Below, in pieces: positions 1-64,000 of a DNA stretch of 64,000 bases (positions are counted from its first letter, which is position 1; each line of letters opens with the position of its first letter). The notes under the pieces are model-generated. The model made no database searches and had not been told where the DNA came from. It worked only from the letters and a program-made list of their open reading frames with translations. The translations under genes and the position numbers were made by a program. Source of the stretch: a virus; IMG/VR virus record IMGVR_UViG_3300023174_000120, positions 22,663-86,662 of that record; one strand, 5' to 3'.

Positions 1-1
1 A

Positions 2-319
2 AGTTGTCAGATGTATCAGCGTAGTGCAGATATGTTTTTGGGAGTGCCATTTAACATCGCTAGTTATGCACTGTTTACGCACATGATAGCCCAGGTCTGT
101 AATTTAGCTGTAGGGGAGTTGATTATTACGTTAGGTGATGCTCATATCTACAATACTCACATCGACCAGGTTAAAGAACAATTGTCCAGAGAGCCTATGA
201 CATTGCCTGTGTTAACATTGAATCCATCAATTGGTGTGATTACCAATTTTGTTATGGATGATATTGAACTAATTGGATATACCAGCCACGGCGCTATAGC
301 AGCACCAATGGCTGTTTAA
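2..319 (+). CDS. thyA: thymidylate synthase, C-terminal part (5' end outside window)
   Basis: Makes dTMP from dUMP with methylene-tetrahydrofolate, supplying dTTP for phage replication in the cytoplasm. The open frame runs in from the window edge, so the true start and the catalytic Cys of the PCH motif lie upstream. Visible family signatures are [10 protein letters not shown] with the phosphate-binding Arg-Ser, [11 protein letters not shown] with the dUMP-binding Asn, [12 protein letters not shown] with the substrate His/Tyr, QLSREP, and a C-terminus APMAV that matches the usual APVAI ending. The 105 visible residues equal the last third of a normal enzyme (about 260-280 residues). Its stop codon overlaps the stop of the convergent fibre gene by three bases. 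Identity is very sure. Confidence 0.95.
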
Positions 320-1560
320 ACTACTAAAACTTCTATAACCCCAAAGCCCTCGGAGTGATTTCCTAGGGCTTTTCCTATTACAGCATTAGGACTATCACCA
401 TTACTCCAGGCTGCTGCATATCCCGGAACAGAGCTGGTTACTAGTAGATCACCTTTTTCTACGGTGCCACAAATTTTGCATAAAACTCGACCTTTTAAGG
501 CAATAAAGGGGTGAGTTTCGTCATTTCCGGCGTCAGAATTCATCATATATGCCGGATTTTTACTCACTATTCCAATCACTGCTGTATTGGCCTTAACGTC
601 TGTAGTTGTGACCTCTTTTTCCCCGCCTATTACTAAAACCGTACCTACCTCATATGGCTTGTCCGATTCATATCGTTCTGCTAGGTCCGCATAATAGGCA
701 GAGGTGGCTGTAGCATTTAGCACGCCAGTTGCCGCATTGTAATTAAAAGAACTGGTAGATGCTATAACAGTAGCACCGCCACTGAAGGTATTCACAAAAG
801 GAACAAAGAATGTTCCAGAAATTGTTGGAGTAACTGTGATTCCGGTCGCGGTGACTGCTGTTAATGCTTCGGCTGCTGTTCCCCAAAAATAGTAATCATT
901 GGCACGGCTAGACCCATTCACATCGCATCCGGCTAGTGTTACGCCTTTCTTAATACCATTACTGAAATCTGGCTTACCGGTTGAACTGATAAGATCAGAA
1001 TTGGTTACTTTTATAGTAGATGTACTTATTAAATCTGAAAAGGATGTAATAGCAACAGCAGGTCTGCTGTTTAAATTGCCTTTAATAAATGGAATACTAT
1101 ATGAAGTGTTGGTATCATCTATATAGGTTTCTTCGGTAAATGTCCAAGATGATTTAGCAGAAGAAACTGTAGTAGGTCCAACTGTTAGATAGCTAGTACC
1201 ATTAAATGCTTTTAGTTGATTACTGGCAGTATCCCACCATAACTCACCTTGAATAGAAACAGTAGGAGTAGTAGATTGAACTCTTAGTGTTGCTAAACCT
1301 TTAAAGTTTTTTCCATCATAACATACATTTAATCGTCGCTGATCACTGTTACTATTAAACCAAAGTTGTCCCATTAGCGGGCGACTAGGCTGTGTGGTAT
1401 TAGAAAAATTCTCTAATAATCTCAATAAGTTTTCATTGATAATTTCGCCGTAGCCGGAATAATTCCTACCGACAAAACTTAAATTGGTAGTGAGATCTAA
1501 ACTGGCATCTTCTAATACTGCTAATTTAGTTCCGTTAGTTTTATTTAAAATATAAGGCAT
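316..1560 (-). CDS. tail fibre-like protein with shared N-terminal adaptor
   Basis: Probable virion fibre protein of 414 residues, last gene of the minus-strand structural block. Residues 1-130 form an adaptor also present in the 327- and 835-residue neighbours ([10 protein letters not shown] near the N-terminus, then [44 protein letters not shown]). The middle (about 130-285) is unrecognised. The last 120 residues, starting near [10 protein letters not shown], form a compact module ([31 protein letters not shown]) that resembles the whole 112-residue protein encoded just upstream. A TATAAATA sequence lies 4 nt before the ATG but overlaps the upstream stop codon. Coding is certain; the fibre role is inferred from neighbours and adaptor. 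Confidence 0.85.
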
Positions 1561-1567
1561 AATTTAT

Positions 1568-1906
1568 TTATAAGACCCATACTGAGACTAAATCTCTACC
1601 CCAGTTACCTGAGCGAGAATTTTCTAAGGCAATAGCAAATACTTCCGGATGCCCGGGTTGAGTGACTCTAGCCTTACCATTATCCGAAGCCACTAATCTA
1701 TCTCCTTTTTTAACCAAAGAATCACACTTAATTTGAGTTCTACCTTTGATCACCACTGTTACATCATTTTGATCACTACTAGATACCACACCGACTACTC
1801 GATCTCCATTTGAACAGGAAACAATTTCTGCTGATCCACCTATGGTAACTACGGTTCCGTCTGCAAGGGCAGTGTCTGATTTAAATACTTCAGTTATAAC
1901 GGTCAT
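1568..1906 (-). CDS. small protein equal to a stand-alone fibre C-terminal module
   Basis: 112 residues, function not established. The pattern GTVVTIGG, VVGVVS, VIKGRTQIKC, KKGDRLVAS, FAIALENS aligns in order with the last 120 residues of the next gene downstream ([39 protein letters not shown]). It therefore looks like the same beta-rich domain encoded without the fibre shaft, either a separate capping or decoration subunit or a remnant of gene fission. It starts with ATG 5 nt after the stop of the 327-residue fibre gene and is co-transcribed with both fibre neighbours. No signal peptide or membrane segment is seen. Confidence 0.8.
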   Translation of the reverse strand: MTVITEVFKSDTALADGTVVTIGGSAEIVSCSNGDRVVGVVSSSDQNDVTVVIKGRTQIKCDSLVKKGDRLVASDNGKARVTQPGHPEVFAIALENSRSGNWGRDLVSVWVL

Positions 1907-1911
1907 ATATT

Positions 1912-2895
1912 TTAAATCCTTGAAAATTCGCTTATAACATTAGTAGCTGTGTAAGCGGCTCCGGTAGTTTTTCCTACCCACACTCCAGTTTGATCTGCCT
2001 TAAAAAGTCTAATCTGATATACATAAGAACTAGCAGTTGAGCTTAATAAAACTCTAGCTTCGCTATTAACCGGAACCCCTGTTTCCGTTAACGTGGCTGC
2101 ATAATAATTAGGGATCGGATCTATTCCAGTGTTGATCGGAAAAACTGATCTCAATACCGCTGCGATTCTAGAATTTTGAGTAGTTACATTTACGGCATTA
2201 GACTCATATAAATTGTCTAATGTAGTGATATTACTTAAATTTAAATCTAGAGTCAAATATTTGTTTGAAATCTTTCCGCTATATTGAATATCACCAAGAA
2301 CTGTTAATCCCTTAACTGTTGAAGTAGTTGTTCCAGATGTTAGATATGAAAAGTTTGTTAAGGTATTAATAACAAAAGGTTCAGAGGATACATATCCTAG
2401 TGTAACACCATAGTTCTTTATTAATGTTAAATTTTTAGTATTATTATCAATATCTCTAACACTAACACTAGGTAAAACAAATCCGTTCTCGCCAACTAAC
2501 TTAGGAAATGCAGGGCCTACTACTGTGGCTGTGCTACCAGTATAAACTTTTAATTGAGTATTAGCAGTGTCCCACCATAAATCTCCAGCAACTAATGTTG
2601 ATGGTTGGGTAGATGCTATAATGGCTCCGCTAATAGATTTAAAAGATCCATCAAACACTTTGACCCGTTTACCAGTAGTGTCATACCATAGCTGCCCTAC
2701 TAAAGGACTGCGAGGAGGATTACCCGATGTATTAGCGGAGTTGGCCAATAACTTAACAAGATTGTTATTGTATTCTTGACCGAACCCTGTGTAATTTTTT
2801 CCAATTAAGGTCAGGCTGGTAGCAGATTGATCGATCGTGCCATCTGCCAAAGATAGTAATTTGGTTCCGTCTGTATTTGATATTGTATATGCCAT
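1912..2895 (-). CDS. tail fibre-like protein, paralogue of flanking fibres
   Basis: 327 residues. The N-terminal 130 residues repeat the adaptor of the 414- and 835-residue proteins (DGTKLLSLADG, LTLIGKNYTGFGQEYNNNL, PLVGQLWYD, GDLWWDTANTQLKVY, VVGP). The remaining 200 residues are unlike either neighbour and end with a beta-strand-rich segment (YVYQIRLFKADQTGVWVGKT). By analogy with phage fibre cassettes the common part should bind the same baseplate site and the variable part should bind receptor, or trimerise. The gap to the 835-residue gene is only 6 nt, so they form one transcript. Coding is certain, fibre role likely, receptor unknown. Confidence 0.85.
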   Translation of the reverse strand: MAYTISNTDGTKLLSLADGTIDQSATSLTLIGKNYTGFGQEYNNNLVKLLANSANTSGNPPRSPLVGQLWYDTTGKRVKVFDGSFKSISGAIIASTQPSTLVAGDLWWDTANTQLKVYTGSTATVVGPAFPKLVGENGFVLPSVSVRDIDNNTKNLTLIKNYGVTLGYVSSEPFVINTLTNFSYLTSGTTTSTVKGLTVLGDIQYSGKISNKYLTLDLNLSNITTLDNLYESNAVNVTTQNSRIAAVLRSVFPINTGIDPIPNYYAATLTETGVPVNSEARVLLSSTASSYVYQIRLFKADQTGVWVGKTTGAAYTATNVISEFSRI

Positions 2896-2901
2896 TCGAT
2901 T

Positions 2902-5409
2902 TTATCCTATTCTCCACTCAGATCCGGTATAATAAACAGGAACCACATATGATCCTCCACTGGCCGCAACACTATAAAATGTACTGGTATTGGCATCGCT
3001 TACCATTGCTCGCATTCCTTGAAGCCCGGATGGCAATGTTCCTACGGTATAAGTTGGTGTTATTAGAGGAGTAAATGCTTGTACATAGGTTTTAGCTATC
3101 TGAAGTGATCCTACCGAATCAATTGTAAAGTTTAATTGCTTATTAGTTCTATCATATGCCATAGTAGAGCTACTACTAAGTGCAATGAGAGGATTGCCAC
3201 TGTTCATTGTAAGATAAAAATTATCATCATCCAATGTTAATCGTTCAAGCGTGGTCCAAACAGAACCGGTTGTTCTACCTAATGTATTGTTTGATAAATC
3301 GGTCGTTCCGTCAAAATATACAACACCGCCGGCATTTTCAATACCGTATCCTGTATTTCCAATAGACTTACCACCATTGATACGAACCTGATAACTGTTA
3401 ATGCTAGATCCAATCTTAATTCCGCTTTTAGCAGAACCAGGGCCTACAGTATAACCAGCACCTAAAATATAAGGAATATTAAAATCGTAGTCTAGTCCAG
3501 CTGTAATTTCTATACCGTGACTTGTTGGATAATCAATTTCAATATGATTGAAACGACCGATAGCAGGGAAGGTAGTAGCACTCGGATGACTATCTTTATA
3601 GGTATTACGAATAATTGCTCCCTTAGTTCCCACCAATCCAAGATATCCAATTTCTAAACTATGGCAATTACCATCCCAATCAAGTCCATATTGGTCATCG
3701 GCACAATCTAACACAGCAAAATTAATTCTTAAAATATCAGATCTCAAACTATCTGATCCGTACCAAGTAATACCTTTACCACCTGTTACTGCCCACATCC
3801 AGTCAACTACACAGGTGTTACATTCTTGAACGTGTAAAATAGAACTGGTTGTATTGTTAGTTCCAATACTAACTCCATGTAATTTCTTAATGGTTACACG
3901 ATTGGCGGCATCGACTCTTACAGCACATCCAGCAAGATCGGGAGCATTGAAAGTCAAATCAACTTCGACTCCTTCGTATCCAGTAATTGTAACACCGTTG
4001 ATACTACCACTAGGTTTTAAAATTCCAGGACCGCCAAATCGTTGATAACTATTATTTAGAACAATACCTGTTGTGTAATAATAGGTCTTACCATCTGACA
4101 AATATACAGATTTACCTGTGTTAATAGCAGCCTGTAAGGCACCATAATCATTTGTTGATCCATTACCTACCGCACCAAAATCTTCCGGATAAACTATGGC
4201 CGCAGTAGCGGTGGTTAAAATACGTGCCCCGGCAATGGTAGAAGTTGTTCCAATATTTAAACTACCTCCAATTCCAACTCCTCCAGCAACAGTTAGTGCG
4301 CCAGTTGTAGTTGAGGTTGATACTGCGGTATTTGATAATGATAACGTAGCAGTGTTTAAATTAAACCCATTGACATATAGTTTCTTACCTACATAAAAAT
4401 TACCGCCAACTGCTGCTCCACCTGTAATTACCAACGCACCTGTTGTGGTACTGACCGCCTCTGTAGTAACATTAATTTTTACCAAGGATTTTTCTATATA
4501 CATAGAATCCAATAGTCCAGGTGTAGCCCCTGTAGTTTTAAAAATTAATTTCCCACCTGGCGTATTATTAAGAATTACTGCGTCATTGGTATTTTTGTAA
4601 AATTGAATGTAGTTTGGATCACCAGATTTAAAAATTACTACACCATCTCTGCCAAGAGCGGCTGCTTGATCAGCAGGAGTTACGTAAACAACTTTACCTG
4701 TGATTGTTTCTCCGCCCGAATTGTCTTTTCTTAAAAATTTTGAAGATGAATAAAGAACTCCATTAATAGAAAAATTCGATGCGGATAATGCTGTCCCGTT
4801 AAGAATAGAACCAGTGGCTAAATTTGTTCCTGTAGTTAACGAGGTAAATCCTTCTATTACTGGGTTTGGGGTAAAGGCATCTTTTGTAACAATAGATATA
4901 ACCTTGCCATCAACTTTGTTTAATATAACATCATACGGCCCACCAGATAATGCCGGTAATGTAGCGACAATAGCCCCGGTGTCTGTGGAAGTAGATGGGC
5001 CTACTGTAGTCCAATTTCCAGAACTGTAAATTTTAAGTTGTGTCTTGCTAGTGTCAACCCAAATATCACCTTCTTTAAGACCTTGATTAGTTTCTAAGGT
5101 TGGGTCTGTAGATTGCTGATATATTCCACTTACTGTTGGCCAATTCGCTCCATCTAGTACCCGCAATACTTTATTATTAGGATCACTAGTGTCATACCAC
5201 AATTGCCCTTCTATAGGATTTTCAGGAGGAATTTGATTGGCAAAATTTTCTAATAGATACAAGAAATTTTGTGCTATCTTTTCACCATAGTTAGGATATC
5301 CTCTACCTACTAGGTCTAGGCTTGTATCAACAGCATTGATGCCGGGCGGCATGGCAGGAACTACAATAGTAGTCTTGGTGCTATCAGAAAATTTCAATGT
5401 ATAGGACAT
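2902..5409 (-). CDS. tail fibre/tailspike with pectate-lyase-like beta-helix
   Basis: 835-residue probable receptor-binding or depolymerase protein. Order of parts: adaptor shared with the two downstream fibres (1-145: DLVGRGYPNYGEKIAQNF, PIEGQLWYD, GDIWVDTSKTQLKIY); a link region; two copies of the TTGALxVxGG module at about 315-400; a right-handed beta-helix domain starting near residue 406 with the pectate-lyase_3 type opening PEDFGAVGNGSTNDYGALQ and KSVYLSDGKTYYY; a C-terminal cap of about 95 residues ending SYVVPVYYTGSEWRIG. In that family the helix often cleaves capsular or exopolysaccharide, but no catalytic residues can be assigned here. It is the longest of the three paralogous fibres and the first transcribed. 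Confidence 0.88.
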   Translation of the reverse strand: MSYTLKFSDSTKTTIVVPAMPPGINAVDTSLDLVGRGYPNYGEKIAQNFLYLLENFANQIPPENPIEGQLWYDTSDPNNKVLRVLDGANWPTVSGIYQQSTDPTLETNQGLKEGDIWVDTSKTQLKIYSSGNWTTVGPSTSTDTGAIVATLPALSGGPYDVILNKVDGKVISIVTKDAFTPNPVIEGFTSLTTGTNLATGSILNGTALSASNFSINGVLYSSSKFLRKDNSGGETITGKVVYVTPADQAAALGRDGVVIFKSGDPNYIQFYKNTNDAVILNNTPGGKLIFKTTGATPGLLDSMYIEKSLVKINVTTEAVSTTTGALVITGGAAVGGNFYVGKKLYVNGFNLNTATLSLSNTAVSTSTTTGALTVAGGVGIGGSLNIGTTSTIAGARILTTATAAIVYPEDFGAVGNGSTNDYGALQAAINTGKSVYLSDGKTYYYTTGIVLNNSYQRFGGPGILKPSGSINGVTITGYEGVEVDLTFNAPDLAGCAVRVDAANRVTIKKLHGVSIGTNNTTSSILHVQECNTCVVDWMWAVTGGKGITWYGSDSLRSDILRINFAVLDCADDQYGLDWDGNCHSLEIGYLGLVGTKGAIIRNTYKDSHPSATTFPAIGRFNHIEIDYPTSHGIEITAGLDYDFNIPYILGAGYTVGPGSAKSGIKIGSSINSYQVRINGGKSIGNTGYGIENAGGVVYFDGTTDLSNNTLGRTTGSVWTTLERLTLDDDNFYLTMNSGNPLIALSSSSTMAYDRTNKQLNFTIDSVGSLQIAKTYVQAFTPLITPTYTVGTLPSGLQGMRAMVSDANTSTFYSVAASGGSYVVPVYYTGSEWRIG

Positions 5410-5411
5410 AC

Positions 5412-6041
5412 TTAAATTCCATTAGTAAGACTCTGGACTCTTACCGTATAATCAATTTGTATCATTCTGTTTAATGATTTTTGAACAGGATGAAAAATAA
5501 CGTGAGTTAATAAATCTCCCATACCCGGTCCTTCTGGGCTATAAGATTTAAGTCCTAACTCATCAAACACAAATGTACCATCGGTATTGGTAGCATTGTC
5601 AAATGCTGCCTGACCTGTAGGTTCACCAAAGTCCAGTAAACAACTGACTAAAATATCGCTGTAGGCAGTTCCTAACACATGACGGACTTCCATAAAGTTT
5701 CTAGCCGGGTCTAAACTATCTGTCGATCTGGCATCGACAATTTTAGTATAGGTTTCGTTATATAATGCGCTATTGGTGCCTACAGTGTTAGGAGTTAGGT
5801 AAGTAATTATACCAGTTTCTCCTACTCTTGTTCCGCCATTACCAAATGCCATTTCTGAAATAGTTCCAAATCCTTGACTGCTTAAACTTCTTGCTAATGC
5901 TAAAGAAAAATTCTCATAATGGATGGCATTACGCTTGTCAATAAAAACTTCTTTAGATACAGGATCAAAAATCTTGATGTGCCCTTGAATGCTGATAGAG
6001 CCTTGCTCGTCGGGTTTTCTTATGGTTGCTGTATTATTCAT
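5412..6041 (-). CDS. virion-associated protein of unknown function
   Basis: 209 residues, no certain family. Features: an N-terminal segment ISIQGHIKIFDPVSKEVFID that looks like a beta hairpin, a segment ALARSLSSQGFGTISEMAFG, and a C-terminal stretch ending QIDYTVRVQSLTNGI. Its place between the collagen-like protein and the fibre genes, with a 2-nt gap to the next gene, suggests a structural or fibre-attachment part. The start is ATG at 6041; no Shine-Dalgarno sequence precedes it, but CATAAATAC lies exactly 5 nt upstream, which would place the transcription start at the A of the start codon. Function is open. Confidence 0.75.
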   Translation of the reverse strand: MNNTATIRKPDEQGSISIQGHIKIFDPVSKEVFIDKRNAIHYENFSLALARSLSSQGFGTISEMAFGNGGTRVGETGIITYLTPNTVGTNSALYNETYTKIVDARSTDSLDPARNFMEVRHVLGTAYSDILVSCLLDFGEPTGQAAFDNATNTDGTFVFDELGLKSYSPEGPGMGDLLTHVIFHPVQKSLNRMIQIDYTVRVQSLTNGI

Positions 6042-6045
6042 AGTG

Positions 6046-6054
6046 GTATTTATG
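6046..6054 (-). promoter_or_regulatory. late promoter core CATAAATAC, 5 nt before ATG
   Basis: On the minus strand CATAAATA is followed by CCACT and then the ATG of the 209-residue gene. T4 late promoters (TATAAATA) start transcription about six bases after the motif, so this promoter would give a leaderless mRNA. No sigma70 -35 element is needed by gp55-type late promoters. Confidence 0.6.
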
Positions 6055-6059
6055 CTGTA

Positions 6060-6857
6060 TTAAAAGGTGGTGGCATAGAGTTTACGCCAGGTATTGGTGG
6101 CAACACATATATAGACAAAATCCCCAGAGTAGGCAATCTGCCCAACTGTTCCCGAACTGCTGCTATTAGCAGGAGCCGATACTATTGTAATAGCGTTTGC
6201 TCCACTGGGACCACTTGGCCCGCTGGGTCCACTAGATCCTTGCGGACCTGATGCTCCTTGTGGACCTTGTGGTCCTTGTGCTCCAGCCCCTTGAGGTCCG
6301 CTAGGTCCCTGTGGTCCTGCTACATTACTAACTCCACTGGGGCCGCTTGGGCCCTGAGGGCCAACAAACCCCCGGGGGCCTTGTGGTCCCGCTACATTAC
6401 TAACTCCACTAGGTCCTTGTGTACCACTTGGTCCGCTTGGTCCTTGTGGCCCGGTAACTCCTTGCGGTCCTTGGGCACCTGCTCCACTTGGTCCGCTCGG
6501 CCCTTGTGGCCCTGCTATATTACTAACACCACTTGGGCCACTGGGCCCTTGTGGACCGGTCACTCCTTGTGGTCCTTGAGCACCGGTATATCCAGTATAA
6601 CCAATAGGACCTTGTGGGCCTACTACACCTTGTGGTCCTTGTGGTCCAGTTACACCGTTTGTTCCTGCCGTTCCATTTGGGCCACTGGGACCTTGTGGTC
6701 CTGTGCCACTCGGGCCGCTTGGGCCGCTAGGACCTCTGGATACCTGATTTAAAATGTCTTGATAAGACGCACGTCTAGCCAGCCGATGATCCTCGACAAT
6801 AAAATATGTTTCATCTGTTGCTGTTGTAATAACAGGTAATTGCGAAATCTTTGGCAT
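6060..6857 (-). CDS. collagen-like virion protein (Gly-X-Y repeats)
   Basis: 265 residues. The first 40 residues are a non-repetitive head ([20 protein letters not shown]) typical of a virion attachment segment. Residues about 43-220 are almost pure Gly-Pro-Ser/Gln triplets ([13 protein letters not shown]), interrupted several times by VSNIAG or VSNVAG spacers. The last 45 residues form a small globular tail with [20 protein letters not shown], a strand pattern often seen at the ends of phage fibres. Collagen-like phage proteins form trimeric rods, so this is probably a thin shaft. The coding DNA is locally GC-rich and repetitive compared with its neighbours. It starts 2 nt after the stop of the giant gene. 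Confidence 0.92.
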
Positions 6858-6858
6858 C

Positions 6859-9800
6859 TTAATTTCCTTCTAGCGGCTGGTCTTCGTCTGTAGTAATAGC
6901 GTATCCGTCATCTCCAACCAATCCCGGATCACCTCCATAATAATACTTATCTGGTAATTCAGCAGGGCGCAACTGTAAGAACTTGGCCTGCGTTGTGCTG
7001 CTCACCATTAAAGATTTAGTTTCATCAGAACTTATTATATCATTCCATACTGTTGTTAAATCTTTCTTGGTCACTACTAATTTTATTCCCCCCTGAACTC
7101 CGTTATCAATATTTAATATTAAATCAAAACTATTTTTAATTAGCAAACTGGCATTTGATTCTGTATTAACAGTGAATCCTAATTCTGTAAAATCATAACC
7201 TACAGCAAGTTTAACATATGATAAAGCATCTGTTAATGTAACTTGCCCGTCACCATTTAAATCATACAATAAGTCTTCCGGTAATACTCCAATGGCCATT
7301 TTAACAGCATCTATTCCGAAATTTAATGCCATTGTTTTATCAATAATTTCAACAGTGAATTCTGGCGGTTGATAGTCTAATCCTCTGTAAACATAACCAT
7401 TAACTGATGACGAATCTACTGAGTTTTCATATATCCATACCTGATTAGTATCTTCAACAATATATCCTTGGCCCATAACTGTAGTGGATGGCAATAAATC
7501 TACTGTAGAGGTGGTACCAATAGATGTATATCTAGGACTATCATAAGATACTGTAATATCTTGATGGAATGTTCCTGTCTTGTTTAATTTTCGACCGCCA
7601 TACCGAACATCTATTTGATTGCTAATAAATCCCTGTCCTTCTTGAAGTATTAAATTAGTACTAAATGTTATTCCATCATTGATATATTGATGATAGGTTC
7701 CTGTATTTGCAACATAATCAATAGAACTGATAGAATATGTATTGGTTGATGTAGAAGTCAATAACACCTGTTTGTAAATATTTTCTTTGTAAGGAACAGT
7801 TTGATCTAACCCTTGATCAATAACTTTGGTATTTTCTTCGCTGTAAAAACTAGGTGCTGTTCCTAATGTTGATCTACGCAACTGTCCCAACACATTTCCT
7901 GTAACTGTAAAGAATTCTATACGCTCGCCGTCAATAATTACAACACCGGGCATATTTTTAGCCACTAACGGTGGGGTCAATACCGACGCATCTGCTACAT
8001 AAATCTCAGTATCGGTAAACGATAACGGCTGAGTTAAGTAGGTTGTATTTTGTTTGCTCAGTCTCTTAAAATGTGTTCTATTAAAGATGTCATTGAACAC
8101 TCGATAACCTAACACAGTAGTAGCCAATGGCGAGTCACTGATCGATATAATAGTAATTTTATCACTTGCTGTATGCTCAAATCTCGAACTTATTTGAACT
8201 GTAACTAGATCGTCTAAAATTTCATAATCTAGTTTATTAACCAGTGGTATACCATTGACAATAACCCAAACATAATTGTCATTGAGAGCCGGGCGACTGA
8301 TTTGATATCTACGCCCAGCAAGTCCAATAAACTGCTCAGTTCTAATAAACATATTATCATGATTGTTATAGGTAATAACTTTGATCTGTTTACTAGTTGA
8401 GAATCCTGGCTCTAAAGATAATACATTACCAACAATATCATAATCATAGTTAGGCGTAGCCGGTTTTGATAACACAGCCACTACATCATTAACCTGACAA
8501 ATACCAAAATTAATAGAAACCTGTGTGCCACCAACTACACTGTATTCAAAACCTGGTTTAAGTTCAATACCATTAACATACACTCTTAAACTGCTGCCTA
8601 ATGTATATGTACCTGTATTGTTGATTGGGAAAGTGGTACTATAAAGGTTAACAACTTTATAATAATCAGTATGAGGAGGTCTGAGAATATTTCTTTGACC
8701 AGTAGCAGGATCATACAATTCCACAATGGCTTCTTCCGCTACAGGTTCTATATTTCCCGGAGGATACGATAAAGTATAATAGGTGCTGCCAGTGATAGTG
8801 AATGTTTCTTCCTTAACTTCATTAAAATACTTGTTGTAAGTACCAAAGAACCATGCAGTTACCGTATTGGTTTTATCGGTAGGTAATCTATGTACATTAA
8901 CAGCAGCTCTACGATTAATAGAATTAGCATAGGTTAATTCATAGTAAACACCGGTTCCTGTGGACTCAATTTTTTGACCATTCAGTGTTACATAAGCACT
9001 TTTTACAGACTGATAAGAAGATAGACTTTGCGCCTGAACTGTTGATGTTCCTATTACAGAAACACTGGACGAATCTATCACTCCGGCTTCTTGATCTGGT
9101 CTCCCGCCACCAATGCTAACAATAGTATATCCTAAATTACCACTTACTGCTTGTGGTGGTAAAACAATTTGATTGGCAGCCCAATCAATGGTATAAGTGC
9201 TGGCAGTAAAATTAGTTCCTGTAATATAAGTGAATATATTATTGTTAAATGTTACTATGATGTTGTCGGCACTGGGTGGAACTATTCCCAATGTTTGAGT
9301 AGTAGTTGTGCCGGCAACAACATTAACATATGAACTTAATACAATAGGACCACCTTGAGGATTTTTAGTATAAACATTTATACCTAGGCTTTCATTAACT
9401 TCTCCAGGTACTAATTCTTCAGGAGCATAACTGGTGTTGGCTGTAATAAACCCGTCGCCATCTATTGTAATATCCTCAGGATTAATACCTAATGCACCAA
9501 CTCTGGTAGAAGTATTCCAGGTGCCGCCTTCGATAGCGCTATCTAAAATACTCATTTCAGAATCTAATGTCCAAAATTCTATGCTAGAACCTGTTGAAAT
9601 TGTTGCAAAAGTTGTTGTATTAAATATAACAAGATTAGTTGATGTGTTTATATCAACTACTTGAACTGTAGCAGTTGTAAATGTTTGTGTTACTGTGCTG
9701 GATACATTAACATATTGCCCTATCGATACTCCTGCTATACTAGATAAGTGAATCGAAGTCCAAGTTCCCCCGACCGAAGATGAAGCAGAACTAGAAGTTG

Positions 9801-12800
9801 TGCTGGTATAGAATCCAACACTGTCTGCATACGAAGATGAATCATAACCGGTATATACGTCCCAGTCTGTGGCATAGTCAAACATTAATCCTTCAACTCT
9901 AGTCTTAGGATAAACAATTCCAGTCATAAGTTGGCCAAGGTCTAATCCTGGCATGCCAGCTGTTGCTGTATAAAAATTTAAAACTCTATCGGCAGCATTT
10001 AATAAACTGGTTTTCTTATAATAGGATACCACCAATGTTTGACCGATTGGAGGGGTATAATTTAAAAATACAATTTTACTTCTATTTTTACGATATTCCC
10101 CAGTAAATTGTCCATAATCTTCATCGTAATAAGTTATAGAATAATCTAAACCTAATACCAGTGCGCCGCCTAATGTAACTGTAATTTTAGATTTATCGGG
10201 CTCTGCTTCCCAACTCAGCACAAATGAATTATCTGAACCATTACAAATAAAGGTGTCAACTGTTTGAAGATTTTCAATTTCAATACCTCTACTAACCCTA
10301 TCAAACTTCATTCCAATAAGATTTGTTCTAACAGTACCGCTGGTTAGATAATTGTCTGTCCACGATTTCCACGGATATACATTGGTTAATGTATTGGTAA
10401 TTGTAAAGGTAGAAGAACTTTCACTAGCAAGAATTTCTATGCTGGTAAATTGATTTGTATTTTTATCATAGTATGAAGGAAGATCAAAGTCAGTGTTGTA
10501 CGATCCAGTGGGCTCTAATACACTGTACTTAGATGTGAAACTTCTAATGTTGGTATGATAAGGTTTAACTTCCTTGATATAATCTTCAAAGTATTCAGTA
10601 TTTTGTAATTTATAAACTGTGCGTTGATCTAATGTTCCAGCATTGTTTACTACATTAATAAAGGATGTTTTAAATGCCCAATCTAATAATTTCTGTTCAC
10701 TTAGTGCATATTTTACTGCTTTGAAAAATAAGTAATTCCAATTAACTTTTAAGTCATTGATAAACAAATCATCTCTTAATGCTATCAAAATATAATTTAA
10801 TTCAGTGTCAGGTGTTTGATCATATAGTGTTTGATCATAACTACTTACTTGATCAAAGTTAAGATTACTATTAGCAAAATCCCAAACAGTGTCTAATATT
10901 TGAATTGTACCATTTTCACTGTAGACAATATTAAACTGCTCACTAAAATCTCCTACCATACCATCAAGAACTCTTTCTACTATAATATAGTATCCTAAAC
11001 CACCATTTTTAATTTTGACATAATCCCCGGCCTGTAGATCTTCTAGTGATTCTAATTCATATATTTCGTCAACGGTATAAGCATAATCTACGAATGGGTT
11101 ATAATCAGGGCTGATCCAATCACGATAGTCCCAATAGATGGTAGTATTATACTGTTGTGTATGTATTCTTGACCAAGTACTAGTTGACACATCGTAAACA
11201 AACTCGCTCCACTTTCCATTATTTTCGGCATCTGCTAAAACAATTACAGTATAAGATCTAACTTGCAATACCGGCGCCGTTGTAAACTTAGATCCAGCAT
11301 TTACTATTTCGGTATCAATTACACTGCCATATTGGTCAATAATTGTTTTAATTTCGGCCAAAGAATCAGTGGGCAATTTAACCAATGGGCTTATCTTATA
11401 TCCATATCCCGGATTGTCAATATTAACAGTGACTATTCTACCATTTTCTATTTCACAAGAAATTTCAGCCTTTACAAAATTTCTAGTATCAACTGTTAAT
11501 AATCCTTCGTTGTCTTCAACTACTTCATCGTACCTATGACTATCTTCATACGGCACGGTTTCTTGTTTGTTTAAATTAGCAAAACTATAATTGCCAGTAA
11601 TACGATTCGTAATTAGCACACCGTTAGAAAATTCAACAATATTTCTAATGGCCTCGGATCTATTTTTAAACAGAGTTTGGCGTGGTCTGATACTGATCCC
11701 GTACCTGGCTCTGGAGGACAAAGCAGGATCAGGAACTGGATTACCTAAACTATCGTGCCCTAATAAACTGTCAAATAGTTTCTTTTCTAACAGTGTATTT
11801 GGTCGGCTGGTTGCTAATCCTTCCTGTAGTAGTAACCATTCAGTGTGCAATGGAATAGGATTATTAATAATATCGTAATTGATATTAATATGTATTCTGT
11901 CATCAACTAGTGTATCACCCAGATTAGATAACATCATAGAATCTTGATCAATAATCGCAGCATATTTTAACCCGTATAATGTTGGGTCAGCTATAATACT
12001 TGCTATTTGATTGGCAGTGATTCTTCTGTTTTTTGTATTAGGTAATGTTACTTTATTTTTTACCCAGAAATAATATCTGTTTTCAAATGACAAAGTAGCA
12101 GAATTATAGACCTGTTTGATAGATACCACAGAATCATCAGGGTATTTAGGTTGTCCACTGATTCCCTGTGATAATCCTGCTACTGTATCAGCAATTTGAG
12201 ACCATTCGCTAGGCAAGTATGGAGTTCCTACCCATTCGTATATGTCAATGCTGGAACCAGGAAACACTCGTCCCCAGTTGTTTTTTCTATAGGTTACATC
12301 TGCCTGTTCGTACCAAACATATTTTACTGTACTGAGATCCCACCATAACTCGCCGACATGACTATCTAACCAGTTGATATCGGTATTATTAACGGTAGCA
12401 CTAGTGCCGGTTGAATATATTGCAGGATCTGTAAGAGATTTATATCTTACGTCTTGATCTGCTTGTCCGGCAATTTTACCTTTTACCGGATCAATGGTGT
12501 CGAGGTAATCAATTACTTCTTCATTAAAAGAATCAATTATGGAAATTTTCTGTACGGTGTTTAAATCCACTAATTGATTTTGTTTTCTAATTGCTTGAAG
12601 ACTGTCAGATTCTGTGTCTATTTTATAAAATTGATGAACAGCACCCGGTGTATCGCTACTATAAGCAGGAGCACCAACATAGATGCTGTTGTCATTAACT
12701 GCTACGCTATATCCATAATTGGTTCCAGAACTGGCATTCACAGGAACAAGTTCGTAAGTTAATCTAAATTTATTTGTTTTTCTATTATAGATATAAACCG

Positions 12801-15800
12801 ATCCCGAATCATTAGATGAATCGTAAAATACTGTAGAGTCAGCGTCAAATGTTGTGGATTCAGCAAGTGTAGCACTGTCTGGGTTTTTGGCATAGGGAGT
12901 GGTCGGATCAGGCTGATCAGCAGACGATAACAGATCTTTATAGGTATCAAATGTTGTAATGATATGTTTATTTTTACCTATAGCAGAAATAACTAATTCT
13001 GTATTATTATTGTTAATATCAATTGCTTGCCCAAACTTCATTCCGACTGTCGGTAGCGGATTCTCTAAAACACTATCTAATACAAATAAATGGTTAGTTA
13101 ATGTATACACAGCAACCTTACCATAAGATTGATCAGTACCCCTAGCATCTATTGCCGAAACAAACAAATATGATCCATCTGAAGAAACTTTAACAACTTC
13201 TCCAAATTTAGAATGGTCGCCGAATGGTGAGCTAATTGTTTGAATATAAGTTAATGATGTTCCTGTAAAGATTGAAACTATCCCAGCATTGTTTGAATGT
13301 CCGGGGGCGCCAATTGCTATTACACCAGCATCGTCAGATCCACTGATTGAATATCCCCAACGATCCCCGGAAGCTAATGTTACACTGGAAGTCGTAACTG
13401 ATTCAACGTAACTCAGATCAATTGTTCCGGTAGTAACAGTGCTGGTAGTTACAAGATAGGCATAAACATGACCGGTTCCTTGATTATAAATCTGGGGAGC
13501 GCCCACAAGAAGAAGTTTTCCATCATCGGTTTCTGTTTGTTGAACATAGAGACTATGTCCAAATCTTTCATAACTAGAAGGATTAGGACTTAACAAAACA
13601 CGTTGGGTATATTCTTCGTTTGTAAGCGGATCAATTGAGCTGATTTTTACCAGCCCTTCTTGAGTAGAGGTGCTTACTGTTCCTGTATTATAAGCATATC
13701 TAATACTGCTAAAATCGTTAGATTTAGTTCCACTTGCACCCGGTGCTCCGGCAAAAAATATCCCATAACCAGAAGACCCTGTAACACCAATAAAATCTCT
13801 ATCATCGTATGCTAAAGAATATCCAAATTCAGCATTGCCGCCTGGCGCATGATAAGTTATTGAATTGGTATTAAGATTATATCGAATTTTAACTTCAACG
13901 CTACCTTTATTTTTTTCAACATCATATTTTTCAGCGTATACAAATACTGTTCCTGTATTGTTGGTAGATTTATACCCAGTAGCGCCAACCATAAAGATAT
14001 TTGAATTTTTGGCTTTAGTTAAACTCCATCCCAACTTTTCATTGGCTATTGAATTTGATCCAGCAATTGAATATCTATTGTAATTCTTTACCTTTTGATA
14101 AACTACCCAATTACCACTCCCATCATCGTCAACCCACAATTTTGTTTTAACTGGGAATTGTAATAACGTGTTGTCAGAGGGTAATTCATCGTACAAACTA
14201 TAGCGAGAATTAACAAATTTAAACAACAGACCAGTCGATGCTAGTTCTGTAATAGCATTAGGGGTCGGATAATCAATGACAAACTCTGTAATTTTATTAC
14301 TGACAGATTTTACTATATAAATTCCATCAATTCTGCTGTCGCACTCATATATAGCAATAATATCGCCTTTAGATAGGTAATGAGTCTTATCCGTTTTTAA
14401 TGTAAGTTCGCCTGTAGTACCGTCCTCTACAGAAGCTCCTATTATTCTAGAACTGGATAATGTGTATCTAAACACACCCCAGTCATTATTTTTCTTGGCT
14501 GCTACCCAAACTGTATCTCCACGTTTTATAAGTGTACCAGAGTCTTGAATAGATAATACAGCAGTTTCATTATATGCCGTATAATTAACATCATCAAAAT
14601 TCACATATCCAGCAATAGGCAATTGAAACATATCTGTGCTGGAAGTAGTAACAAATGTTGTAGTAGCAACATAATCAGTAGGAACAATAGACCAACTGGT
14701 TGACGTACTGTAATAAATTAAATCATTAGGAACGGACGGAACTGAATCGATAAATTTGATAATTTGTGGATTTTCAATGAACTTACCTTCCACAAGAGAT
14801 ACTTCTAATTCCTTAAATGTTTCGTAAGATCCATAATGTCCTACTCTAAATGCCCATTCTTCTGTATAATCTATATCGCCTTGAAGATTATGAATACTGG
14901 CCTTGGCCAATTTAGCAATTGAATTACGTGTTCCTTTTTCTTTAATATACCCCTGATAAAACTTGTACTGACTAATCGGATTAGTGAAGATATTGTTTAG
15001 ATAAACCCTAGGAGTGTAACCTGTAAGATGCTGAGCCATCTTTTGTTGAGCAGAATCAAAATTGTCAATATCTAAACTGTAAAAATCTTCAAACTGACTG
15101 ATTTTATAATCAAAGTTAGGAATAAGATCTGCAGTAGGTTTTGATCTTAAAACAGTCCACTTGGTAAAGTCAAATTCAGAATCACCAGGTATGTTTTTAT
15201 TAGCAGAATAATAATTTCCATTGAATCTAACAACATCGGCATATCTATAATCAGTATATGTTTTCCAATCGTCTACTACGGCAGTATCATAGATAAATCC
15301 TGGACTAAAATAATCTCCGTTCCATCCTGCTGTTCTAAATCCAACCAGCTTCATTCTACGTTGACGATATCCAGTTTCTACATCGTATATGGTGTCATTG
15401 AACATTGTGGTATTGTTAAACACCATTGCATGTTCTTTTTGTACATTATTAAGAACAACAAAGTATATACCTTGTGGAGTATTGCTGGTGCGAATAGTAC
15501 AGGTGCCATTATCTCTGTTCACGCTTAAATTACTATGTCTAATAGCTTTTCCATTGACCTGTAATACTGCACGATGATAAAAGTTATCAAATATATTATC
15601 GACCACACTATCTGCCGAATAAAACTTAACCTGATCAGCAAATGGACTTAATGTGATTACGCTATTGTCTGCCCAATTCTGTGTAGTCCAAAACAAAAAC
15701 TCATTTCCTGAAAATTTCCAATCTAATATTGTTTGAAGATCGTTATTAAATTGATCAAAAATAAATCCTTGATCTTCTAACCATGCTCCATACCCTACAA

Positions 15801-18800
15801 TAAGATCATAAACTTCTTGAATTTTATCAAACTCAGTGCCGTATGGAATCTGAACTACTTTTTTATCATATCTAATAGCAGTCTGTACACTGACACCGCC
15901 GTTGATCGGTAATGATGGTAATAATTGGAAAAGATTAGCGTTAAAGGTATCTCCACTCTTATGATTAATTTTTACTCTGTAAAATCTATCACCATATGAA
16001 ACTATCTGGCCTTGTTGATAAAATACTCCATATGTTGCCGATTGTGCTGTAGTAACGTCAACATCGGTCAATCCAGTGCTACCACCCGATGAACTAGACT
16101 TCCATAAAACATACGGTTGAGAAACTCCACCTACTGTAATTGTCGGTGTGGTGGCATTACGAACTGCTGGATATACATTAAAATATGGTCTATAATTGTC
16201 ATACCCCCTAACTATAAACTTTCCATTAGACTTTTGAACAATAATACCAGAAATTGCTGTTACCTTAACTGGATTGCTGGTGTTTAAAATGAGATTATAA
16301 TCTTCAGGGGGGAGTATTGCCCCCGAACTTGAACTGGTAGGATCAATTGCATCAATAATAATCTGCATTTTATTTTTGCTAATGAATCCTCCGACCTTAT
16401 AGAACAAATTAAAATCAACATACGCAAGATCGCTCTTTAGCTCTTGTATATAATTTCCAGTTCTTTGTCTACCGGCCTCACTGACAAATACTGAATATCC
16501 AGTTGTTAAATCACTACCATTGCCGTGTATTTTAACCACATCGGGACTTAAAAACTGATGATCATCGCCATATGTCCATTGATCAGCAATATTTTTTGTA
16601 AGTCTAATAGGATCATACAATAACGCAGCATAGTCAGCGGGTTTGGTTAATGCCAATAATTTCTGCAATACAAATGGCCAATAGCTACTACGACGCCATG
16701 CTGTTTCCGCAGGTCCTTGCTGATTAAACGTCCATAAACTTCTAATTTTGCCAGGGGTTATGCTGTTGTCTTGAACAATTAATTCAGTAGGATCTAATAA
16801 ATCGCCAAACTCATCAACTGGTATTACATCCAATAATCCTTCGCGCACATACAAAGGATTAACTACTCCATTGATTCTACCTGCTGATAAATCTTCCCAA
16901 AGCAAACTATTACCACTGGTGTATGGGGCAGGGCCATAGAGGGTGCTCCACCAATCAGGCTCAATTGTAAATCCTAGCATTTCCCAAGGAGCAGTGTGGG
17001 GGCGATCTGTATCGTAAAAATATTTGTAAATTGCTCTCCAACTACCTGTTAGATTGGTGTCTACAGTGGAATTGTAAGTGTTGGTATAATTCCATGTGTA
17101 AGGATTACCTTCGTCAAAAGACGAATTACTGGTAATTTCTATACCATAGATACCTGCCCAATTATTAAAATCGCCATTGATTATACCCTTTATTTCGTCT
17201 TGAGTGTATTGTGTAGCTCTAAATGCTCCAGGAATAACAGTATTATAATCTAATAGTTCGTTACGATACGATGCCTTGATATTATTAAAAATACGTTTTT
17301 CAAATTCTAAAATAATATCATCTCTGTAATCATTATAGGCAATCATTAAACTACCGTCGTGACCTTGAATAACCATTGTATCTTGGTCTACGTAAGTTGT
17401 ATCATTAAAAATCTTAGGAATATATTTTGGATATAATCCTAATTTTGTAGGAGTAGATGGAACAAAATTACCAACTGTATTGGTGTAATCATTTATAACA
17501 ATGGTATCGCCTACTGCCAAATCAACTAGTATTTTAACACTGGAATCATTAACTTCAAATTGATATTCGATATCATGTATCAATTGTGATCCATTAAGAT
17601 ATACCAACACTGCTCTCATTGACAACACCAAAGGATCATAGTCAGTAGTAATCGAATAAATCTTATTTCTGCTATTGGTAACCGTCCAAGTTCTTACAAT
17701 CTTATCTGTACCATATGGAGTCATATCAGACAGATAATACGGACTTAATGTATCTTTGTCGGCATTTAATTCATTAAGAACCTGATCAACAGCCGCAACC
17801 GGATCAGTCTGATTATCAATCTTTGTTATTTTTCTTAAGAAAGCCAATTTATACTGATTGTACTGCTCTGCTGCCTTATCTATTGCGTCAATTAAATTGT
17901 GTTCTTTTTTACCAATGAATATTTGAGCAAAGGCCAACGGATTTATATTTGAAATTAATCTACGTTGACTATTGTTAACATGATCTGCTATCTCACTTAA
18001 TGTAAGACTAGAAATTGATCCATTTAACGGATTGTTAGTTAACCCTAACGGCGGTTCATAATAAGTATCACCTGTTTCCGGCGATACCAATGTTGGAATA
18101 GGATAAGTGTCGGTCCCTGACCAAACATTAACATACTCGTTATCTAATTTACAATAAGTAATACCGGTAGAAATTATTTTGGTAGTCTGACTATCAACCG
18201 AAATTGAAATCGTATCAGTCATGAAATAGTTTTTAAACAGATAACTACCAGTTCCTACACTATTTCGATATTTTATTTTAAATTGTAAAATAGGATCGTA
18301 AATAGTTCCTATTTCATATCCAAATATTTTATTTCCAGCAAAATCACTTTTATAATAAGTGATGTCACTATAACTATTTCCTTGATTATCAAAAAGATCA
18401 AATAATGGTGCTTGATTTATAGTTGTATGTTGCTGAGCATATATCCAAGTATCGCCATCATACCACCAACTGGTACCAGCATAATCGTTGCCAAGAATAG
18501 CACTGGTTACCGATCCTGCTGCCGGTACTGCTATTTCTTCAAGCGTTAATCTTGTTGTGTTTTGAATGACAACATAATTAACTTGATAAATTTTACTGCG
18601 CACTGTCGAATCAGTATCAGCAGTGAAAATAACTTTATGACCCTGCTCTAATAACACTCCATCAACATAATATCCAGCCGACCCTTCTACTGTATTAAAA
18701 GCATCGGTGGTTGTGGTATCAATTAAATCAATATCCGGAATTCCTACACTGCCATAATTGTATAATTTTAAATCTGCTTTAAATTCAATGATAGGACGTC

Positions 18801-19680
18801 TTGCTCTTTTATCAGATGGATATACCGGCTGTTGATCAGATGCTGCTGCACTGATTTTAATAACATCTTTATGCACCCATCGATTATATCTAGACCAAGA
18901 ATTTAGATCTTTACTGGCTCGATTAATGGTAACATATTCGATATTCTCTGGAAGATTTTTGTAACCATCAAAAGGATAATCATCAAAAGGATCGGCATCA
19001 AAATGATCGATATAAAGTGTTGTAATATCTTCTGAAGAATTTAAATCATCGTATGGTACTAATTTAATTACAGATCCAACACCTTCGACAAAAAAGTCTC
19101 GCCCTTGATAAGATTCAGGAGAAACATTTCCTAAAAATCTTAACTTCATTCCATTTAATAAATCAATTCCGTTATAGGTGTAACTGGAAGTTGTAAGAAT
19201 ATCAGTTTCAATGTTCAACACCTGTGTGCTGGTATTGTTGATGACTACATTATCAGGGCCGTTAACTAACCAATAGTAATTTTGATAATTTACAAATTTA
19301 TCCCAATCAATATGAGGGTCGTATGAATAAAAACTACTTCTATATAACCTATCAAAATTATCAGGATACCCACCATTCAGCTGAATCTCGTTAGTAAGAT
19401 CATCTATGCCTATTACATCTTGCACTGTTCCTAAACTGTCTTTAATAACACAGGCTGGTTCTAATTGATAGTTTCCACGAAGGGGTGATGATTCAGCAAC
19501 ATAGATATCGCTAGTGGAAACATAATTAGGCGTAATTGTAGATCCTATGTAACCATCTATTCTTTCTAGCTGGGCAGGATTAATTAATTGATCAAGTGTA
19601 CTGGATAAGAATTTAGAATTTTTTTCAGTTCTTAAAAATTCAGGTAGTAAATTAATTGATTTAATATCTTTAGCGGCCAT
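6859..19680 (-). CDS. giant 4273-residue virion/baseplate-associated protein
   Basis: A single uninterrupted 12.8-kb frame directly downstream of gp6, the place where T4 has gp7, so a baseplate or tail-periphery role is inferred. Visible parts: an N-terminal region beginning SINLLPEFLRTEKNSKFL; a helical stretch near 585-615 (HNLIDAIDKAAEQYNQYKL); a seven-blade FG-GAP-like beta-propeller at about 1880-2355 (FGHSL...LLLVGAP, WGYSI...IAIGAPG, YGYSV...IYVGAP); repeated beta domains of the form VxVNGxxLxxxxDYxI at about 690, 3170, 3475, 3565, 3695 and 3805; and a dockerin/EF-hand-like loop DLNGDGQVTLTDAL at about 4140 near the C-terminus. Few charged low-complexity regions are seen. I recognise similar giant proteins in aquatic T4-like phages but no proven function. 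Start ATG lies 2 nt after the gp6 stop. Confidence 0.85.
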   Translation of the reverse strand: MAAKDIKSINLLPEFLRTEKNSKFLSSTLDQLINPAQLERIDGYIGSTITPNYVSTSDIYVAESSPLRGNYQLEPACVIKDSLGTVQDVIGIDDLTNEIQLNGGYPDNFDRLYRSSFYSYDPHIDWDKFVNYQNYYWLVNGPDNVVINNTSTQVLNIETDILTTSSYTYNGIDLLNGMKLRFLGNVSPESYQGRDFFVEGVGSVIKLVPYDDLNSSEDITTLYIDHFDADPFDDYPFDGYKNLPENIEYVTINRASKDLNSWSRYNRWVHKDVIKISAAASDQQPVYPSDKRARRPIIEFKADLKLYNYGSVGIPDIDLIDTTTTDAFNTVEGSAGYYVDGVLLEQGHKVIFTADTDSTVRSKIYQVNYVVIQNTTRLTLEEIAVPAAGSVTSAILGNDYAGTSWWYDGDTWIYAQQHTTINQAPLFDLFDNQGNSYSDITYYKSDFAGNKIFGYEIGTIYDPILQFKIKYRNSVGTGSYLFKNYFMTDTISISVDSQTTKIISTGITYCKLDNEYVNVWSGTDTYPIPTLVSPETGDTYYEPPLGLTNNPLNGSISSLTLSEIADHVNNSQRRLISNINPLAFAQIFIGKKEHNLIDAIDKAAEQYNQYKLAFLRKITKIDNQTDPVAAVDQVLNELNADKDTLSPYYLSDMTPYGTDKIVRTWTVTNSRNKIYSITTDYDPLVLSMRAVLVYLNGSQLIHDIEYQFEVNDSSVKILVDLAVGDTIVINDYTNTVGNFVPSTPTKLGLYPKYIPKIFNDTTYVDQDTMVIQGHDGSLMIAYNDYRDDIILEFEKRIFNNIKASYRNELLDYNTVIPGAFRATQYTQDEIKGIINGDFNNWAGIYGIEITSNSSFDEGNPYTWNYTNTYNSTVDTNLTGSWRAIYKYFYDTDRPHTAPWEMLGFTIEPDWWSTLYGPAPYTSGNSLLWEDLSAGRINGVVNPLYVREGLLDVIPVDEFGDLLDPTELIVQDNSITPGKIRSLWTFNQQGPAETAWRRSSYWPFVLQKLLALTKPADYAALLYDPIRLTKNIADQWTYGDDHQFLSPDVVKIHGNGSDLTTGYSVFVSEAGRQRTGNYIQELKSDLAYVDFNLFYKVGGFISKNKMQIIIDAIDPTSSSSGAILPPEDYNLILNTSNPVKVTAISGIIVQKSNGKFIVRGYDNYRPYFNVYPAVRNATTPTITVGGVSQPYVLWKSSSSGGSTGLTDVDVTTAQSATYGVFYQQGQIVSYGDRFYRVKINHKSGDTFNANLFQLLPSLPINGGVSVQTAIRYDKKVVQIPYGTEFDKIQEVYDLIVGYGAWLEDQGFIFDQFNNDLQTILDWKFSGNEFLFWTTQNWADNSVITLSPFADQVKFYSADSVVDNIFDNFYHRAVLQVNGKAIRHSNLSVNRDNGTCTIRTSNTPQGIYFVVLNNVQKEHAMVFNNTTMFNDTIYDVETGYRQRRMKLVGFRTAGWNGDYFSPGFIYDTAVVDDWKTYTDYRYADVVRFNGNYYSANKNIPGDSEFDFTKWTVLRSKPTADLIPNFDYKISQFEDFYSLDIDNFDSAQQKMAQHLTGYTPRVYLNNIFTNPISQYKFYQGYIKEKGTRNSIAKLAKASIHNLQGDIDYTEEWAFRVGHYGSYETFKELEVSLVEGKFIENPQIIKFIDSVPSVPNDLIYYSTSTSWSIVPTDYVATTTFVTTSSTDMFQLPIAGYVNFDDVNYTAYNETAVLSIQDSGTLIKRGDTVWVAAKKNNDWGVFRYTLSSSRIIGASVEDGTTGELTLKTDKTHYLSKGDIIAIYECDSRIDGIYIVKSVSNKITEFVIDYPTPNAITELASTGLLFKFVNSRYSLYDELPSDNTLLQFPVKTKLWVDDDGSGNWVVYQKVKNYNRYSIAGSNSIANEKLGWSLTKAKNSNIFMVGATGYKSTNNTGTVFVYAEKYDVEKNKGSVEVKIRYNLNTNSITYHAPGGNAEFGYSLAYDDRDFIGVTGSSGYGIFFAGAPGASGTKSNDFSSIRYAYNTGTVSTSTQEGLVKISSIDPLTNEEYTQRVLLSPNPSSYERFGHSLYVQQTETDDGKLLLVGAPQIYNQGTGHVYAYLVTTSTVTTGTIDLSYVESVTTSSVTLASGDRWGYSISGSDDAGVIAIGAPGHSNNAGIVSIFTGTSLTYIQTISSPFGDHSKFGEVVKVSSDGSYLFVSAIDARGTDQSYGKVAVYTLTNHLFVLDSVLENPLPTVGMKFGQAIDINNNNTELVISAIGKNKHIITTFDTYKDLLSSADQPDPTTPYAKNPDSATLAESTTFDADSTVFYDSSNDSGSVYIYNRKTNKFRLTYELVPVNASSGTNYGYSVAVNDNSIYVGAPAYSSDTPGAVHQFYKIDTESDSLQAIRKQNQLVDLNTVQKISIIDSFNEEVIDYLDTIDPVKGKIAGQADQDVRYKSLTDPAIYSTGTSATVNNTDINWLDSHVGELWWDLSTVKYVWYEQADVTYRKNNWGRVFPGSSIDIYEWVGTPYLPSEWSQIADTVAGLSQGISGQPKYPDDSVVSIKQVYNSATLSFENRYYFWVKNKVTLPNTKNRRITANQIASIIADPTLYGLKYAAIIDQDSMMLSNLGDTLVDDRIHININYDIINNPIPLHTEWLLLQEGLATSRPNTLLEKKLFDSLLGHDSLGNPVPDPALSSRARYGISIRPRQTLFKNRSEAIRNIVEFSNGVLITNRITGNYSFANLNKQETVPYEDSHRYDEVVEDNEGLLTVDTRNFVKAEISCEIENGRIVTVNIDNPGYGYKISPLVKLPTDSLAEIKTIIDQYGSVIDTEIVNAGSKFTTAPVLQVRSYTVIVLADAENNGKWSEFVYDVSTSTWSRIHTQQYNTTIYWDYRDWISPDYNPFVDYAYTVDEIYELESLEDLQAGDYVKIKNGGLGYYIIVERVLDGMVGDFSEQFNIVYSENGTIQILDTVWDFANSNLNFDQVSSYDQTLYDQTPDTELNYILIALRDDLFINDLKVNWNYLFFKAVKYALSEQKLLDWAFKTSFINVVNNAGTLDQRTVYKLQNTEYFEDYIKEVKPYHTNIRSFTSKYSVLEPTGSYNTDFDLPSYYDKNTNQFTSIEILASESSSTFTITNTLTNVYPWKSWTDNYLTSGTVRTNLIGMKFDRVSRGIEIENLQTVDTFICNGSDNSFVLSWEAEPDKSKITVTLGGALVLGLDYSITYYDEDYGQFTGEYRKNRSKIVFLNYTPPIGQTLVVSYYKKTSLLNAADRVLNFYTATAGMPGLDLGQLMTGIVYPKTRVEGLMFDYATDWDVYTGYDSSSYADSVGFYTSTTSSSASSSVGGTWTSIHLSSIAGVSIGQYVNVSSTVTQTFTTATVQVVDINTSTNLVIFNTTTFATISTGSSIEFWTLDSEMSILDSAIEGGTWNTSTRVGALGINPEDITIDGDGFITANTSYAPEELVPGEVNESLGINVYTKNPQGGPIVLSSYVNVVAGTTTTQTLGIVPPSADNIIVTFNNNIFTYITGTNFTASTYTIDWAANQIVLPPQAVSGNLGYTIVSIGGGRPDQEAGVIDSSSVSVIGTSTVQAQSLSSYQSVKSAYVTLNGQKIESTGTGVYYELTYANSINRRAAVNVHRLPTDKTNTVTAWFFGTYNKYFNEVKEETFTITGSTYYTLSYPPGNIEPVAEEAIVELYDPATGQRNILRPPHTDYYKVVNLYSTTFPINNTGTYTLGSSLRVYVNGIELKPGFEYSVVGGTQVSINFGICQVNDVVAVLSKPATPNYDYDIVGNVLSLEPGFSTSKQIKVITYNNHDNMFIRTEQFIGLAGRRYQISRPALNDNYVWVIVNGIPLVNKLDYEILDDLVTVQISSRFEHTASDKITIISISDSPLATTVLGYRVFNDIFNRTHFKRLSKQNTTYLTQPLSFTDTEIYVADASVLTPPLVAKNMPGVVIIDGERIEFFTVTGNVLGQLRRSTLGTAPSFYSEENTKVIDQGLDQTVPYKENIYKQVLLTSTSTNTYSISSIDYVANTGTYHQYINDGITFSTNLILQEGQGFISNQIDVRYGGRKLNKTGTFHQDITVSYDSPRYTSIGTTSTVDLLPSTTVMGQGYIVEDTNQVWIYENSVDSSSVNGYVYRGLDYQPPEFTVEIIDKTMALNFGIDAVKMAIGVLPEDLLYDLNGDGQVTLTDALSYVKLAVGYDFTELGFTVNTESNASLLIKNSFDLILNIDNGVQGGIKLVVTKKDLTTVWNDIISSDETKSLMVSSTTQAKFLQLRPAELPDKYYYGGDPGLVGDDGYAITTDEDQPLEGN

Positions 19681-19682
19681 TA

Positions 19683-22600
19683 TTAATTTCCACTATTGGT
19701 TACAATTGAACTGGTTTTCAATTGATTAGCTGTAATTGCTGGAATTATTTCTATATCATTGGCTGTTGCGCCATTAATAAACAGTTCATTTGTCAAACAG
19801 GCCACTTCGTATAGGCTTCCAAAATTATTATTAGACTTAGGAACAATAACAAAGTTAGTAATATCTGGAGTCATTATATTCATAATATAAGTTGCCAATT
19901 CACTAAAATAAAAACTTTGGCCGAAATCCCAATTTTCTAAACTGAAGAAATTTTGTATAGCAGATAATATACGACTTTTTAATTCATTATCACTAACCGG
20001 TATTGCTGGATTTTTTACCGCTTTAAATTTTGCCTGGAGATTAATATCTGCTAAATCTCCAAACAATACTTTATATCGTACAGGTTGAAAAACAATTTCG
20101 TCGCTAATTGATTTAATTAAATCTAGTTTTCCACCATAATTTTGTTCTAAACTTTGACTAGTAGGAGCCATCGGTTCTGTGCCTGTTTTTGTTATTAACC
20201 AGGATCTATAAGCAGTATCGTAAGAAGCTGTTAACAAATATACATCTATAATATTACTCTTACTAGGATCAATTCTACGATCTTCTCCGCTATTATGAAT
20301 GTAATGGAATTTCAAATTAGATCTACCAGGATATGCAAAATAATCCGGCTCATATACCCAAGGATCTAATGTTCCAGCAAGATCGGCCGAATAACTTTTT
20401 ACAACATTATAGTCCGGGTCATAAAAATAATAAAGATCCCCGTCACTAGGAGTTCCTACAACACTGTCCGGATTAGGAAATGGTGTAAACAAATCACTGT
20501 CTTGTAGTTGATATCTCAATCCATCATCAGATAGTTTAAAGTAAACAAATTTATATAAATTGTCATATGAATTAGTCGATGCAGGATCTACAATATTATT
20601 AAATGAATCAGGATCTGTTATTTGTCCGGCGTTATCATAATCATAAAAACTTACTCGAACTTTTTTAGGCTCAACATATCCATCCGGTTCAATAATAGAT
20701 CCATCAATTTGCCACCGATAATCTTTATTTAGAGCGGTAGTGCCTGTACTAATTGTATTAACAGATAATACCGTGACCTGATCTTTTACAACAGTATTGC
20801 TAACAAAATCATAATTTATAGAATCATTATCTATAAAGAAAGCTGTTTCTTTTTCGCTTTCAAAAATATAATCTGTTATCCTATATCTAACTTTATAATT
20901 ATTTCCAGTCCAAGTAAATGCTATTAACCAGCTGGCATCCCTATTAGAATTTTCTGTATTTCCTTGATATACCAAACTAAATGGATTTACTAAATCTATA
21001 TTAGTATCTACAACAATATTCCAAGTCCTTGTTAGCTTATCAAAACTTAAACCAAAATTTCTTTTATTAATACAGAGATTTACCAATTCATTTTCAAAGG
21101 CAGTGCTTAATACATTGATAAAGTTAGGAATAATTTCAACTGCCACGGCACCATTGTCGACATAATTGCTTAGAATAATAGGACCTGTTCCGTCATCTAA
21201 TGCTCCCTGTCCGTCATTAGACCCGTTACCGATTACCTGTAGTACTTTAGCCCAGAGATAACTAGTAGTATTATTTCCAGCAGAAGAAACTAATTTACCA
21301 GTAGAAGAAAAGTATTTGTCAGTTGGTGCTGCAAATTTTACCAAAGCCCCTGTGGTGATGTAGGACAAATTATTTGAAGTAGACACCCCCACATTTAACG
21401 GTCCCGATAATTCTGTAGATTGTCCCAAGAAATACCCCCGTGGCTGTCCAATAACCGGTGCTTGCCATACACCATATCCACTTAAACTTGGTCTATCATA
21501 TTGATCAAAATAAAATGAACGTAGAGCGGAAGATGCTACAATAGGTTCTAATTTTTGTTTTAAAATTGCCAATATTTCATTTTTATTGGTAACATTGAAT
21601 TCAAAAATTTGTTCATGATTATTTTTGTAAATCATGCCATCTGCCGCAAAGATATTGGTCTTGCTGTATTTTCCACTGACATCGCTGAGGTCAAAATATT
21701 TGCTTAATCCACTACTGATTCTGTTAACACTTTTAACCTTTAATATATCGCTACCCAGTGTGAGGGGGGCAATGTTATAGTCCTCGGCGGTAACCATTCT
21801 GTTTTGTGTGTAGAAGGCCTGCGGCGCTTTATTTTGAATACTGGTATTGGTTTCTGTAGCAGCACTATTGGTAACTGTGTAACGAAGACCCATATTCAAT
21901 GTTAGTGAATGGCTCTGGCCTTGCTTATTGGTATAAGGAATCTCAACAACAATACCGCCCATTTGTTCCGGCTTAATAACATAGGTAAGACCGTTACTTT
22001 GACGATAATAAATTACAAATTGACCTTTTGGTAAATTACCAAAACTGCCATCAGCAAAATTTAAATCAATTTGATCTTGATCTCTTGAGGTAACGCTGTA
22101 TATGTTTCTTTCATTCTTATCAACACTGTTGTAGATAATGTTGTTTCCGACAACATCAGGAACTCGTGTCCACAGAGTTGAATAGCCACCGTTACCATCC
22201 AACTGCCATAACCATACATCAGAGTTATTAATATTTGTAGAATTGATTCCAATAATTTCGTTGGCTACAGGACGATCTAAACCAAATGTTGATCTATTTA
22301 AACTGCCTTGACGGAAATGAACAAAAAAACCTGTATTAGCACTGTTGAATCCTTGGTTGTCGTTACGATACAAAAAACTAAACGTGTTGGCAGGGCGAGG
22401 AGTTTCTTCGTATATAGTGGTTGCTCCGGAAAAAGTTGCCGGAACAATTTCAAAATTCATAGCGGTTCCGTTAATGTTTTTAGTGAAACTGTAGATCGGA
22501 ACATCACTATTGGTGCTGGATATTCTATACTGCTCGGTTAAAATCCCATCGATGGTAGCTCTATCATAAGGTTTTCCAAACACAAACGAACCAGGTATAG

Positions 22601-23084
22601 CAGAATTTATAACGCCAATAAACTGTTGATACCAATTTGAATTGGTAGAATCATTCCACAATATGGTAGTATTGGCTAAATTATTGCCGGATCCATCAAA
22701 TACACTATCAGTTGTAGATATAGAATTTAATTTAAGGAACCCCGAAGCAGGTGTATTACGGGTAGGAACATAACTAACCAATTGTGCTAGTCTTAATATG
22801 CTGTCTCGACGTTGAGCGGTTTCTAAGAAATTTTCACGAGCATTAAGGTCAATACGAAAACTTAAATTCTGCCCAAGATAAGCAATAACATCAATTAACG
22901 CAATGTATTCACTGCTTTCGATATAATCATTAAAATCTTCAGGATAATTTTCCTGAAGATAAGAAATCATTGTTCTTCGTAAGGTTTCAAAATCATAGCT
23001 TTTGAAATCAGCATTTCTGAAAGATTGATATATTTTTTTCCAATCTTCGCTTACTAGTAGTTTTGTGTTAGTTGATGGAATCAT
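19683..23084 (-). CDS. 6: gp6-like baseplate wedge subunit
   Basis: Baseplate wedge protein that links wedges into the inner ring around the hub. The N-terminus carries the conserved gp6 pattern (VSEDWKKIYQSFRNADFKSY, YIESSEYIALIDVIAYLGQN, FRIDLNARENFLETAQRRDS, VPTRNTPASGFLKL). The C-terminal 150 residues (KSISDEIVFQPVRYKVLFGD, LKSRILSAIQNFFSLENWDFGQSFYFSEL) match the baseplate J-like end. At 1133 residues it is far longer than T4 gp6 (660), with extra beta-rich material in the middle. It follows gp25, the usual wedge partner. A late promoter core sits 20 nt upstream; no clear Shine-Dalgarno sequence. Confidence 0.92.
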   Translation of the reverse strand: MIPSTNTKLLVSEDWKKIYQSFRNADFKSYDFETLRRTMISYLQENYPEDFNDYIESSEYIALIDVIAYLGQNLSFRIDLNARENFLETAQRRDSILRLAQLVSYVPTRNTPASGFLKLNSISTTDSVFDGSGNNLANTTILWNDSTNSNWYQQFIGVINSAIPGSFVFGKPYDRATIDGILTEQYRISSTNSDVPIYSFTKNINGTAMNFEIVPATFSGATTIYEETPRPANTFSFLYRNDNQGFNSANTGFFVHFRQGSLNRSTFGLDRPVANEIIGINSTNINNSDVWLWQLDGNGGYSTLWTRVPDVVGNNIIYNSVDKNERNIYSVTSRDQDQIDLNFADGSFGNLPKGQFVIYYRQSNGLTYVIKPEQMGGIVVEIPYTNKQGQSHSLTLNMGLRYTVTNSAATETNTSIQNKAPQAFYTQNRMVTAEDYNIAPLTLGSDILKVKSVNRISSGLSKYFDLSDVSGKYSKTNIFAADGMIYKNNHEQIFEFNVTNKNEILAILKQKLEPIVASSALRSFYFDQYDRPSLSGYGVWQAPVIGQPRGYFLGQSTELSGPLNVGVSTSNNLSYITTGALVKFAAPTDKYFSSTGKLVSSAGNNTTSYLWAKVLQVIGNGSNDGQGALDDGTGPIILSNYVDNGAVAVEIIPNFINVLSTAFENELVNLCINKRNFGLSFDKLTRTWNIVVDTNIDLVNPFSLVYQGNTENSNRDASWLIAFTWTGNNYKVRYRITDYIFESEKETAFFIDNDSINYDFVSNTVVKDQVTVLSVNTISTGTTALNKDYRWQIDGSIIEPDGYVEPKKVRVSFYDYDNAGQITDPDSFNNIVDPASTNSYDNLYKFVYFKLSDDGLRYQLQDSDLFTPFPNPDSVVGTPSDGDLYYFYDPDYNVVKSYSADLAGTLDPWVYEPDYFAYPGRSNLKFHYIHNSGEDRRIDPSKSNIIDVYLLTASYDTAYRSWLITKTGTEPMAPTSQSLEQNYGGKLDLIKSISDEIVFQPVRYKVLFGDLADINLQAKFKAVKNPAIPVSDNELKSRILSAIQNFFSLENWDFGQSFYFSELATYIMNIMTPDITNFVIVPKSNNNFGSLYEVACLTNELFINGATANDIEIIPAITANQLKTSSIVTNSGN

Positions 23085-23103
23085 AGTTTTAACAGTAGAT
23101 ATC

Positions 23104-23112
23104 GTATTTATT
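23104..23112 (-). promoter_or_regulatory. late promoter core AATAAATAC upstream of gp6
   Basis: AATAAATAC on the minus strand in the 48-nt gap between gp25 and gp6. A start six bases after the core gives a leader of about 15 nt before the gp6 ATG. Matches the T4 late motif except its first base. Confidence 0.6.
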
Positions 23113-23132
23113 GACGTAATAAACTGGATATA

Positions 23133-23570
23133 TTATTGGATCGCCGTTCCGGTTTCTCGGTTGAACGATATCTTCATATTAGAGGATTGATCGGTACCGA
23201 CTACCTGTAATGTTAGTTCTAATAGGTAACCATCTTGATATTCAGTTAGATCCATTTGCGTAGGATTTACCCTAGGATCTGCTGTACATACTGTTTTAAT
23301 ATCATTTTTAAGAAGTTCAGTAGTATCATCGGTTAATGGTTCCATAATTAGGTCCCAAATAATACTGCCAAACTCTGGCTTCATAACACGCTCGCCGCGT
23401 TTAGTATTAAAATGATTTATGATATCTTGTTTGATTAAATCAATATCAAAAAGATTATTACCTTCATTGGTGGTATCAACAGTACTGAATCCTTTATAGA
23501 AATGATCCTGTTTTGTAGGCTGTTGATATATGGATTCTTGGGTAGTAATTACTAATGTTTTGTAAGCCAT
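23133..23570 (-). CDS. 25: gp25-like baseplate wedge subunit
   Basis: 145-residue member of the GPW/gp25 family, the sheath-nucleating wedge protein with a lysozyme-related fold. Diagnostic pattern: YKGFSTVDTT, NNLFDIDLIKQDIINHFNTK, GERVMKPEFGSIIWDLIMEP, LLKNDIKTVCTADPRVNP. Length fits the family (T4 132). The gene lies between gp5 and gp6 as part of one baseplate operon. No Shine-Dalgarno sequence is seen; AATAAATA lies exactly 5 nt upstream of the ATG and overlaps the gp5 stop codon, so either a leaderless late transcript or translational coupling could drive it. Identity is very sure. Confidence 0.95.
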   Translation of the reverse strand: MAYKTLVITTQESIYQQPTKQDHFYKGFSTVDTTNEGNNLFDIDLIKQDIINHFNTKRGERVMKPEFGSIIWDLIMEPLTDDTTELLKNDIKTVCTADPRVNPTQMDLTEYQDGYLLELTLQVVGTDQSSNMKISFNRETGTAIQ

Positions 23571-23575
23571 AATAA

Positions 23576-23583
23576 TATTTATT
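23576..23583 (-). promoter_or_regulatory. possible late promoter core AATAAATA overlapping the gp5 stop
   Basis: AATAAATA followed by TTATT and the gp25 ATG, the same 5-nt spacing as at three other genes. It contains the TAA stop of gp5, so the match could partly reflect that stop codon; confidence is therefore reduced. Confidence 0.4.
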
Positions 23584-25117
23584 CAGCCTTTTTATTTGCT
23601 GTTCCTGTTAACACATCGGTAGCTGTTGAGCTGACCTTAACCCTGTTGGTGTTATTTTCGTGCTGTATCCAAGGCTCATGTACCGGAACACGCTGCATGA
23701 TGCTTTGTAAATCATCTGTTTTGTATCTATCTGCATTGGTCCACGCATCTTCTACATATTTGGTATTAGGGAGAATAAACTTAGATAATGCATCAGGTAT
23801 TGCGGCCGAATCAGCAGGAGTGGCTGTGGCCGCTGTAGGACCATTCATATGAATTGCCCTGGCAGATTCTAAATGCTGTCCCTGTGTAGAAATATTGGTA
23901 TTACCATTGGCTGAAAAATTATTATTTGCTCCGGCAACAATATTAAAATTACCAGAAGCAGTTTGTTTAACATCCCCTGTTACTTTAATATCAAACCCAG
24001 CATCTGATTTTAATTTTGTACTACCGGTTACAGATTGATCTAAATTACCTTTGAATTGAATTTTGCCATCAACGCCAACTATAACATTATGATTTTGATC
24101 GGTGTTAATATTCAAATCTCCAACTGAATGTATATTAACATTCCTACCTGCTTCTAAATTAATATCTCGATCGGCTCTGAAATTAAAATCTGTTTCAGAA
24201 TGTATACTGATCGAATCTCGAGAATAGATATCAATCTTGCCATCACTGGTTAATTCGATCCAGGCTGTTCCTCGACTGTTGGCAATGTAAATTAAATCGT
24301 GAGTATTATGTAATAGTATTTGATGGCCGGTCCTAGTTCGAATCCTTACCAATTCGTTGTCGCCGTTTTTATCGCCATCGTCCATAACAAAAGTAGTTCC
24401 ACCGAGCCGGCTAACTGGCTGAAGTTTACTGGCTCCGTCATAACCAACTTCGGCTTTTTTACCGTTAGGGTCAAGTGGGCCCGGGGTGCTTATACCAAAT
24501 ACTTTACTAGGTGCTTCGCGTCTTGCTGAACTAGATGTTATTCCTCTAATATTATCGGCTAATAATCCTTGATCTCTTAAACGTTTGGCAAATGGATGTA
24601 GTGGTTTCTTAAACTTACTAACATTTGGTCCGGCATTTTGAAACTTTGGAGATTTAAGAAATTCCCCAACTGGCAGCGGCCCATCTGTATATTGTCTTGT
24701 TTGTTCTTGAGATATATCCACTGTATCACTAGCGGCAATACCTGGGACCATTTGATTTTGAAACTGGTCCATAATGCACCCGATCCAATATCCTTGGTTA
24801 GGATCCCCGTCAATGAATATGACTAATACTCTAGTTCCTATATCAGGAGGAACCATCCACATACCATAACTTTTCTGAACATCGTCAAAGTTATTACTGT
24901 TAGGACCTTGATATTTGTCCGAGGTTACTCCATAGAACGGACTAAGATATTTTACAATATATGTGTTTGACTGATCGGTGGTATCAGGATATAAACCCTT
25001 GATTAATCCTACTTCCAGCCTGCCCATAAAAGTAGGATCTAAATTGTTGGTTATTATTCCAATAAATGGACCGGGCGAACCTAATTTTGACCTAGTTCTG
25101 GTATCTACAAAATCCAT
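23579..25117 (-). CDS. 5: gp5-like baseplate hub/spike protein without lysozyme domain
   Basis: Central spike of the baseplate, 512 residues from the ATG at 25117. The frame stays open for five more codons back to a TTG, but the ATG lies 4 nt after the upstream stop and gives the expected N-terminus MDFVDTRTRSKLGSPGP. Residues 1-140 are the OB-fold (FIGIITNNLDPTFMGRLEVG, GTRVLVIFIDGDPNQGYWIG). A linker follows (KPLHPFAKRLRDQGLLADNI), then a VgrG/gp5-type beta-helix from about 260 to 430 (HQILLHNTHDLIYIANSRG, SISIHSETDFNFRADRDINL, NINTDQNHNV). T4 gp5 carries a lysozyme domain between these parts; none is visible here, so peptidoglycan digestion must come from elsewhere. Confidence 0.9.
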   Translation of the reverse strand: MDFVDTRTRSKLGSPGPFIGIITNNLDPTFMGRLEVGLIKGLYPDTTDQSNTYIVKYLSPFYGVTSDKYQGPNSNNFDDVQKSYGMWMVPPDIGTRVLVIFIDGDPNQGYWIGCIMDQFQNQMVPGIAASDTVDISQEQTRQYTDGPLPVGEFLKSPKFQNAGPNVSKFKKPLHPFAKRLRDQGLLADNIRGITSSSARREAPSKVFGISTPGPLDPNGKKAEVGYDGASKLQPVSRLGGTTFVMDDGDKNGDNELVRIRTRTGHQILLHNTHDLIYIANSRGTAWIELTSDGKIDIYSRDSISIHSETDFNFRADRDINLEAGRNVNIHSVGDLNINTDQNHNVIVGVDGKIQFKGNLDQSVTGSTKLKSDAGFDIKVTGDVKQTASGNFNIVAGANNNFSANGNTNISTQGQHLESARAIHMNGPTAATATPADSAAIPDALSKFILPNTKYVEDAWTNADRYKTDDLQSIMQRVPVHEPWIQHENNTNRVKVSSTATDVLTGTANKKAE

Positions 25118-25121
25118 AATT

Positions 25122-27305
25122 TTAAATTCCAAGCGTTGTTACAGTAACATCTGTCTTGTATGGATCCTGAAAAGTTACATTATTATCTATCGGTTTAGTA
25201 ACCTTAATATTATCGGGCAGTTGTCCAGGAACCCTAACCAGCTTTAATCTCTGTTTAAATAATCCATCTTTAAAAGAACTGGCAACTTCCGTTACCATAA
25301 AAACTCCGCTGGCATCAGCAGAGCTGGATTTAAACTCAAGAGATCCGGTTTTTTCATTAATATCAACCGGGTTACTAAATGTTAAAGATATTAATACCTG
25401 TCCATAAAATCTATCGGCTTCGTTATCTTTGGTAACACCTTGTTGATTTTCGCTTGGTGCAGGATTATAATTTCCGATTCCGCCTGTGACAAGATAAAAC
25501 GGATCTCCAATTATATCTAAATCACCGGTTACCCTACTAACAGAATTTATTAATGCCAGGTGCATATTTTTTGCCATAGCAGTATAAGGATCGGAATTGG
25601 GTTGATTGGCATTCATTTCATTGCCTGGATGAACACTTGCTCGAGAAGATGCAGATTGAGTTTCTGCACGACCAATTATTGAATCAATAGGGTTCACTCC
25701 ATGTAATTCTATAGCATTATCGCTATTAATTGTGTCGGCTACTCCTTTATCATTATTTCTACCCAATGCTCTAGGGATAGCTTCAAAATATAGATAATTA
25801 TAATCTAATTTAAAAGCAGTGATATCCACATTCATTCCAGTATAGATATAATTGTAATCCCTTAATACTAGAGTTTTTAATTTAGTTTTATCAATTTTTT
25901 GACTATTCCCATATGTAGGAATAAAGGTATAATGAACATAATGCTCAGTAACGATGTAAGTAAATATTTGATAAGGTCTGCCTTTGGGTGAATTAATTGT
26001 TTTTTTATTTTCAACGTGAAGACGAATAAGAAAATACTTAACTCGCCCAAAGGTATCAGGATTATCTCCTTTTCCTATATTTTCTAGTTTTGTTTTAACA
26101 TAAGAACTGTCTCTTATGGTAGCAGTAATAATATCGTGAATATTATCACCTTCTTTAAATTGTATAGTTGGCGAAGCAGCAGATGTTCCTAGTGTTTCTG
26201 CCAACGATGTGGTAGTACTGGCAGCATCGTGGCGAATTAATCTAACCAAATCTCCGCCTGCATGACTATATGATATATCGGCATTGGCAATTTCGTTTTC
26301 TGTTTTACTTTCTAAATCCCATCCTTTACCATTAATCCATACAGGGAATTTTATTTCATAGGTATCGCAATCTTTATCTTCAATATTGGTAGCATAGGTA
26401 GGATCTTTGATTTTTCCATTTAAATTCTCCATGAAATTTTTTAAAGTATCTCCTACCTTGGTACCCGACATCGATGTACCAGTTTGTAATTTTCCTTCTT
26501 CGCCGAACCCTTTATCAGCAAACGGCACAGCCGTGCAAGAATATTTGGTTCCGTTTTCAGTTAATTCGATGCTCATGCCTGTAAAACGTATTAAAAAATG
26601 ACGTGATGTGTTGGGGATAGATTCAGGTCTAGGTAGATCTTTATTGTCTTTATAACCTATAAAATCAATGGTCAATAAAAAGCTAGCATTAGAATAAACT
26701 TCATATCCAGCCGCCTGTGCTGTTACTTGTAATGCTTCAATAAAACCATTAATACTATATGGTTCAAATACGTCAAAAGACATATTAGTCGGTAATGTAA
26801 GCCCACCGGCTTTGCTAGGAGCCATAATAGTTCCTATTTCTACATTATCGATATACATGTCAAATCGTCCAGGGCTAAATTTGTTAAAATCATTAACTAA
26901 TTGTTGAGCCGATTCTTTATCGTATCCAGTAAGAACTTTAAAGTCAACCTTTCTGGTTGTTACCGAAGAAACAATATCACTTTCGGAGGTAACAGTGCTT
27001 GTTACTTCCTTGGTGTCTGTTCGAAAAACTGGGGATCCGGTTACATTACCAGTTAAACCTTCAGGTCCTTTACCACCAGATCTTAAAATTACAAAATTTT
27101 TAGAACTATCTCTATAATTTTTAGGATCATTTGCCGAATTAATACTAACAGCGGACAAGGTAAAGTTATAGGTGTAAGACCTATAACTGTTAAGAACATT
27201 GGACTTACCGGACGATTCTATATTGAGTGTGTTAGATTTATTAGTTTTTCTATCTATTCCTTTAGGAAGAACACTGGTAAAAGAAACTGGATTATAATCC
27301 GACAT
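25122..27305 (-). CDS. putative baseplate hub protein (gp27 position)
   Basis: 727 residues, beta-rich, no signal peptide. It lies between gp53 and the gp5 spike gene, the genomic place expected of the hub ring that holds gp5. Readable segments: GRFDMYIDNVEIGTIMAPSK, SFDVFEPYSINGFIEALQVT, SRHFLIRFTGMSIELTENGT, and in the second half IKFPVWINGKGW, FLIRLHVENKK, YNYIYTGMNVDITAFKLDYN, GQVLISLTFSNP. The ending FKQRLKLVRVPGQLPD resembles the tail end of other baseplate hub proteins. Hub membership is inferred from context only; another tail protein is possible. It starts one base after the gp53 stop. Confidence 0.7.
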   Translation of the reverse strand: MSDYNPVSFTSVLPKGIDRKTNKSNTLNIESSGKSNVLNSYRSYTYNFTLSAVSINSANDPKNYRDSSKNFVILRSGGKGPEGLTGNVTGSPVFRTDTKEVTSTVTSESDIVSSVTTRKVDFKVLTGYDKESAQQLVNDFNKFSPGRFDMYIDNVEIGTIMAPSKAGGLTLPTNMSFDVFEPYSINGFIEALQVTAQAAGYEVYSNASFLLTIDFIGYKDNKDLPRPESIPNTSRHFLIRFTGMSIELTENGTKYSCTAVPFADKGFGEEGKLQTGTSMSGTKVGDTLKNFMENLNGKIKDPTYATNIEDKDCDTYEIKFPVWINGKGWDLESKTENEIANADISYSHAGGDLVRLIRHDAASTTTSLAETLGTSAASPTIQFKEGDNIHDIITATIRDSSYVKTKLENIGKGDNPDTFGRVKYFLIRLHVENKKTINSPKGRPYQIFTYIVTEHYVHYTFIPTYGNSQKIDKTKLKTLVLRDYNYIYTGMNVDITAFKLDYNYLYFEAIPRALGRNNDKGVADTINSDNAIELHGVNPIDSIIGRAETQSASSRASVHPGNEMNANQPNSDPYTAMAKNMHLALINSVSRVTGDLDIIGDPFYLVTGGIGNYNPAPSENQQGVTKDNEADRFYGQVLISLTFSNPVDINEKTGSLEFKSSSADASGVFMVTEVASSFKDGLFKQRLKLVRVPGQLPDNIKVTKPIDNNVTFQDPYKTDVTVTTLGI

Positions 27306-27306
27306 A

Positions 27307-27606
27307 TTAATTCCCTAACGCCAGTCTTACAGTTTCTTGTGTAGGTACATAAATTTTTATTCCGGCTACCATGTCAAAAACTGGATCTCGAAGTATGTCT
27401 TTATTTCGCACACTGAATATCCACCATAGACCGGGTTCTTGATACAGATCATAGGCCAATAGATCCGGACGATTTTCATATTCTTTGCCTACTGTGAATA
27501 ATACATCATTTACTGATTGAGGGATATCTCTAAATACCTGAACATCTAAATATCCCAATGAATAATCAGTGCTATAATACGGACTGTTGCTATCGTATAA
27601 TGCCAT
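27307..27606 (-). CDS. 53: gp53-like baseplate wedge subunit
   Basis: 99 residues. The pattern YENRPDLLAYDLYQEPGLWW followed by IFSVRNKDILRDPVFDMVAG and IYVPT is that of the gp53/LysM-like baseplate wedge family, which clamps adjacent wedges together. T4 gp53 is longer (196), so this is a short form carrying the core. Its ATG shares one base with the upstream stop (TAATG), so translation is coupled to the 254-residue gene before it; GGAGGATAT provides a Shine-Dalgarno sequence. Family assignment is likely, exact ring position inferred. Confidence 0.82.
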   Translation of the reverse strand: MALYDSNSPYYSTDYSLGYLDVQVFRDIPQSVNDVLFTVGKEYENRPDLLAYDLYQEPGLWWIFSVRNKDILRDPVFDMVAGIKIYVPTQETVRLALGN

Positions 27607-28370
27607 TATAGATATCCTCCAGTCCTACCATTTTTTAACCAATTTTCAACTGTGAATTTTTGTATTTCATTTCTACTATATACTACCGAACAATTTACCG
27701 TGATGGTACAAAATGTAGGAACAGAAGATTGATCAGAATTTGTATTTTTATTCAGAGTGAAATAATCTACCGCCTCCGGTAACTCCATTCTAAAAGATTT
27801 AATAACTATAGGAGCCTGATCTAAAATTTGTTGTCCATAAGCATATAATCTACAAACAGGCGGTGGTGCTCCACTATTGGTTTCGTTGCCTGATCTCATT
27901 TTAGTTAATATTCTTAATAGATGTATGGTTGATAATAGTGTCCTAGCATCTGCTTCATTTTGAACTGTGAATTTTCCTATGATATTAATATCAGTTACAG
28001 AACTGTTTTTATAAAAATACTGCGTATAATTACTATGGGTAGGAGTTACCGCCGCATAATCTGCTTTGTTGTCATATGATATCGAAGGAGTATATGGAAA
28101 AATTATTCCTCCTGCATTATATAATGTATAATCTACACCAGTATAGATATACTCATTAGGAACCTTAATTCTTACCCGCTTGTCTGCAGATAATGATTTT
28201 CCAGAAACACTTTTAATATTAACAGGAGCCTTTGGTAAACTAATTCCTTTGACTTTATCAATGAGAGCCTGAGCACCGCGAGTAATGCTTTGAACATTTC
28301 TAGCAGCATTGCCTAACGCCTGTCCACCATATTTGTCAACAACACCTACAATTTCATCACCGGTAGCCAT
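27606..28370 (-). CDS. putative tail-tube/baseplate junction protein
   Basis: 254 residues, first gene of the minus-strand baseplate operon. A helical N-terminus (GNAARNVQSITRGAQALIDK) is followed by a tube-like beta domain: SNYTQYFYKNSSVTDINIIG, KFTVQNEADARTLLSTIHLL, RILTKMRSGN, and the C-terminal FCTITVNCSVVYSRNEIQKF. Similar proteins stand next to gp53 in aquatic T4-like phages and are usually only called virion structural; a gp48 or gp54-like role at the tube base is my inference. Good Shine-Dalgarno sequence AAAGGAG and a late promoter core 20 nt upstream support the start. Confidence 0.75.
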   Translation of the reverse strand: MATGDEIVGVVDKYGGQALGNAARNVQSITRGAQALIDKVKGISLPKAPVNIKSVSGKSLSADKRVRIKVPNEYIYTGVDYTLYNAGGIIFPYTPSISYDNKADYAAVTPTHSNYTQYFYKNSSVTDINIIGKFTVQNEADARTLLSTIHLLRILTKMRSGNETNSGAPPPVCRLYAYGQQILDQAPIVIKSFRMELPEAVDYFTLNKNTNSDQSSVPTFCTITVNCSVVYSRNEIQKFTVENWLKNGRTGGYL

Positions 28371-28389
28371 AAACCACTCCTTTACTGTA

Positions 28390-28397
28390 TATTTATT
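28390..28397 (-). promoter_or_regulatory. late promoter core AATAAATA of the baseplate operon
   Basis: AATAAATA followed by TAC on the minus strand, about 20 nt before the ATG at 28370, with AAAGGAG between them. It faces away from the gp55 promoter in the same divergent gap and would open the minus-strand baseplate block. Confidence 0.65.
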
Positions 28398-28431
28398 GTT
28401 AAATAAACTGCTAACTTAATAACCCGTGATA

Positions 28432-28460
28432 TTGACATAAACATATTGTTGTGTTATTAT
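28432..28460 (+). promoter_or_regulatory. sigma70-type promoter of gp55
   Basis: TTGACA (28432-28437), 17-nt spacer, TATTAT (28455-28460). Perfect -35 and a near-consensus -10 (TATAAT) suggest recognition by unmodified host RNA polymerase, so gp55 is made before late transcription. Confidence 0.75.
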
Positions 28461-28485
28461 AAATCACAAGGAAAATATAAAAAAT

Positions 28486-29403
28486 ATGACGACCGATCTA
28501 GGAACAACTACCGGACGAAAAGTAAAATATCTAAATAATCGAGACTTACTAACAGAAATTCACAAAAGTAAATGCTCATATTCCAGCTTTGTTAAACCAG
28601 AATATCATCAATACGATGTTATTATTTCTAACCTAAACGACATTAACGACACAGTGTTAGAAGAAGCCAAAAAAAATCGTGCTAAAAGATTGGGATTAGA
28701 AGCATTTAACTTGGCTAGAGCCACCGGTGATAAAAAAATTAAACTGGCAGAATGCGTAAAAGATCCTAATACCATTGATAAAATTGATCTTGTTATTCGT
28801 ATAATGACGTTTGATCATATTCCTATGACTCCGGGCAGGAAAAAAACAACAAAAACCACTGCCGACGGGCACGAAAAAGTAAACTTCCCTCCATTTCAAC
28901 ATTGGAAATACAACGATCAAGACCAGCTGATCTGTGTTGGCAAGAGCCATTGGAAAGGTCCAGTTGATACTGGAAAGTTCGAAAAGGATCACGGACGTAT
29001 TACAGAAGGTCTGGGACGTATGTATATCAAGCTCAGCGAACGCTATGCCCAACGTAGTAACTGGAGGGGATACACTTACATTGATGAGATGCGAGGACAA
29101 GCAATACTACAACTAAGCCAAATCGGTCTACAGTTTGATGAAAGCAAAAGTGAAAATCCATTTGCTTACTATACTGCCGCTGTAACTAATTCTTTTACTC
29201 GTGTGCTGAATATTGAAAAAAAGAATCAAAATATTCGTGACGATATGTTGGAAGAACACGGATTAACTCCAAGTTCTACCAGACAACACGCTCACGAATA
29301 CGCCGAAGAAACTGCTAGACAAGCCGAATTATATAAGAATATTCGTATGCCCAAACGCGAGGACAGCATAGAGGAAGAAGAATCGCCAGAAGAGGAAGTA
29401 TAA
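28486..29403 (+). CDS. 55: gp55-like late-transcription sigma factor with long insertion
   Basis: Phage sigma factor that directs host RNA polymerase to NATAAATA late promoters. The N-terminal YLNNRDLLTEI corresponds to YVNNKELLQAI of T4 gp55, and residues about 170-265 carry the core helices: LSERYAQRSNWRGYTYIDEM, GQAILQLSQIGLQFDESKSE, NPFAYYTAAVTNSFTRVLNI, EKKNQNIRDDML. Between them lies an extra block of about 130 residues (VEEAKK-type helix, FDHIPMTPGRKK, a segment NFPPFQHWKYND) absent from T4 gp55 (185 residues). The acidic C-terminus ends with EDSIEEEESPEEEV, where T4 gp55 carries its clamp-binding tail. The gene is transcribed from a sigma70-like promoter and starts the recombination operon. 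Confidence 0.93.
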   Translation: MTTDLGTTTGRKVKYLNNRDLLTEIHKSKCSYSSFVKPEYHQYDVIISNLNDINDTVLEEAKKNRAKRLGLEAFNLARATGDKKIKLAECVKDPNTIDKIDLVIRIMTFDHIPMTPGRKKTTKTTADGHEKVNFPPFQHWKYNDQDQLICVGKSHWKGPVDTGKFEKDHGRITEGLGRMYIKLSERYAQRSNWRGYTYIDEMRGQAILQLSQIGLQFDESKSENPFAYYTAAVTNSFTRVLNIEKKNQNIRDDMLEEHGLTPSSTRQHAHEYAEETARQAELYKNIRMPKREDSIEEEESPEEEV

Positions 29404-29405
29404 TA

Positions 29406-29435
29406 TTGACTATTAAACTATTACTCTGCTATAAT
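29406..29435 (+). promoter_or_regulatory. sigma70-type promoter of gp47-gp46
   Basis: TTGACT (29406-29411), 18-nt spacer, TATAAT (29430-29435), then Shine-Dalgarno AAGGAGAG and the gp47 ATG at 29453. Consistent with early or middle expression of the recombination nuclease. Confidence 0.75.
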
Positions 29436-29452
29436 AGCAAAGGAGAGATTTA

Positions 29453-30466
29453 ATGGCATTATTTAAAAAAGTCGCGTGTTTCACAGATCTTCATGTCGGT
29501 GCTAAATCAAACAGTGTTGTTCATTTGCAAGACTGCGAAGATTTTGTAGATTGGTTTATTGAACAAGCCCAAGCGGCAGGTTGTGAAACTGCTATCTTCT
29601 TGGGCGACTGGAGTCATAATAGAAACAGTATGAATCTATATACTCTAGACACCAGTATTAGGTGTTTAGAGAAACTGGGCGCTGCTTTTGAACAGTTTTT
29701 CTGGTTTCCGGGCAATCACGACCTGTTTTATAAAGACAAACGAGACATTCACAGCAGCATATTTGGCAGACATATCCCCGGAGTAACCGTAGTCGACGGT
29801 GTTACAACATTAGACGATGTTACTCTAGTACCGTGGCTAGTAGGCGATGAATGGAAAACCATGCGGAATATTAAGAGCCGCTATGTGTTTGGGCACTTTG
29901 AACTGCCTAAATTCTTTATGAACGCTATGGTACAGATGCCAGACCACGGAGAATTGCGAGCAGAAGACTTTGTCGGACCTGAATATGTGTTCAGTGGCCA
30001 CTTCCATAAACGACAAACCAACCAAAATGTTGTGTATATTGGCAATGCCTTTCCACATAACTTCTCAGATGCATGGGATGACGAGCGCGGAATGATGACA
30101 ATGGAGTGGGGTGGCCAACCTGAATATAAGACTTGGCCTGACGCTCCTAAGTTTAGAACTATCAAACTCAGCGAACTAATCGATCGCAAGGACGAAATCA
30201 TGCTGAGTAAAATGTATCTGCGTGTTAATCTAGACATTGATATCAGTTTTGAAGAAGCCAACTACATCAAAGAAACCTTTATTAAAGATTATGACATCAG
30301 AGAAATTGGTCTAGTCCAAGATAAAAGCAATTTAGAAGGCAGTTACGAAGACACACCCGATACTAAATTTGAAAGTATTGACACTATTGTTGCTGAACAA
30401 CTGGTCAATATTGACAGCGGCCAATTTGATAAAAAAATCCTAATGGATATCTACAACGACCTATGA
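29453..30466 (+). CDS. 47: gp47-like recombination endonuclease subunit (Mre11/SbcD type)
   Basis: 337-residue metallophosphoesterase that with gp46 trims DNA ends for recombination-dependent replication. All phosphodiesterase motifs are visible: FTDLHVG (Asp, His metal ligands) near residue 10, AIFLGDWSHNRNS, FWFPGNHDLF, and SGHFHKRQ. Length matches T4 gp47 (339). Its stop overlaps the start of gp46 by ATGA, so the two subunits are translationally coupled. Own sigma70-like promoter and good Shine-Dalgarno sequence upstream. Identity is very sure. Confidence 0.96.
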   Translation: MALFKKVACFTDLHVGAKSNSVVHLQDCEDFVDWFIEQAQAAGCETAIFLGDWSHNRNSMNLYTLDTSIRCLEKLGAAFEQFFWFPGNHDLFYKDKRDIHSSIFGRHIPGVTVVDGVTTLDDVTLVPWLVGDEWKTMRNIKSRYVFGHFELPKFFMNAMVQMPDHGELRAEDFVGPEYVFSGHFHKRQTNQNVVYIGNAFPHNFSDAWDDERGMMTMEWGGQPEYKTWPDAPKFRTIKLSELIDRKDEIMLSKMYLRVNLDIDISFEEANYIKETFIKDYDIREIGLVQDKSNLEGSYEDTPDTKFESIDTIVAEQLVNIDSGQFDKKILMDIYNDL

Positions 30467-32253
30467 GCCAATTCCGCATTAAAAACTTAACCGTAAAGAA
30501 TTTTATGAGCGTGGGTAATCAAACCCAGGCAGTAAACTTTGATCAAGAATCACTCACACTGGTGCTAGGCAGCAACTTAGACTTAGGTGGGGACGATACC
30601 GGATCACGCAACGGTACTGGTAAAACTACAATCATTAACGCTCTCAGTTATGCCCTGTACGGACAAGCACTGACTAACATTCGTAAAGAAAACCTAATCA
30701 ACAAGATCAACGGTAAGAACATGTTGGTTACTGTAGAATTTGAAAAAAATGGACTAAACTATCGCATTGAACGAGGTCGTAAACCTAATTTGCTGAGATT
30801 ATACGTAGATGACCGAGAGATCAGTATGGATAATCAAGGTGAAGATGAAAGCCAAGGCGACAGTAGAGAAACACAAAAGTCTATTGAACAGATGTTAGAC
30901 ATGACTCATACCATGTTCAAGCATCTGGTTGCGCTGAATACCTATACAGAACCATTCTTGGCCATGCGAGCCGCTGACCAAAGAGAAGTAATTGAGCAGT
31001 TGTTGGGCATTACATTGCTCAGTGAAAAGGCAGAACTGCTAAAAACTCGTGTCAAAGAAACTAAAGATTTAATCAGTGCCGAACAATTTCGCATCGAAGC
31101 AATTAAATCTGCCAACGAGAATGTTCAGAAAAGCATTGACAGTTTAGGAATTAAGAGTTCTGCGTGGGAAAAAAAGAAGAATGAAGAAATAGAAAGACTG
31201 GGTGCTGCCATTGTTAGTCTTGAATCGGTAGATATCGATGCCGAATTACTGCTTCATGCTACATTAAAGCAGTGGTTAGAAAACTCTAACAGGATTAGAG
31301 ACCTAAATAAACAAAAGGCTACCTACGAAACCGCAGTGACACAGGCTGAAAAAGCAGTTGATAGGTATCGTAAGGCACTAGAATCATTGCTGGATAAAAA
31401 ATGTCCTGCTTGCGAACAGAATATTCACGATCACAAGCACGAAGAAATGACCACAACAGCAACTAAAAATTTAGAAGATGCTGTAGTATATCTTGACACT
31501 TGCCAAACCAACTATGATAATGTTCTGCAAGAGTTATCGGATATAGGCGAGCAAGGACGCAGACCTGAACCTTTCTATGACACCGAAGCAGAAGCACTAG
31601 GGCATAAGAACAATTTAGACCAATTGACCAAGTCCTTAGAGGGCAAGGTATTAGAAATTAATCCCTACGACGAGCAGATCGAAGAATTAAAGAACACCGC
31701 TATCCAAGAAATATCTTGGGATACCATTAACGAACTCACTAGATTAAAGGATCACCAAGAGTTCCTGCATAAACTGTTAACCAATAAAGATAGCTTCATA
31801 CGAAAACGTATTATTGATCAGAATTTGTCCTATCTCAACAAGCGATTAAGTTATTATATTGATAAACTTGGTCTACCACATACAGTTATATTTCAAAATG
31901 ACCTCACTGTGGAAATCACGCAGTTAGGACAGGACTTGGATTTTGATAATTTGTCGCGTGGAGAACGCAATAGATTGATTCTCAGCATGAGTTTTGCCTT
32001 CCGCGATGTGTGGGAAGGACTATATCAGCATATCAATCTGCTGTTTATCGACGAATTAGTTGATGCCGGTATGGACTCAGCAGGGGTAGAAAGTGCCCTG
32101 GCGGTTCTAAAAAAGATGGCCAGGGAACGAAATAAGAATATATACTTGATCAGTCATAAGGATGAATTGATCGGACGTGTGAATAACGTGCTCAGAGTAA
32201 TCAAAGAAAATGGATTTACTTCTTATTCCAACAGTTTAGATTATGTCAACTGA
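30463..32253 (+). CDS. 46: gp46-like recombination endonuclease ATPase (Rad50/SbcC type)
   Basis: 596-residue SMC-like ATPase partner of gp47. Order of motifs: Walker A NGTGKTTIINALSYALYG at about 49-66; coiled-coil arm; zinc hook CPACEQN at about 313; returning arm; ABC signature LSRGERNRLILSM at about 497; Walker B LLFIDELVDAGMDS at about 525; H-loop YLISHKDEL. Length is near T4 gp46 (560), with short coiled arms compared with cellular Rad50. The last 11 nt overlap the next gene. Acts on DNA ends in the cytoplasm with gp47. Confidence 0.96.
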   Translation: MSQFRIKNLTVKNFMSVGNQTQAVNFDQESLTLVLGSNLDLGGDDTGSRNGTGKTTIINALSYALYGQALTNIRKENLINKINGKNMLVTVEFEKNGLNYRIERGRKPNLLRLYVDDREISMDNQGEDESQGDSRETQKSIEQMLDMTHTMFKHLVALNTYTEPFLAMRAADQREVIEQLLGITLLSEKAELLKTRVKETKDLISAEQFRIEAIKSANENVQKSIDSLGIKSSAWEKKKNEEIERLGAAIVSLESVDIDAELLLHATLKQWLENSNRIRDLNKQKATYETAVTQAEKAVDRYRKALESLLDKKCPACEQNIHDHKHEEMTTTATKNLEDAVVYLDTCQTNYDNVLQELSDIGEQGRRPEPFYDTEAEALGHKNNLDQLTKSLEGKVLEINPYDEQIEELKNTAIQEISWDTINELTRLKDHQEFLHKLLTNKDSFIRKRIIDQNLSYLNKRLSYYIDKLGLPHTVIFQNDLTVEITQLGQDLDFDNLSRGERNRLILSMSFAFRDVWEGLYQHINLLFIDELVDAGMDSAGVESALAVLKKMARERNKNIYLISHKDELIGRVNNVLRVIKENGFTSYSNSLDYVN

Positions 32254-32557
32254 GAAAATTGATCGATATAGAGTTCTGTACTCAGAATATGTAAAGCACT
32301 TTGTAACTTTGCATAACTATCATAACGTGTTTATGGAGAATCGGGGTAAAGATTCTACTGCTCAAGTTAGAACCAGTTTGTATTCAATGATCAAACTTGA
32401 AAGAGAAATGGCTCAGTTGGCATTAGAGTGCTTTAAAGAAAATCAAGAAAACACTAAAGCTCAAAGACAACGTCTCAAAGAGATGAGAGCGAAAGCAAAA
32501 CCCAGGATCAAACCTGGAGGAAGACCAAAAGGAAGAAAAAATGGAATCGACAGTTGA
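32243..32557 (+). CDS. small basic protein with AT-hook-like tail
   Basis: 104 residues, no recognised family. Residues 1-70 are predicted helical (YVKHFVTLHNYHNVFMEN, LYSMIKLEREMAQLALE). The last 25 residues are very basic and contain KPGGRPKGRKNG, which resembles an AT-hook (GRP core flanked by Lys/Arg) and could bind the minor groove of AT-rich DNA. It overlaps gp46 by 11 nt and the next gene by 17 nt, so it belongs to the recombination operon. DNA binding is inferred from composition alone. Confidence 0.7.
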   Translation: MSTEKIDRYRVLYSEYVKHFVTLHNYHNVFMENRGKDSTAQVRTSLYSMIKLEREMAQLALECFKENQENTKAQRQRLKEMRAKAKPRIKPGGRPKGRKNGIDS

Positions 32558-32738
32558 AAATCTACAGACAGCATTTGATGAGTTTCTCAAAGAAGATGCT
32601 AAATTCGCCGGCGGTAACGCTGCTGCTGGCACCCGTGCTCGTAAGGCATTAGCAGAGATTGGCAAGTTGGTTAAGGCTCGCCGCAATGAGATCACTGCTG
32701 AAAAGAACGCTCGTAAAGAGGCCAAGGCAGCAGCATAA
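32541..32738 (+). CDS. small histone H1/Hc1-like protein
   Basis: 65 residues, rich in Ala, Lys, Glu and Arg, with no hydrophobic core for a large fold. The pattern FLKEDAKFAGGNAAAGTRAR followed by KALAEIGKLVKARRNEITAE resembles the N-terminal part of bacterial Hc1-like histone H1 homologues (GNKAAAQRVR followed by a Lys-rich helix). Such proteins bind and condense DNA. Starts with ATG inside the previous gene, after the Shine-Dalgarno-like AAGGAAGAAAAA. The resemblance is by eye and the protein is short, so the family is tentative. Confidence 0.7.
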   Translation: MESTVENLQTAFDEFLKEDAKFAGGNAAAGTRARKALAEIGKLVKARRNEITAEKNARKEAKAAA

Positions 32739-32741
32739 TCA

Positions 32742-33167
32742 ATGACCTGGACCTATCAAGGTACAGTCGTTGAAGAACTTCCAGAAACCTGTGTAGGATT
32801 CGTATATCTAATTACGAATTCTATCACAGGCAGGAAATATATTGGCAAAAAATTAGCAAAGTTTAGCAAAACCACATACAAAACAGTAAAACTAAAGAAC
32901 GGCAACAAAAAGCGAAAGCGTATTAAGGGCAAAATAGAATCAGATTGGAAAACTTATTACGGAAGTAATACAGAATTAAATCAAGATGTGGCAAACTTAG
33001 GCATTGAAAACTTCACAAGAGAAATACTATACTATTGTAATAGCAAAGCAGAATGCAGTTACATTGAGGCACGAGAGCAGTTTGAACGTAAAGTTTTAGA
33101 AAGTAGAGATTTCTACAATGGTCAAATTGCTGTAAGAGTACATGGCTCCCACATACTAAAAAAATAG
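32742..33167 (+). CDS. GIY-YIG-like nuclease-fold protein
   Basis: 141 residues. The start of the fold is visible as GFVYLITNSITGRKYIGKKL, a GIY-YIG variant where FVY replaces GIY and KYIG replaces YVG, followed by a basic insert (LKNGNKKRKRIKGKIES), WKTYYGSN, and the helical end YCNSKAECSYIEAREQFERK. The Glu of EAREQFE could be the metal-binding Glu of the family. It is last in the recombination operon; small proteins of this kind occur in many T4-like phages. It could be a free-standing endonuclease or a DNA repair factor; no intron or homing site is seen nearby. Confidence 0.75.
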   Translation: MTWTYQGTVVEELPETCVGFVYLITNSITGRKYIGKKLAKFSKTTYKTVKLKNGNKKRKRIKGKIESDWKTYYGSNTELNQDVANLGIENFTREILYYCNSKAECSYIEAREQFERKVLESRDFYNGQIAVRVHGSHILKK

Positions 33168-33616
33168 GCATATCACGCGGTATTAAGGCTTGCACTGGCC
33201 AACTTCAAGTGCCCTAAACCTGGACAATCGTATCACAGGGATGGAAACCTCTTGCCGCTGAGAGTTCTCAATCACTACCCGCAAGGATGTAGACAGCCAA
33301 GACCTGCTGTTTGATTGTTAGAAAATATTAAAATAGGCCAAAAGAAGGGAGAAAAACCCTGGGCATACCAATATGTTAGTGTATATTGTTATGCTGCCGT
33401 CATATCGAAGACGGGGCTCGAGGTACCGGATGACCGCCTCTGCAACGCCCTAACACTAAGTGAACATAAGAACTCGGATAATGTTCAATATTCTTCGCCC
33501 TATGCGGGCGAAGTGTGACCAATGAATCTGGATAATATTAAATCTTCTTCGAAGAAGACCATATGATATGAGCGCTGTGCGCGAAATATCAAGTGAACGC
33601 AGTTCACTTCTCAGTA
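33168..33616. ncRNA. hairpin-rich noncoding stretch, candidate structured RNA
   Basis: The only long gap without a convincing gene, between the convergent nuclease gene and the gp26 extension. On the + strand it holds successive hairpins: GCACT/AGTGC (33192-33212), CTTGC/GCAAG enclosing TGAG/CTCA (33251-33285), AGACAGC/GCTGTTT (33291-33312), GAGG/CCTC enclosing CGG-ATGA-CCG (33420-33440), TGAACAT/ATGTTCA (33461-33487), CTTCGCCC/GGGCGAAG (33493-33513), palindrome TCTTCTTCGAAGAAGA (33543-33558), GCGC-TGT-GCGC (33572-33582), AAGTGAAC-GCA-GTTCACTT (33591-33609). None is followed by a T tract. A TTG-started 67-codon frame (33315-33518) crosses several stems and lacks a Shine-Dalgarno sequence. Could be a noncoding RNA, bidirectional RNA-end protection, or both. 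Confidence 0.55.
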
Positions 33617-33847
33617 TTAAAAGAAAGGAAGACCTGATTCTTTAGTTGTTTCTAAGTTCTCACCAATAATACGACTAATAATATCTCTATTTTCGTAATC
33701 TAATTGAAAGGCTTGCTCTATGGTTATAGAACCTCTCATGTACCAACACAGTCTAAACAATTCTTTCTTTAATGCTTTTGATTCTTTTTCGTGGCTCTCA
33801 ACTAGTTTGACAATGTCATCATTGGATAATGTTAAGAGCCTTGAACG
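33617..33847 (-). CDS. -1 frame extension of gp26 (76 codons), made by frameshifting
   Basis: In the -1 frame relative to gp26 the reading continues from the slippery heptamer without a stop for 76 codons: it starts RSRLLTLSNDDIVKLVESH, has KALKKELFRLCWYMRGSITI in the middle, and ends ENLETTKESGLPFF. The motif CWYMRG...GLPFF is familiar from small proteins next to gp26 in aquatic T4-like phages. No ATG or GTG occurs in this frame before the ATG inside WYMRGS, and no Shine-Dalgarno sequence, so independent initiation is unlikely. The predicted fusion is 286 residues of gp26 plus 76, in all 362. By analogy with gpG/gpGT it would be a tail-assembly chaperone form. Coding potential is strong; the mechanism is inferred. 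Confidence 0.8.
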   Translation of the reverse strand, partial: RSRLLTLSNDDIVKLVESHEKESKALKKELFRLCWYMRGSITIEQAFQLDYENRDIISRIIGENLETTKESGLPFF

Positions 33848-33853
33848 AAAAAA
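33793..33853 (-). promoter_or_regulatory. programmed -1 ribosomal frameshift signal
   Basis: Heptamer T TTT TTC in the gp26 frame (33853-33847), spacer GTTCAA (6 nt), then a 10-bp stem GGCTCTTAAC (33840-33831) with GTTGAGAGCC (33802-33793), one G-U pair, whose loop holds a second hairpin CAATG-ATGA-CATTG (33824-33811). The gp26 stop TAA lies inside the 5' arm of the stem. Spacing and structure fit classical -1 frameshift sites. Confidence 0.8.
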
Positions 33854-34704
33854 TTACTATTGTCCATGGTTATAGGTAGCTCATATACAGCAGGGGCACC
33901 AGCAAGGATCTGTTCTTCAGTTGAGTGAACTGTTAATGGTAAGATACCCACGGTCTTTTTATTTTTGTTGATAAGATCCTGAATCTTTTGTATAAGACCT
34001 GCGTCTGCATTTTGAATAAATTCTCTAATGAAGTTGCGATCTTCTACAAAATTATCAGGTGTCTTTATATAGAATACGCTTTCTGCAATCATTTCTACTG
34101 TGAGATCGGTTAATTTAGAGATACCCTGATTGAAAAGTTCTAATTTTTGTTCATCTGTTAGATCAGAACTAGCAACAGACTGAATGGTTTTTTGTGATTC
34201 AAATGTTCTAATACTAACATCAGTCATGTGTCTATAGGACAAAGGTTTTACACCACAGATAATATCCGGACTAATTTCCACACTGTCAATCCACTGTGTT
34301 GTGGATAAAATTTGATCCATTACGGCAGTTAAATCAATTTGATGGTCAACCGTTTCATCCGTTCCTGGGACCTGATGAGAAATAGTCATTGTACCGCCAT
34401 AGGTAGCAATTCTAATGGCAATTAGTATAAGGTCAACATCTATTCCTGAACACCTCCACGCATTTTTAATATTGGGCATACAACTTTGAATAACATCGAC
34501 AATTGCTTGCCCATTCATTAATGCGTCTGGAGTTTTAAAAGTTAACTCATCTTTGGCTGTCATAGAATATACTGGAAATTCATTGTTCTCCGGTATATCA
34601 ATGCTGCCTTCCTCCCAAAAGAGACCATTACTTGGCAATCTAATATAGATTTTTGGTTGCCTCATGTAGCCAAGTAAAGGGTTTACTTTTGATTGAATCG
34701 TCAT
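33832..34704 (-). CDS. 26: gp26-like baseplate hub protein / tail assembly protein
   Basis: 290 residues of the T4 gp26 baseplate protein family, needed for hub assembly. Recognisable parts: QPKIYIRLPSNGLFWEEGSI, FPVYSMTAKDELTFKTPDAL, NGQAIVDVIQSCMPNIKNAW, and DVDLILIAIRIATYGGTM, then a helical C-terminal half (TDEQKLELFNQGISKLTDLT, NFIREFIQNADAGLIQKIQD). Longer than T4 gp26 (208). It is transcribed divergently from the tape measure gene, with a perfect TATAAATA about 35 nt upstream and Shine-Dalgarno GGAGATAAAAC. Four codons before the stop the frame crosses a slippery heptamer, so a fraction of ribosomes should make an extended product. Confidence 0.9.
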   Translation of the reverse strand: MTIQSKVNPLLGYMRQPKIYIRLPSNGLFWEEGSIDIPENNEFPVYSMTAKDELTFKTPDALMNGQAIVDVIQSCMPNIKNAWRCSGIDVDLILIAIRIATYGGTMTISHQVPGTDETVDHQIDLTAVMDQILSTTQWIDSVEISPDIICGVKPLSYRHMTDVSIRTFESQKTIQSVASSDLTDEQKLELFNQGISKLTDLTVEMIAESVFYIKTPDNFVEDRNFIREFIQNADAGLIQKIQDLINKNKKTVGILPLTVHSTEEQILAGAPAVYELPITMDNSNFFVQGS

Positions 34705-34715
34705 GTTTTATCTCC

Positions 34716-34724
34716 AATAAATAC
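34716..34724 (+). promoter_or_regulatory. possible late promoter AATAAATAC for the tape measure gene
   Basis: AATAAATAC on the + strand in the divergent gap, 48 nt before the tape measure ATG; Shine-Dalgarno TTGGAGAAAA follows. It overlaps the gp26 leader on the other strand. Confidence 0.5.
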
Positions 34725-34738
34725 ATATTAACTAGATA

Positions 34739-34746
34739 TATTTATA
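34739..34746 (-). promoter_or_regulatory. late promoter TATAAATA of gp26
   Basis: Perfect T4 late core TATAAATA on the minus strand, 35 nt before the gp26 ATG at 34704. The start would lie near 34733, giving a leader that includes Shine-Dalgarno GGAGATAA. Confidence 0.75.
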
Positions 34747-34771
34747 TGAGCATTTTATTGGAGAAAACTAA

Positions 34772-36853
34772 ATGGTAGCACCATTGCTAGCAGGAGCAGC
34801 AGCAGCAGCAGGAACGGCGCTCGGTGGAGTGGCAAAAGGTGCCGAAGTTGCTGGCAAGGCGCTCGATAGGGCTGCAGGTATAGCTGAAACTTTCATATCT
34901 GCATCGTTCAGTATGTCTAAAGCCGCTACCACCGGGGCAGCCAGTCTCGGTGATATGGGAGCCGCAGTAGGTCAGGTAGCCAGTTTGATTCCAGTGGTAG
35001 GAGCAGCCTTTGCCTCGGTGTTGAACACTGCTATCGCAACCTTAGAAAAAAATATAGAAACACAAAAAACTCTCAGTGATGTTGGAGCAACATTCGGGGG
35101 TGAGCTTAAAACTCTTCGTGCCTCTGCCAATAGCACGTACCTCAGTATGGATCAATACGCAAAGGTAGTTAGTGCAAGTGGAGATGTATTGGCATCATTT
35201 AACGGCGGTGTACAAAACGGAACTAAAAACTTTACCAATGTTTTAACAAGTCTACTAAAAAATGGATCAACTACCGGAGATATGTTGGCCAATCTTGGCA
35301 TAGGGTTCGAAGAAGGCGCTCAACTAACAGCACAATTCATGCGTGGGTTGGGTAATATGAATAGAACCGGTCAAATGAGTGCTGACCAATTGGCAAAGGC
35401 CAGTGCTGATTATGCTGTAGAATTAACTGGACTTAGTCAGTTAACTGGACAAAGCAGAAAAGCACTAGCTGAAAAAGTCAACGAGGAAATGGCCGAAGCA
35501 CAATTTCAAAATTTTCTCAACACACTTGATCCCACAGAAGCTGCAAAACTACAAGAAGCTGTGGCTCAAGAATTTGCGGTATCGGGTAAAGCAGGAGCCG
35601 ATGCGTTAAAAGCATCTGCTGCTGGCTTTCCACCAATGACACAGGCTTCGAGATTGTTTACAGCTACACAAGAAGCCAGTGTAGGGAGACAACAAGAATT
35701 AATAAGCAAAATAAGAGACTCTAGTGTGGATCTTGATACCTTTCGAGTTCAATCAAAAACAATATTAGCAAACTCTCTAGAAGGCATGAGAGAAGATCAA
35801 AAGAAAATTGCTACCGCGGCCATGGCAGGGGTTTTAGCCGGAGGATCAGAGCTTAGTAAATCTATTGAATCAATTACTAAATTGTTAAACGCTACATATG
35901 GAAAAGGTGCTGCTGAAATAGAAGGTTATTTTAAACAACTTAGATTAACAGCCCCCGATGCAGGTACAGATGCCGCTATAGGTGTTAGACAAACAAAAGA
36001 AATAATAGCACAGTCAAATGCTACTTTATCAAAACTACAGCCATTTCTTGACTCGGCCCTAGTAGCAGGAACCAAAATGTCTAGCATATTAAATGGAGTT
36101 GCTGGAGTGATAGCCGGTAAACTACCATTTATAACTAATTTTGTTTTGGGAAAGATGGAGATACTGACCGACAAAGCAGAAAAGGCAATAGGTGCAGAAC
36201 TAACTGAAGAAAATGCAATGGCAGCTTTTGACAAATTTTTGAATAAAACCGGAGAATTAGGAAAAACTGGAATTGATGCTCTATTTGGTGATAAAGATGC
36301 CCAAAGAAAATTCTTTGCAGATTTAAAATCTGGATGGGATAGTGTAATGAAACATATTAAAGATTCAATTCCTAAACTTTCAGATTTTTTATTTGGAAAT
36401 CGACCAGCACCGGGTGGTGAGGGTACACCTAGTGGAACACCCCCAAAACCGCCACAAACTCTGGCAGAAGAAATCGCAGATGCATTAAGAAAACAATTAG
36501 GATTAGGAGCTCCGAAAATTTCAGAAGGAGCCCCAACAGAATTGCCAAAGCCCCCTCCGGGATACAAATATCCGGGCATGGCTGACGGTGGCGAAACGAC
36601 ACCCGGAACTTATCTTGTCGGAGAAAGAGGACCCGAATTAGTAAGCCTCGGTAATCGCGGTGATGTTATTAACAATGACAATCTCACTGCTTTGATATCT
36701 GCGTTGTCTAATCAGAACGGCATGGGAGAAAGTATAAATCAGTTAAATAACACTAATGGTCAAATGCTAGCAGCAATTAAAGACTTGATAGATATTAGTA
36801 AACGAAATTTAACTGCTACTCGAGGCCTAAACGGAAACCTATTCGCGGCTTAA
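34772..36853 (+). CDS. 29: tail tape measure protein (gp29-like)
   Basis: 693-residue tail-length determinant around which the tube polymerises. The Ala/Gly-rich N-terminus (LLAGAAAAAGTALGGVAKG) and hydrophobic stretches IPVVGAAFASVL and AGVIAGKLPFITNF are typical, the centre is helical (LAKASADYAVELTGLSQLTG, ESITKLLNATYGKGAAEIEG), a Pro-rich linker follows (about 545-595), and the C-terminus has the tape-measure signature MADGGETTPGTYLVGERGPE with LVSLGNRGDVI. T4 gp29 is 590 residues. The neighbour gp26 with its frameshifted form stands directly upstream on the other strand, which matches the usual pairing of tape measure and chaperone genes. The gp29 name is by function; sequence match to T4 was not tested. 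Confidence 0.87.
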   Translation: MVAPLLAGAAAAAGTALGGVAKGAEVAGKALDRAAGIAETFISASFSMSKAATTGAASLGDMGAAVGQVASLIPVVGAAFASVLNTAIATLEKNIETQKTLSDVGATFGGELKTLRASANSTYLSMDQYAKVVSASGDVLASFNGGVQNGTKNFTNVLTSLLKNGSTTGDMLANLGIGFEEGAQLTAQFMRGLGNMNRTGQMSADQLAKASADYAVELTGLSQLTGQSRKALAEKVNEEMAEAQFQNFLNTLDPTEAAKLQEAVAQEFAVSGKAGADALKASAAGFPPMTQASRLFTATQEASVGRQQELISKIRDSSVDLDTFRVQSKTILANSLEGMREDQKKIATAAMAGVLAGGSELSKSIESITKLLNATYGKGAAEIEGYFKQLRLTAPDAGTDAAIGVRQTKEIIAQSNATLSKLQPFLDSALVAGTKMSSILNGVAGVIAGKLPFITNFVLGKMEILTDKAEKAIGAELTEENAMAAFDKFLNKTGELGKTGIDALFGDKDAQRKFFADLKSGWDSVMKHIKDSIPKLSDFLFGNRPAPGGEGTPSGTPPKPPQTLAEEIADALRKQLGLGAPKISEGAPTELPKPPPGYKYPGMADGGETTPGTYLVGERGPELVSLGNRGDVINNDNLTALISALSNQNGMGESINQLNNTNGQMLAAIKDLIDISKRNLTATRGLNGNLFAA

Positions 36854-36890
36854 TTATGATAAAGAAACAGTCCAATAACGGGGAAATCTA

Positions 36891-38630
36891 ATGGCAGGAT
36901 GGCGTAAGTATTTTACTCCCGTTAACACTGGTGGACGACTAAGTCCAGTTAGCGGCTCAATGAGCTCAGGTGGTTCAACAAACCCTAGCAGGACCAACTA
37001 TTCCAGCTACCTGCCCGACGTTTATTCAGGTCATCCTAATCGTCTTGAACGCTATGGTCAATACGATACCATGGACTGGGACAGCGAAGTCAACGCTGCC
37101 CTGGATATCCTAGCAGAATTCTGCACACAGGCCAACGAAGAAAATGGTACACCGTTTCAAGTATTCTTTAAAGAATCTGCCACCGGCACTGAAATTAAAA
37201 TCATTAAAAAGTATCTACAGCAGTGGACCAAACTCAACAAGTTCCATACTAGAATTTTTAAAATTGTTCGCAATGCTTTTAAATACGGTGATACATTCTT
37301 TGTTAGAGATCCTGAAACACAAGCATGGATGTATGTAGATCCTGCCAAAGTTGATAAAGTTATTGTAAATGAAAGTGAAGGTAAGAAACCGGAACAATAT
37401 ATCATCAGAGATTTTAACCCCAACTTAGAAACACTGGCCACTACTGCTATTAACCCTAGCAATGTACACGGTGGCGGCAATCAGTTTGGTGGCAGCTATG
37501 GCACAGGACAAGGCGGCGCCGGTGGATCGCGTGGTATGGTTGGAGCATTTCCTAGCAGCACCAACAGCAGCAGATTCCAACAGAATCAAAACCAGTATGC
37601 TATTGATGCCAAGCACGTAATACATATCAGTATGAGTGAAGGGTTAGATAACAACTATCCCTTTGGTAATAGCCTAATGGAAAGCATCTTCAAAGTGTTC
37701 AAACAAAAAGAATTACTTGAGGACAGTATTCTAATCTATCGTATTCAACGTGCTCCGGAGCGACGTGTATTTTATATTGACGTGGGCAATATGCCCAGTC
37801 ATTTGGCTATGAGTTTTGTTGAACGTGTTAAGAATGAAGTTAATCAACGTCGTATTCCTAGTACCACTGGCGGTAGTCAAACTGTAGTAGATGCTGGTTA
37901 TAATCCTCTCAGCATCAACGAAGATTACTTCTTCCCACAGACAGCAGAAGGTCGCGGTAGTAAAGTTGAAATCCTTCAAGGCGGTCAGAATCTAGGAGAA
38001 ATTGATGATCTTAAATATTTTACCAATAAGCTATTTAGAGCTCTCCGTATACCTAGTAGTTATCTACCAACTGGTGCCGATGATGGCGGCAGCAACTTCA
38101 ATGATGGCCGAGTCGGGACAGCATATATTCAAGAGTTGAGATTTAATGAATATTGTAAGCGTCTACAAAGCCTTATGCATGAAGCATTTGATACTGAATT
38201 CAAACGATATATAGCCAACAAAGGCATTAACATTGACAGTAATATTTTTGATGTTAAGTTCAATCCACCTCAAAACTTTGCCAGTTATCGTCAGGCAGAA
38301 ATGGACACAGCCCGTGTTAATACATTTAATGTAATGGTAGCAGTTCCTTTCGTTAGCAAACGATTTGCTATGAAGCGTTTCTTGGGCATGACCGCAGAGG
38401 AAGTGGCAGAAAACGAGCGTATGTGGAAAGAAGAAAACATTGACGAAGATACTAAACTCAGTGCCAGTGCTGAAATGCGCAGCGCAGGAGTCACTGCCAA
38501 TACCATGGCAGGGGATTTGAGTAATTTAAGTGCTAATACAGCAGAGCCGATACCTCCAGGAACCGAAGGAGCACCTACTGCAAGTGGGCCAACTCCGCCC
38601 GCAGCCGCTGGGGCAACTACCCCTCCCTAA
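36891..38630 (+). CDS. 20: gp20 portal vertex protein
   Basis: 579-residue portal subunit; twelve copies form the DNA entry channel at one capsid vertex and nucleate prohead assembly. Diagnostic segments are RLERYGQYDTMDWDSEVNAA, LDILAEFCTQANE, FKIVRNAFKYGDTFFVRDPE, YIIRDFNPNLETLA, VIHISMSEGLDNNYPFGNSL, IYRIQRAPERRVFYIDVGNM, and LRIPSSYLPTGADDGGSNFN. Slightly longer than T4 gp20 (524) because of a Gly-rich loop near residues 185-215. The C-terminal 50 residues are Pro/Ala/Gly-rich and probably disordered. Shine-Dalgarno GGGGAAA upstream. Identity is very sure. Confidence 0.96.
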   Translation: MAGWRKYFTPVNTGGRLSPVSGSMSSGGSTNPSRTNYSSYLPDVYSGHPNRLERYGQYDTMDWDSEVNAALDILAEFCTQANEENGTPFQVFFKESATGTEIKIIKKYLQQWTKLNKFHTRIFKIVRNAFKYGDTFFVRDPETQAWMYVDPAKVDKVIVNESEGKKPEQYIIRDFNPNLETLATTAINPSNVHGGGNQFGGSYGTGQGGAGGSRGMVGAFPSSTNSSRFQQNQNQYAIDAKHVIHISMSEGLDNNYPFGNSLMESIFKVFKQKELLEDSILIYRIQRAPERRVFYIDVGNMPSHLAMSFVERVKNEVNQRRIPSTTGGSQTVVDAGYNPLSINEDYFFPQTAEGRGSKVEILQGGQNLGEIDDLKYFTNKLFRALRIPSSYLPTGADDGGSNFNDGRVGTAYIQELRFNEYCKRLQSLMHEAFDTEFKRYIANKGINIDSNIFDVKFNPPQNFASYRQAEMDTARVNTFNVMVAVPFVSKRFAMKRFLGMTAEEVAENERMWKEENIDEDTKLSASAEMRSAGVTANTMAGDLSNLSANTAEPIPPGTEGAPTASGPTPPAAAGATTPP

Positions 38631-38638
38631 GATAAATA
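38631..38638 (+). promoter_or_regulatory. late promoter core GATAAATA, 5 nt before ATG
   Basis: GATAAATA directly after the gp20 stop, then ACAGT and ATG at 38644. Same 5-nt spacing as three other genes and no Shine-Dalgarno sequence, which predicts a leaderless transcript. Confidence 0.5.
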
Positions 38639-38643
38639 ACAGT

Positions 38644-38889
38644 ATGATACTGAGAGAATTCATTTATTTCAATAAAGATCATCCCGATCCACAAGATGAT
38701 GGTAGTTATCTTAGTCAGAATGATACTACAGTGTTGCGGCAAGGCGACCTACGTAAAAGCAGATTGACACTGCGTATGATCAACGATATACGCAAAGCAG
38801 CCGAATCTCACAGTAAAGAAGTTAAAAAAGAGTTAGGGTTAGTTAGAAAGATGTATGCAGCTCCTCCAGCAGAAGCGATACCTAGATAA
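38644..38889 (+). CDS. small protein between portal and prohead core genes
   Basis: 81 residues starting MILREFIYFNKDHPDPQDDG, with a basic helical middle (RQGDLRKSRLTLRMINDIRK) and a Lys/Glu-rich end (HSKEVKKELGLVRKMY). The frame remains open upstream inside gp20, but the ATG at 38644 follows the gp20 stop and gives a protein seen at the same place in aquatic T4-like phages. A role in the prohead core, by analogy with the small T4 proteins gp67/gp68 encoded at this spot, is possible but unproven. No Shine-Dalgarno sequence. Confidence 0.78.
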   Translation: MILREFIYFNKDHPDPQDDGSYLSQNDTTVLRQGDLRKSRLTLRMINDIRKAAESHSKEVKKELGLVRKMYAAPPAEAIPR

Positions 38890-38902
38890 CTACCAGTATA
38901 AA

Positions 38903-38979
38903 TTTTTGTTGAATTTTTAACAAAAACTTGTCAAACCAGAGGTAAAACTCTGTCATAAAAGGTCAAAACGATTCGTTTT
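38903..38979 (+). other. three hairpins in the leader before the prohead core gene
   Basis: TTTTTGTT/AACAAAAA (38903-38926), CAGAG-GTAAAA-CTCTG (38937-38952) and AAAACG-ATT-CGTTTT (38965-38979) follow each other in a 170-nt gap. The last has a short T run and could end transcripts from the portal unit; the first, A/T-rich, could serve in either direction. They precede a variant late promoter, so the gap separates two transcription units. Confidence 0.45.
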
Positions 38980-39011
38980 AGGCCTATTTCGTGTAGCATA
39001 TTTGTAATGGT

Positions 39012-39019
39012 CTTAAATA
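39012..39019 (+). promoter_or_regulatory. variant late promoter CTTAAATA
   Basis: CTTAAATA followed by TAG, about 40 nt before the ATG at 39060 and after a hairpin cluster. The second base differs from NATAAATA. Shine-Dalgarno ATAGGAGAA follows at a normal distance. Confidence 0.4.
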
Positions 39020-39059
39020 TAGAATAGCCTTGCCGCTAACCTATAGGAGAATTTTTAAT

Positions 39060-40055
39060 ATGTCTACGAAATTTGAACAATTATTAGACTATCTAGTAAA
39101 TGAAGAAATGGATAAGGCCAATGAGCTTTTCCATGAGATCGTTGTAGAGAAGTCAAGAACAATTTATGAAAACCTCATTGCTGAAGAAGATGATGAGATG
39201 GATGAGTCTATGAACGACGAAGAAATGGACGAGTCTGCTGAAGAAGAAATGGACGAGTCTGCTGAAGAAGAAATGGACGAAGGTTCCGAGGAACTAGAAG
39301 ACAGTTTTGTAATGGACGCCGACGATGACATGGGCGGTGAAGAAGGTGATGCTACTGATGATTTTGGTAGTGACATCGAAGCCGATATGGATCACGAAGA
39401 AGGTGGCGAAGATCAGGCCATGTTTGACATCAAGAACGCCATTGAAGAACTAGAAGCAGCCTTTGCTGAACTAGAAGCAGCCCAGGGCGGTGAAATGGGC
39501 GATGAGTTCGGTGATGAAGAAGGTGACGAAGAGTTTGGCGATGAAGAAGACGACGAAGAGCTCGAAATGGGCATGTTCGAAGGACGTCGCTTACGTGAAT
39601 ATCGTGAAGCCGTTAGTGATGGACACGGTGCCGAAAAGAAAGGTGCTGCCGAAGGCGGTATCGTAGGTGCTAACACAGGCGAGAAAATGCCCAGTGGTAC
39701 TAATACCAAGAGCATTGTAAGCAGTGGTAAAGGCAAGCCCACAACTGGTGCTGATGCTAAAAACATTCTAGGCAAGAGTGCTACTGCTGCCGAAGATGGT
39801 ACATCACCACATGGTAAAGTTGGCGGTTTAGTTAAGAGTGGTGGCCAGTTTACTAAAGGTGTTGAAAAGAACATCGCTAGCAGCTCTAAGGCCAGCATGA
39901 AAGACGGTGCTGCTCTAAACAAGCAGGGTTCCGGATATCCTAGCAACAACAAGACCCCAGGTCCAGTTGGTAGTGGTACAGGCGACAAGGCTGGTCAGAC
40001 CAGTGTTGGACAGGTTAAGAGCCCACTAAACGGCGCTCCTAATCGTAACGCCTAA
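39060..40055 (+). CDS. acidic prohead core protein (gp67-like role)
   Basis: 331 residues from the ATG at 39060 with Shine-Dalgarno ATAGGAGAA (an upstream TTG at 39030 is in frame but lacks one). The N-terminus FEQLLDYLVNEEMDKANELF is helical and is followed by an extremely acidic stretch (about 45-185) with EEMDESA repeated three times and GDEEGDEEFGDEEDDEELE. The segment MFEGRRLREYREAV ends the acidic part; the last 140 residues are Gly/Lys/Ser-rich and disordered. Position between portal and gp21 and the charge pattern fit a prohead core or internal-peptide precursor such as T4 gp67, cleaved by gp21. The sequence is too biased to prove homology. Confidence 0.82.
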   Translation: MSTKFEQLLDYLVNEEMDKANELFHEIVVEKSRTIYENLIAEEDDEMDESMNDEEMDESAEEEMDESAEEEMDEGSEELEDSFVMDADDDMGGEEGDATDDFGSDIEADMDHEEGGEDQAMFDIKNAIEELEAAFAELEAAQGGEMGDEFGDEEGDEEFGDEEDDEELEMGMFEGRRLREYREAVSDGHGAEKKGAAEGGIVGANTGEKMPSGTNTKSIVSSGKGKPTTGADAKNILGKSATAAEDGTSPHGKVGGLVKSGGQFTKGVEKNIASSSKASMKDGAALNKQGSGYPSNNKTPGPVGSGTGDKAGQTSVGQVKSPLNGAPNRNA

Positions 40056-40066
40056 TAGAGAAACAG

Positions 40067-40696
40067 ATGAAGTTGGCATATCTACGCGAGCATCTAAGTT
40101 TTGACCAGAGCGGTATTGTTCTGGAAAGCGATGACAAGGATGGTAAGAATCTTTATTTAAAAGGTATTACCATCCAAGGTGGTATTCGCAATGCCAACCA
40201 ACGTGTTTATCCAGTGGATGAAATTGAACGTGCTGTAAAAACACTGAATGATCAAATTCAAAATGGTTATTCAGTGTTAGGCGAAGTTGATCATCCCGAT
40301 GATTTAAAAGTAAATTTGGACCGTGTGTCTCATATGATTACTCATATGTGGATGGAAGGTCCTAATGGATATGGAAAGATGAAAATCCTTCCTACGCCGA
40401 TGGGTAATTTAATTCGTACTATGCTTGAAAGCGGTGTAAAACTTGGCGTAAGTTCTCGTGGTAGCGGCAATGTCAACGACATGAACGGCCATGTATCCGA
40501 TTTTGAGATTATCACAGTAGATGTGGTTGCCCAACCCAGTGCCCCTGGTGCTTATCCTACTCCTGTTTACGAGCATCTAATGAATGCTCGTGGAGGAAAC
40601 AAAGCATTTAAGGTTGCACAAGAAACGAAAGAAGATCCAAAGGCCCAGAAATATTTGAAGGAAAGTCTCCTTCAAATTATTAAAGGTCTAAAATAA
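40067..40696 (+). CDS. 21: gp21 prohead core protease
   Basis: 209-residue serine protease (peptidase U9-like) that matures the prohead by cutting gp22, gp23 and core proteins after L/I-x-E. Conserved blocks: YLKGITIQGGIRNANQRVYP, VLGEVDHPDD with the catalytic His near 76, KLGVSSRGSG with the nucleophile Ser near 129, and EIITVDVVAQPSAPGAYP with the Asp near 152. Length equals T4 gp21 (212). Placed as in T4, upstream of gp22 and gp23. Identity is very sure. Confidence 0.96.
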   Translation: MKLAYLREHLSFDQSGIVLESDDKDGKNLYLKGITIQGGIRNANQRVYPVDEIERAVKTLNDQIQNGYSVLGEVDHPDDLKVNLDRVSHMITHMWMEGPNGYGKMKILPTPMGNLIRTMLESGVKLGVSSRGSGNVNDMNGHVSDFEIITVDVVAQPSAPGAYPTPVYEHLMNARGGNKAFKVAQETKEDPKAQKYLKESLLQIIKGLK

Positions 40697-40714
40697 GCCC
40701 GAGGAGAAAAGCAA

Positions 40715-41797
40715 ATGGACGCATTCAAGCAATTGGTCGAAAGTGGGTTAATTAATGAAGATGTAAGATCTGAGTTAGAAACCGCCTTCGCCCAAAAATT
40801 ACAAGAGAATCGCGACCAAGTCACCGCTGAACTTCGTGAAGAATTCGCACAAAAATACAGCCACGATAAGTCTGTTATGGTTGAGGCGATCGACAAGATG
40901 TTAAGCGATAGATTGGCCGTAGAGATGTCCGAGTTGCACGAAGATAGAACAGGTCTAGCAGAAGCTAAACAGGCATACAAACGAAAGATGACTGAAGATA
41001 GCCGTAAGCTAGAAGGTTTTGTAATCAACCAGCTTGGTAAAGAACTAGTAGAGTTCCAAAACGATCGTAAGAAAGTTAGCGAGAACTTTTCTAAATTAGA
41101 GCAATTCGTAGTACATGCTCTAGCCAGAGAAATCAAAGAGTTTGCCATTGACAAACGTGACCTAGCTGAAACCAAAGTCAAGCTAGTACGTGAGGCCAAA
41201 GACAAATTTGAGACTATCAAACAAAGTTTCATTAAACGATCTGCCAAGGTCGTTGAAGCCACAGTTACACGTAAGTTAACATCTGAAATCAAGCAATTGA
41301 AAGAAGATATTGACAGCAGCCGTAACAACAGCTTCGGTCGTAAGATCTATGAAGCATTTGCTCAGGAGTTCGCAGGATCATACTTAAATGAAAAATCTGA
41401 AACAGCAAAACTGTTAAAGATCATTCAAAAGAAAGATGCCGAACTTGCTGAAACCCAACAAGCCCTAGAAGAAAAGGCTACCATTGTGGAATCCAAGGAA
41501 CGCGAGATCCGTGTTACTAAAGACCTAATGGAACGCAAACAGGTCATGGGCGAGTTATTAGCACCTCTAAGTGCTGACAAAAGAGCGCTGATGCAACAAC
41601 TTCTTGAGTCTGTTCAGACCAAGAAACTTGCTGATGCATATGACAAGTACCTACCCACAGTTATGGATGGCGAGAAGAGAAAAGTAGTTAAGGCTACCCT
41701 AACAGAAAGCACAGAAGTTACTGGTGATCGTGAAGTGAAGCCTGAGGTAGGCTTAGACAATATCTTAGATATCCGCAAGTTGGCGGGTCTAAAATAA
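40715..41797 (+). CDS. 22: gp22 prohead scaffolding core protein
   Basis: 360-residue, highly charged, almost wholly alpha-helical protein with long coiled-coil stretches (SELETAFAQKLQENRDQVTA, KKVSENFSKLEQFVVHALAR, LKIIQKKDAELAETQQALEE). It forms the inner scaffold of the prohead and is degraded by gp21. The end VGLDNILDIRKLAGLK is a conserved tail. Longer than T4 gp22 (269). Shine-Dalgarno GAGGAGAAAA. Placed between gp21 and gp23 as in T4; identity rests on order plus composition. Confidence 0.93.
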   Translation: MDAFKQLVESGLINEDVRSELETAFAQKLQENRDQVTAELREEFAQKYSHDKSVMVEAIDKMLSDRLAVEMSELHEDRTGLAEAKQAYKRKMTEDSRKLEGFVINQLGKELVEFQNDRKKVSENFSKLEQFVVHALAREIKEFAIDKRDLAETKVKLVREAKDKFETIKQSFIKRSAKVVEATVTRKLTSEIKQLKEDIDSSRNNSFGRKIYEAFAQEFAGSYLNEKSETAKLLKIIQKKDAELAETQQALEEKATIVESKEREIRVTKDLMERKQVMGELLAPLSADKRALMQQLLESVQTKKLADAYDKYLPTVMDGEKRKVVKATLTESTEVTGDREVKPEVGLDNILDIRKLAGLK

Positions 41798-41818
41798 TAT
41801 TCAAGGAGACAAAGAAAA

Positions 41819-43000
41819 ATGTCAAAACTTTTAAATGAAAGATGGTCAGAGACCAAAGAAGCTCTGCTTGAAGGCCTACAAGGAAACCGTCGTGCTAGTA
41901 TGGGCATCTGCTTAGAAAACACACGTCGCCATTTGGCTGAGAGCGCAACCGCTGGCGCAACCAGTGCTGGTAACATTGCTACACTAAACCGTGTAATTCT
42001 ACCAGTTATCCGTCGAGTTATGCCTACTGTTATTGCTAACGAAATCGTTGGTGTACAGCCTATGACTGGACCTGTTGCTCAGATCCACACACTACGTGTT
42101 CGCTATGCTGACAGTACTGATGAAGTTACTGCTGGCGCAGAGGCACTAAGCCCATTCAACATTGCTCGTGCTTATTCCGGTAACGGCAGCACAAGCAATC
42201 CAAAGGCTAGTTCCACCGCTGCTCTAGAAGGTCAACCTGGTAAGCGTATGAGCATCCAGATCCTCAAGACTCCAGTCGAAGCAAAGAGCCGCAAGCTATC
42301 TGCTCGTTGGACATTTGAGGCCGCTCAGGATGCACAAGCCCAACAGGGTATCGATATCGAAGCTGAAATCATGGCTGCTCTAGCCCAGGAAATCACAGCT
42401 GAGATCGATCAAGAGATCCTAGCTAGCCTACGTGGTTTAGCAACTGTTGAACAGACTTATGACCAGTCATTAGTTTCTGGTACAGCAACATTCGTTGGTG
42501 ACGAGCACGCCGCTCTAGCTATCCAGATCAACCGTGTCAGCAACTTGATTGCTCAGCGTACACGTCGTGGTGCTGGTAACTGGGCCGTTGTTTCTAACCA
42601 GGCTCTAACAATCCTACAAAGTGCTACTACAAGTGCTTTCGCTCGTACCACTGAAGGTACATTCGAAGCACCTACAAACACCAAGTTTGTTGGTACACTA
42701 AACGGCGCCATGAAAGTTTATGTTGATGCTTATCTAGCTGATACAAGCGATCGTGACGAAGACCAAGTTCTTATTGGTTACAAAGGCACAAGCGAGGCAG
42801 ATGCTGCCGCGTTCTACTGCCCTTACATTCCGCTAATGAGTTCTGGAGTCGTTCTTGACCCAGCTACCTTCGAACCAGTCGTTGGTTTCTTAACTCGCTA
42901 CGGGTACGTCGAGTTGACAAATACTGCTAGTTCGCTAGGTAACGCTGCTGACTATCTAGGAAAAGTAGCTATTACTTCTTCCAACGTCAGCTTCCGTTAA
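41819..43000 (+). CDS. 23: gp23 major capsid protein
   Basis: HK97-fold shell protein. Conserved segments: LNRVILPVIRRVMPTVIANE, VGVQPMTGPVAQIHTLRVRY, VEAKSRKLSARWTFEAAQDA, IEAEIMAALAQEITAEIDQE, AQRTRRGAGNWAVVSNQALT, DEDQVLIGYKGTSE, and LVxxYGYVEL-like LTRYGYVELTN near the end. A plausible gp21 cleavage site is L-A-E after residue 41 (HLAE followed by SATAG). At 393 residues it is much shorter than T4 gp23 (521), mainly because residues 100-145 replace the larger insertion region. Shine-Dalgarno AAGGAG. Followed by a strong terminator. Confidence 0.95.
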   Translation: MSKLLNERWSETKEALLEGLQGNRRASMGICLENTRRHLAESATAGATSAGNIATLNRVILPVIRRVMPTVIANEIVGVQPMTGPVAQIHTLRVRYADSTDEVTAGAEALSPFNIARAYSGNGSTSNPKASSTAALEGQPGKRMSIQILKTPVEAKSRKLSARWTFEAAQDAQAQQGIDIEAEIMAALAQEITAEIDQEILASLRGLATVEQTYDQSLVSGTATFVGDEHAALAIQINRVSNLIAQRTRRGAGNWAVVSNQALTILQSATTSAFARTTEGTFEAPTNTKFVGTLNGAMKVYVDAYLADTSDRDEDQVLIGYKGTSEADAAAFYCPYIPLMSSGVVLDPATFEPVVGFLTRYGYVELTNTASSLGNAADYLGKVAITSSNVSFR

Positions 43001-43024
43001 TTCATTATATTGAATTTAGCAAGT

Positions 43025-43052
43025 ACAAAAAACCCGCTTCGGCGGGTTTTTT
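43025..43052 (+). terminator. intrinsic terminator after gp23
   Basis: CCCGC-TTCG-GCGGG (43033-43046) with an A tract before and six T after. A textbook factor-independent terminator, and symmetric enough to work in both directions. It isolates the capsid transcript from the next gene. Confidence 0.9.
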
Positions 43053-43060
43053 GTTAAATA
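43053..43060 (+). promoter_or_regulatory. variant late promoter GTTAAATA
   Basis: GTTAAATA right after the gp23 terminator, 84 nt before the ATG at 43144. The leader contains a 7-bp hairpin TATGCGG/CCGCGTA (43085-43106) and Shine-Dalgarno AAGGAG. Differs from NATAAATA at one base, like the motif before the acidic core gene. Confidence 0.4.
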
Positions 43061-43143
43061 ATACTGTTCGCTCGAGAGAGAGTTTATGCGGAAACCCAAC
43101 CGCGTAGGCAATAGAACTGTCTATAACAACAAGGAGAAATAAA

Positions 43144-44340
43144 ATGGGACGTCCAATTAAAAAGAAATTCTTTGCGAATTTAAACGCACCTTACCAAGAT
43201 CATGCCACAGGTGGCCCAACTGGTGAAGGTGGAGAAGGTGTTGCTAGTGTAACAATCACTACAACTGGAACATATGTTGGCACATTGCCTACAGTATCTT
43301 TTGGTACACCTGATCTAGCATTAGGAACAACAGCGACTGGTGTTGTTCACGGTATGGCCTTAACTGCTACTGTAAATACCACAGGTACAGGTTATGCTTA
43401 TGCTAATACGCTAGCAGTTGGTGGAGGAACCAATGTTACTTCGGCAACTTTTACTGTTAGTGCTCTTAGAACAGTTTCCATCAATAGCACCCCACAAAAT
43501 GGCGGAAGCAACAACGACACAGGAGATCGCTTTTCCTTCAGCGGCTCATACGGTGGCGGCTCGTGGACAACACCACTAGAAGTTGTAGTTACCGCAGCAG
43601 CAGGTGGTGTAGCGTCAGGAGTAGCGATTTATAGTCCAGGTGTTTGGTCTGGAACCGCAGCCCCGGCCAATACTATCGGTGCTACACGCACACAAACCTA
43701 CGGTGCTATTGATATGAACGGAACCAATCTTCAAGTAACACTAACCGATTGGGGTGTTGCTGCTGTTACAGTAGCCAACGGTGGAGATTATACAGCAGTT
43801 CCTAGTAATCCTGTATCCACTAGTGGTAGTGGAAATGGAAATGCTAAGTTAAATGTCACCTACGGTGTTAAGAGTGTTGCGATTACCAATGCAGGAAGTC
43901 ATTACTTTAATGTAGCCGATGCTAGTGTTACATTTAGTGGTGGAGCAGCAGCCGGTACTTCTGTGTTAACTAACTTGTATCAGCCGGGCCTAGCAGTTTA
44001 TGTTCATCTTCTTGATGGCACAGAAGGCGCACTGGCCGACATTATGAAGCAAGAAGCAAGCCGTCGCTACTTGGTCAAAACCAGAACAGAGAATGGTAAA
44101 GTTGGTCAATGCCGTCTAGTTGCTAGAAATCCCGGCGACCTATATGTTGGTGAAATGAGTCTGATCGCTACTGATACAGAAGGTTGTACCTACTTTGTTA
44201 CAAAACTAACAGCACATAGAGCTTATCTAGTTCAGAGATCCAGTGCTGGTGCTGGATACAGATTTGCCGATGGTTCGTCCGCTGGTTGGTCTATTAGCAG
44301 TGCTAGTGCAGGTATTGTTTCTCTAGCACATACTGCTTAA
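43144..44340 (+). CDS. head-associated virion protein downstream of capsid gene
   Basis: 398 residues, single-gene transcription unit between two terminators. The N-terminus MGRPIKKKFFANLN is a familiar opening of virion proteins in aquatic T4-like phages. The middle (about 30-280) holds several copies of a Gly-rich beta repeat (ASVTITTTGTYVGTLPTVSF, VAAVTVANGGDYTAVPSNP, VKSVAITNAGSHYFNVADA). The C-terminal 110 residues (ASRRYLVKTRTENGKVGQCR, TEGCTYFVTKLTAHRAYLV) form a separate conserved domain. Place after gp23 and the Ig-like repeats suggest a capsid decoration protein comparable in role to Hoc, but a tail part is not excluded. Confidence 0.75.
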   Translation: MGRPIKKKFFANLNAPYQDHATGGPTGEGGEGVASVTITTTGTYVGTLPTVSFGTPDLALGTTATGVVHGMALTATVNTTGTGYAYANTLAVGGGTNVTSATFTVSALRTVSINSTPQNGGSNNDTGDRFSFSGSYGGGSWTTPLEVVVTAAAGGVASGVAIYSPGVWSGTAAPANTIGATRTQTYGAIDMNGTNLQVTLTDWGVAAVTVANGGDYTAVPSNPVSTSGSGNGNAKLNVTYGVKSVAITNAGSHYFNVADASVTFSGGAAAGTSVLTNLYQPGLAVYVHLLDGTEGALADIMKQEASRRYLVKTRTENGKVGQCRLVARNPGDLYVGEMSLIATDTEGCTYFVTKLTAHRAYLVQRSSAGAGYRFADGSSAGWSISSASAGIVSLAHTA

Positions 44341-44360
44341 AAACAGTAGAAATGCTGTAA

Positions 44361-44386
44361 GAAAAGGGCCCTTTGCGGCCCTTTTC
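44361..44386 (+). terminator. intrinsic terminator
   Basis: GAAAAGGGCC-CTTTGC-GGCCCTTTTC, a perfect 10-bp stem just after the 398-residue gene. The T run forms part of the stem, as in many bidirectional phage terminators. Confidence 0.82.
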
Positions 44387-44400
44387 CATTTATAACATAA

Positions 44401-44409
44401 CATAAATAC
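44401..44409 (+). promoter_or_regulatory. late promoter core CATAAATAC, 5 nt before ATG
   Basis: CATAAATA then CTGGT then ATG at 44414, directly after a terminator, so the next gene needs its own promoter. The expected start is the A of the ATG; no Shine-Dalgarno sequence is present. Confidence 0.65.
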
Positions 44410-44413
44410 TGGT

Positions 44414-44941
44414 ATGACCACTGCCTGGACCCTACCTACTACTGTTATACAATATGTCGAACCCGGCGGAGAAGCGACGCATATTCCTTGGAAAGAAATA
44501 GACAGTTTTAGCGCATTAAAAACACTGGATGCTAGAAGTATTCAGACACAGGGCGCACTACAACATATTGCTCGTAGTCCTAAACACGACATTACTAATA
44601 AAACCTATTATATTCGTGCTACTGGATTTCAATTTACCAATTTACCAGAGACTATATCTGGGATAGAAGCAAGACTTACTACACAACGATACGGCAGAGC
44701 CACCGATGATACTGTGGAACTGTGCCTTGATGGTGAGAGTATTGGGGAGAATCGTGCTACATTACCCATCGCTCCAATTAAAATATATGGAAGTTCTACG
44801 GATATGTGGAAAGCTGACACGTTGACTATTGACGATATTAAGAATTTAACGTTTGGTATAATCTTTAGGTTTCGTGCTCATCCACATTGGCCTCATCGCG
44901 ATCCTGTAATGGTGGATGCCGTGGAACTGCGAATTCATTAA
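44414..44941 (+). CDS. virion-associated protein of unknown function
   Basis: 175 residues, beta-rich, no recognised family. Segments: TAWTLPTTVIQYVEPGGEAT, YYIRATGFQFTNLPETISGI, RLTTQRYGRATDDTVELCLD, and VDAVELRIH at the end. The pattern suggests a jelly-roll or carbohydrate-binding-like sandwich, but this is only a guess from strand alternation. It stands alone between a terminator and the promoter of the 1464-residue gene. No Shine-Dalgarno sequence; a late promoter core lies 5 nt before the ATG, so a leaderless mRNA is expected. Confidence 0.72.
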   Translation: MTTAWTLPTTVIQYVEPGGEATHIPWKEIDSFSALKTLDARSIQTQGALQHIARSPKHDITNKTYYIRATGFQFTNLPETISGIEARLTTQRYGRATDDTVELCLDGESIGENRATLPIAPIKIYGSSTDMWKADTLTIDDIKNLTFGIIFRFRAHPHWPHRDPVMVDAVELRIH

Positions 44942-44944
44942 ACT

Positions 44945-44953
44945 AATAAATAC
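44945..44953 (+). promoter_or_regulatory. late promoter core AATAAATAC
   Basis: AATAAATAC, 18 nt before the ATG at 44972, with Shine-Dalgarno AAAGGAAAAAG between. Would start the long fibre-like operon. Confidence 0.6.
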
Positions 44954-44971
44954 TCTAAAGGAAAAAGATAG

Positions 44972-47900
44972 ATGGCCCGCACTACTGGTTCTAAAAATGT
45001 AAAATCTACTGGCGATCAAACCATTAGCTCTCCTGCCGGTAATATTGTTTTAACACCGTCAACTGGTGGGCAGGTCACTGTATCTCAAGGTAATGTTGAG
45101 GTTGTATCGGGTAACATAACAATTGATTCCGGTAATGTTGTTGTTACCGGGGGTAGAGTTATTGTTGGAACTACAGGTGGAACCAATCCGGCCGATCACA
45201 ACGTAGGAAATATTCTTAATCCTACGGGTGCCGATCCGGCAACAATTGATCAAACAATTTATAGTACAACAGCAGAACGTCAGTTAGGTGGAGCATATTT
45301 TACCGGCGGTGTTGGTATAGAAAAAGATTTATCTGTAGGTGGTTTTATCTATGGTAGAATTAGTACAGCACTGACAGCAACAACATCTACACAATTACTA
45401 ATTCAGGCAACCAATGATGATAATCCTTATTACCTAGCATTTACTCCTGGAACCGGAAATGCTTCATTATTCATCGATAATACCAGTGATGCATCGCTTG
45501 ATAATCCTCCGGGACTAACTTACAATCCTTTACGAGGAATATTATCAACTGACAAATTAGAAGTTGTATCTACAGTAACAACCGTAGATCTTGATAATGC
45601 AGCAATGATAATAAAAGGTGGCGCTGCAATTTCTGAGAATATTGTCCTCGGTGGTGAAGTTTATTCTATTAATAACTTTACAGGTTCTTATTTAGAAACC
45701 ATTTATTCCAAATATTTAGATTCCGATTCAAAGACCAGTACATTAGCATTAGGTGCTGGACAAGTAGATGTATTTGGTGATTTAAGAGTTAGGGGAACTA
45801 ATCCAATTGGAACTGCTCCGGTAGTAACTAATATTCTGTATGTTACTATGGACGGTGATGATACAAATGATGGTCGTGCTATGGATGCCGGTCGTGCTTG
45901 CCGTACTATCGGTGGGGCATTAAACAGTCCTTATTATCAATCTGGAACACAAATTCGTGTAGCCCCTGGACATTATTTAGAAGATAATCCACTACAACTA
46001 AAACCTTATACCAGTATTGTAGGGTCAGATTTAAGAACTTGTAGTGTCGAACCTATCAACAAAACACAAGACCTATTCCATATGAACTCCGGGTGTTATC
46101 TAGCATTTATGCAGTTCTTAAACGGTCGTAGCGGTTTGTTAGAAGGTGATTACGCTCCAGGATTCAATAGAGGGGCATATGCTACGGCATTCCCTCCGTT
46201 GGAAGGCAATGATCGTATTAATCTATTCCACAGTCCTTATATTCAAAACTGTACAAATCAAAGCGGACCGTGGTTACGAGATGGCACAATGTTTGTCCCT
46301 AATCAGACTGTACAGATACCCGCTGCTGTAGGAACCGGAACTTGGATTTCTAATACAACAACATTAGTAGTTAATGTAAGTTCGGGAACAATAGCAGTAG
46401 GAATGAGTGTAAATGCTGGACAACAAAATCCAGGATTCTTTAATGCTAGAACATTGCTATTGGCAAACAAACCTTTCCTACAGCAGCAGGTGGTTGCTCG
46501 TGTCGATGATCTATTCCCTGGATTTGAATATAATCGAGAAAAATGCTATAGAGATGTTGGCATTTTAGTAGAAAATACAGCATATGATGCTGCATTTGGT
46601 GGCAATGAAAAATCAGTAGAAAGCGGATTAGCCTATTACGACGGAGTGGTTAGTGTAATTGCCGGGCAAGAAACACAAACCATAGCAGCAATTGAATATC
46701 TACGAGATCGTAGTTTAGAAATTGTTACCAATACTACTTGTACTAACACCTATACCGGTTATACAGCACAACAGGTTATCAATTGGGTTCTAACTGATGG
46801 TGATATATCTACAGCATCTATTGCTACTTTATATGGAATAGTAACAGCAACTATAACCGATCCAGTTAATTCACCGGATGTTTATAAAAGCACGGGTCCT
46901 GACGCAGCATTTGTTAGCGCAGAGATACTGATGCAGGCCAACAGAGCATTTATTCAAGAAAATACCATCGAGTGGATTACTGCCAACTATCCAGGATTTA
47001 CCTATAATACAGATAAATGTTACAGAGATATTGGATTAATCATTGATGCGGTTAGTCAAGATATTCTACTAGGCGGTAATCAAAAAAGTCTCGAAGCCGG
47101 ATTAAGCTATTGGAATCGCGGTTATAACTATGTTTCTCATCAACTAACCACAACTACTAATGCTATAAATTATGCTAGAGATCGCAGCCTAGAGGTTATT
47201 GCTAACACTGTTTGTACAAATACGTTTACAGGCGTAACTAGCAATCAAGTTATAAACACTTTCTTCCAATATGGCGGGGATTATATGCCCCAGGAAGCAG
47301 TCAAACGTAATTTTAATATTATTACTGATATTATAAACAATGGAGTTAGTGCTGCTCCTCCGGTGTATGCCGGTGGTGGTTTATTTGCTTTAACTGGTAT
47401 AAATGGATCAGATGTTAAAATATCTCCAACTGTAATATCTGTTACCAATACCAATCAAGTTTATACTGTTGGTCTTAGTACTGCTACAATAGGTTTTGGA
47501 AATAATGCCACTCTTTATTTCGGCGATACATATGTATTTCCTAAACAAGACTTCGAAGTTGAAGAATTGAGTTTAGCATACACAGGAAATTCAAATACTT
47601 GGAATCAAAGAAAAGTTGATCCTATAGGGGCCATGGGTGGAAGTTTAGTGGATGGTGCTGTTATCAGCGACATCAGTCCTATTCAATCATTTGTTTATGA
47701 TGCCTATACGCAGGTTAACCAAGGTGGAAAAGGTATTCACATTACTAATAATGGTTATGCCCAGTTAGTTTCGGTGTTTACAATTTTCTGTTCTACTGCT
47801 GTACTAGTGGAAAATGGTGGTATAGCGTCTATTACAAACAGTAACAGCAACTTCGGAGATCAATGTTTAGTTGCCAAAGGATATGGACCGAGGGCTTTTA

Positions 47901-49366
47901 GTGGTACCGTGTTTAATCCTTCCTATAGAGCCTATCCATTTAGTCCAGGAGCAGAAGGGCTAGATCAATTCTATCCTACTGGTTTTTGGCCCAATGCTGG
48001 AAAAGTTGAAGTTTTCTTACCGGACACAGCAGACAGACCGCACATTTCTTTGATAATGGAAGTTGAGCCACCTGCAGGTCATATTAACGAACAAAGTTTT
48101 CCTGGATTTTTAAATGCTCAACCCAGCACTGGAACACTAACAACTTCTACAATTATTTTAAGAAACGTTGACACAACAGACATCGCTGTAGGTAATGACG
48201 TTTATATTAGAGATCAGTTTGGTAGACAGTACGATGATAATGGCGTATGGTATGCCAGTACAGGAACCATAGTAACTGATATTAATTATAATGCTATTAC
48301 ATTTAATAAAGCCTTGTATCCAGCCTCAACTGGAACCGCAGGAGATCCTACCAACCCTACTTACTTCACACTGTATTTCTGCGGTAAGAGTTATTATACA
48401 GTATTGAGCAGCACTGTTGCTACTAATCCTTATGAATTAAACAACAATATTTTAGTACCGCCGAGTGATATGAACTTGTATCAAGGGCCCACAAGTAATC
48501 AGGTGTCTGCGCATATTGCTAGTATGGTTTACTTAAACACTTTAACTAACAACGTTATTAGTAACACTACCGTATCTCCTACATATATGACAACCAGTAG
48601 TCAAGTTGTATTGCCTTTAGTTACAGGAGGCGGTAGTGCTACGTCATTTATCAATACTAGATTTGCCAATATAACCAACATCATAGGAGCTGCCAATATT
48701 ACTGCTGCTAAAGCAGTGGTTCCGGCAAATTCTGTAACAAAAACGGGAACAATAACCAGCGGAGCAGGTTCTGCTATTACACTAATTGAAGAAAATTTAG
48801 ACTTCTTGGCAGATGAAGTAACCGCATATGTTCACGCTGTACAGCCCTCTGTTTTTTCCGGTCTAACACAAGCTCAAATAGATTATATTGATACAAAGTG
48901 TAAGAGAGACACTAAAATAATAATTCAAAGATTAATCTATGATTTAGAAACAGGTGGCAACTATAATAGTGTAATGAGCGGATTAAGCTATTGGTCAAGA
49001 GCAGGAACACATCACATAGTAGAACTAGGCGAAGCTGTTACCAGAACAGATCTGTTCCCAGATGGTTCTACAGTTAATTTCTACCAGCGCAGTTACATCA
49101 GTGCCAGCGGATACTTGTTTGAATATGTAGGAGCAGGGACTAACTATGGTGCTCTACCTCAAAGAGGAATTTTAGATCCTGTTCAAAGTAAAGAAACAAT
49201 ACCGCTAGATGGAGGAAAAGTATTCTTTACCAGTACTGATCAAAACGGTGACTTCCGTATAGGACGAGGTTTAGTCATTAGTCAGGCAACCGGAGTACTA
49301 AGTGGAAGAACATTTGTACAAAGTTTATACGCAAATATGACTCCGTTCATATTGGCAATTGAATAA
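44972..49366 (+). CDS. large fibre-like virion protein with beta-helix
   Basis: 1464 residues. Residues 1-130 are a Ser/Gly/Val repeat region (ISSPAGNIVLTPSTGGQVTV, NITIDSGNVVVTGGRVIVG). From about 290 comes a beta-helix-like part (YVTMDGDDTNDGRAMDAGRA, TQIRVAPGHYLEDNPLQLKP, YTSIVGSDLRTCSVEP). A helical module with the motif KCYRDVGxxV...GGNxKSxxxGLxYW occurs three times, near residues 523, 681 and 1308, the third diverged (KCKRDTKIII). The end GGKVFFTSTDQNGDFRIGRG with SGRTFVQSLYANMTPF is a conserved closing domain. I recognise such proteins as virion components of aquatic T4-like phages; whether head or tail fibre is unknown. Confidence 0.85.
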   Translation: MARTTGSKNVKSTGDQTISSPAGNIVLTPSTGGQVTVSQGNVEVVSGNITIDSGNVVVTGGRVIVGTTGGTNPADHNVGNILNPTGADPATIDQTIYSTTAERQLGGAYFTGGVGIEKDLSVGGFIYGRISTALTATTSTQLLIQATNDDNPYYLAFTPGTGNASLFIDNTSDASLDNPPGLTYNPLRGILSTDKLEVVSTVTTVDLDNAAMIIKGGAAISENIVLGGEVYSINNFTGSYLETIYSKYLDSDSKTSTLALGAGQVDVFGDLRVRGTNPIGTAPVVTNILYVTMDGDDTNDGRAMDAGRACRTIGGALNSPYYQSGTQIRVAPGHYLEDNPLQLKPYTSIVGSDLRTCSVEPINKTQDLFHMNSGCYLAFMQFLNGRSGLLEGDYAPGFNRGAYATAFPPLEGNDRINLFHSPYIQNCTNQSGPWLRDGTMFVPNQTVQIPAAVGTGTWISNTTTLVVNVSSGTIAVGMSVNAGQQNPGFFNARTLLLANKPFLQQQVVARVDDLFPGFEYNREKCYRDVGILVENTAYDAAFGGNEKSVESGLAYYDGVVSVIAGQETQTIAAIEYLRDRSLEIVTNTTCTNTYTGYTAQQVINWVLTDGDISTASIATLYGIVTATITDPVNSPDVYKSTGPDAAFVSAEILMQANRAFIQENTIEWITANYPGFTYNTDKCYRDIGLIIDAVSQDILLGGNQKSLEAGLSYWNRGYNYVSHQLTTTTNAINYARDRSLEVIANTVCTNTFTGVTSNQVINTFFQYGGDYMPQEAVKRNFNIITDIINNGVSAAPPVYAGGGLFALTGINGSDVKISPTVISVTNTNQVYTVGLSTATIGFGNNATLYFGDTYVFPKQDFEVEELSLAYTGNSNTWNQRKVDPIGAMGGSLVDGAVISDISPIQSFVYDAYTQVNQGGKGIHITNNGYAQLVSVFTIFCSTAVLVENGGIASITNSNSNFGDQCLVAKGYGPRAFSGTVFNPSYRAYPFSPGAEGLDQFYPTGFWPNAGKVEVFLPDTADRPHISLIMEVEPPAGHINEQSFPGFLNAQPSTGTLTTSTIILRNVDTTDIAVGNDVYIRDQFGRQYDDNGVWYASTGTIVTDINYNAITFNKALYPASTGTAGDPTNPTYFTLYFCGKSYYTVLSSTVATNPYELNNNILVPPSDMNLYQGPTSNQVSAHIASMVYLNTLTNNVISNTTVSPTYMTTSSQVVLPLVTGGGSATSFINTRFANITNIIGAANITAAKAVVPANSVTKTGTITSGAGSAITLIEENLDFLADEVTAYVHAVQPSVFSGLTQAQIDYIDTKCKRDTKIIIQRLIYDLETGGNYNSVMSGLSYWSRAGTHHIVELGEAVTRTDLFPDGSTVNFYQRSYISASGYLFEYVGAGTNYGALPQRGILDPVQSKETIPLDGGKVFFTSTDQNGDFRIGRGLVISQATGVLSGRTFVQSLYANMTPFILAIE

Positions 49367-49380
49367 TAGGATGACATAAA

Positions 49381-49764
49381 ATGGCACAGTTACCATTAAA
49401 TAAATTTTTAACCAAGACAGCAGTATTAACTACCAATACCACAGCCACAGTTTATGCAGCACCGATTGGTGTTACTGCTATTGTGCTAATGGCACAGGTG
49501 GCTAACTTAACTACTACTACACAAACTGTTAGTTTTCAACACTACAGATACAGAACAGTTCTAGCAGATGCTCAAGGATTTGGTGCTCAACCGGGATTAA
49601 CAACCAGTTACCTAGTTAAAGATTTTGCAATTCCAGAAAACGACGCAGGAACACCATTGACAGGAAAACTAATTATAGAAAGTTTAGATAAAGTTTATGC
49701 TTATGCTGGGAATGAAAATTCTCTGCAACTGGTTTTAAGTATATTAGAAACTGCAAATTCATAA
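49381..49764 (+). CDS. small virion structural protein
   Basis: 127 residues, beta-rich: LPLNKFLTKTAVLTTNTTAT, VTAIVLMAQVANLTTTTQTV, SFQHYRYRTVLADAQG, LVKDFAIPENDAGTPLTGKL, SLQLVLSILETAN. It looks like a single compact sandwich domain, of the kind that follows the large fibre-like gene in related phages. It lies 14 nt after that gene and 12 nt before the next, inside one operon. No enzymatic motif. Role as a small fibre or cap subunit is inferred from place only. Confidence 0.75.
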   Translation: MAQLPLNKFLTKTAVLTTNTTATVYAAPIGVTAIVLMAQVANLTTTTQTVSFQHYRYRTVLADAQGFGAQPGLTTSYLVKDFAIPENDAGTPLTGKLIIESLDKVYAYAGNENSLQLVLSILETANS

Positions 49765-49776
49765 TAGAGAAATACG

Positions 49777-51882
49777 ATGCCATCATTACTAAGCGGATCA
49801 ACTCTAAGACGCGGCGGAAGCGGTCAGTTTATTGACCTTAAAGGTGCGCAACCCCAATTACCGCCTACTCCTACTACCAGCACTGGCTACACATTAGTTA
49901 CCGACAACTTATTGCGTACCAGTTATAGATCCAGCCTGGGTAATTTAGAATTTAGTTCGGGTACTGTATTCAGTAATATTGCCGATCAAGATATAAAATT
50001 AATAGGAACCGGTACCGGAGTTGTTGTTGTAGCCGGTGGAACAGCCAGTACTAGTACAAATACAGGCGCACTAATTGTCAAAGGCGGCATTGGAATCAGT
50101 GATGCGTTATGGACAGAAAAAGATATACATGTTAACGGATTAACAATTGGTCAAGGATGGCAAGGCCTTAATAATATTGTTATACAAGGTGTTGCTGTAC
50201 CGCAAACAGATGACGACTTCAATGGACAAGAAAGCATTGTTATTGGGTACGATGCGTTAAATGGGCTTAGTACCAGTTATAAAAGCATTGCAATTGGTCG
50301 CTATGCTCTTAGTTCCGGCACACAAATTAATAACTCTATTGCTATTGGGGACAGTGCTCTTAAAAATTTAGGAGTTTACCATTTATTAACAGCAGCAACA
50401 ATTACCAATGTCACAATTGGTGGGCCTGCTGTAGTAGTCACTGCTCCACGACATGGATTAACCACTGGAACATTAATTACTATCGATGGCATCGATGGAA
50501 CAGTTGAACTTAATGGTAATAATTATTATATCAATGTTTTAAGCACTACAACTATTGCTCTATATTCTGATATTAATTTAGGCAGTCCTGTTACTGGGGT
50601 AGGATATACCAGTTATGTAACTAGTGGAACAGTGTATATTGACACAGTATGGGATGACAATATTGCTATCGGAACTGATGCAGGTCGTAGCATTATTAAT
50701 GGTAAACAAAATTTACTTATCGGTGATAGAACTGCTGTTAACTTAACCACCGGCAGTTATAACATATTCCTTGGGCATGAAGTTGGTAACAACATGACTC
50801 GGGGTACTGCCAATATCAGCATAGGCGGAGATAATCTAGTTGACGGCTTGGACAATCAGGTCAACATCGGTAGTGTGTTTTACTATGACGGTGATGGATA
50901 TCTTCAACTTAACAGTAATACTGGTATTGGATTAGGGACTGAAGTAAGCGCCACTATATATCTAACAGACGTATTAAGTGTAGACAATACCAATCCGGTA
51001 GTGATTCATATCGACAGCACACACGAAATCAGCACAGGAACAGAAGTTGTACTAACAGAAATAGTCGGAACAACTGAATTAAACAATCAAATTTTCTGGG
51101 GCAGTTATTTAGGTACTACAACTTTCAGTATCTATTACGACGAGGCGCTAACTCAACCAGTAGATGGAACTGGATTTGGAGCGTATATCAGCGGTGGTAA
51201 GATAAACAGTCTCAGTCCGTATGGTGCATTGACTGTGCTAGGAGGTGTAGGCATTACCGGGGACTTAATGGTTACAGGTATGGCTACATTCTATAACGGA
51301 ATGAATGTTCGATACCTAATCACAGGTACTATTACCACTGCAACTAATTTAGCAGGTGGAGTATTAGGTAGTATTCCGTATCAAACCGCTGCCGGCAAAA
51401 CACAATTTATTCCAATTGGTGTTAACAATACTGTACTGACCAGTAATGGTACCACAGCAACCTGGGCCGACATTGGCGGATTATCGGCAGGGATAGCTAA
51501 CACGGCTACTAACAGTGACAATGTGTTTATCAATGACACCGTTCCATTGCAGACATATTATCTAGGATTAAGTGAATTAATAGGGGATTATAGCCCAATA
51601 GATAGCGATAGTGCATTAACATATGTAACAACAAATGAATCGACTAGCACTTATTTTGTTACAGGTACCAGCACATTAAATGTTCCAGGCAGTATTTACA
51701 GTATGAACGGCAATCCTGATGAGAATTATCTATTATATACCCCAAGAGTCACAATATCAACATCTTCACCGCTGAATCCCAGAGTCGGAGACTTTTGGAT
51801 TGATCCTAATTTTGGAGTCGAATTGCAATATATTAAAGACGGAACCAGTACGTTCTGGATACAGTTTACATCGGCAATATAA
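49777..51882 (+). CDS. fibre-like protein with IG-type beta-roll repeats
   Basis: 701 residues. An N-terminal segment (PSLLSGSTLRRGGSGQFIDL) precedes one TTGALxVxGG module (TNTGALIVKGGIGISDALW). Residues about 150-370 hold repeats with the core xIGxxAL (SIVIGYDALNGL, SIAIGRYALSSG, SIAIGDSALKNL, NIAIGTDAGRSI, NISIGGDNLVDG), like the left-handed beta-roll of trimeric autotransporter heads. A second module follows, then SELIGDYSPIDSDSALTYV, shared with two later genes, and a closing domain NPRVGDFWIDPNFGVELQYI. Probably a trimeric fibre subunit. Confidence 0.82.
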   Translation: MPSLLSGSTLRRGGSGQFIDLKGAQPQLPPTPTTSTGYTLVTDNLLRTSYRSSLGNLEFSSGTVFSNIADQDIKLIGTGTGVVVVAGGTASTSTNTGALIVKGGIGISDALWTEKDIHVNGLTIGQGWQGLNNIVIQGVAVPQTDDDFNGQESIVIGYDALNGLSTSYKSIAIGRYALSSGTQINNSIAIGDSALKNLGVYHLLTAATITNVTIGGPAVVVTAPRHGLTTGTLITIDGIDGTVELNGNNYYINVLSTTTIALYSDINLGSPVTGVGYTSYVTSGTVYIDTVWDDNIAIGTDAGRSIINGKQNLLIGDRTAVNLTTGSYNIFLGHEVGNNMTRGTANISIGGDNLVDGLDNQVNIGSVFYYDGDGYLQLNSNTGIGLGTEVSATIYLTDVLSVDNTNPVVIHIDSTHEISTGTEVVLTEIVGTTELNNQIFWGSYLGTTTFSIYYDEALTQPVDGTGFGAYISGGKINSLSPYGALTVLGGVGITGDLMVTGMATFYNGMNVRYLITGTITTATNLAGGVLGSIPYQTAAGKTQFIPIGVNNTVLTSNGTTATWADIGGLSAGIANTATNSDNVFINDTVPLQTYYLGLSELIGDYSPIDSDSALTYVTTNESTSTYFVTGTSTLNVPGSIYSMNGNPDENYLLYTPRVTISTSSPLNPRVGDFWIDPNFGVELQYIKDGTSTFWIQFTSAI

Positions 51883-51910
51883 AAATGATTAACGAACAAA
51901 GAGTAGAAAT

Positions 51911-52690
51911 ATGGCAGAATTAAATTTTCCCCCCAATCCTAATCCGGGTGACACCTGGACAATTGGATCCAATACTTGGGTATGGAACGGAGCGGCATGG
52001 ATAAAGACCAGTCCGTTATCTGTAGGCGGCAGCGCACAATCAACCAGTACAACTACAGGAGCACTAGTAGTTGCCGGCGGTATAGGAGTTGGCGGAGCAA
52101 TTAATGCCGGAACAACCAGCACCATTAATGGTGCTGAAATTATTACCACTGCTACCATTAACCAATATGCACCGGCACCTAACCTGCAGAGAGTGACTGA
52201 TGTTGGTAATACTACTACCAACCAAGTAATAATTTTAAACACCACAGAGTCGACCAGTACAACCACAGGTGCGTTGTTGGTAGAAGGAGGAATAGGTGTA
52301 GGTGGGGATATTTGGGTAGAGGGAAGATTGACTTCGGAATCGGTTAAAATCATGGACGCAGTGTTCGATTCTACCCTGATTTTGGTAAATACCACTGGAA
52401 CTGTAGTAATAGATGCTTATTCAGTCGACCAATTTAGGTCAGCCAAGTATCTAATACAAATAGACGAAGGCGATGGACCTACAGCAGACTTTCAAACTAT
52501 TGAAATATTGCTGTTAGTAGATAATATAGGTACAGTATATGCAACAGAATACGCTGTATTAACTACAAATGGGGAGATGGGAGAATTTGAAGCAGACGTT
52601 CAAATAGATGACATAGTGAGATTGTATTTTACACCTTACTATCCAACTGCTAAAAATATTAAAGTGTTGAGGACGGGACTAGCCTCATAA
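51911..52690 (+). CDS. short fibre-like protein sharing its C-terminus with the next gene
   Basis: 259 residues. The N-terminus ELNFPPNPNPGDTWTIGSNT with WVWNGAAWIK is a virion attachment head. Two TTGALxVxGG modules follow (TTTGALVVAGGIGVGG, TTTGALLVEGGIGVGGDI). The last 110 residues (SAKYLIQIDEGDGPTADFQT, VYATEYAVLTTNGEMGEF, FTPYYPTAKNIKVLR) match in order the end of the 1422-residue protein encoded next. It thus looks like a minimal fibre: head, two shaft modules, tip. No enzymatic motif. Confidence 0.82.
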   Translation: MAELNFPPNPNPGDTWTIGSNTWVWNGAAWIKTSPLSVGGSAQSTSTTTGALVVAGGIGVGGAINAGTTSTINGAEIITTATINQYAPAPNLQRVTDVGNTTTNQVIILNTTESTSTTTGALLVEGGIGVGGDIWVEGRLTSESVKIMDAVFDSTLILVNTTGTVVIDAYSVDQFRSAKYLIQIDEGDGPTADFQTIEILLLVDNIGTVYATEYAVLTTNGEMGEFEADVQIDDIVRLYFTPYYPTAKNIKVLRTGLAS

Positions 52691-52715
52691 ACTTATAACT
52701 AAAGGAAATTGAAAA

Positions 52716-55700
52716 ATGGCACTACTTTCTAAAGATTTTATTGTAAAATCGGGATTAATCGTTCAAGGAACGGCTCACCCGGTATCTACATCAACTGGCA
52801 ACACCGGCACATTACAAGTGAATGGTGGTGCCGCGTTCGCTAAGGACATATTGATCGGAAGCAGTGCTACTGTCTACGGTCCTAGCGTACTAAAAAGTAC
52901 ATTAAATGTTGACGGTAGCTTAAATGTTAACAACAACTTTGCTGTTGAAGCCAGCAGTGGTAACTTCCACAGCACAGGCACAATGGTGGTTGACGGCGTT
53001 AGCACAGTCAGCAATATCGTTATTGACGGTAACGAAGGTATCACTGGATTAAACACCGGATATGATTTAACATTTAAAGCTTCAAGTACCGACAAAACAC
53101 TGGTTGGTTCTGACGATGCTGCTACTTTGTTTTTTAATGGCGGTCTATACGGCGGACCCGGCTCTTACGCTGAAGTTACTACAAACGGAACTGACGGTGT
53201 TCGTTTTCAAACAGATGATGGTTCAAACTTGAATCAATTGGTTTTTGATTACGACGGTATCTTAAAATTAACCAATTATAATGATAGTACCAATGCTGCT
53301 GCATTAGAAATTAAAGGCGTTAGCAACGGTGGTGTTAAATTAAGCGACACTGGCGGTGCTACTGGTAGCTATCCAGCATTAAATGTTAGTGCTGGTGGTG
53401 CTTACATTTATAACGATCTAAAAATTGATGGATCAGCTAACGGAACATCATCGGGTGGCGCATTAAATGTAGCCGCAGGCGGTGCTTATATCAAGAAAGA
53501 TGTTTATGTTGACGGTACAACAGCAGCAACAAGCAGCTCGGCCGCATTATTTGTTAGTGCCGGTGGCGCATACATCAATAAAGATTTACAAATCGATAGC
53601 ACAGATAACGGAACATCAGCAGCAGGCGGTGCGTTAAGAGTAGCCGCAGGCGGTGCTTATATCAAGAAAGATGTTTATGTTGACGGTACAACAGCAGCAA
53701 CAAGCAGCTCGGCCGCATTATTTGTTAGTGGTGGCGGTGCTTATATTGATAACAATGTAATAATTGGCGGAGCAACAGCTGGTACTGCTTCGGGTGGTAC
53801 ACTAGATGTAGCATCTGGTGGTGCTAGATTTGGTCTATCTGTTAGAATTGAAGATACTAACGACGGCGATGCTGCTGATCCTGCTCTAAATGTATCAGGT
53901 GGTGGCCTTTATGTTAAGAAAAAGGCAATCATCGATAGCACACAAACTGCCACAAATGCTGGTGACGGTGCTTTACAGGTAACAGGCGGTGTTTACATTG
54001 GCGATAACTTGATTGTCAAGAGCACTGCTGCCGATACAGGAACAAATACTAGCAATGCACTATATGTAGCAGGCGGTGCTTGGATTGACAAGACATTGGT
54101 AGTTGCCGGAGATACAACATTTGGCGGTAATGTAACATTTAATGGTACAGCAACTTATGTTTATTCTACCAATACAGTTTATACAGACAACATCATTAAC
54201 ATGCACACACCAAACGGCGGTGACTTAAACAATCACTCCTGGGGCGTAGATGATGGTAAGGACATTGGTTTTATTTTCCACTACTACAAAGGTGCTGACA
54301 AAAACGCATTCTTGGGTTTCCATAACGACAGCAGTTATCTAGAATGGTTCAGTGATGGTACAGAAAGTGCTGGTGGTGTATTTACTGGTACAACATACGG
54401 CACATTTAAGACTGGTGCTATTGAACTAGTTAATACTACAGTTTCTACTAATACTACAACTGGTGCGCTAATTGTAGCAGGTGGCATTGGAGTAGCTGGT
54501 GATATCTATCTACAAGATGAAACTGGTACTCATAACAAGCTACATGGTACTGCTACACAAGCAGATAACCTAAACAAAGGCAGTGCTGGGCAGATTCCAA
54601 TTCAAACTGCAAATGGTGTAACAGCATTCCTACCAGCAGGAACAGCAGATAATCAAGTTTTAACTTGGGTAAGCGCTGGTAGCACAGCTACCTGGGCCAG
54701 TGCCAGCGCAACAGTAGTTGGTCGTGCTACAACAGCAACCAACGTTGATGGACCACAGTGGAGTGTCCTGTATCAGAAAGCTGACGGTCAAACCACAGCC
54801 ACTAGCGATCTACAGTATAATGCCGATGACGAAACTTTCAAAGTAAAGAGAGTTACAATTTGGTCTACTACTACCAATCACCCAGGTGACGCAGAAACAG
54901 CAGTTGCTGCCGATAGTGGTCTAGGAATTGAATTATTCTCTGACTACTACGCACAGTTAAACTATGATAACACTGGATATATCTATGTAAACGGCGACGG
55001 TGTTACATTAGAAGTCGGTGCCAATACTTTCACACTAGATACTAGTGGTAACGCAATATTAGACGGTGGTTATTTTGAAGCACCGACTGTACGTGCTGAT
55101 AACTTAACCAGTGGTCGTGTCGTATTCAGTGATGGTAATCACGAATTAACAGACGACAGTGGTTTAACCTACAATAGTGTTAGTGCTACACTATCAGTCA
55201 GCGGTGCTCTTGAAGTTACCGGCGGAACTGGTGGTGACATCACTATGACTGGTGGTAATATTACTGGTGTTGATCGCATTATAATTGACGGTAGCGAAGG
55301 TGGTAATTCAACCGAAAGCAACATTGCGCTAGATGTTCAGAACGGTGGTATCTACTCCAAGAAGATGGTTTATATTGACTCCAACTATGACTATGATAAT
55401 GGTGATGGAGCAGCATTAAACCTACCAAACGGTGGTGCCAATATCGGATTGAACTTAGGGCTTGGCGACAACTTAATATTCACTTCAACTACCGGTCAGG
55501 TTCAGTTTGATAGTACCGCTAATCTTCGTGAAGAAGACGGAGTAGGAGGCGGCGATAGAGACCTAGTCCTTGATGCTAAATCTCGTGTTCTAATCAAAAC
55601 TAGTGAAGCCGACAATGAGTGGGTATATGGAGTCGATGGTACTCTAGCATTACCTAACGGTACTAAAGTTTACGACGACACCGGTAAGTTCTATGTTGAC

Positions 55701-56984
55701 TCATTACGCGATGACAGCACAGCAACAACACTAGTAGTTTATAACTCAGCTACCAAAGAACTAACTCGTACCACAACATTTAATAACACACTAACAGTTA
55801 ATAACAGTGTGATTATTAAAGGAACAGCAGCTAGTTCGACCAATACAACAGCAACAGGTGCCCTACAGGTTGTTGGTGGAGTTGGTATTGCTGGTGGACT
55901 ATATGTTGACAAAGATGCGTATATTAACGCAGACTTGTATGTTCAAGGCACACTGTATGTCCAGGGTAACAGCCTAGACGGTGTTGACCAGATTACTGGT
56001 AGCACAGGTACATTTGCCGATGTTCATTCAACAGGCACAATCTTTGCTAACAATGTAACGGCAACATTTGTTGAAACTGCTACTCTACTAGTTGATGGTA
56101 CAGAAGGCGGATATAATAATTCAACCGACGCAGCTCTACTGGTACCAAACGGCGGGGCTTATTTTGGTAGAATGGTTTGGATTGATAATGATTATCCTAC
56201 ATTGGCCGATACAAACACCGCTACTTCGTTCTACACAAACGGTGGTGCTAGCATACAGAAAGACTTGTATGTTGGAACAACAGCAACATTTAACGACAGT
56301 GTTTACATTGCCAATGATATCTACTTAGGTGGAAAGAAACTGTCTAGCACAAGCAGCCAGTTTATGGACATCATATCAACAGGTACCGCAAGGTTCAATA
56401 ATGTTGATATTACTGGAACATTTACTGCCACATCGTTAACTATTACTAGTACCGATAACAGTGTGGATATATACGGTAAGGATCTTGATCAAACAAGTCA
56501 ATCGTTAGGAGTCCGTGGTGCTATTAAAGCACTAGGCGATGTTGCAGTAGGCGGTGTGCTCTATGCTGGTATGAACAACGGCGGTGATGTTGGTGGCGAA
56601 AGCCCAGAAGGCAAGTCAATTGACGGTGTGTTCATTGTCAACAGTATGCAAAGTGGCGGAAGCTATACTGGACTCAACGGAAGCTGGACACAGGTTATCG
56701 ACAGCTGGGATAGCGGTACTTATACCAGTGCCAAGTATATGGTTCAACTCACTGACAACGGTGGTAAGATACACACTCAAGAAATCATGGTTATCCAAGA
56801 TGGTACCAATGTTTATATGAGTGAGTATGGTATTGTAACTACAACTGGAGAACTTGGAACATTCAGCGGTGGGTTTAACGGCGGAAATGTTGAAATAACA
56901 TTTACTCCTAACTATTCTACTAGTGCTATGAATATTCAGGTAGTACGTCAAAGTATCATAACCAGTATTGAAAATTATTGTTAA
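52716..56984 (+). CDS. large repetitive fibre-like protein
   Basis: 1422 residues. It opens MALLSKDFIVKSGLIVQG (compare MALNNIDFVVKNGLVV of the 386-residue protein). The shaft consists of many repeats with GGALNVAAGGAYIKKDVYVD and ALFVSAGGAYI. At about 490-565 lies a globular insert (YTDNIINMHTPNGGDLNN, DDGKDIGFIFHYYKGADKNA) shared with the 1688-residue protein. Further TTGALIVAGGIGVAGDIY modules follow. The C-terminal domain (SAKYMVQLTDNGGKIHTQEI, VYMSEYGIVTTTGELGTF) equals that of the preceding gene. A strong terminator follows. Contains a 91-bp perfect direct repeat. Confidence 0.85.
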   Translation: MALLSKDFIVKSGLIVQGTAHPVSTSTGNTGTLQVNGGAAFAKDILIGSSATVYGPSVLKSTLNVDGSLNVNNNFAVEASSGNFHSTGTMVVDGVSTVSNIVIDGNEGITGLNTGYDLTFKASSTDKTLVGSDDAATLFFNGGLYGGPGSYAEVTTNGTDGVRFQTDDGSNLNQLVFDYDGILKLTNYNDSTNAAALEIKGVSNGGVKLSDTGGATGSYPALNVSAGGAYIYNDLKIDGSANGTSSGGALNVAAGGAYIKKDVYVDGTTAATSSSAALFVSAGGAYINKDLQIDSTDNGTSAAGGALRVAAGGAYIKKDVYVDGTTAATSSSAALFVSGGGAYIDNNVIIGGATAGTASGGTLDVASGGARFGLSVRIEDTNDGDAADPALNVSGGGLYVKKKAIIDSTQTATNAGDGALQVTGGVYIGDNLIVKSTAADTGTNTSNALYVAGGAWIDKTLVVAGDTTFGGNVTFNGTATYVYSTNTVYTDNIINMHTPNGGDLNNHSWGVDDGKDIGFIFHYYKGADKNAFLGFHNDSSYLEWFSDGTESAGGVFTGTTYGTFKTGAIELVNTTVSTNTTTGALIVAGGIGVAGDIYLQDETGTHNKLHGTATQADNLNKGSAGQIPIQTANGVTAFLPAGTADNQVLTWVSAGSTATWASASATVVGRATTATNVDGPQWSVLYQKADGQTTATSDLQYNADDETFKVKRVTIWSTTTNHPGDAETAVAADSGLGIELFSDYYAQLNYDNTGYIYVNGDGVTLEVGANTFTLDTSGNAILDGGYFEAPTVRADNLTSGRVVFSDGNHELTDDSGLTYNSVSATLSVSGALEVTGGTGGDITMTGGNITGVDRIIIDGSEGGNSTESNIALDVQNGGIYSKKMVYIDSNYDYDNGDGAALNLPNGGANIGLNLGLGDNLIFTSTTGQVQFDSTANLREEDGVGGGDRDLVLDAKSRVLIKTSEADNEWVYGVDGTLALPNGTKVYDDTGKFYVDSLRDDSTATTLVVYNSATKELTRTTTFNNTLTVNNSVIIKGTAASSTNTTATGALQVVGGVGIAGGLYVDKDAYINADLYVQGTLYVQGNSLDGVDQITGSTGTFADVHSTGTIFANNVTATFVETATLLVDGTEGGYNNSTDAALLVPNGGAYFGRMVWIDNDYPTLADTNTATSFYTNGGASIQKDLYVGTTATFNDSVYIANDIYLGGKKLSSTSSQFMDIISTGTARFNNVDITGTFTATSLTITSTDNSVDIYGKDLDQTSQSLGVRGAIKALGDVAVGGVLYAGMNNGGDVGGESPEGKSIDGVFIVNSMQSGGSYTGLNGSWTQVIDSWDSGTYTSAKYMVQLTDNGGKIHTQEIMVIQDGTNVYMSEYGIVTTTGELGTFSGGFNGGNVEITFTPNYSTSAMNIQVVRQSIITSIENYC
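53469..53730 (+). repeat. 91-bp perfect direct repeat (53469-53559 and 53640-53730)
   Basis: Two copies identical at every base, 171 bp (57 codons) apart, inside the 1422-residue gene, both coding VAAGGAYIKKDVYVDG and the residues after it. Other repeats in the gene are similar in protein but not in DNA, so this copy arose or was homogenised recently. Confidence 0.9.
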
Positions 56985-57001
56985 TATAGCATAGCTAGGC
57001 A

Positions 57002-57027
57002 AAAACAGGACCGAAAGGTCCTGTTTT
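57002..57027 (+). terminator. intrinsic terminator after the 1422-residue gene
   Basis: AAAACAGGACC-GAAA-GGTCCTGTTTT, 11-bp perfect stem closed by a GAAA tetraloop, 18 nt after the stop codon. Symmetric A and T ends allow action in both directions. Confidence 0.88.
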
Positions 57028-57054
57028 GCTTTGTGGAATACTTTATCCTAAACG

Positions 57055-57063
57055 TATAAATAC
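57055..57063 (+). promoter_or_regulatory. late promoter TATAAATAC
   Basis: Perfect T4 late core TATAAATA followed by C, after a terminator and 42 nt before the ATG at 57105; Shine-Dalgarno GGAGAGG in between. Confidence 0.8.
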
Positions 57064-57104
57064 TCTTTATATAACCTAAGCCGTTATAGTGGAGAGGGAA
57101 ACTA

Positions 57105-58265
57105 ATGGCTCTGAATAATATTGACTTTGTAGTCAAAAATGGTCTGGTGGTCTCAACAACCGCCACAATTGAATCAACGACTAATGCCGTTAATACCTAT
57201 ACCGGTGCGTTTCACGTTGTCGGCGGCGCCTCGGTTGTTAAAGACCTTTGGGTCGGTGGTACAGTATATACCAGAGGCGGTGCTGTTTTAACCACTTCTA
57301 CACTGCAAACCGTTACATATTCGGGTAATACCACTACCTTTTCAATCATAATACTCAACACTAGCAGCAGTACCAGTACTGATACCGGTGCATTGACTGT
57401 AGCAGGCGGAGTAGGTATTGCGGGTGATTTAAATGTAGGTGGTACAATATTTGGTACCATAGGTGGTAATAATATTTCTGGATCAGTTGGCAGTAGTATT
57501 AACGCCGACAATGTGCAGATTAATAATGTAGATCTTCTTTCTACTACCAGTTACTACGTAACACTAAGCGAGCTCAAAGATGGAAATTATAGTCCACTAG
57601 ATGCCGATACTTCTTTAACCTACGATGCAGGTAATCAAACATTATCGGTAGCTAAACTTTCTATAAGCGGTGGAATACTAACAGGTAGCGCAAGAATAAC
57701 TAACAATGTCAGTGTTGGCGGCAGTGTTAGTATCAATGGTTCTAGTGCTACTATTAGCATATTGAGTTTTAATGGTGTTAGCTTTTTAACAGACAGCGTA
57801 CACGCATTCAGCGGCGGGGAAATAGTTATCCCTCAAACTTCAGGGCTTGGATTAGTATCTGGAACAACCTACTATGTTCCTGCTGTGATAAGTCCTACAA
57901 GATTTCAGCTTAGTCTTACACCCGGTGGCCCTAGCACAGGAACTGTAGGCGTATCTACTATATTGGCCAATACTGGCCCTGGCCCTGGCCTTAAAGTTAT
58001 TGGTGGTGTAGAATCTACCGGAACCAATACCGGTGCTGTAGTGGTAGAAGGCGGAGTTGGCATCAGCGGCAACCTAAATGTAGGTGGTAGAATTATAGGT
58101 GGCGGTGTGAGAACCACAACTGCATCTACCGTTCCACAAAATCCTACCGTAGGAGATATTTGGTACAATACTACAAATGATGTTGTGTATAGATACACTG
58201 ATGATGGATCAAACTTTTTTTACTGGATAGATATTACAGGGCCAGTGGTGGCTCTACATTTATAA
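57105..58265 (+). CDS. fibre-like protein with TTGAL modules
   Basis: 386 residues. Head MALNNIDFVVKNGLVVSTTA; modules at about 28-50, 88-110 (TDTGALTVAGGVGIAGDLNV) and 310-330 (TNTGAVVVEGGVGISGNLNV); a middle block NVGGTIFGTIGGNNISGSVG with SELKDGNYSPLDADTSLTYD that recurs in the last gene of the window; a small insert domain (about 225-290: FLTDSVHAFSGGEIVIPQ); and the closing domain TVGDIWYNTTNDVVYRYTDD shared with the 1688-residue protein. One gene per transcript: own late promoter and a terminator before it. Confidence 0.82.
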   Translation: MALNNIDFVVKNGLVVSTTATIESTTNAVNTYTGAFHVVGGASVVKDLWVGGTVYTRGGAVLTTSTLQTVTYSGNTTTFSIIILNTSSSTSTDTGALTVAGGVGIAGDLNVGGTIFGTIGGNNISGSVGSSINADNVQINNVDLLSTTSYYVTLSELKDGNYSPLDADTSLTYDAGNQTLSVAKLSISGGILTGSARITNNVSVGGSVSINGSSATISILSFNGVSFLTDSVHAFSGGEIVIPQTSGLGLVSGTTYYVPAVISPTRFQLSLTPGGPSTGTVGVSTILANTGPGPGLKVIGGVESTGTNTGAVVVEGGVGISGNLNVGGRIIGGGVRTTTASTVPQNPTVGDIWYNTTNDVVYRYTDDGSNFFYWIDITGPVVALHL

Positions 58266-58300
58266 AATTATGTTAATGGAATACCGAGAATGCGTTATTT

Positions 58301-58309
58301 TATAAATAC
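58301..58309 (+). promoter_or_regulatory. late promoter TATAAATAC
   Basis: Perfect TATAAATA followed by C in the gap between the 386- and 1688-residue genes, 35 nt before the ATG at 58344; leader contains AAGGAACAAA. Confidence 0.8.
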
Positions 58310-58343
58310 ATTAAATTAAACCTAACACTAAGGAACAAATATT

Positions 58344-61300
58344 ATGTCATTTCCAACGTCGCCCACAAACGGACAAACAGCAGTAGTAAACGGAATAACG
58401 TACTCCTACAGCACTTCAACTACAGCATGGACACGAGTTGCTGGGCAGGTCACTGCAACTACCTATCTGAATATTACCAATAATACCGGGGTTACTAGCA
58501 CCACAACAGGTGCATTACAAGTAGTAGGTGGAGTTGGTGTAGGTGGCGGTATATATGTCGGTGGGACCGTTACTGCAACAACATTTATTGGAGCATTTTC
58601 TGGAACAGCATCAGCAGCTACCAATATAGCCGGCGGCGCTAAAGATCAAATTCCATACCAAACCGGTGCAGGTGCCACTACATTTAATAGTGGATTGACA
58701 TTTAATGGTACTACGTTTACTGCTACTAATATTATTGTTCCTGGTGTAACTAATGCTACCTCAACCGTTACTGGAGCATTACAGGTAGCTGGTGGTGTGG
58801 CAGTTGGCAAGGACCTATACGTTGGTGGAACATTAACTATTGCAGGTTCAAGTGGCGGTGATATTGACTTAGCTGGCGGTGACATTGTTGGTGTTGGTAG
58901 AATTACAGCTAATACAGGTACATTTACTACAACCAATATCAGTTCCACTTTAGGCGTTACCAGTACAACTACTGGTGCATTAACCGTAGCCGGCGGCATT
59001 GGAGTAGGCGGTGGAATTTATGCAGGTGGTGTAATTACCGCCACTAACGTTTTTGTTGGCGGTTATGCAGTCAGTACAGCCAGCTCATTAACAATTCAAA
59101 GTCTTGGTGTTAGCCAAGGAACGGCTGCTACCATTAACTTCAGCACTGGACTAAGTGCTAGTGTTTCTTCCAATGTAGCCACAGTATTGTTAACGACTTC
59201 GACACTAATGACTACTGCTGTTAATCTAGCAGGTGGTACAGCTGGTTATTTTGCTTATCAAACTGGTGCAGGAGCAACAGCATTTGCCAGTACTGGTAGT
59301 ATGTATGTCAATGGTGCTGTCAATGCACAAACACTATTTGGCGGATCACAGGGACAAATTCTTTATCAAAGCGCTGCTGGAACAACAGCTTTTGCTAACA
59401 GTGGTACAACAGGACAGTTCCTACAAGCAACAACTAACGGAGCACCTACATTTACCAGCACAGCCAGTATGTATGTTGGCAATGCTGCCGTAGCAAACAT
59501 TTTAAATGCAGGTAATACCAGTACACAACAGGTTGGATATGCTGCTAATATCCTAGGCGGTGCAGCAGGCAGCTTACCATACCAAAGTGGTGCTAATGCA
59601 ACTACATTCCTAGCAGGAGGAACAGCACAACAACACTTGGTTTATGGAACAAGTAATACACTGGTATGGCAAAGCACAGGAACATTTAGTGGTGGAACTG
59701 CCAGCAATACAGCAGTAGCTAATCAAAGTGTAACAATTACCAGTGGCGGACTTGGTGTAACAGGCGACAGCTATTTTTCAGCCAATCTAACCACAGGCGG
59801 AGCACTAAGAGTTAATAGCACCTCGGGCGACACAGGTACTAACACCAGCAACTCATTATATGTAGCAGGTGGTGCGTGGATTGATAAGACATTAGTGGTG
59901 CAAGGTGATGTTACATTTAAAGGTAACGCAGTATTCCAAGGTACAACTACAAATATTATCAGTACAAACACATACTACACAGATAATATTATCGAATTAC
60001 ACGTTCCTCCAACTGGAGTAAATGGTCAGTGGGCAGTAGATGATGGTAAAGACATTGGTCTAAGATTCCATTACTATGCAGGCGCAGATAACAATGCTGC
60101 ATTGGTATTAAATAATGCTACCAAATACTTAACATGGTATGAAACAGGTGCTGAAAATGCCAGTGGTAATTTTACTACTGCCACATTTGGTACATTCCAA
60201 ACAGGTCGAGTATTTGCCGGTAGTGCAGAAGGCACATATAGTACCGCAACAGGTGCGTTAAGAGTATTTGGAGGTATTGGCGTAAATGGCGGCGGTTATT
60301 TTGGCGGTGTAGTTACAGCCACAACATTCGTTGGTTCGTTCTCTGGCACAGCCTCAAAGGCAAACAATATTGTTGGCGGAACAGCAGGTCAGCTAGTATA
60401 TCAAAGTGCAACTGATACAACAGGATTTGTTGGCCCAGGAACAGCAGGACAGATTTTAGTAAGCGGTGGAACTAGCACTCCTGTATATACCAGTACAGGC
60501 AGTATCTATGTAGGTAATGCTGCTGTTGCCAATATTCTAAATGCAGGTAACACCAGTACACAACAAGTTGGCTATTCTGCTAATTTACTGGCAGGATCAC
60601 AAGGACAGATAGCATATCAAAGTGCAGCTAATACTACTGCTTTTGCTAGTAGTGGCACTACAGGACAGTTCTTACAGGCCACTACCAATGGCGCCCCGGC
60701 GTTTACCAGCACTGGTAGTATGTATGTTAATAGTGCTGTCAATGCACAAACACTATTTGGCGGAGTTGCAGGTAGCTTACATTATCAAAGTGCTGCTGGA
60801 GTAACAGCATTTACTTCAGGCACAACAGGTCAGATTTTAGTAGCAACAACTAATGGAGCTCCAGTATATACCAGCACAGGTAGCATTTATGTTAACAGTG
60901 CTGTTAATGCTGAAAAAGTCTACGGCGGTACAGCTGGATCGGTATTATATCAAAGTGCGGCCGGAGTAACAGCATTTAGTTCTGGTACAACAGGTCAATT
61001 CTTACAAGCAACAACCAATGGAACACCAACATTTACCAGCACCGGTAGTATGTATGTTAACGGTGCCGTTAGTTCGCAAAACATTTTTGGTGGTGTTGCT
61101 AATCAAATTCCATATCAAAGTGCTGCAGGCACCACAACATTTAACAGTGGATTAACATTTAACGGTACTACATTTACCGCTACTAACATTATTGTTCCGG
61201 GTGTAACTAATGCTACATCAACAGTTACAGGAGCATTGCAGGTAGCTGGCGGATTAGCAGTTGGTAAAGACTTATATATCGGCGGAACACTGACTATTGC

Positions 61301-63410
61301 TGGAGCAAATGGCGGTGACATTGATATGGGCGGCGGTGATATTATTGGTGTTGGCAAAATTGTTGCTAATACAGGCACATTTACTACTACCAATGTTACT
61401 TCTACTGTTGGTGTTACTAGTACAAATACTGGTGCTCTACAGGTAGCTGGTGGTGTTGGTGTAGCTGGTGGTGTGTTTGTTGGTGGTGTTATTACAGCAA
61501 CTAACATTTTTGTAGGTGGATATGCTGTTAGTACAGCCAGCGCATTGACTATTCAAAGCCTTGGAGTTAGCCAGGGCAGTGCTGGTACAATTAATTTTAG
61601 TACCGGTCTAAGTGCCACTGTTTCTTCTAATGTAGCTACAGTATTACTCACTACATCAACACTGATGACTACTGCTGTTAATTTAGCAGGCGGATCGCAG
61701 GGACAACTAGCGTATCAAACTGCCGCAGGAGCAACAGCTTTCGCTAGTAGTGGTACAACAGGGCAATTCCTACAAGCAACTACAAATGGCGCACCTGCAT
61801 TTACTAGCACCGCTAGTATGTATGTCGGAAATGCTGCTGTAGCCAATATCCTAAATCCAGGTAATACTTCAACACAACAAGTTGGATATGCTGCTAATTT
61901 ATTAGGTAATGGATCAGGTAATGGTGCATTGGTATATCAAAGTGCAGCTAATACCACTGCTTTCCTTGGACAAGGTTCAGCCGGATGGTTATTGGTCAGT
62001 GCTGGTGCTGGATCGCCCCCAGCATTCACTAGCACCGGTAGTATCTATGTTAATAGTGCTGTTAATGCCAATAACATTATTGGTGGCAGTACAAACCAAA
62101 TTCCATATCAAAGTGGAGCAGGTGCTACAACATTTGGTAGTGGATTAACTTACAATGGTACAACATTTACCACAGGTAATATTGCAGTAACAGGTAATAC
62201 TAACGCTACGTCGACTACATCCGGTGCATTCCAAGTTGTAGGCGGTGCTGGTATCGGTGGTAACTTGTTTGTTGGTGGTAGTGCTTACCTAACAGGTGAT
62301 TTGTATGTTGATGGAACTTCATTTACAGTCAACAGCAATAACATTGCCACAGGTGATAAGACATTAACATTAAGTACAGGCAGCACCAGTGCAGCCCTAG
62401 CAGCCAGTTCTGGTTTACAGATTGGTTCTACCAGTACACCATATGCTTCTTGGCTATATGACGGTAGTGCATATTGGGTAAGCGCTGGATCAAGCGGTGG
62501 TGGAATCAAAGCTACTGCTACAACCGGTGCAAGTTCAACAACTACTGGAGCATTGGTAGTTGCCGGTGGTGCTGGTTTTGGTGGCAACTTGTTTGTTGGT
62601 GGTGTTGTAACTGCTACCACATTCTTTGGAGCATTAACTGGAACAGCTACCACAGCTACTAACCTAGCAGGTGGAACAGCTGGATATTTTGCTTATCAAA
62701 CAGCCCCAGGTGCTACTGGATTTGCTAGCACAGCCAGTATGTATGTAGGTAATGCTGTTAATTCACAAAACCTACTAGGCGGAACAACCGGGCAGTTTGC
62801 TTATCAAAGTGCTGCAAATACCACGGCTTTTGTTAGTACCGGTAGTATGTATGTTGACAGTGCTGTAAAATCCAATAATATTATTGGTGGTTCAGCTGGA
62901 AGTTTACCTTATCAAACTGGTGCTAGCGCAACAGCGTTCTTAGCAGGTGGTACAGCACAACAGCATCTAGTATACGGCACTGGTAGCGCTCCTGTATGGC
63001 AAAGCACTGGCACATTTAGCGGTGGTACAGCTAGTAGCAGTACAGTAGCATTACAAAGTGTTAATATTACCAGCGGTGGTCTTGGAGTAACGGGTGCTAG
63101 CTATTTTAGCACAGACGTTGGAATGGGCGGCGAACTTAACGTTTCTGGACACATTGTTGGTGGTGGTGTGCGTAGTTCGAGCACATCAACTGCTCCGGCC
63201 AGTGCTACAGTAGGAGATATTTGGTACAACACTAGCAATGATACCTTGTATAGATATACCAATGATGGCACAACAAGTTATTGGATTGATATAAATGGGC
63301 CGGTTATTGCTAATGGTTCCAACACCTATATAACATTGGCAACGCTGAAAGCAACGGTGGCAGCATCTACTAGCTTTGCAGATTTCCAAACTAGAATAGC
63401 GGCCTTATAA
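58344..63410 (+). CDS. very large repetitive fibre-like protein
   Basis: 1688 residues of low-complexity Gly/Thr/Ala/Ser repeats. The head MSFPTSPTNGQTAVVNGITY recurs in the next gene. Units of about 40-60 residues of the form GGTAGQLVYQSAAGTTAFAS then TTGQFLQATTNGAPAFTS then TGSMYVNSAVNAQTLFGG are repeated about a dozen times. A block of about 200 residues occurs twice (about 102-305 and 921-1125). A globular insert at about 545-620 (DDGKDIGLRFHYYAGADNN) matches the 1422-residue protein. The end has TVGDIWYNTSNDTLYRYTND and a helical tail TYITLATLKATVAASTSFAD. Probable long trimeric fibre shaft. Confidence 0.82.
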   Translation: MSFPTSPTNGQTAVVNGITYSYSTSTTAWTRVAGQVTATTYLNITNNTGVTSTTTGALQVVGGVGVGGGIYVGGTVTATTFIGAFSGTASAATNIAGGAKDQIPYQTGAGATTFNSGLTFNGTTFTATNIIVPGVTNATSTVTGALQVAGGVAVGKDLYVGGTLTIAGSSGGDIDLAGGDIVGVGRITANTGTFTTTNISSTLGVTSTTTGALTVAGGIGVGGGIYAGGVITATNVFVGGYAVSTASSLTIQSLGVSQGTAATINFSTGLSASVSSNVATVLLTTSTLMTTAVNLAGGTAGYFAYQTGAGATAFASTGSMYVNGAVNAQTLFGGSQGQILYQSAAGTTAFANSGTTGQFLQATTNGAPTFTSTASMYVGNAAVANILNAGNTSTQQVGYAANILGGAAGSLPYQSGANATTFLAGGTAQQHLVYGTSNTLVWQSTGTFSGGTASNTAVANQSVTITSGGLGVTGDSYFSANLTTGGALRVNSTSGDTGTNTSNSLYVAGGAWIDKTLVVQGDVTFKGNAVFQGTTTNIISTNTYYTDNIIELHVPPTGVNGQWAVDDGKDIGLRFHYYAGADNNAALVLNNATKYLTWYETGAENASGNFTTATFGTFQTGRVFAGSAEGTYSTATGALRVFGGIGVNGGGYFGGVVTATTFVGSFSGTASKANNIVGGTAGQLVYQSATDTTGFVGPGTAGQILVSGGTSTPVYTSTGSIYVGNAAVANILNAGNTSTQQVGYSANLLAGSQGQIAYQSAANTTAFASSGTTGQFLQATTNGAPAFTSTGSMYVNSAVNAQTLFGGVAGSLHYQSAAGVTAFTSGTTGQILVATTNGAPVYTSTGSIYVNSAVNAEKVYGGTAGSVLYQSAAGVTAFSSGTTGQFLQATTNGTPTFTSTGSMYVNGAVSSQNIFGGVANQIPYQSAAGTTTFNSGLTFNGTTFTATNIIVPGVTNATSTVTGALQVAGGLAVGKDLYIGGTLTIAGANGGDIDMGGGDIIGVGKIVANTGTFTTTNVTSTVGVTSTNTGALQVAGGVGVAGGVFVGGVITATNIFVGGYAVSTASALTIQSLGVSQGSAGTINFSTGLSATVSSNVATVLLTTSTLMTTAVNLAGGSQGQLAYQTAAGATAFASSGTTGQFLQATTNGAPAFTSTASMYVGNAAVANILNPGNTSTQQVGYAANLLGNGSGNGALVYQSAANTTAFLGQGSAGWLLVSAGAGSPPAFTSTGSIYVNSAVNANNIIGGSTNQIPYQSGAGATTFGSGLTYNGTTFTTGNIAVTGNTNATSTTSGAFQVVGGAGIGGNLFVGGSAYLTGDLYVDGTSFTVNSNNIATGDKTLTLSTGSTSAALAASSGLQIGSTSTPYASWLYDGSAYWVSAGSSGGGIKATATTGASSTTTGALVVAGGAGFGGNLFVGGVVTATTFFGALTGTATTATNLAGGTAGYFAYQTAPGATGFASTASMYVGNAVNSQNLLGGTTGQFAYQSAANTTAFVSTGSMYVDSAVKSNNIIGGSAGSLPYQTGASATAFLAGGTAQQHLVYGTGSAPVWQSTGTFSGGTASSSTVALQSVNITSGGLGVTGASYFSTDVGMGGELNVSGHIVGGGVRSSSTSTAPASATVGDIWYNTSNDTLYRYTNDGTTSYWIDINGPVIANGSNTYITLATLKATVAASTSFADFQTRIAAL
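58649..61720 (+). repeat. intragenic duplication of a 200-residue block (58649-59260 and 61108-61720)
   Basis: Both copies run from IPYQ...TTFNSGLTFNGTTFTAT through GDIVGVG or GDIIGVG to TLMTTAVNLAGG. Protein match is close, while the DNA differs at many third codon positions, so the duplication is old and the protein has been conserved. Confidence 0.8.
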
Positions 63411-63450
63411 TCCAATGTTCAATAATGGAAACAGCGCTGAGACATTAACG

Positions 63451-63457
63451 TAAATAC
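63451..63457 (+). promoter_or_regulatory. weak late promoter-like TAAATAC
   Basis: CGTAAATAC, 15-20 nt before the ATG at 63472, with AGGGGACAAAG as Shine-Dalgarno sequence. Only the TAAATAC part matches the late core. Confidence 0.35.
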
Positions 63458-63471
63458 AGGGGACAAAGAAT

Positions 63472-64000
63472 ATGAGTTTCCCTGTATCACCGACTAATGG
63501 ACAAAATAGCGTAGTTAATGGAATCACCTATAGCTACTCTACTGCCACTTCATCGTGGACCAGAGTAGCAGGACAGGTCACTGCTACTACATATCTTAGA
63601 ATAACCAATTTTACCGGTAGCACTGGTACAACTACTGGCGCTTTAACTGTTGCCGGTGGAGTCGGTATAGGTGGTGATTTAAATGTTGGTGGTACAATAT
63701 TTGGTACCATAGGCGGTAATTATGTTTCGGGAACAGTTGGGTCCAGTACCAATGCTGATAATATTCAAGTTAATAATGTATTATCAAACACAGTTTATTA
63801 TCTAGCATTATCAGAAGATTTAAATGGTAATTATTCTGCAATCGATGCTGATTCTACACTGATTTATGATACTACAACTAGCAAAGTTTCGACAAAAAAA
63901 TTAGCGGTAACAGACACCACTGTTTCTACAGGTACTTCAACTGGAGCATTAACGGTATCTGGGGGATTAGGGGTCGCCGGCAATATCAATGTAGGCGGAG
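63472..64000 (+). CDS. fibre-like protein, N-terminal part (cut by window end)
   Basis: The first 176 codons of a further fibre gene, open to the window edge. Residues 1-50 (MSFPVSPTNGQNSVVNGITY) repeat the head of the 1688-residue protein. Residues about 55-140 (TTTGALTVAGGVGIGGDLNV, GGTIFGTIGGNYVSGTVG, SEDLNGNYSAIDADSTLIYD) follow the 386-residue protein instead. A further TSTGALTVSGGLGVAGNI module reaches the edge. The gene therefore looks like a mosaic of its two upstream neighbours. Shine-Dalgarno GGGGACA. Length and C-terminus unknown. Confidence 0.85.
   Translation, partial: MSFPVSPTNGQNSVVNGITYSYSTATSSWTRVAGQVTATTYLRITNFTGSTGTTTGALTVAGGVGIGGDLNVGGTIFGTIGGNYVSGTVGSSTNADNIQVNNVLSNTVYYLALSEDLNGNYSAIDADSTLIYDTTTSKVSTKKLAVTDTTVSTGTSTGALTVSGGLGVAGNINVGG

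Follow-up and report, generated by a model that had tools for sequence, protein, structure and literature searches.

A small open reading frame overlaps the 3' end of the gp26-like gene of a T4-like phage in the -1 frame, and the question arises of how it is translated and what its product contributes to. We examined this locus in a window of 64,000 nucleotides, corresponding to positions 22,663 to 86,662 of the IMG/VR virus record IMGVR_UViG_3300023174_000120; all coordinates given below are those of the window. In all likelihood, the locus encodes a T4-like (gp26/gp51) tail-assembly chaperone that is made in two forms by a -1 frameshift, a reading that we derive from sequence comparison. The features considered are the following.

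33832-34704, minus strand: gp26-like gene of 290 aa, 0 frame, putative short form of the tail-assembly chaperone (PF12322, phrog_150)
33847-33853, minus strand: slippery heptamer T_TTT_TTC; 0-frame reading (AA)T TTT TTC (sequence and in-phase relatives)
33841-33846, minus strand: 6-nt spacer between heptamer and stem (sequence; nearly constant in relatives)
33832-33834, minus strand: TAA, stop of the 0 frame and end of the short form (sequence)
33793-33840, minus strand: candidate stimulatory stem-loop, 33840-33831 pairing with 33802-33793 around a 28-nt loop (fold z -6.2; covariation in the main register of relatives)
33617-33853, minus strand: -1 module FFRSRLL...CWYMRG...GLPFF, 78 residues including the two Phe (relatives; helical model)
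34772-36853, plus strand: tape-measure-like gene, divergent from the chaperone gene (blastp to RaK2 ORF088)

The 290-aa open reading frame matches PF12322 (T4_baseplate; E 1.7e-8, 34.9 bits with a cut-off of 24.5) and the baseplate hub family phrog_150 (E 1e-10). It is the sole PF12322 gene of the 86.7-kb record, and a single such gene was also found in each of 12 related records (the largest of 328 kb), which are contigs and possibly incomplete; therefore, no duplicated long copy is seen in these records. On the minus strand the 3' end of the gene reads AGT AAT TTT TTC GTT CAA GGC TCT TAA. Here the heptamer T_TTT_TTC (33853-33847) stands in the tandem-slip (X_XXY_YYZ) phase relative to the 0 frame, and four sense codons separate it from the TAA (33834-33832), which agrees to the base with what the earlier note on this DNA had described.

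The -1 frame is open from the TTT at 33853 to the stop at 33619-33617, for 78 codons if both Phe are counted and for the previously claimed 76 after the slip, and it does contain CWYMRG and end in GLPFF. A frameshift at the heptamer would join it to the 0 frame in a long form of 362 residues. In the -1 frame, the codon directly before TTT TTT is TAA, so that a start codon further upstream is impossible; downstream, the earliest ATG sits only within CWYMRG (33738), with a TTG at 33760, and the statement that neither ATG nor GTG occurs near the beginning of the frame holds. The predicted structure of the module is helical (pLDDT 90), and a scan of the extension against NCBIfam and Pfam returned nothing above cut-off.

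Downstream of the heptamer, the 10-bp stem that had been noticed starting six nucleotides further on was recovered, with GGCTCTTAAC (33840-33831) and GTTGAGAGCC (33802-33793) as its arms. Specifically, the region 33855-33775 folds with -23.3 kcal/mol, compared to -9.8 +/- 2.2 for shuffled sequences (z -6.2), and none of 200 shuffles was as good. The minimum-energy fold additionally pairs the slippery run with CGAAAAAG, just 3' of the stem. The core of the stem lies six nucleotides past the heptamer in nearly all relatives. In the 50 sequences that share a common stem register, the first eight pairs are intact without exception and double changes occur at pairs 5, 6, 8, 9 and 10. Overall, 97.4% of the stem cells are paired in this set (87.3% in shuffles) and 46 cells carry double changes, compared to 12 in shuffles. 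The covariation score is 0.282, against 0.103 for shuffled alignments and at most 0.052 for slid registers, of which the best reaches 59% paired. The window and its nearest relatives have the common 5' arm and spacer, but their 3' arm lies 20 nt nearer (loop of 28 instead of about 48 nt), and two further loci (L062 and L078) use yet another 3' arm with a loop of 25. The 5-bp hairpin that had been proposed as nested within the loop is missing from the nearest relatives (L004-L007), and we rejected it as a component of the signal on account of this lack of conservation.

A first search with the 78-residue module found only two phages, Phosso and Atu_ph07 (three records). In viral contigs, 107 relatives were found, of which 80 were kept. 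The sample analysed here comprises 82 loci with a complete site, representing 62 distinct modules from metagenomic and rhizobial-jumbo homologues. TTTTTTC is present in phase in all 82 loci and all 62 modules, and all relatives have an open -1 frame, with FFR (F1 F2 R3) as its invariant beginning. Codon 4 overlaps the stop of the 0 frame and for this reason varies; it is ATG in 12 of the 62 modules and otherwise mostly ATA, CTA, GTA, TCA or GCA. A -1 stop immediately precedes the heptamer in 14 distinct modules, so that in these phages F1 F2 R3 are unreachable by initiation. Furthermore, the last Phe pair is encoded as NNT TTT TTC in all 52 gp26 genes of relatives compared, in which TTT makes up 79% of the other Phe codons and 67% of the other NNY codons end in T; with about 11% expected per independent lineage, this constancy appears to be more than chance. 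The alignment of gp26 loci therefore gave the outcome anticipated for a frameshift site, with heptamer, phase, 6-nt spacer and open -1 frame all conserved. A conserved start codon and Shine-Dalgarno sequence of the small ORF, which the earlier note had named as signs of a separate gene, were found in none of the comparisons among relatives.

By using tblastn with the gp26 protein and with the module consensus, we extended the family to cultured jumbo phages. The in-phase TTTTTTC followed by a -1 module is present in PA5oct, Vibrio 2.275.O, BF, GAP32, RaK2, 121Q, XaC1, XbC2 and SCTP-2, with the module opening FFR in all of them except PA5oct (FFQ), while CM1 carries T_TTT_TTT at the slip site. 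In a profile comparison, the modules of the contigs match those of the jumbo phages with a probability of 99.6 and E 8.8e-25. The identical heptamer was also found in P-RSM4, P-SSM3, S-RIM8, EniLVp02, the KVP40-type phage V09 and Aeromonas AS-zj. Among cyanophages, TTTTTTC occurs in 42 of 42 distinct variants, with the 0-frame stop at a constant distance, and 33 of these variants lack a start codon both within the first 14 codons and within the open frame upstream. Hence, the putative frameshift signal is conserved from the lake-type phage of the window to jumbo phages and marine cyanophages.

The small ORF had been expected to be annotated as a separate gene or missed, and both situations are encountered in relatives: the -1 frame is called a small gp51 in cyanophages and a hypothetical protein in V09, and is unannotated in AS-zj. 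What is annotated as a 60-residue 'gp51' in cyanophages, and as hypothetical ORFs behind gp26 in jumbo phages, is most likely the end of a trans-frame protein and not a gene.

Other arrangements were observed at the edges of the family. In Bacillus phage SP-15 (L100, 2540-2830) and Listeria phage LIS04 (L101, 2570-2880) the extension lies in the -2/+1 frame, and the in-phase heptamer is absent from both chaperone loci, which suggests a different recoding event. Ackermannvirus Ag3 (L184, 2455-2618) and Pseudomonas phage Cygsa01 (L185, 2383-2570) have ATT TTC and TAATG instead of T_TTT_TTC, and their extension may be reinitiated at this stop-start overlap.

With the heptamer constant, what accompanies it appears to depend on the lineage. 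In the freshwater clade to which the window belongs, the best helix scores 25.4, compared to 11.8 +/- 2.7 in shuffles, and an internal Shine-Dalgarno-like stimulator was found in 0 of 61 sequences. In cyanophages, a search for a conserved stem gave none (consensus energy -1.6 kcal/mol; best helix 13.8, 11.8 shuffled); here the strongest complement to the anti-Shine-Dalgarno sequence within the last 400 nt of gp26 is a GAGGG about 10 nt before the heptamer, with a mean of -6.7 kcal/mol over a background of -1.0 +/- 1.1. GAGG is found in 35 of the 42 cyanophage variants, even though GAG represents 26% of their Glu codons. An upstream Shine-Dalgarno-like site at a comparable distance is a known arrangement in dnaX. 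The enterobacterial jumbo phages BF, GAP32, RaK2, 121Q, XaC1 and XbC2 showed short candidate helices only. These contrasts, suggestive and not a formal test because related sequences are not independent, point to a stimulator that differs by lineage, namely a stem in freshwater phages and an upstream Shine-Dalgarno-like site in marine cyanophages. On balance, we lean towards a scenario for the T4 superfamily in which one heptamer was kept and its stimulator exchanged: cyanophages would have the Shine-Dalgarno-like site, freshwater and some jumbo phages a stem that kept its 5' arm and spacer in place but had its 3' arm relocated, and T4 a duplicated gene in place of the whole signal.

Can the small ORF be expressed by other means? 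As a separate gene, it would be translated by termination-reinitiation at an overlapping start codon; the ATGA overlaps of Phosso and Atu_ph07, the ATG at codon 4 of the 12 variants mentioned above, the TAATG of Ag3 and Cygsa01 and its annotation as a gene of its own in several phages are in line with this. However, the ATG is missing from the other 50 variants and from the window, most cyanophage variants (33 of 42) have no start codon nearby, and where the overlap ATG does occur it is accounted for by the TGA stop of the 0 frame. Moreover, the conserved FFR begins upstream of any possible start, and reinitiation leaves the conservation of heptamer and stem unexplained. We thus consider it a very improbable source of the extension in general, although in the minority of relatives with an ATG at the overlap some free extension could be made there too. 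Slippage of the RNA polymerase on the six-T run, giving a mixed mRNA pool in place of ribosomal frameshifting, would be compatible with the occurrence of this run in every relative. Known transcriptional slippage as a rule needs runs longer than T6, and the run always stands in the tandem-slip phase N NNT TTT TTC. It is in addition accompanied by a covarying stem at a constant distance of 6 nt in the freshwater clade and by a Shine-Dalgarno-like site at a ribosome-typical distance in cyanophages, all of which makes this explanation scarcely credible. A programmed -1 ribosomal frameshift at T_TTT_TTC is very likely what these sequences encode.

A further alternative concerns function and sees in the long form a structural baseplate-hub protein unrelated to the tape measure, as the database names (baseplate hub, hub assembly catalyst) imply. 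A review (PMC3004832) reports that some T4 genetic studies place gp26 in the hub; yet it names gp26 and gp51 hub assembly chaperones, with gp51, termed 'of unknown function', absent from the particle. The gene neighbourhood also argues against a hub protein. In the window, the gene lies back to back with the tape measure gene, as had been noted: the divergent gene at 34772-36853 matches RaK2 ORF088 (blastp E 3e-9), which its depositors describe as similar to tail tape measure, and only 67 bp separate the two genes. In both SP-15 and LIS04, sheath and tube genes are followed by the gp26-like gene, the small ORF and the tape measure gene. Finally, Vladimirov et al. 2022 assign the chaperones of T4-like phages, to judge by the title of their paper and by the articles citing it (PMC10885494, PMC12846349). 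A structural hub role is unlikely, and the gp26-like protein is likely a chaperone on the grounds of family, gene order and published assignment. Foldseek searches against the PDB with models of the 0-frame part and of the extension gave no match at E<0.001 for either, and hence no structural support for a relation to solved chaperones of the HK97 gp13 kind, and a PDB sequence search with the gp26 profile gave no match. The reading of the locus as a tail-assembly chaperone frameshift, put forward in the earlier note, is supported by the conserved heptamer, phase, spacer and open -1 frame, its function being assigned by comparison.

Under the frameshift mechanism, most ribosomes would follow the 0 frame to the TAA and release the 290-residue short form. 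A minority would pause at T_TTT_TTC with the stem six nucleotides ahead, whereupon the two Phe-tRNAs could move back by one base onto TTT TTT and 76 more residues would be added, yielding the 362-residue long form. If the chaperone acts like lambda gpG/gpGT, the tape measure protein would be coated by many copies of the short form and a few of the long form, and the C-terminal extension of the long form would recruit tail-tube subunits.

Other features were observed in the window. A Polynucleobacter-1 RNA (RF01718, 106 bits) lies at 33187-33320 on the plus strand, convergent to the frameshift module. Of 20 related phage loci, 14 also have this RNA, again beyond the module and on the strand opposite to it, so that it is a phage-borne RNA neighbouring the tail chaperone. 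A freshwater-2 RNA (RF02980, cis-regulatory type, 58.8 bits) at 43068-43146 (plus strand) is found just before the ORF at 43144, and the ORF at 6859-19680 on the minus strand is, with 4273 aa, very long by phage standards.

The comparison with T4 gives the family a further aspect. T4 gp26 (8.8e-64) and gp51 (3.9e-52) each match the whole of PF12322. When cyanophage/KVP40 types are taken as trans-frame fusions, they align to the gp51 family from profile position 19 to 293, across the junction (probability 99.4, E 4.8e-22), and their extension alone matches the gp51 C terminus (probability 97.4, E 1.5e-11), whereas the alignment to the gp26 family ends at the junction, where T4 gp26 itself terminates. 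The 3' end of T4 gene 26, GAG TTC TTT GAG TTA CTA TAA, holds no slippery heptamer. The extension of the window clade matches gp51 weakly (E 2.5e-3, probability 12), and extensions of freshwater and jumbo phages have a weak sequence link to those of cyanophages and T4 gp51. T4 gp26 thus stops where the others slip, and gp51 corresponds to gp26 plus an extension; we infer that these two paralogues, one short and one long, are the two chaperone forms.

The device had been thought undescribed for gp26 of T4-like phages, which is not so. As PMC10885494 and PMC12846349 relate, Vladimirov, Gautam and Davidson 2022 (Virology 566:9-15) had assigned short and long tail-assembly chaperones to T4-like phages, so that this class of device is already known; according to the citing passages, separate short and long genes exist in some T4-like phages (PMC10885494) and poly-T -1 signals in T4-like chaperone genes (PMC12846349). 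The T4/cyanophage part of the picture is thus probably known. In the literature searched, in which Vladimirov et al. 2022 is represented through citing papers, we found neither the freshwater/jumbo set nor the covarying stem nor the contrast between stimulators, and the lineage-dependent stimulator is apparently not previously reported. The data correct how a core tail gene is annotated across a wide range of phages, fit T4 gp26 and gp51 into the short/long chaperone scheme, and offer a natural series with a constant slippery site and a changing stimulator.

Among known systems, lambda gpG/gpGT and P2 E/E+E' resemble the window in having a single gene beside the tape measure, a -1 shift near its 3' end, and a short and an extended product. 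The lambda site is G_GGA_AAG, while the window has T_TTT_TTC with a conserved downstream stem, and with the methods used no sequence or fold link of the window chaperone to either system was detected. In phage Adele (Vandenendeviridae/Andersonviridae, PMC12846349), a myovirus chaperone gene also carries a conserved poly-T -1 site close to its 3' end, and the extension is likewise misannotated as a separate gene; the motif there is GTTTTT, the phage families are others, and the passages of that article concerned mention no stem. T4 itself has in common with the window the PF12322 family and the pair of a short form that reaches to the slip site and a long form that is extended at its C terminus. 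In T4 the two forms come from separate paralogous genes that lack a slippery site (GAG TTC TTT GAG), whereas the phage of the window has one gene with the site, and the freshwater/jumbo clade differs from T4 in a different-looking extension and in its putative stem-loop stimulator.
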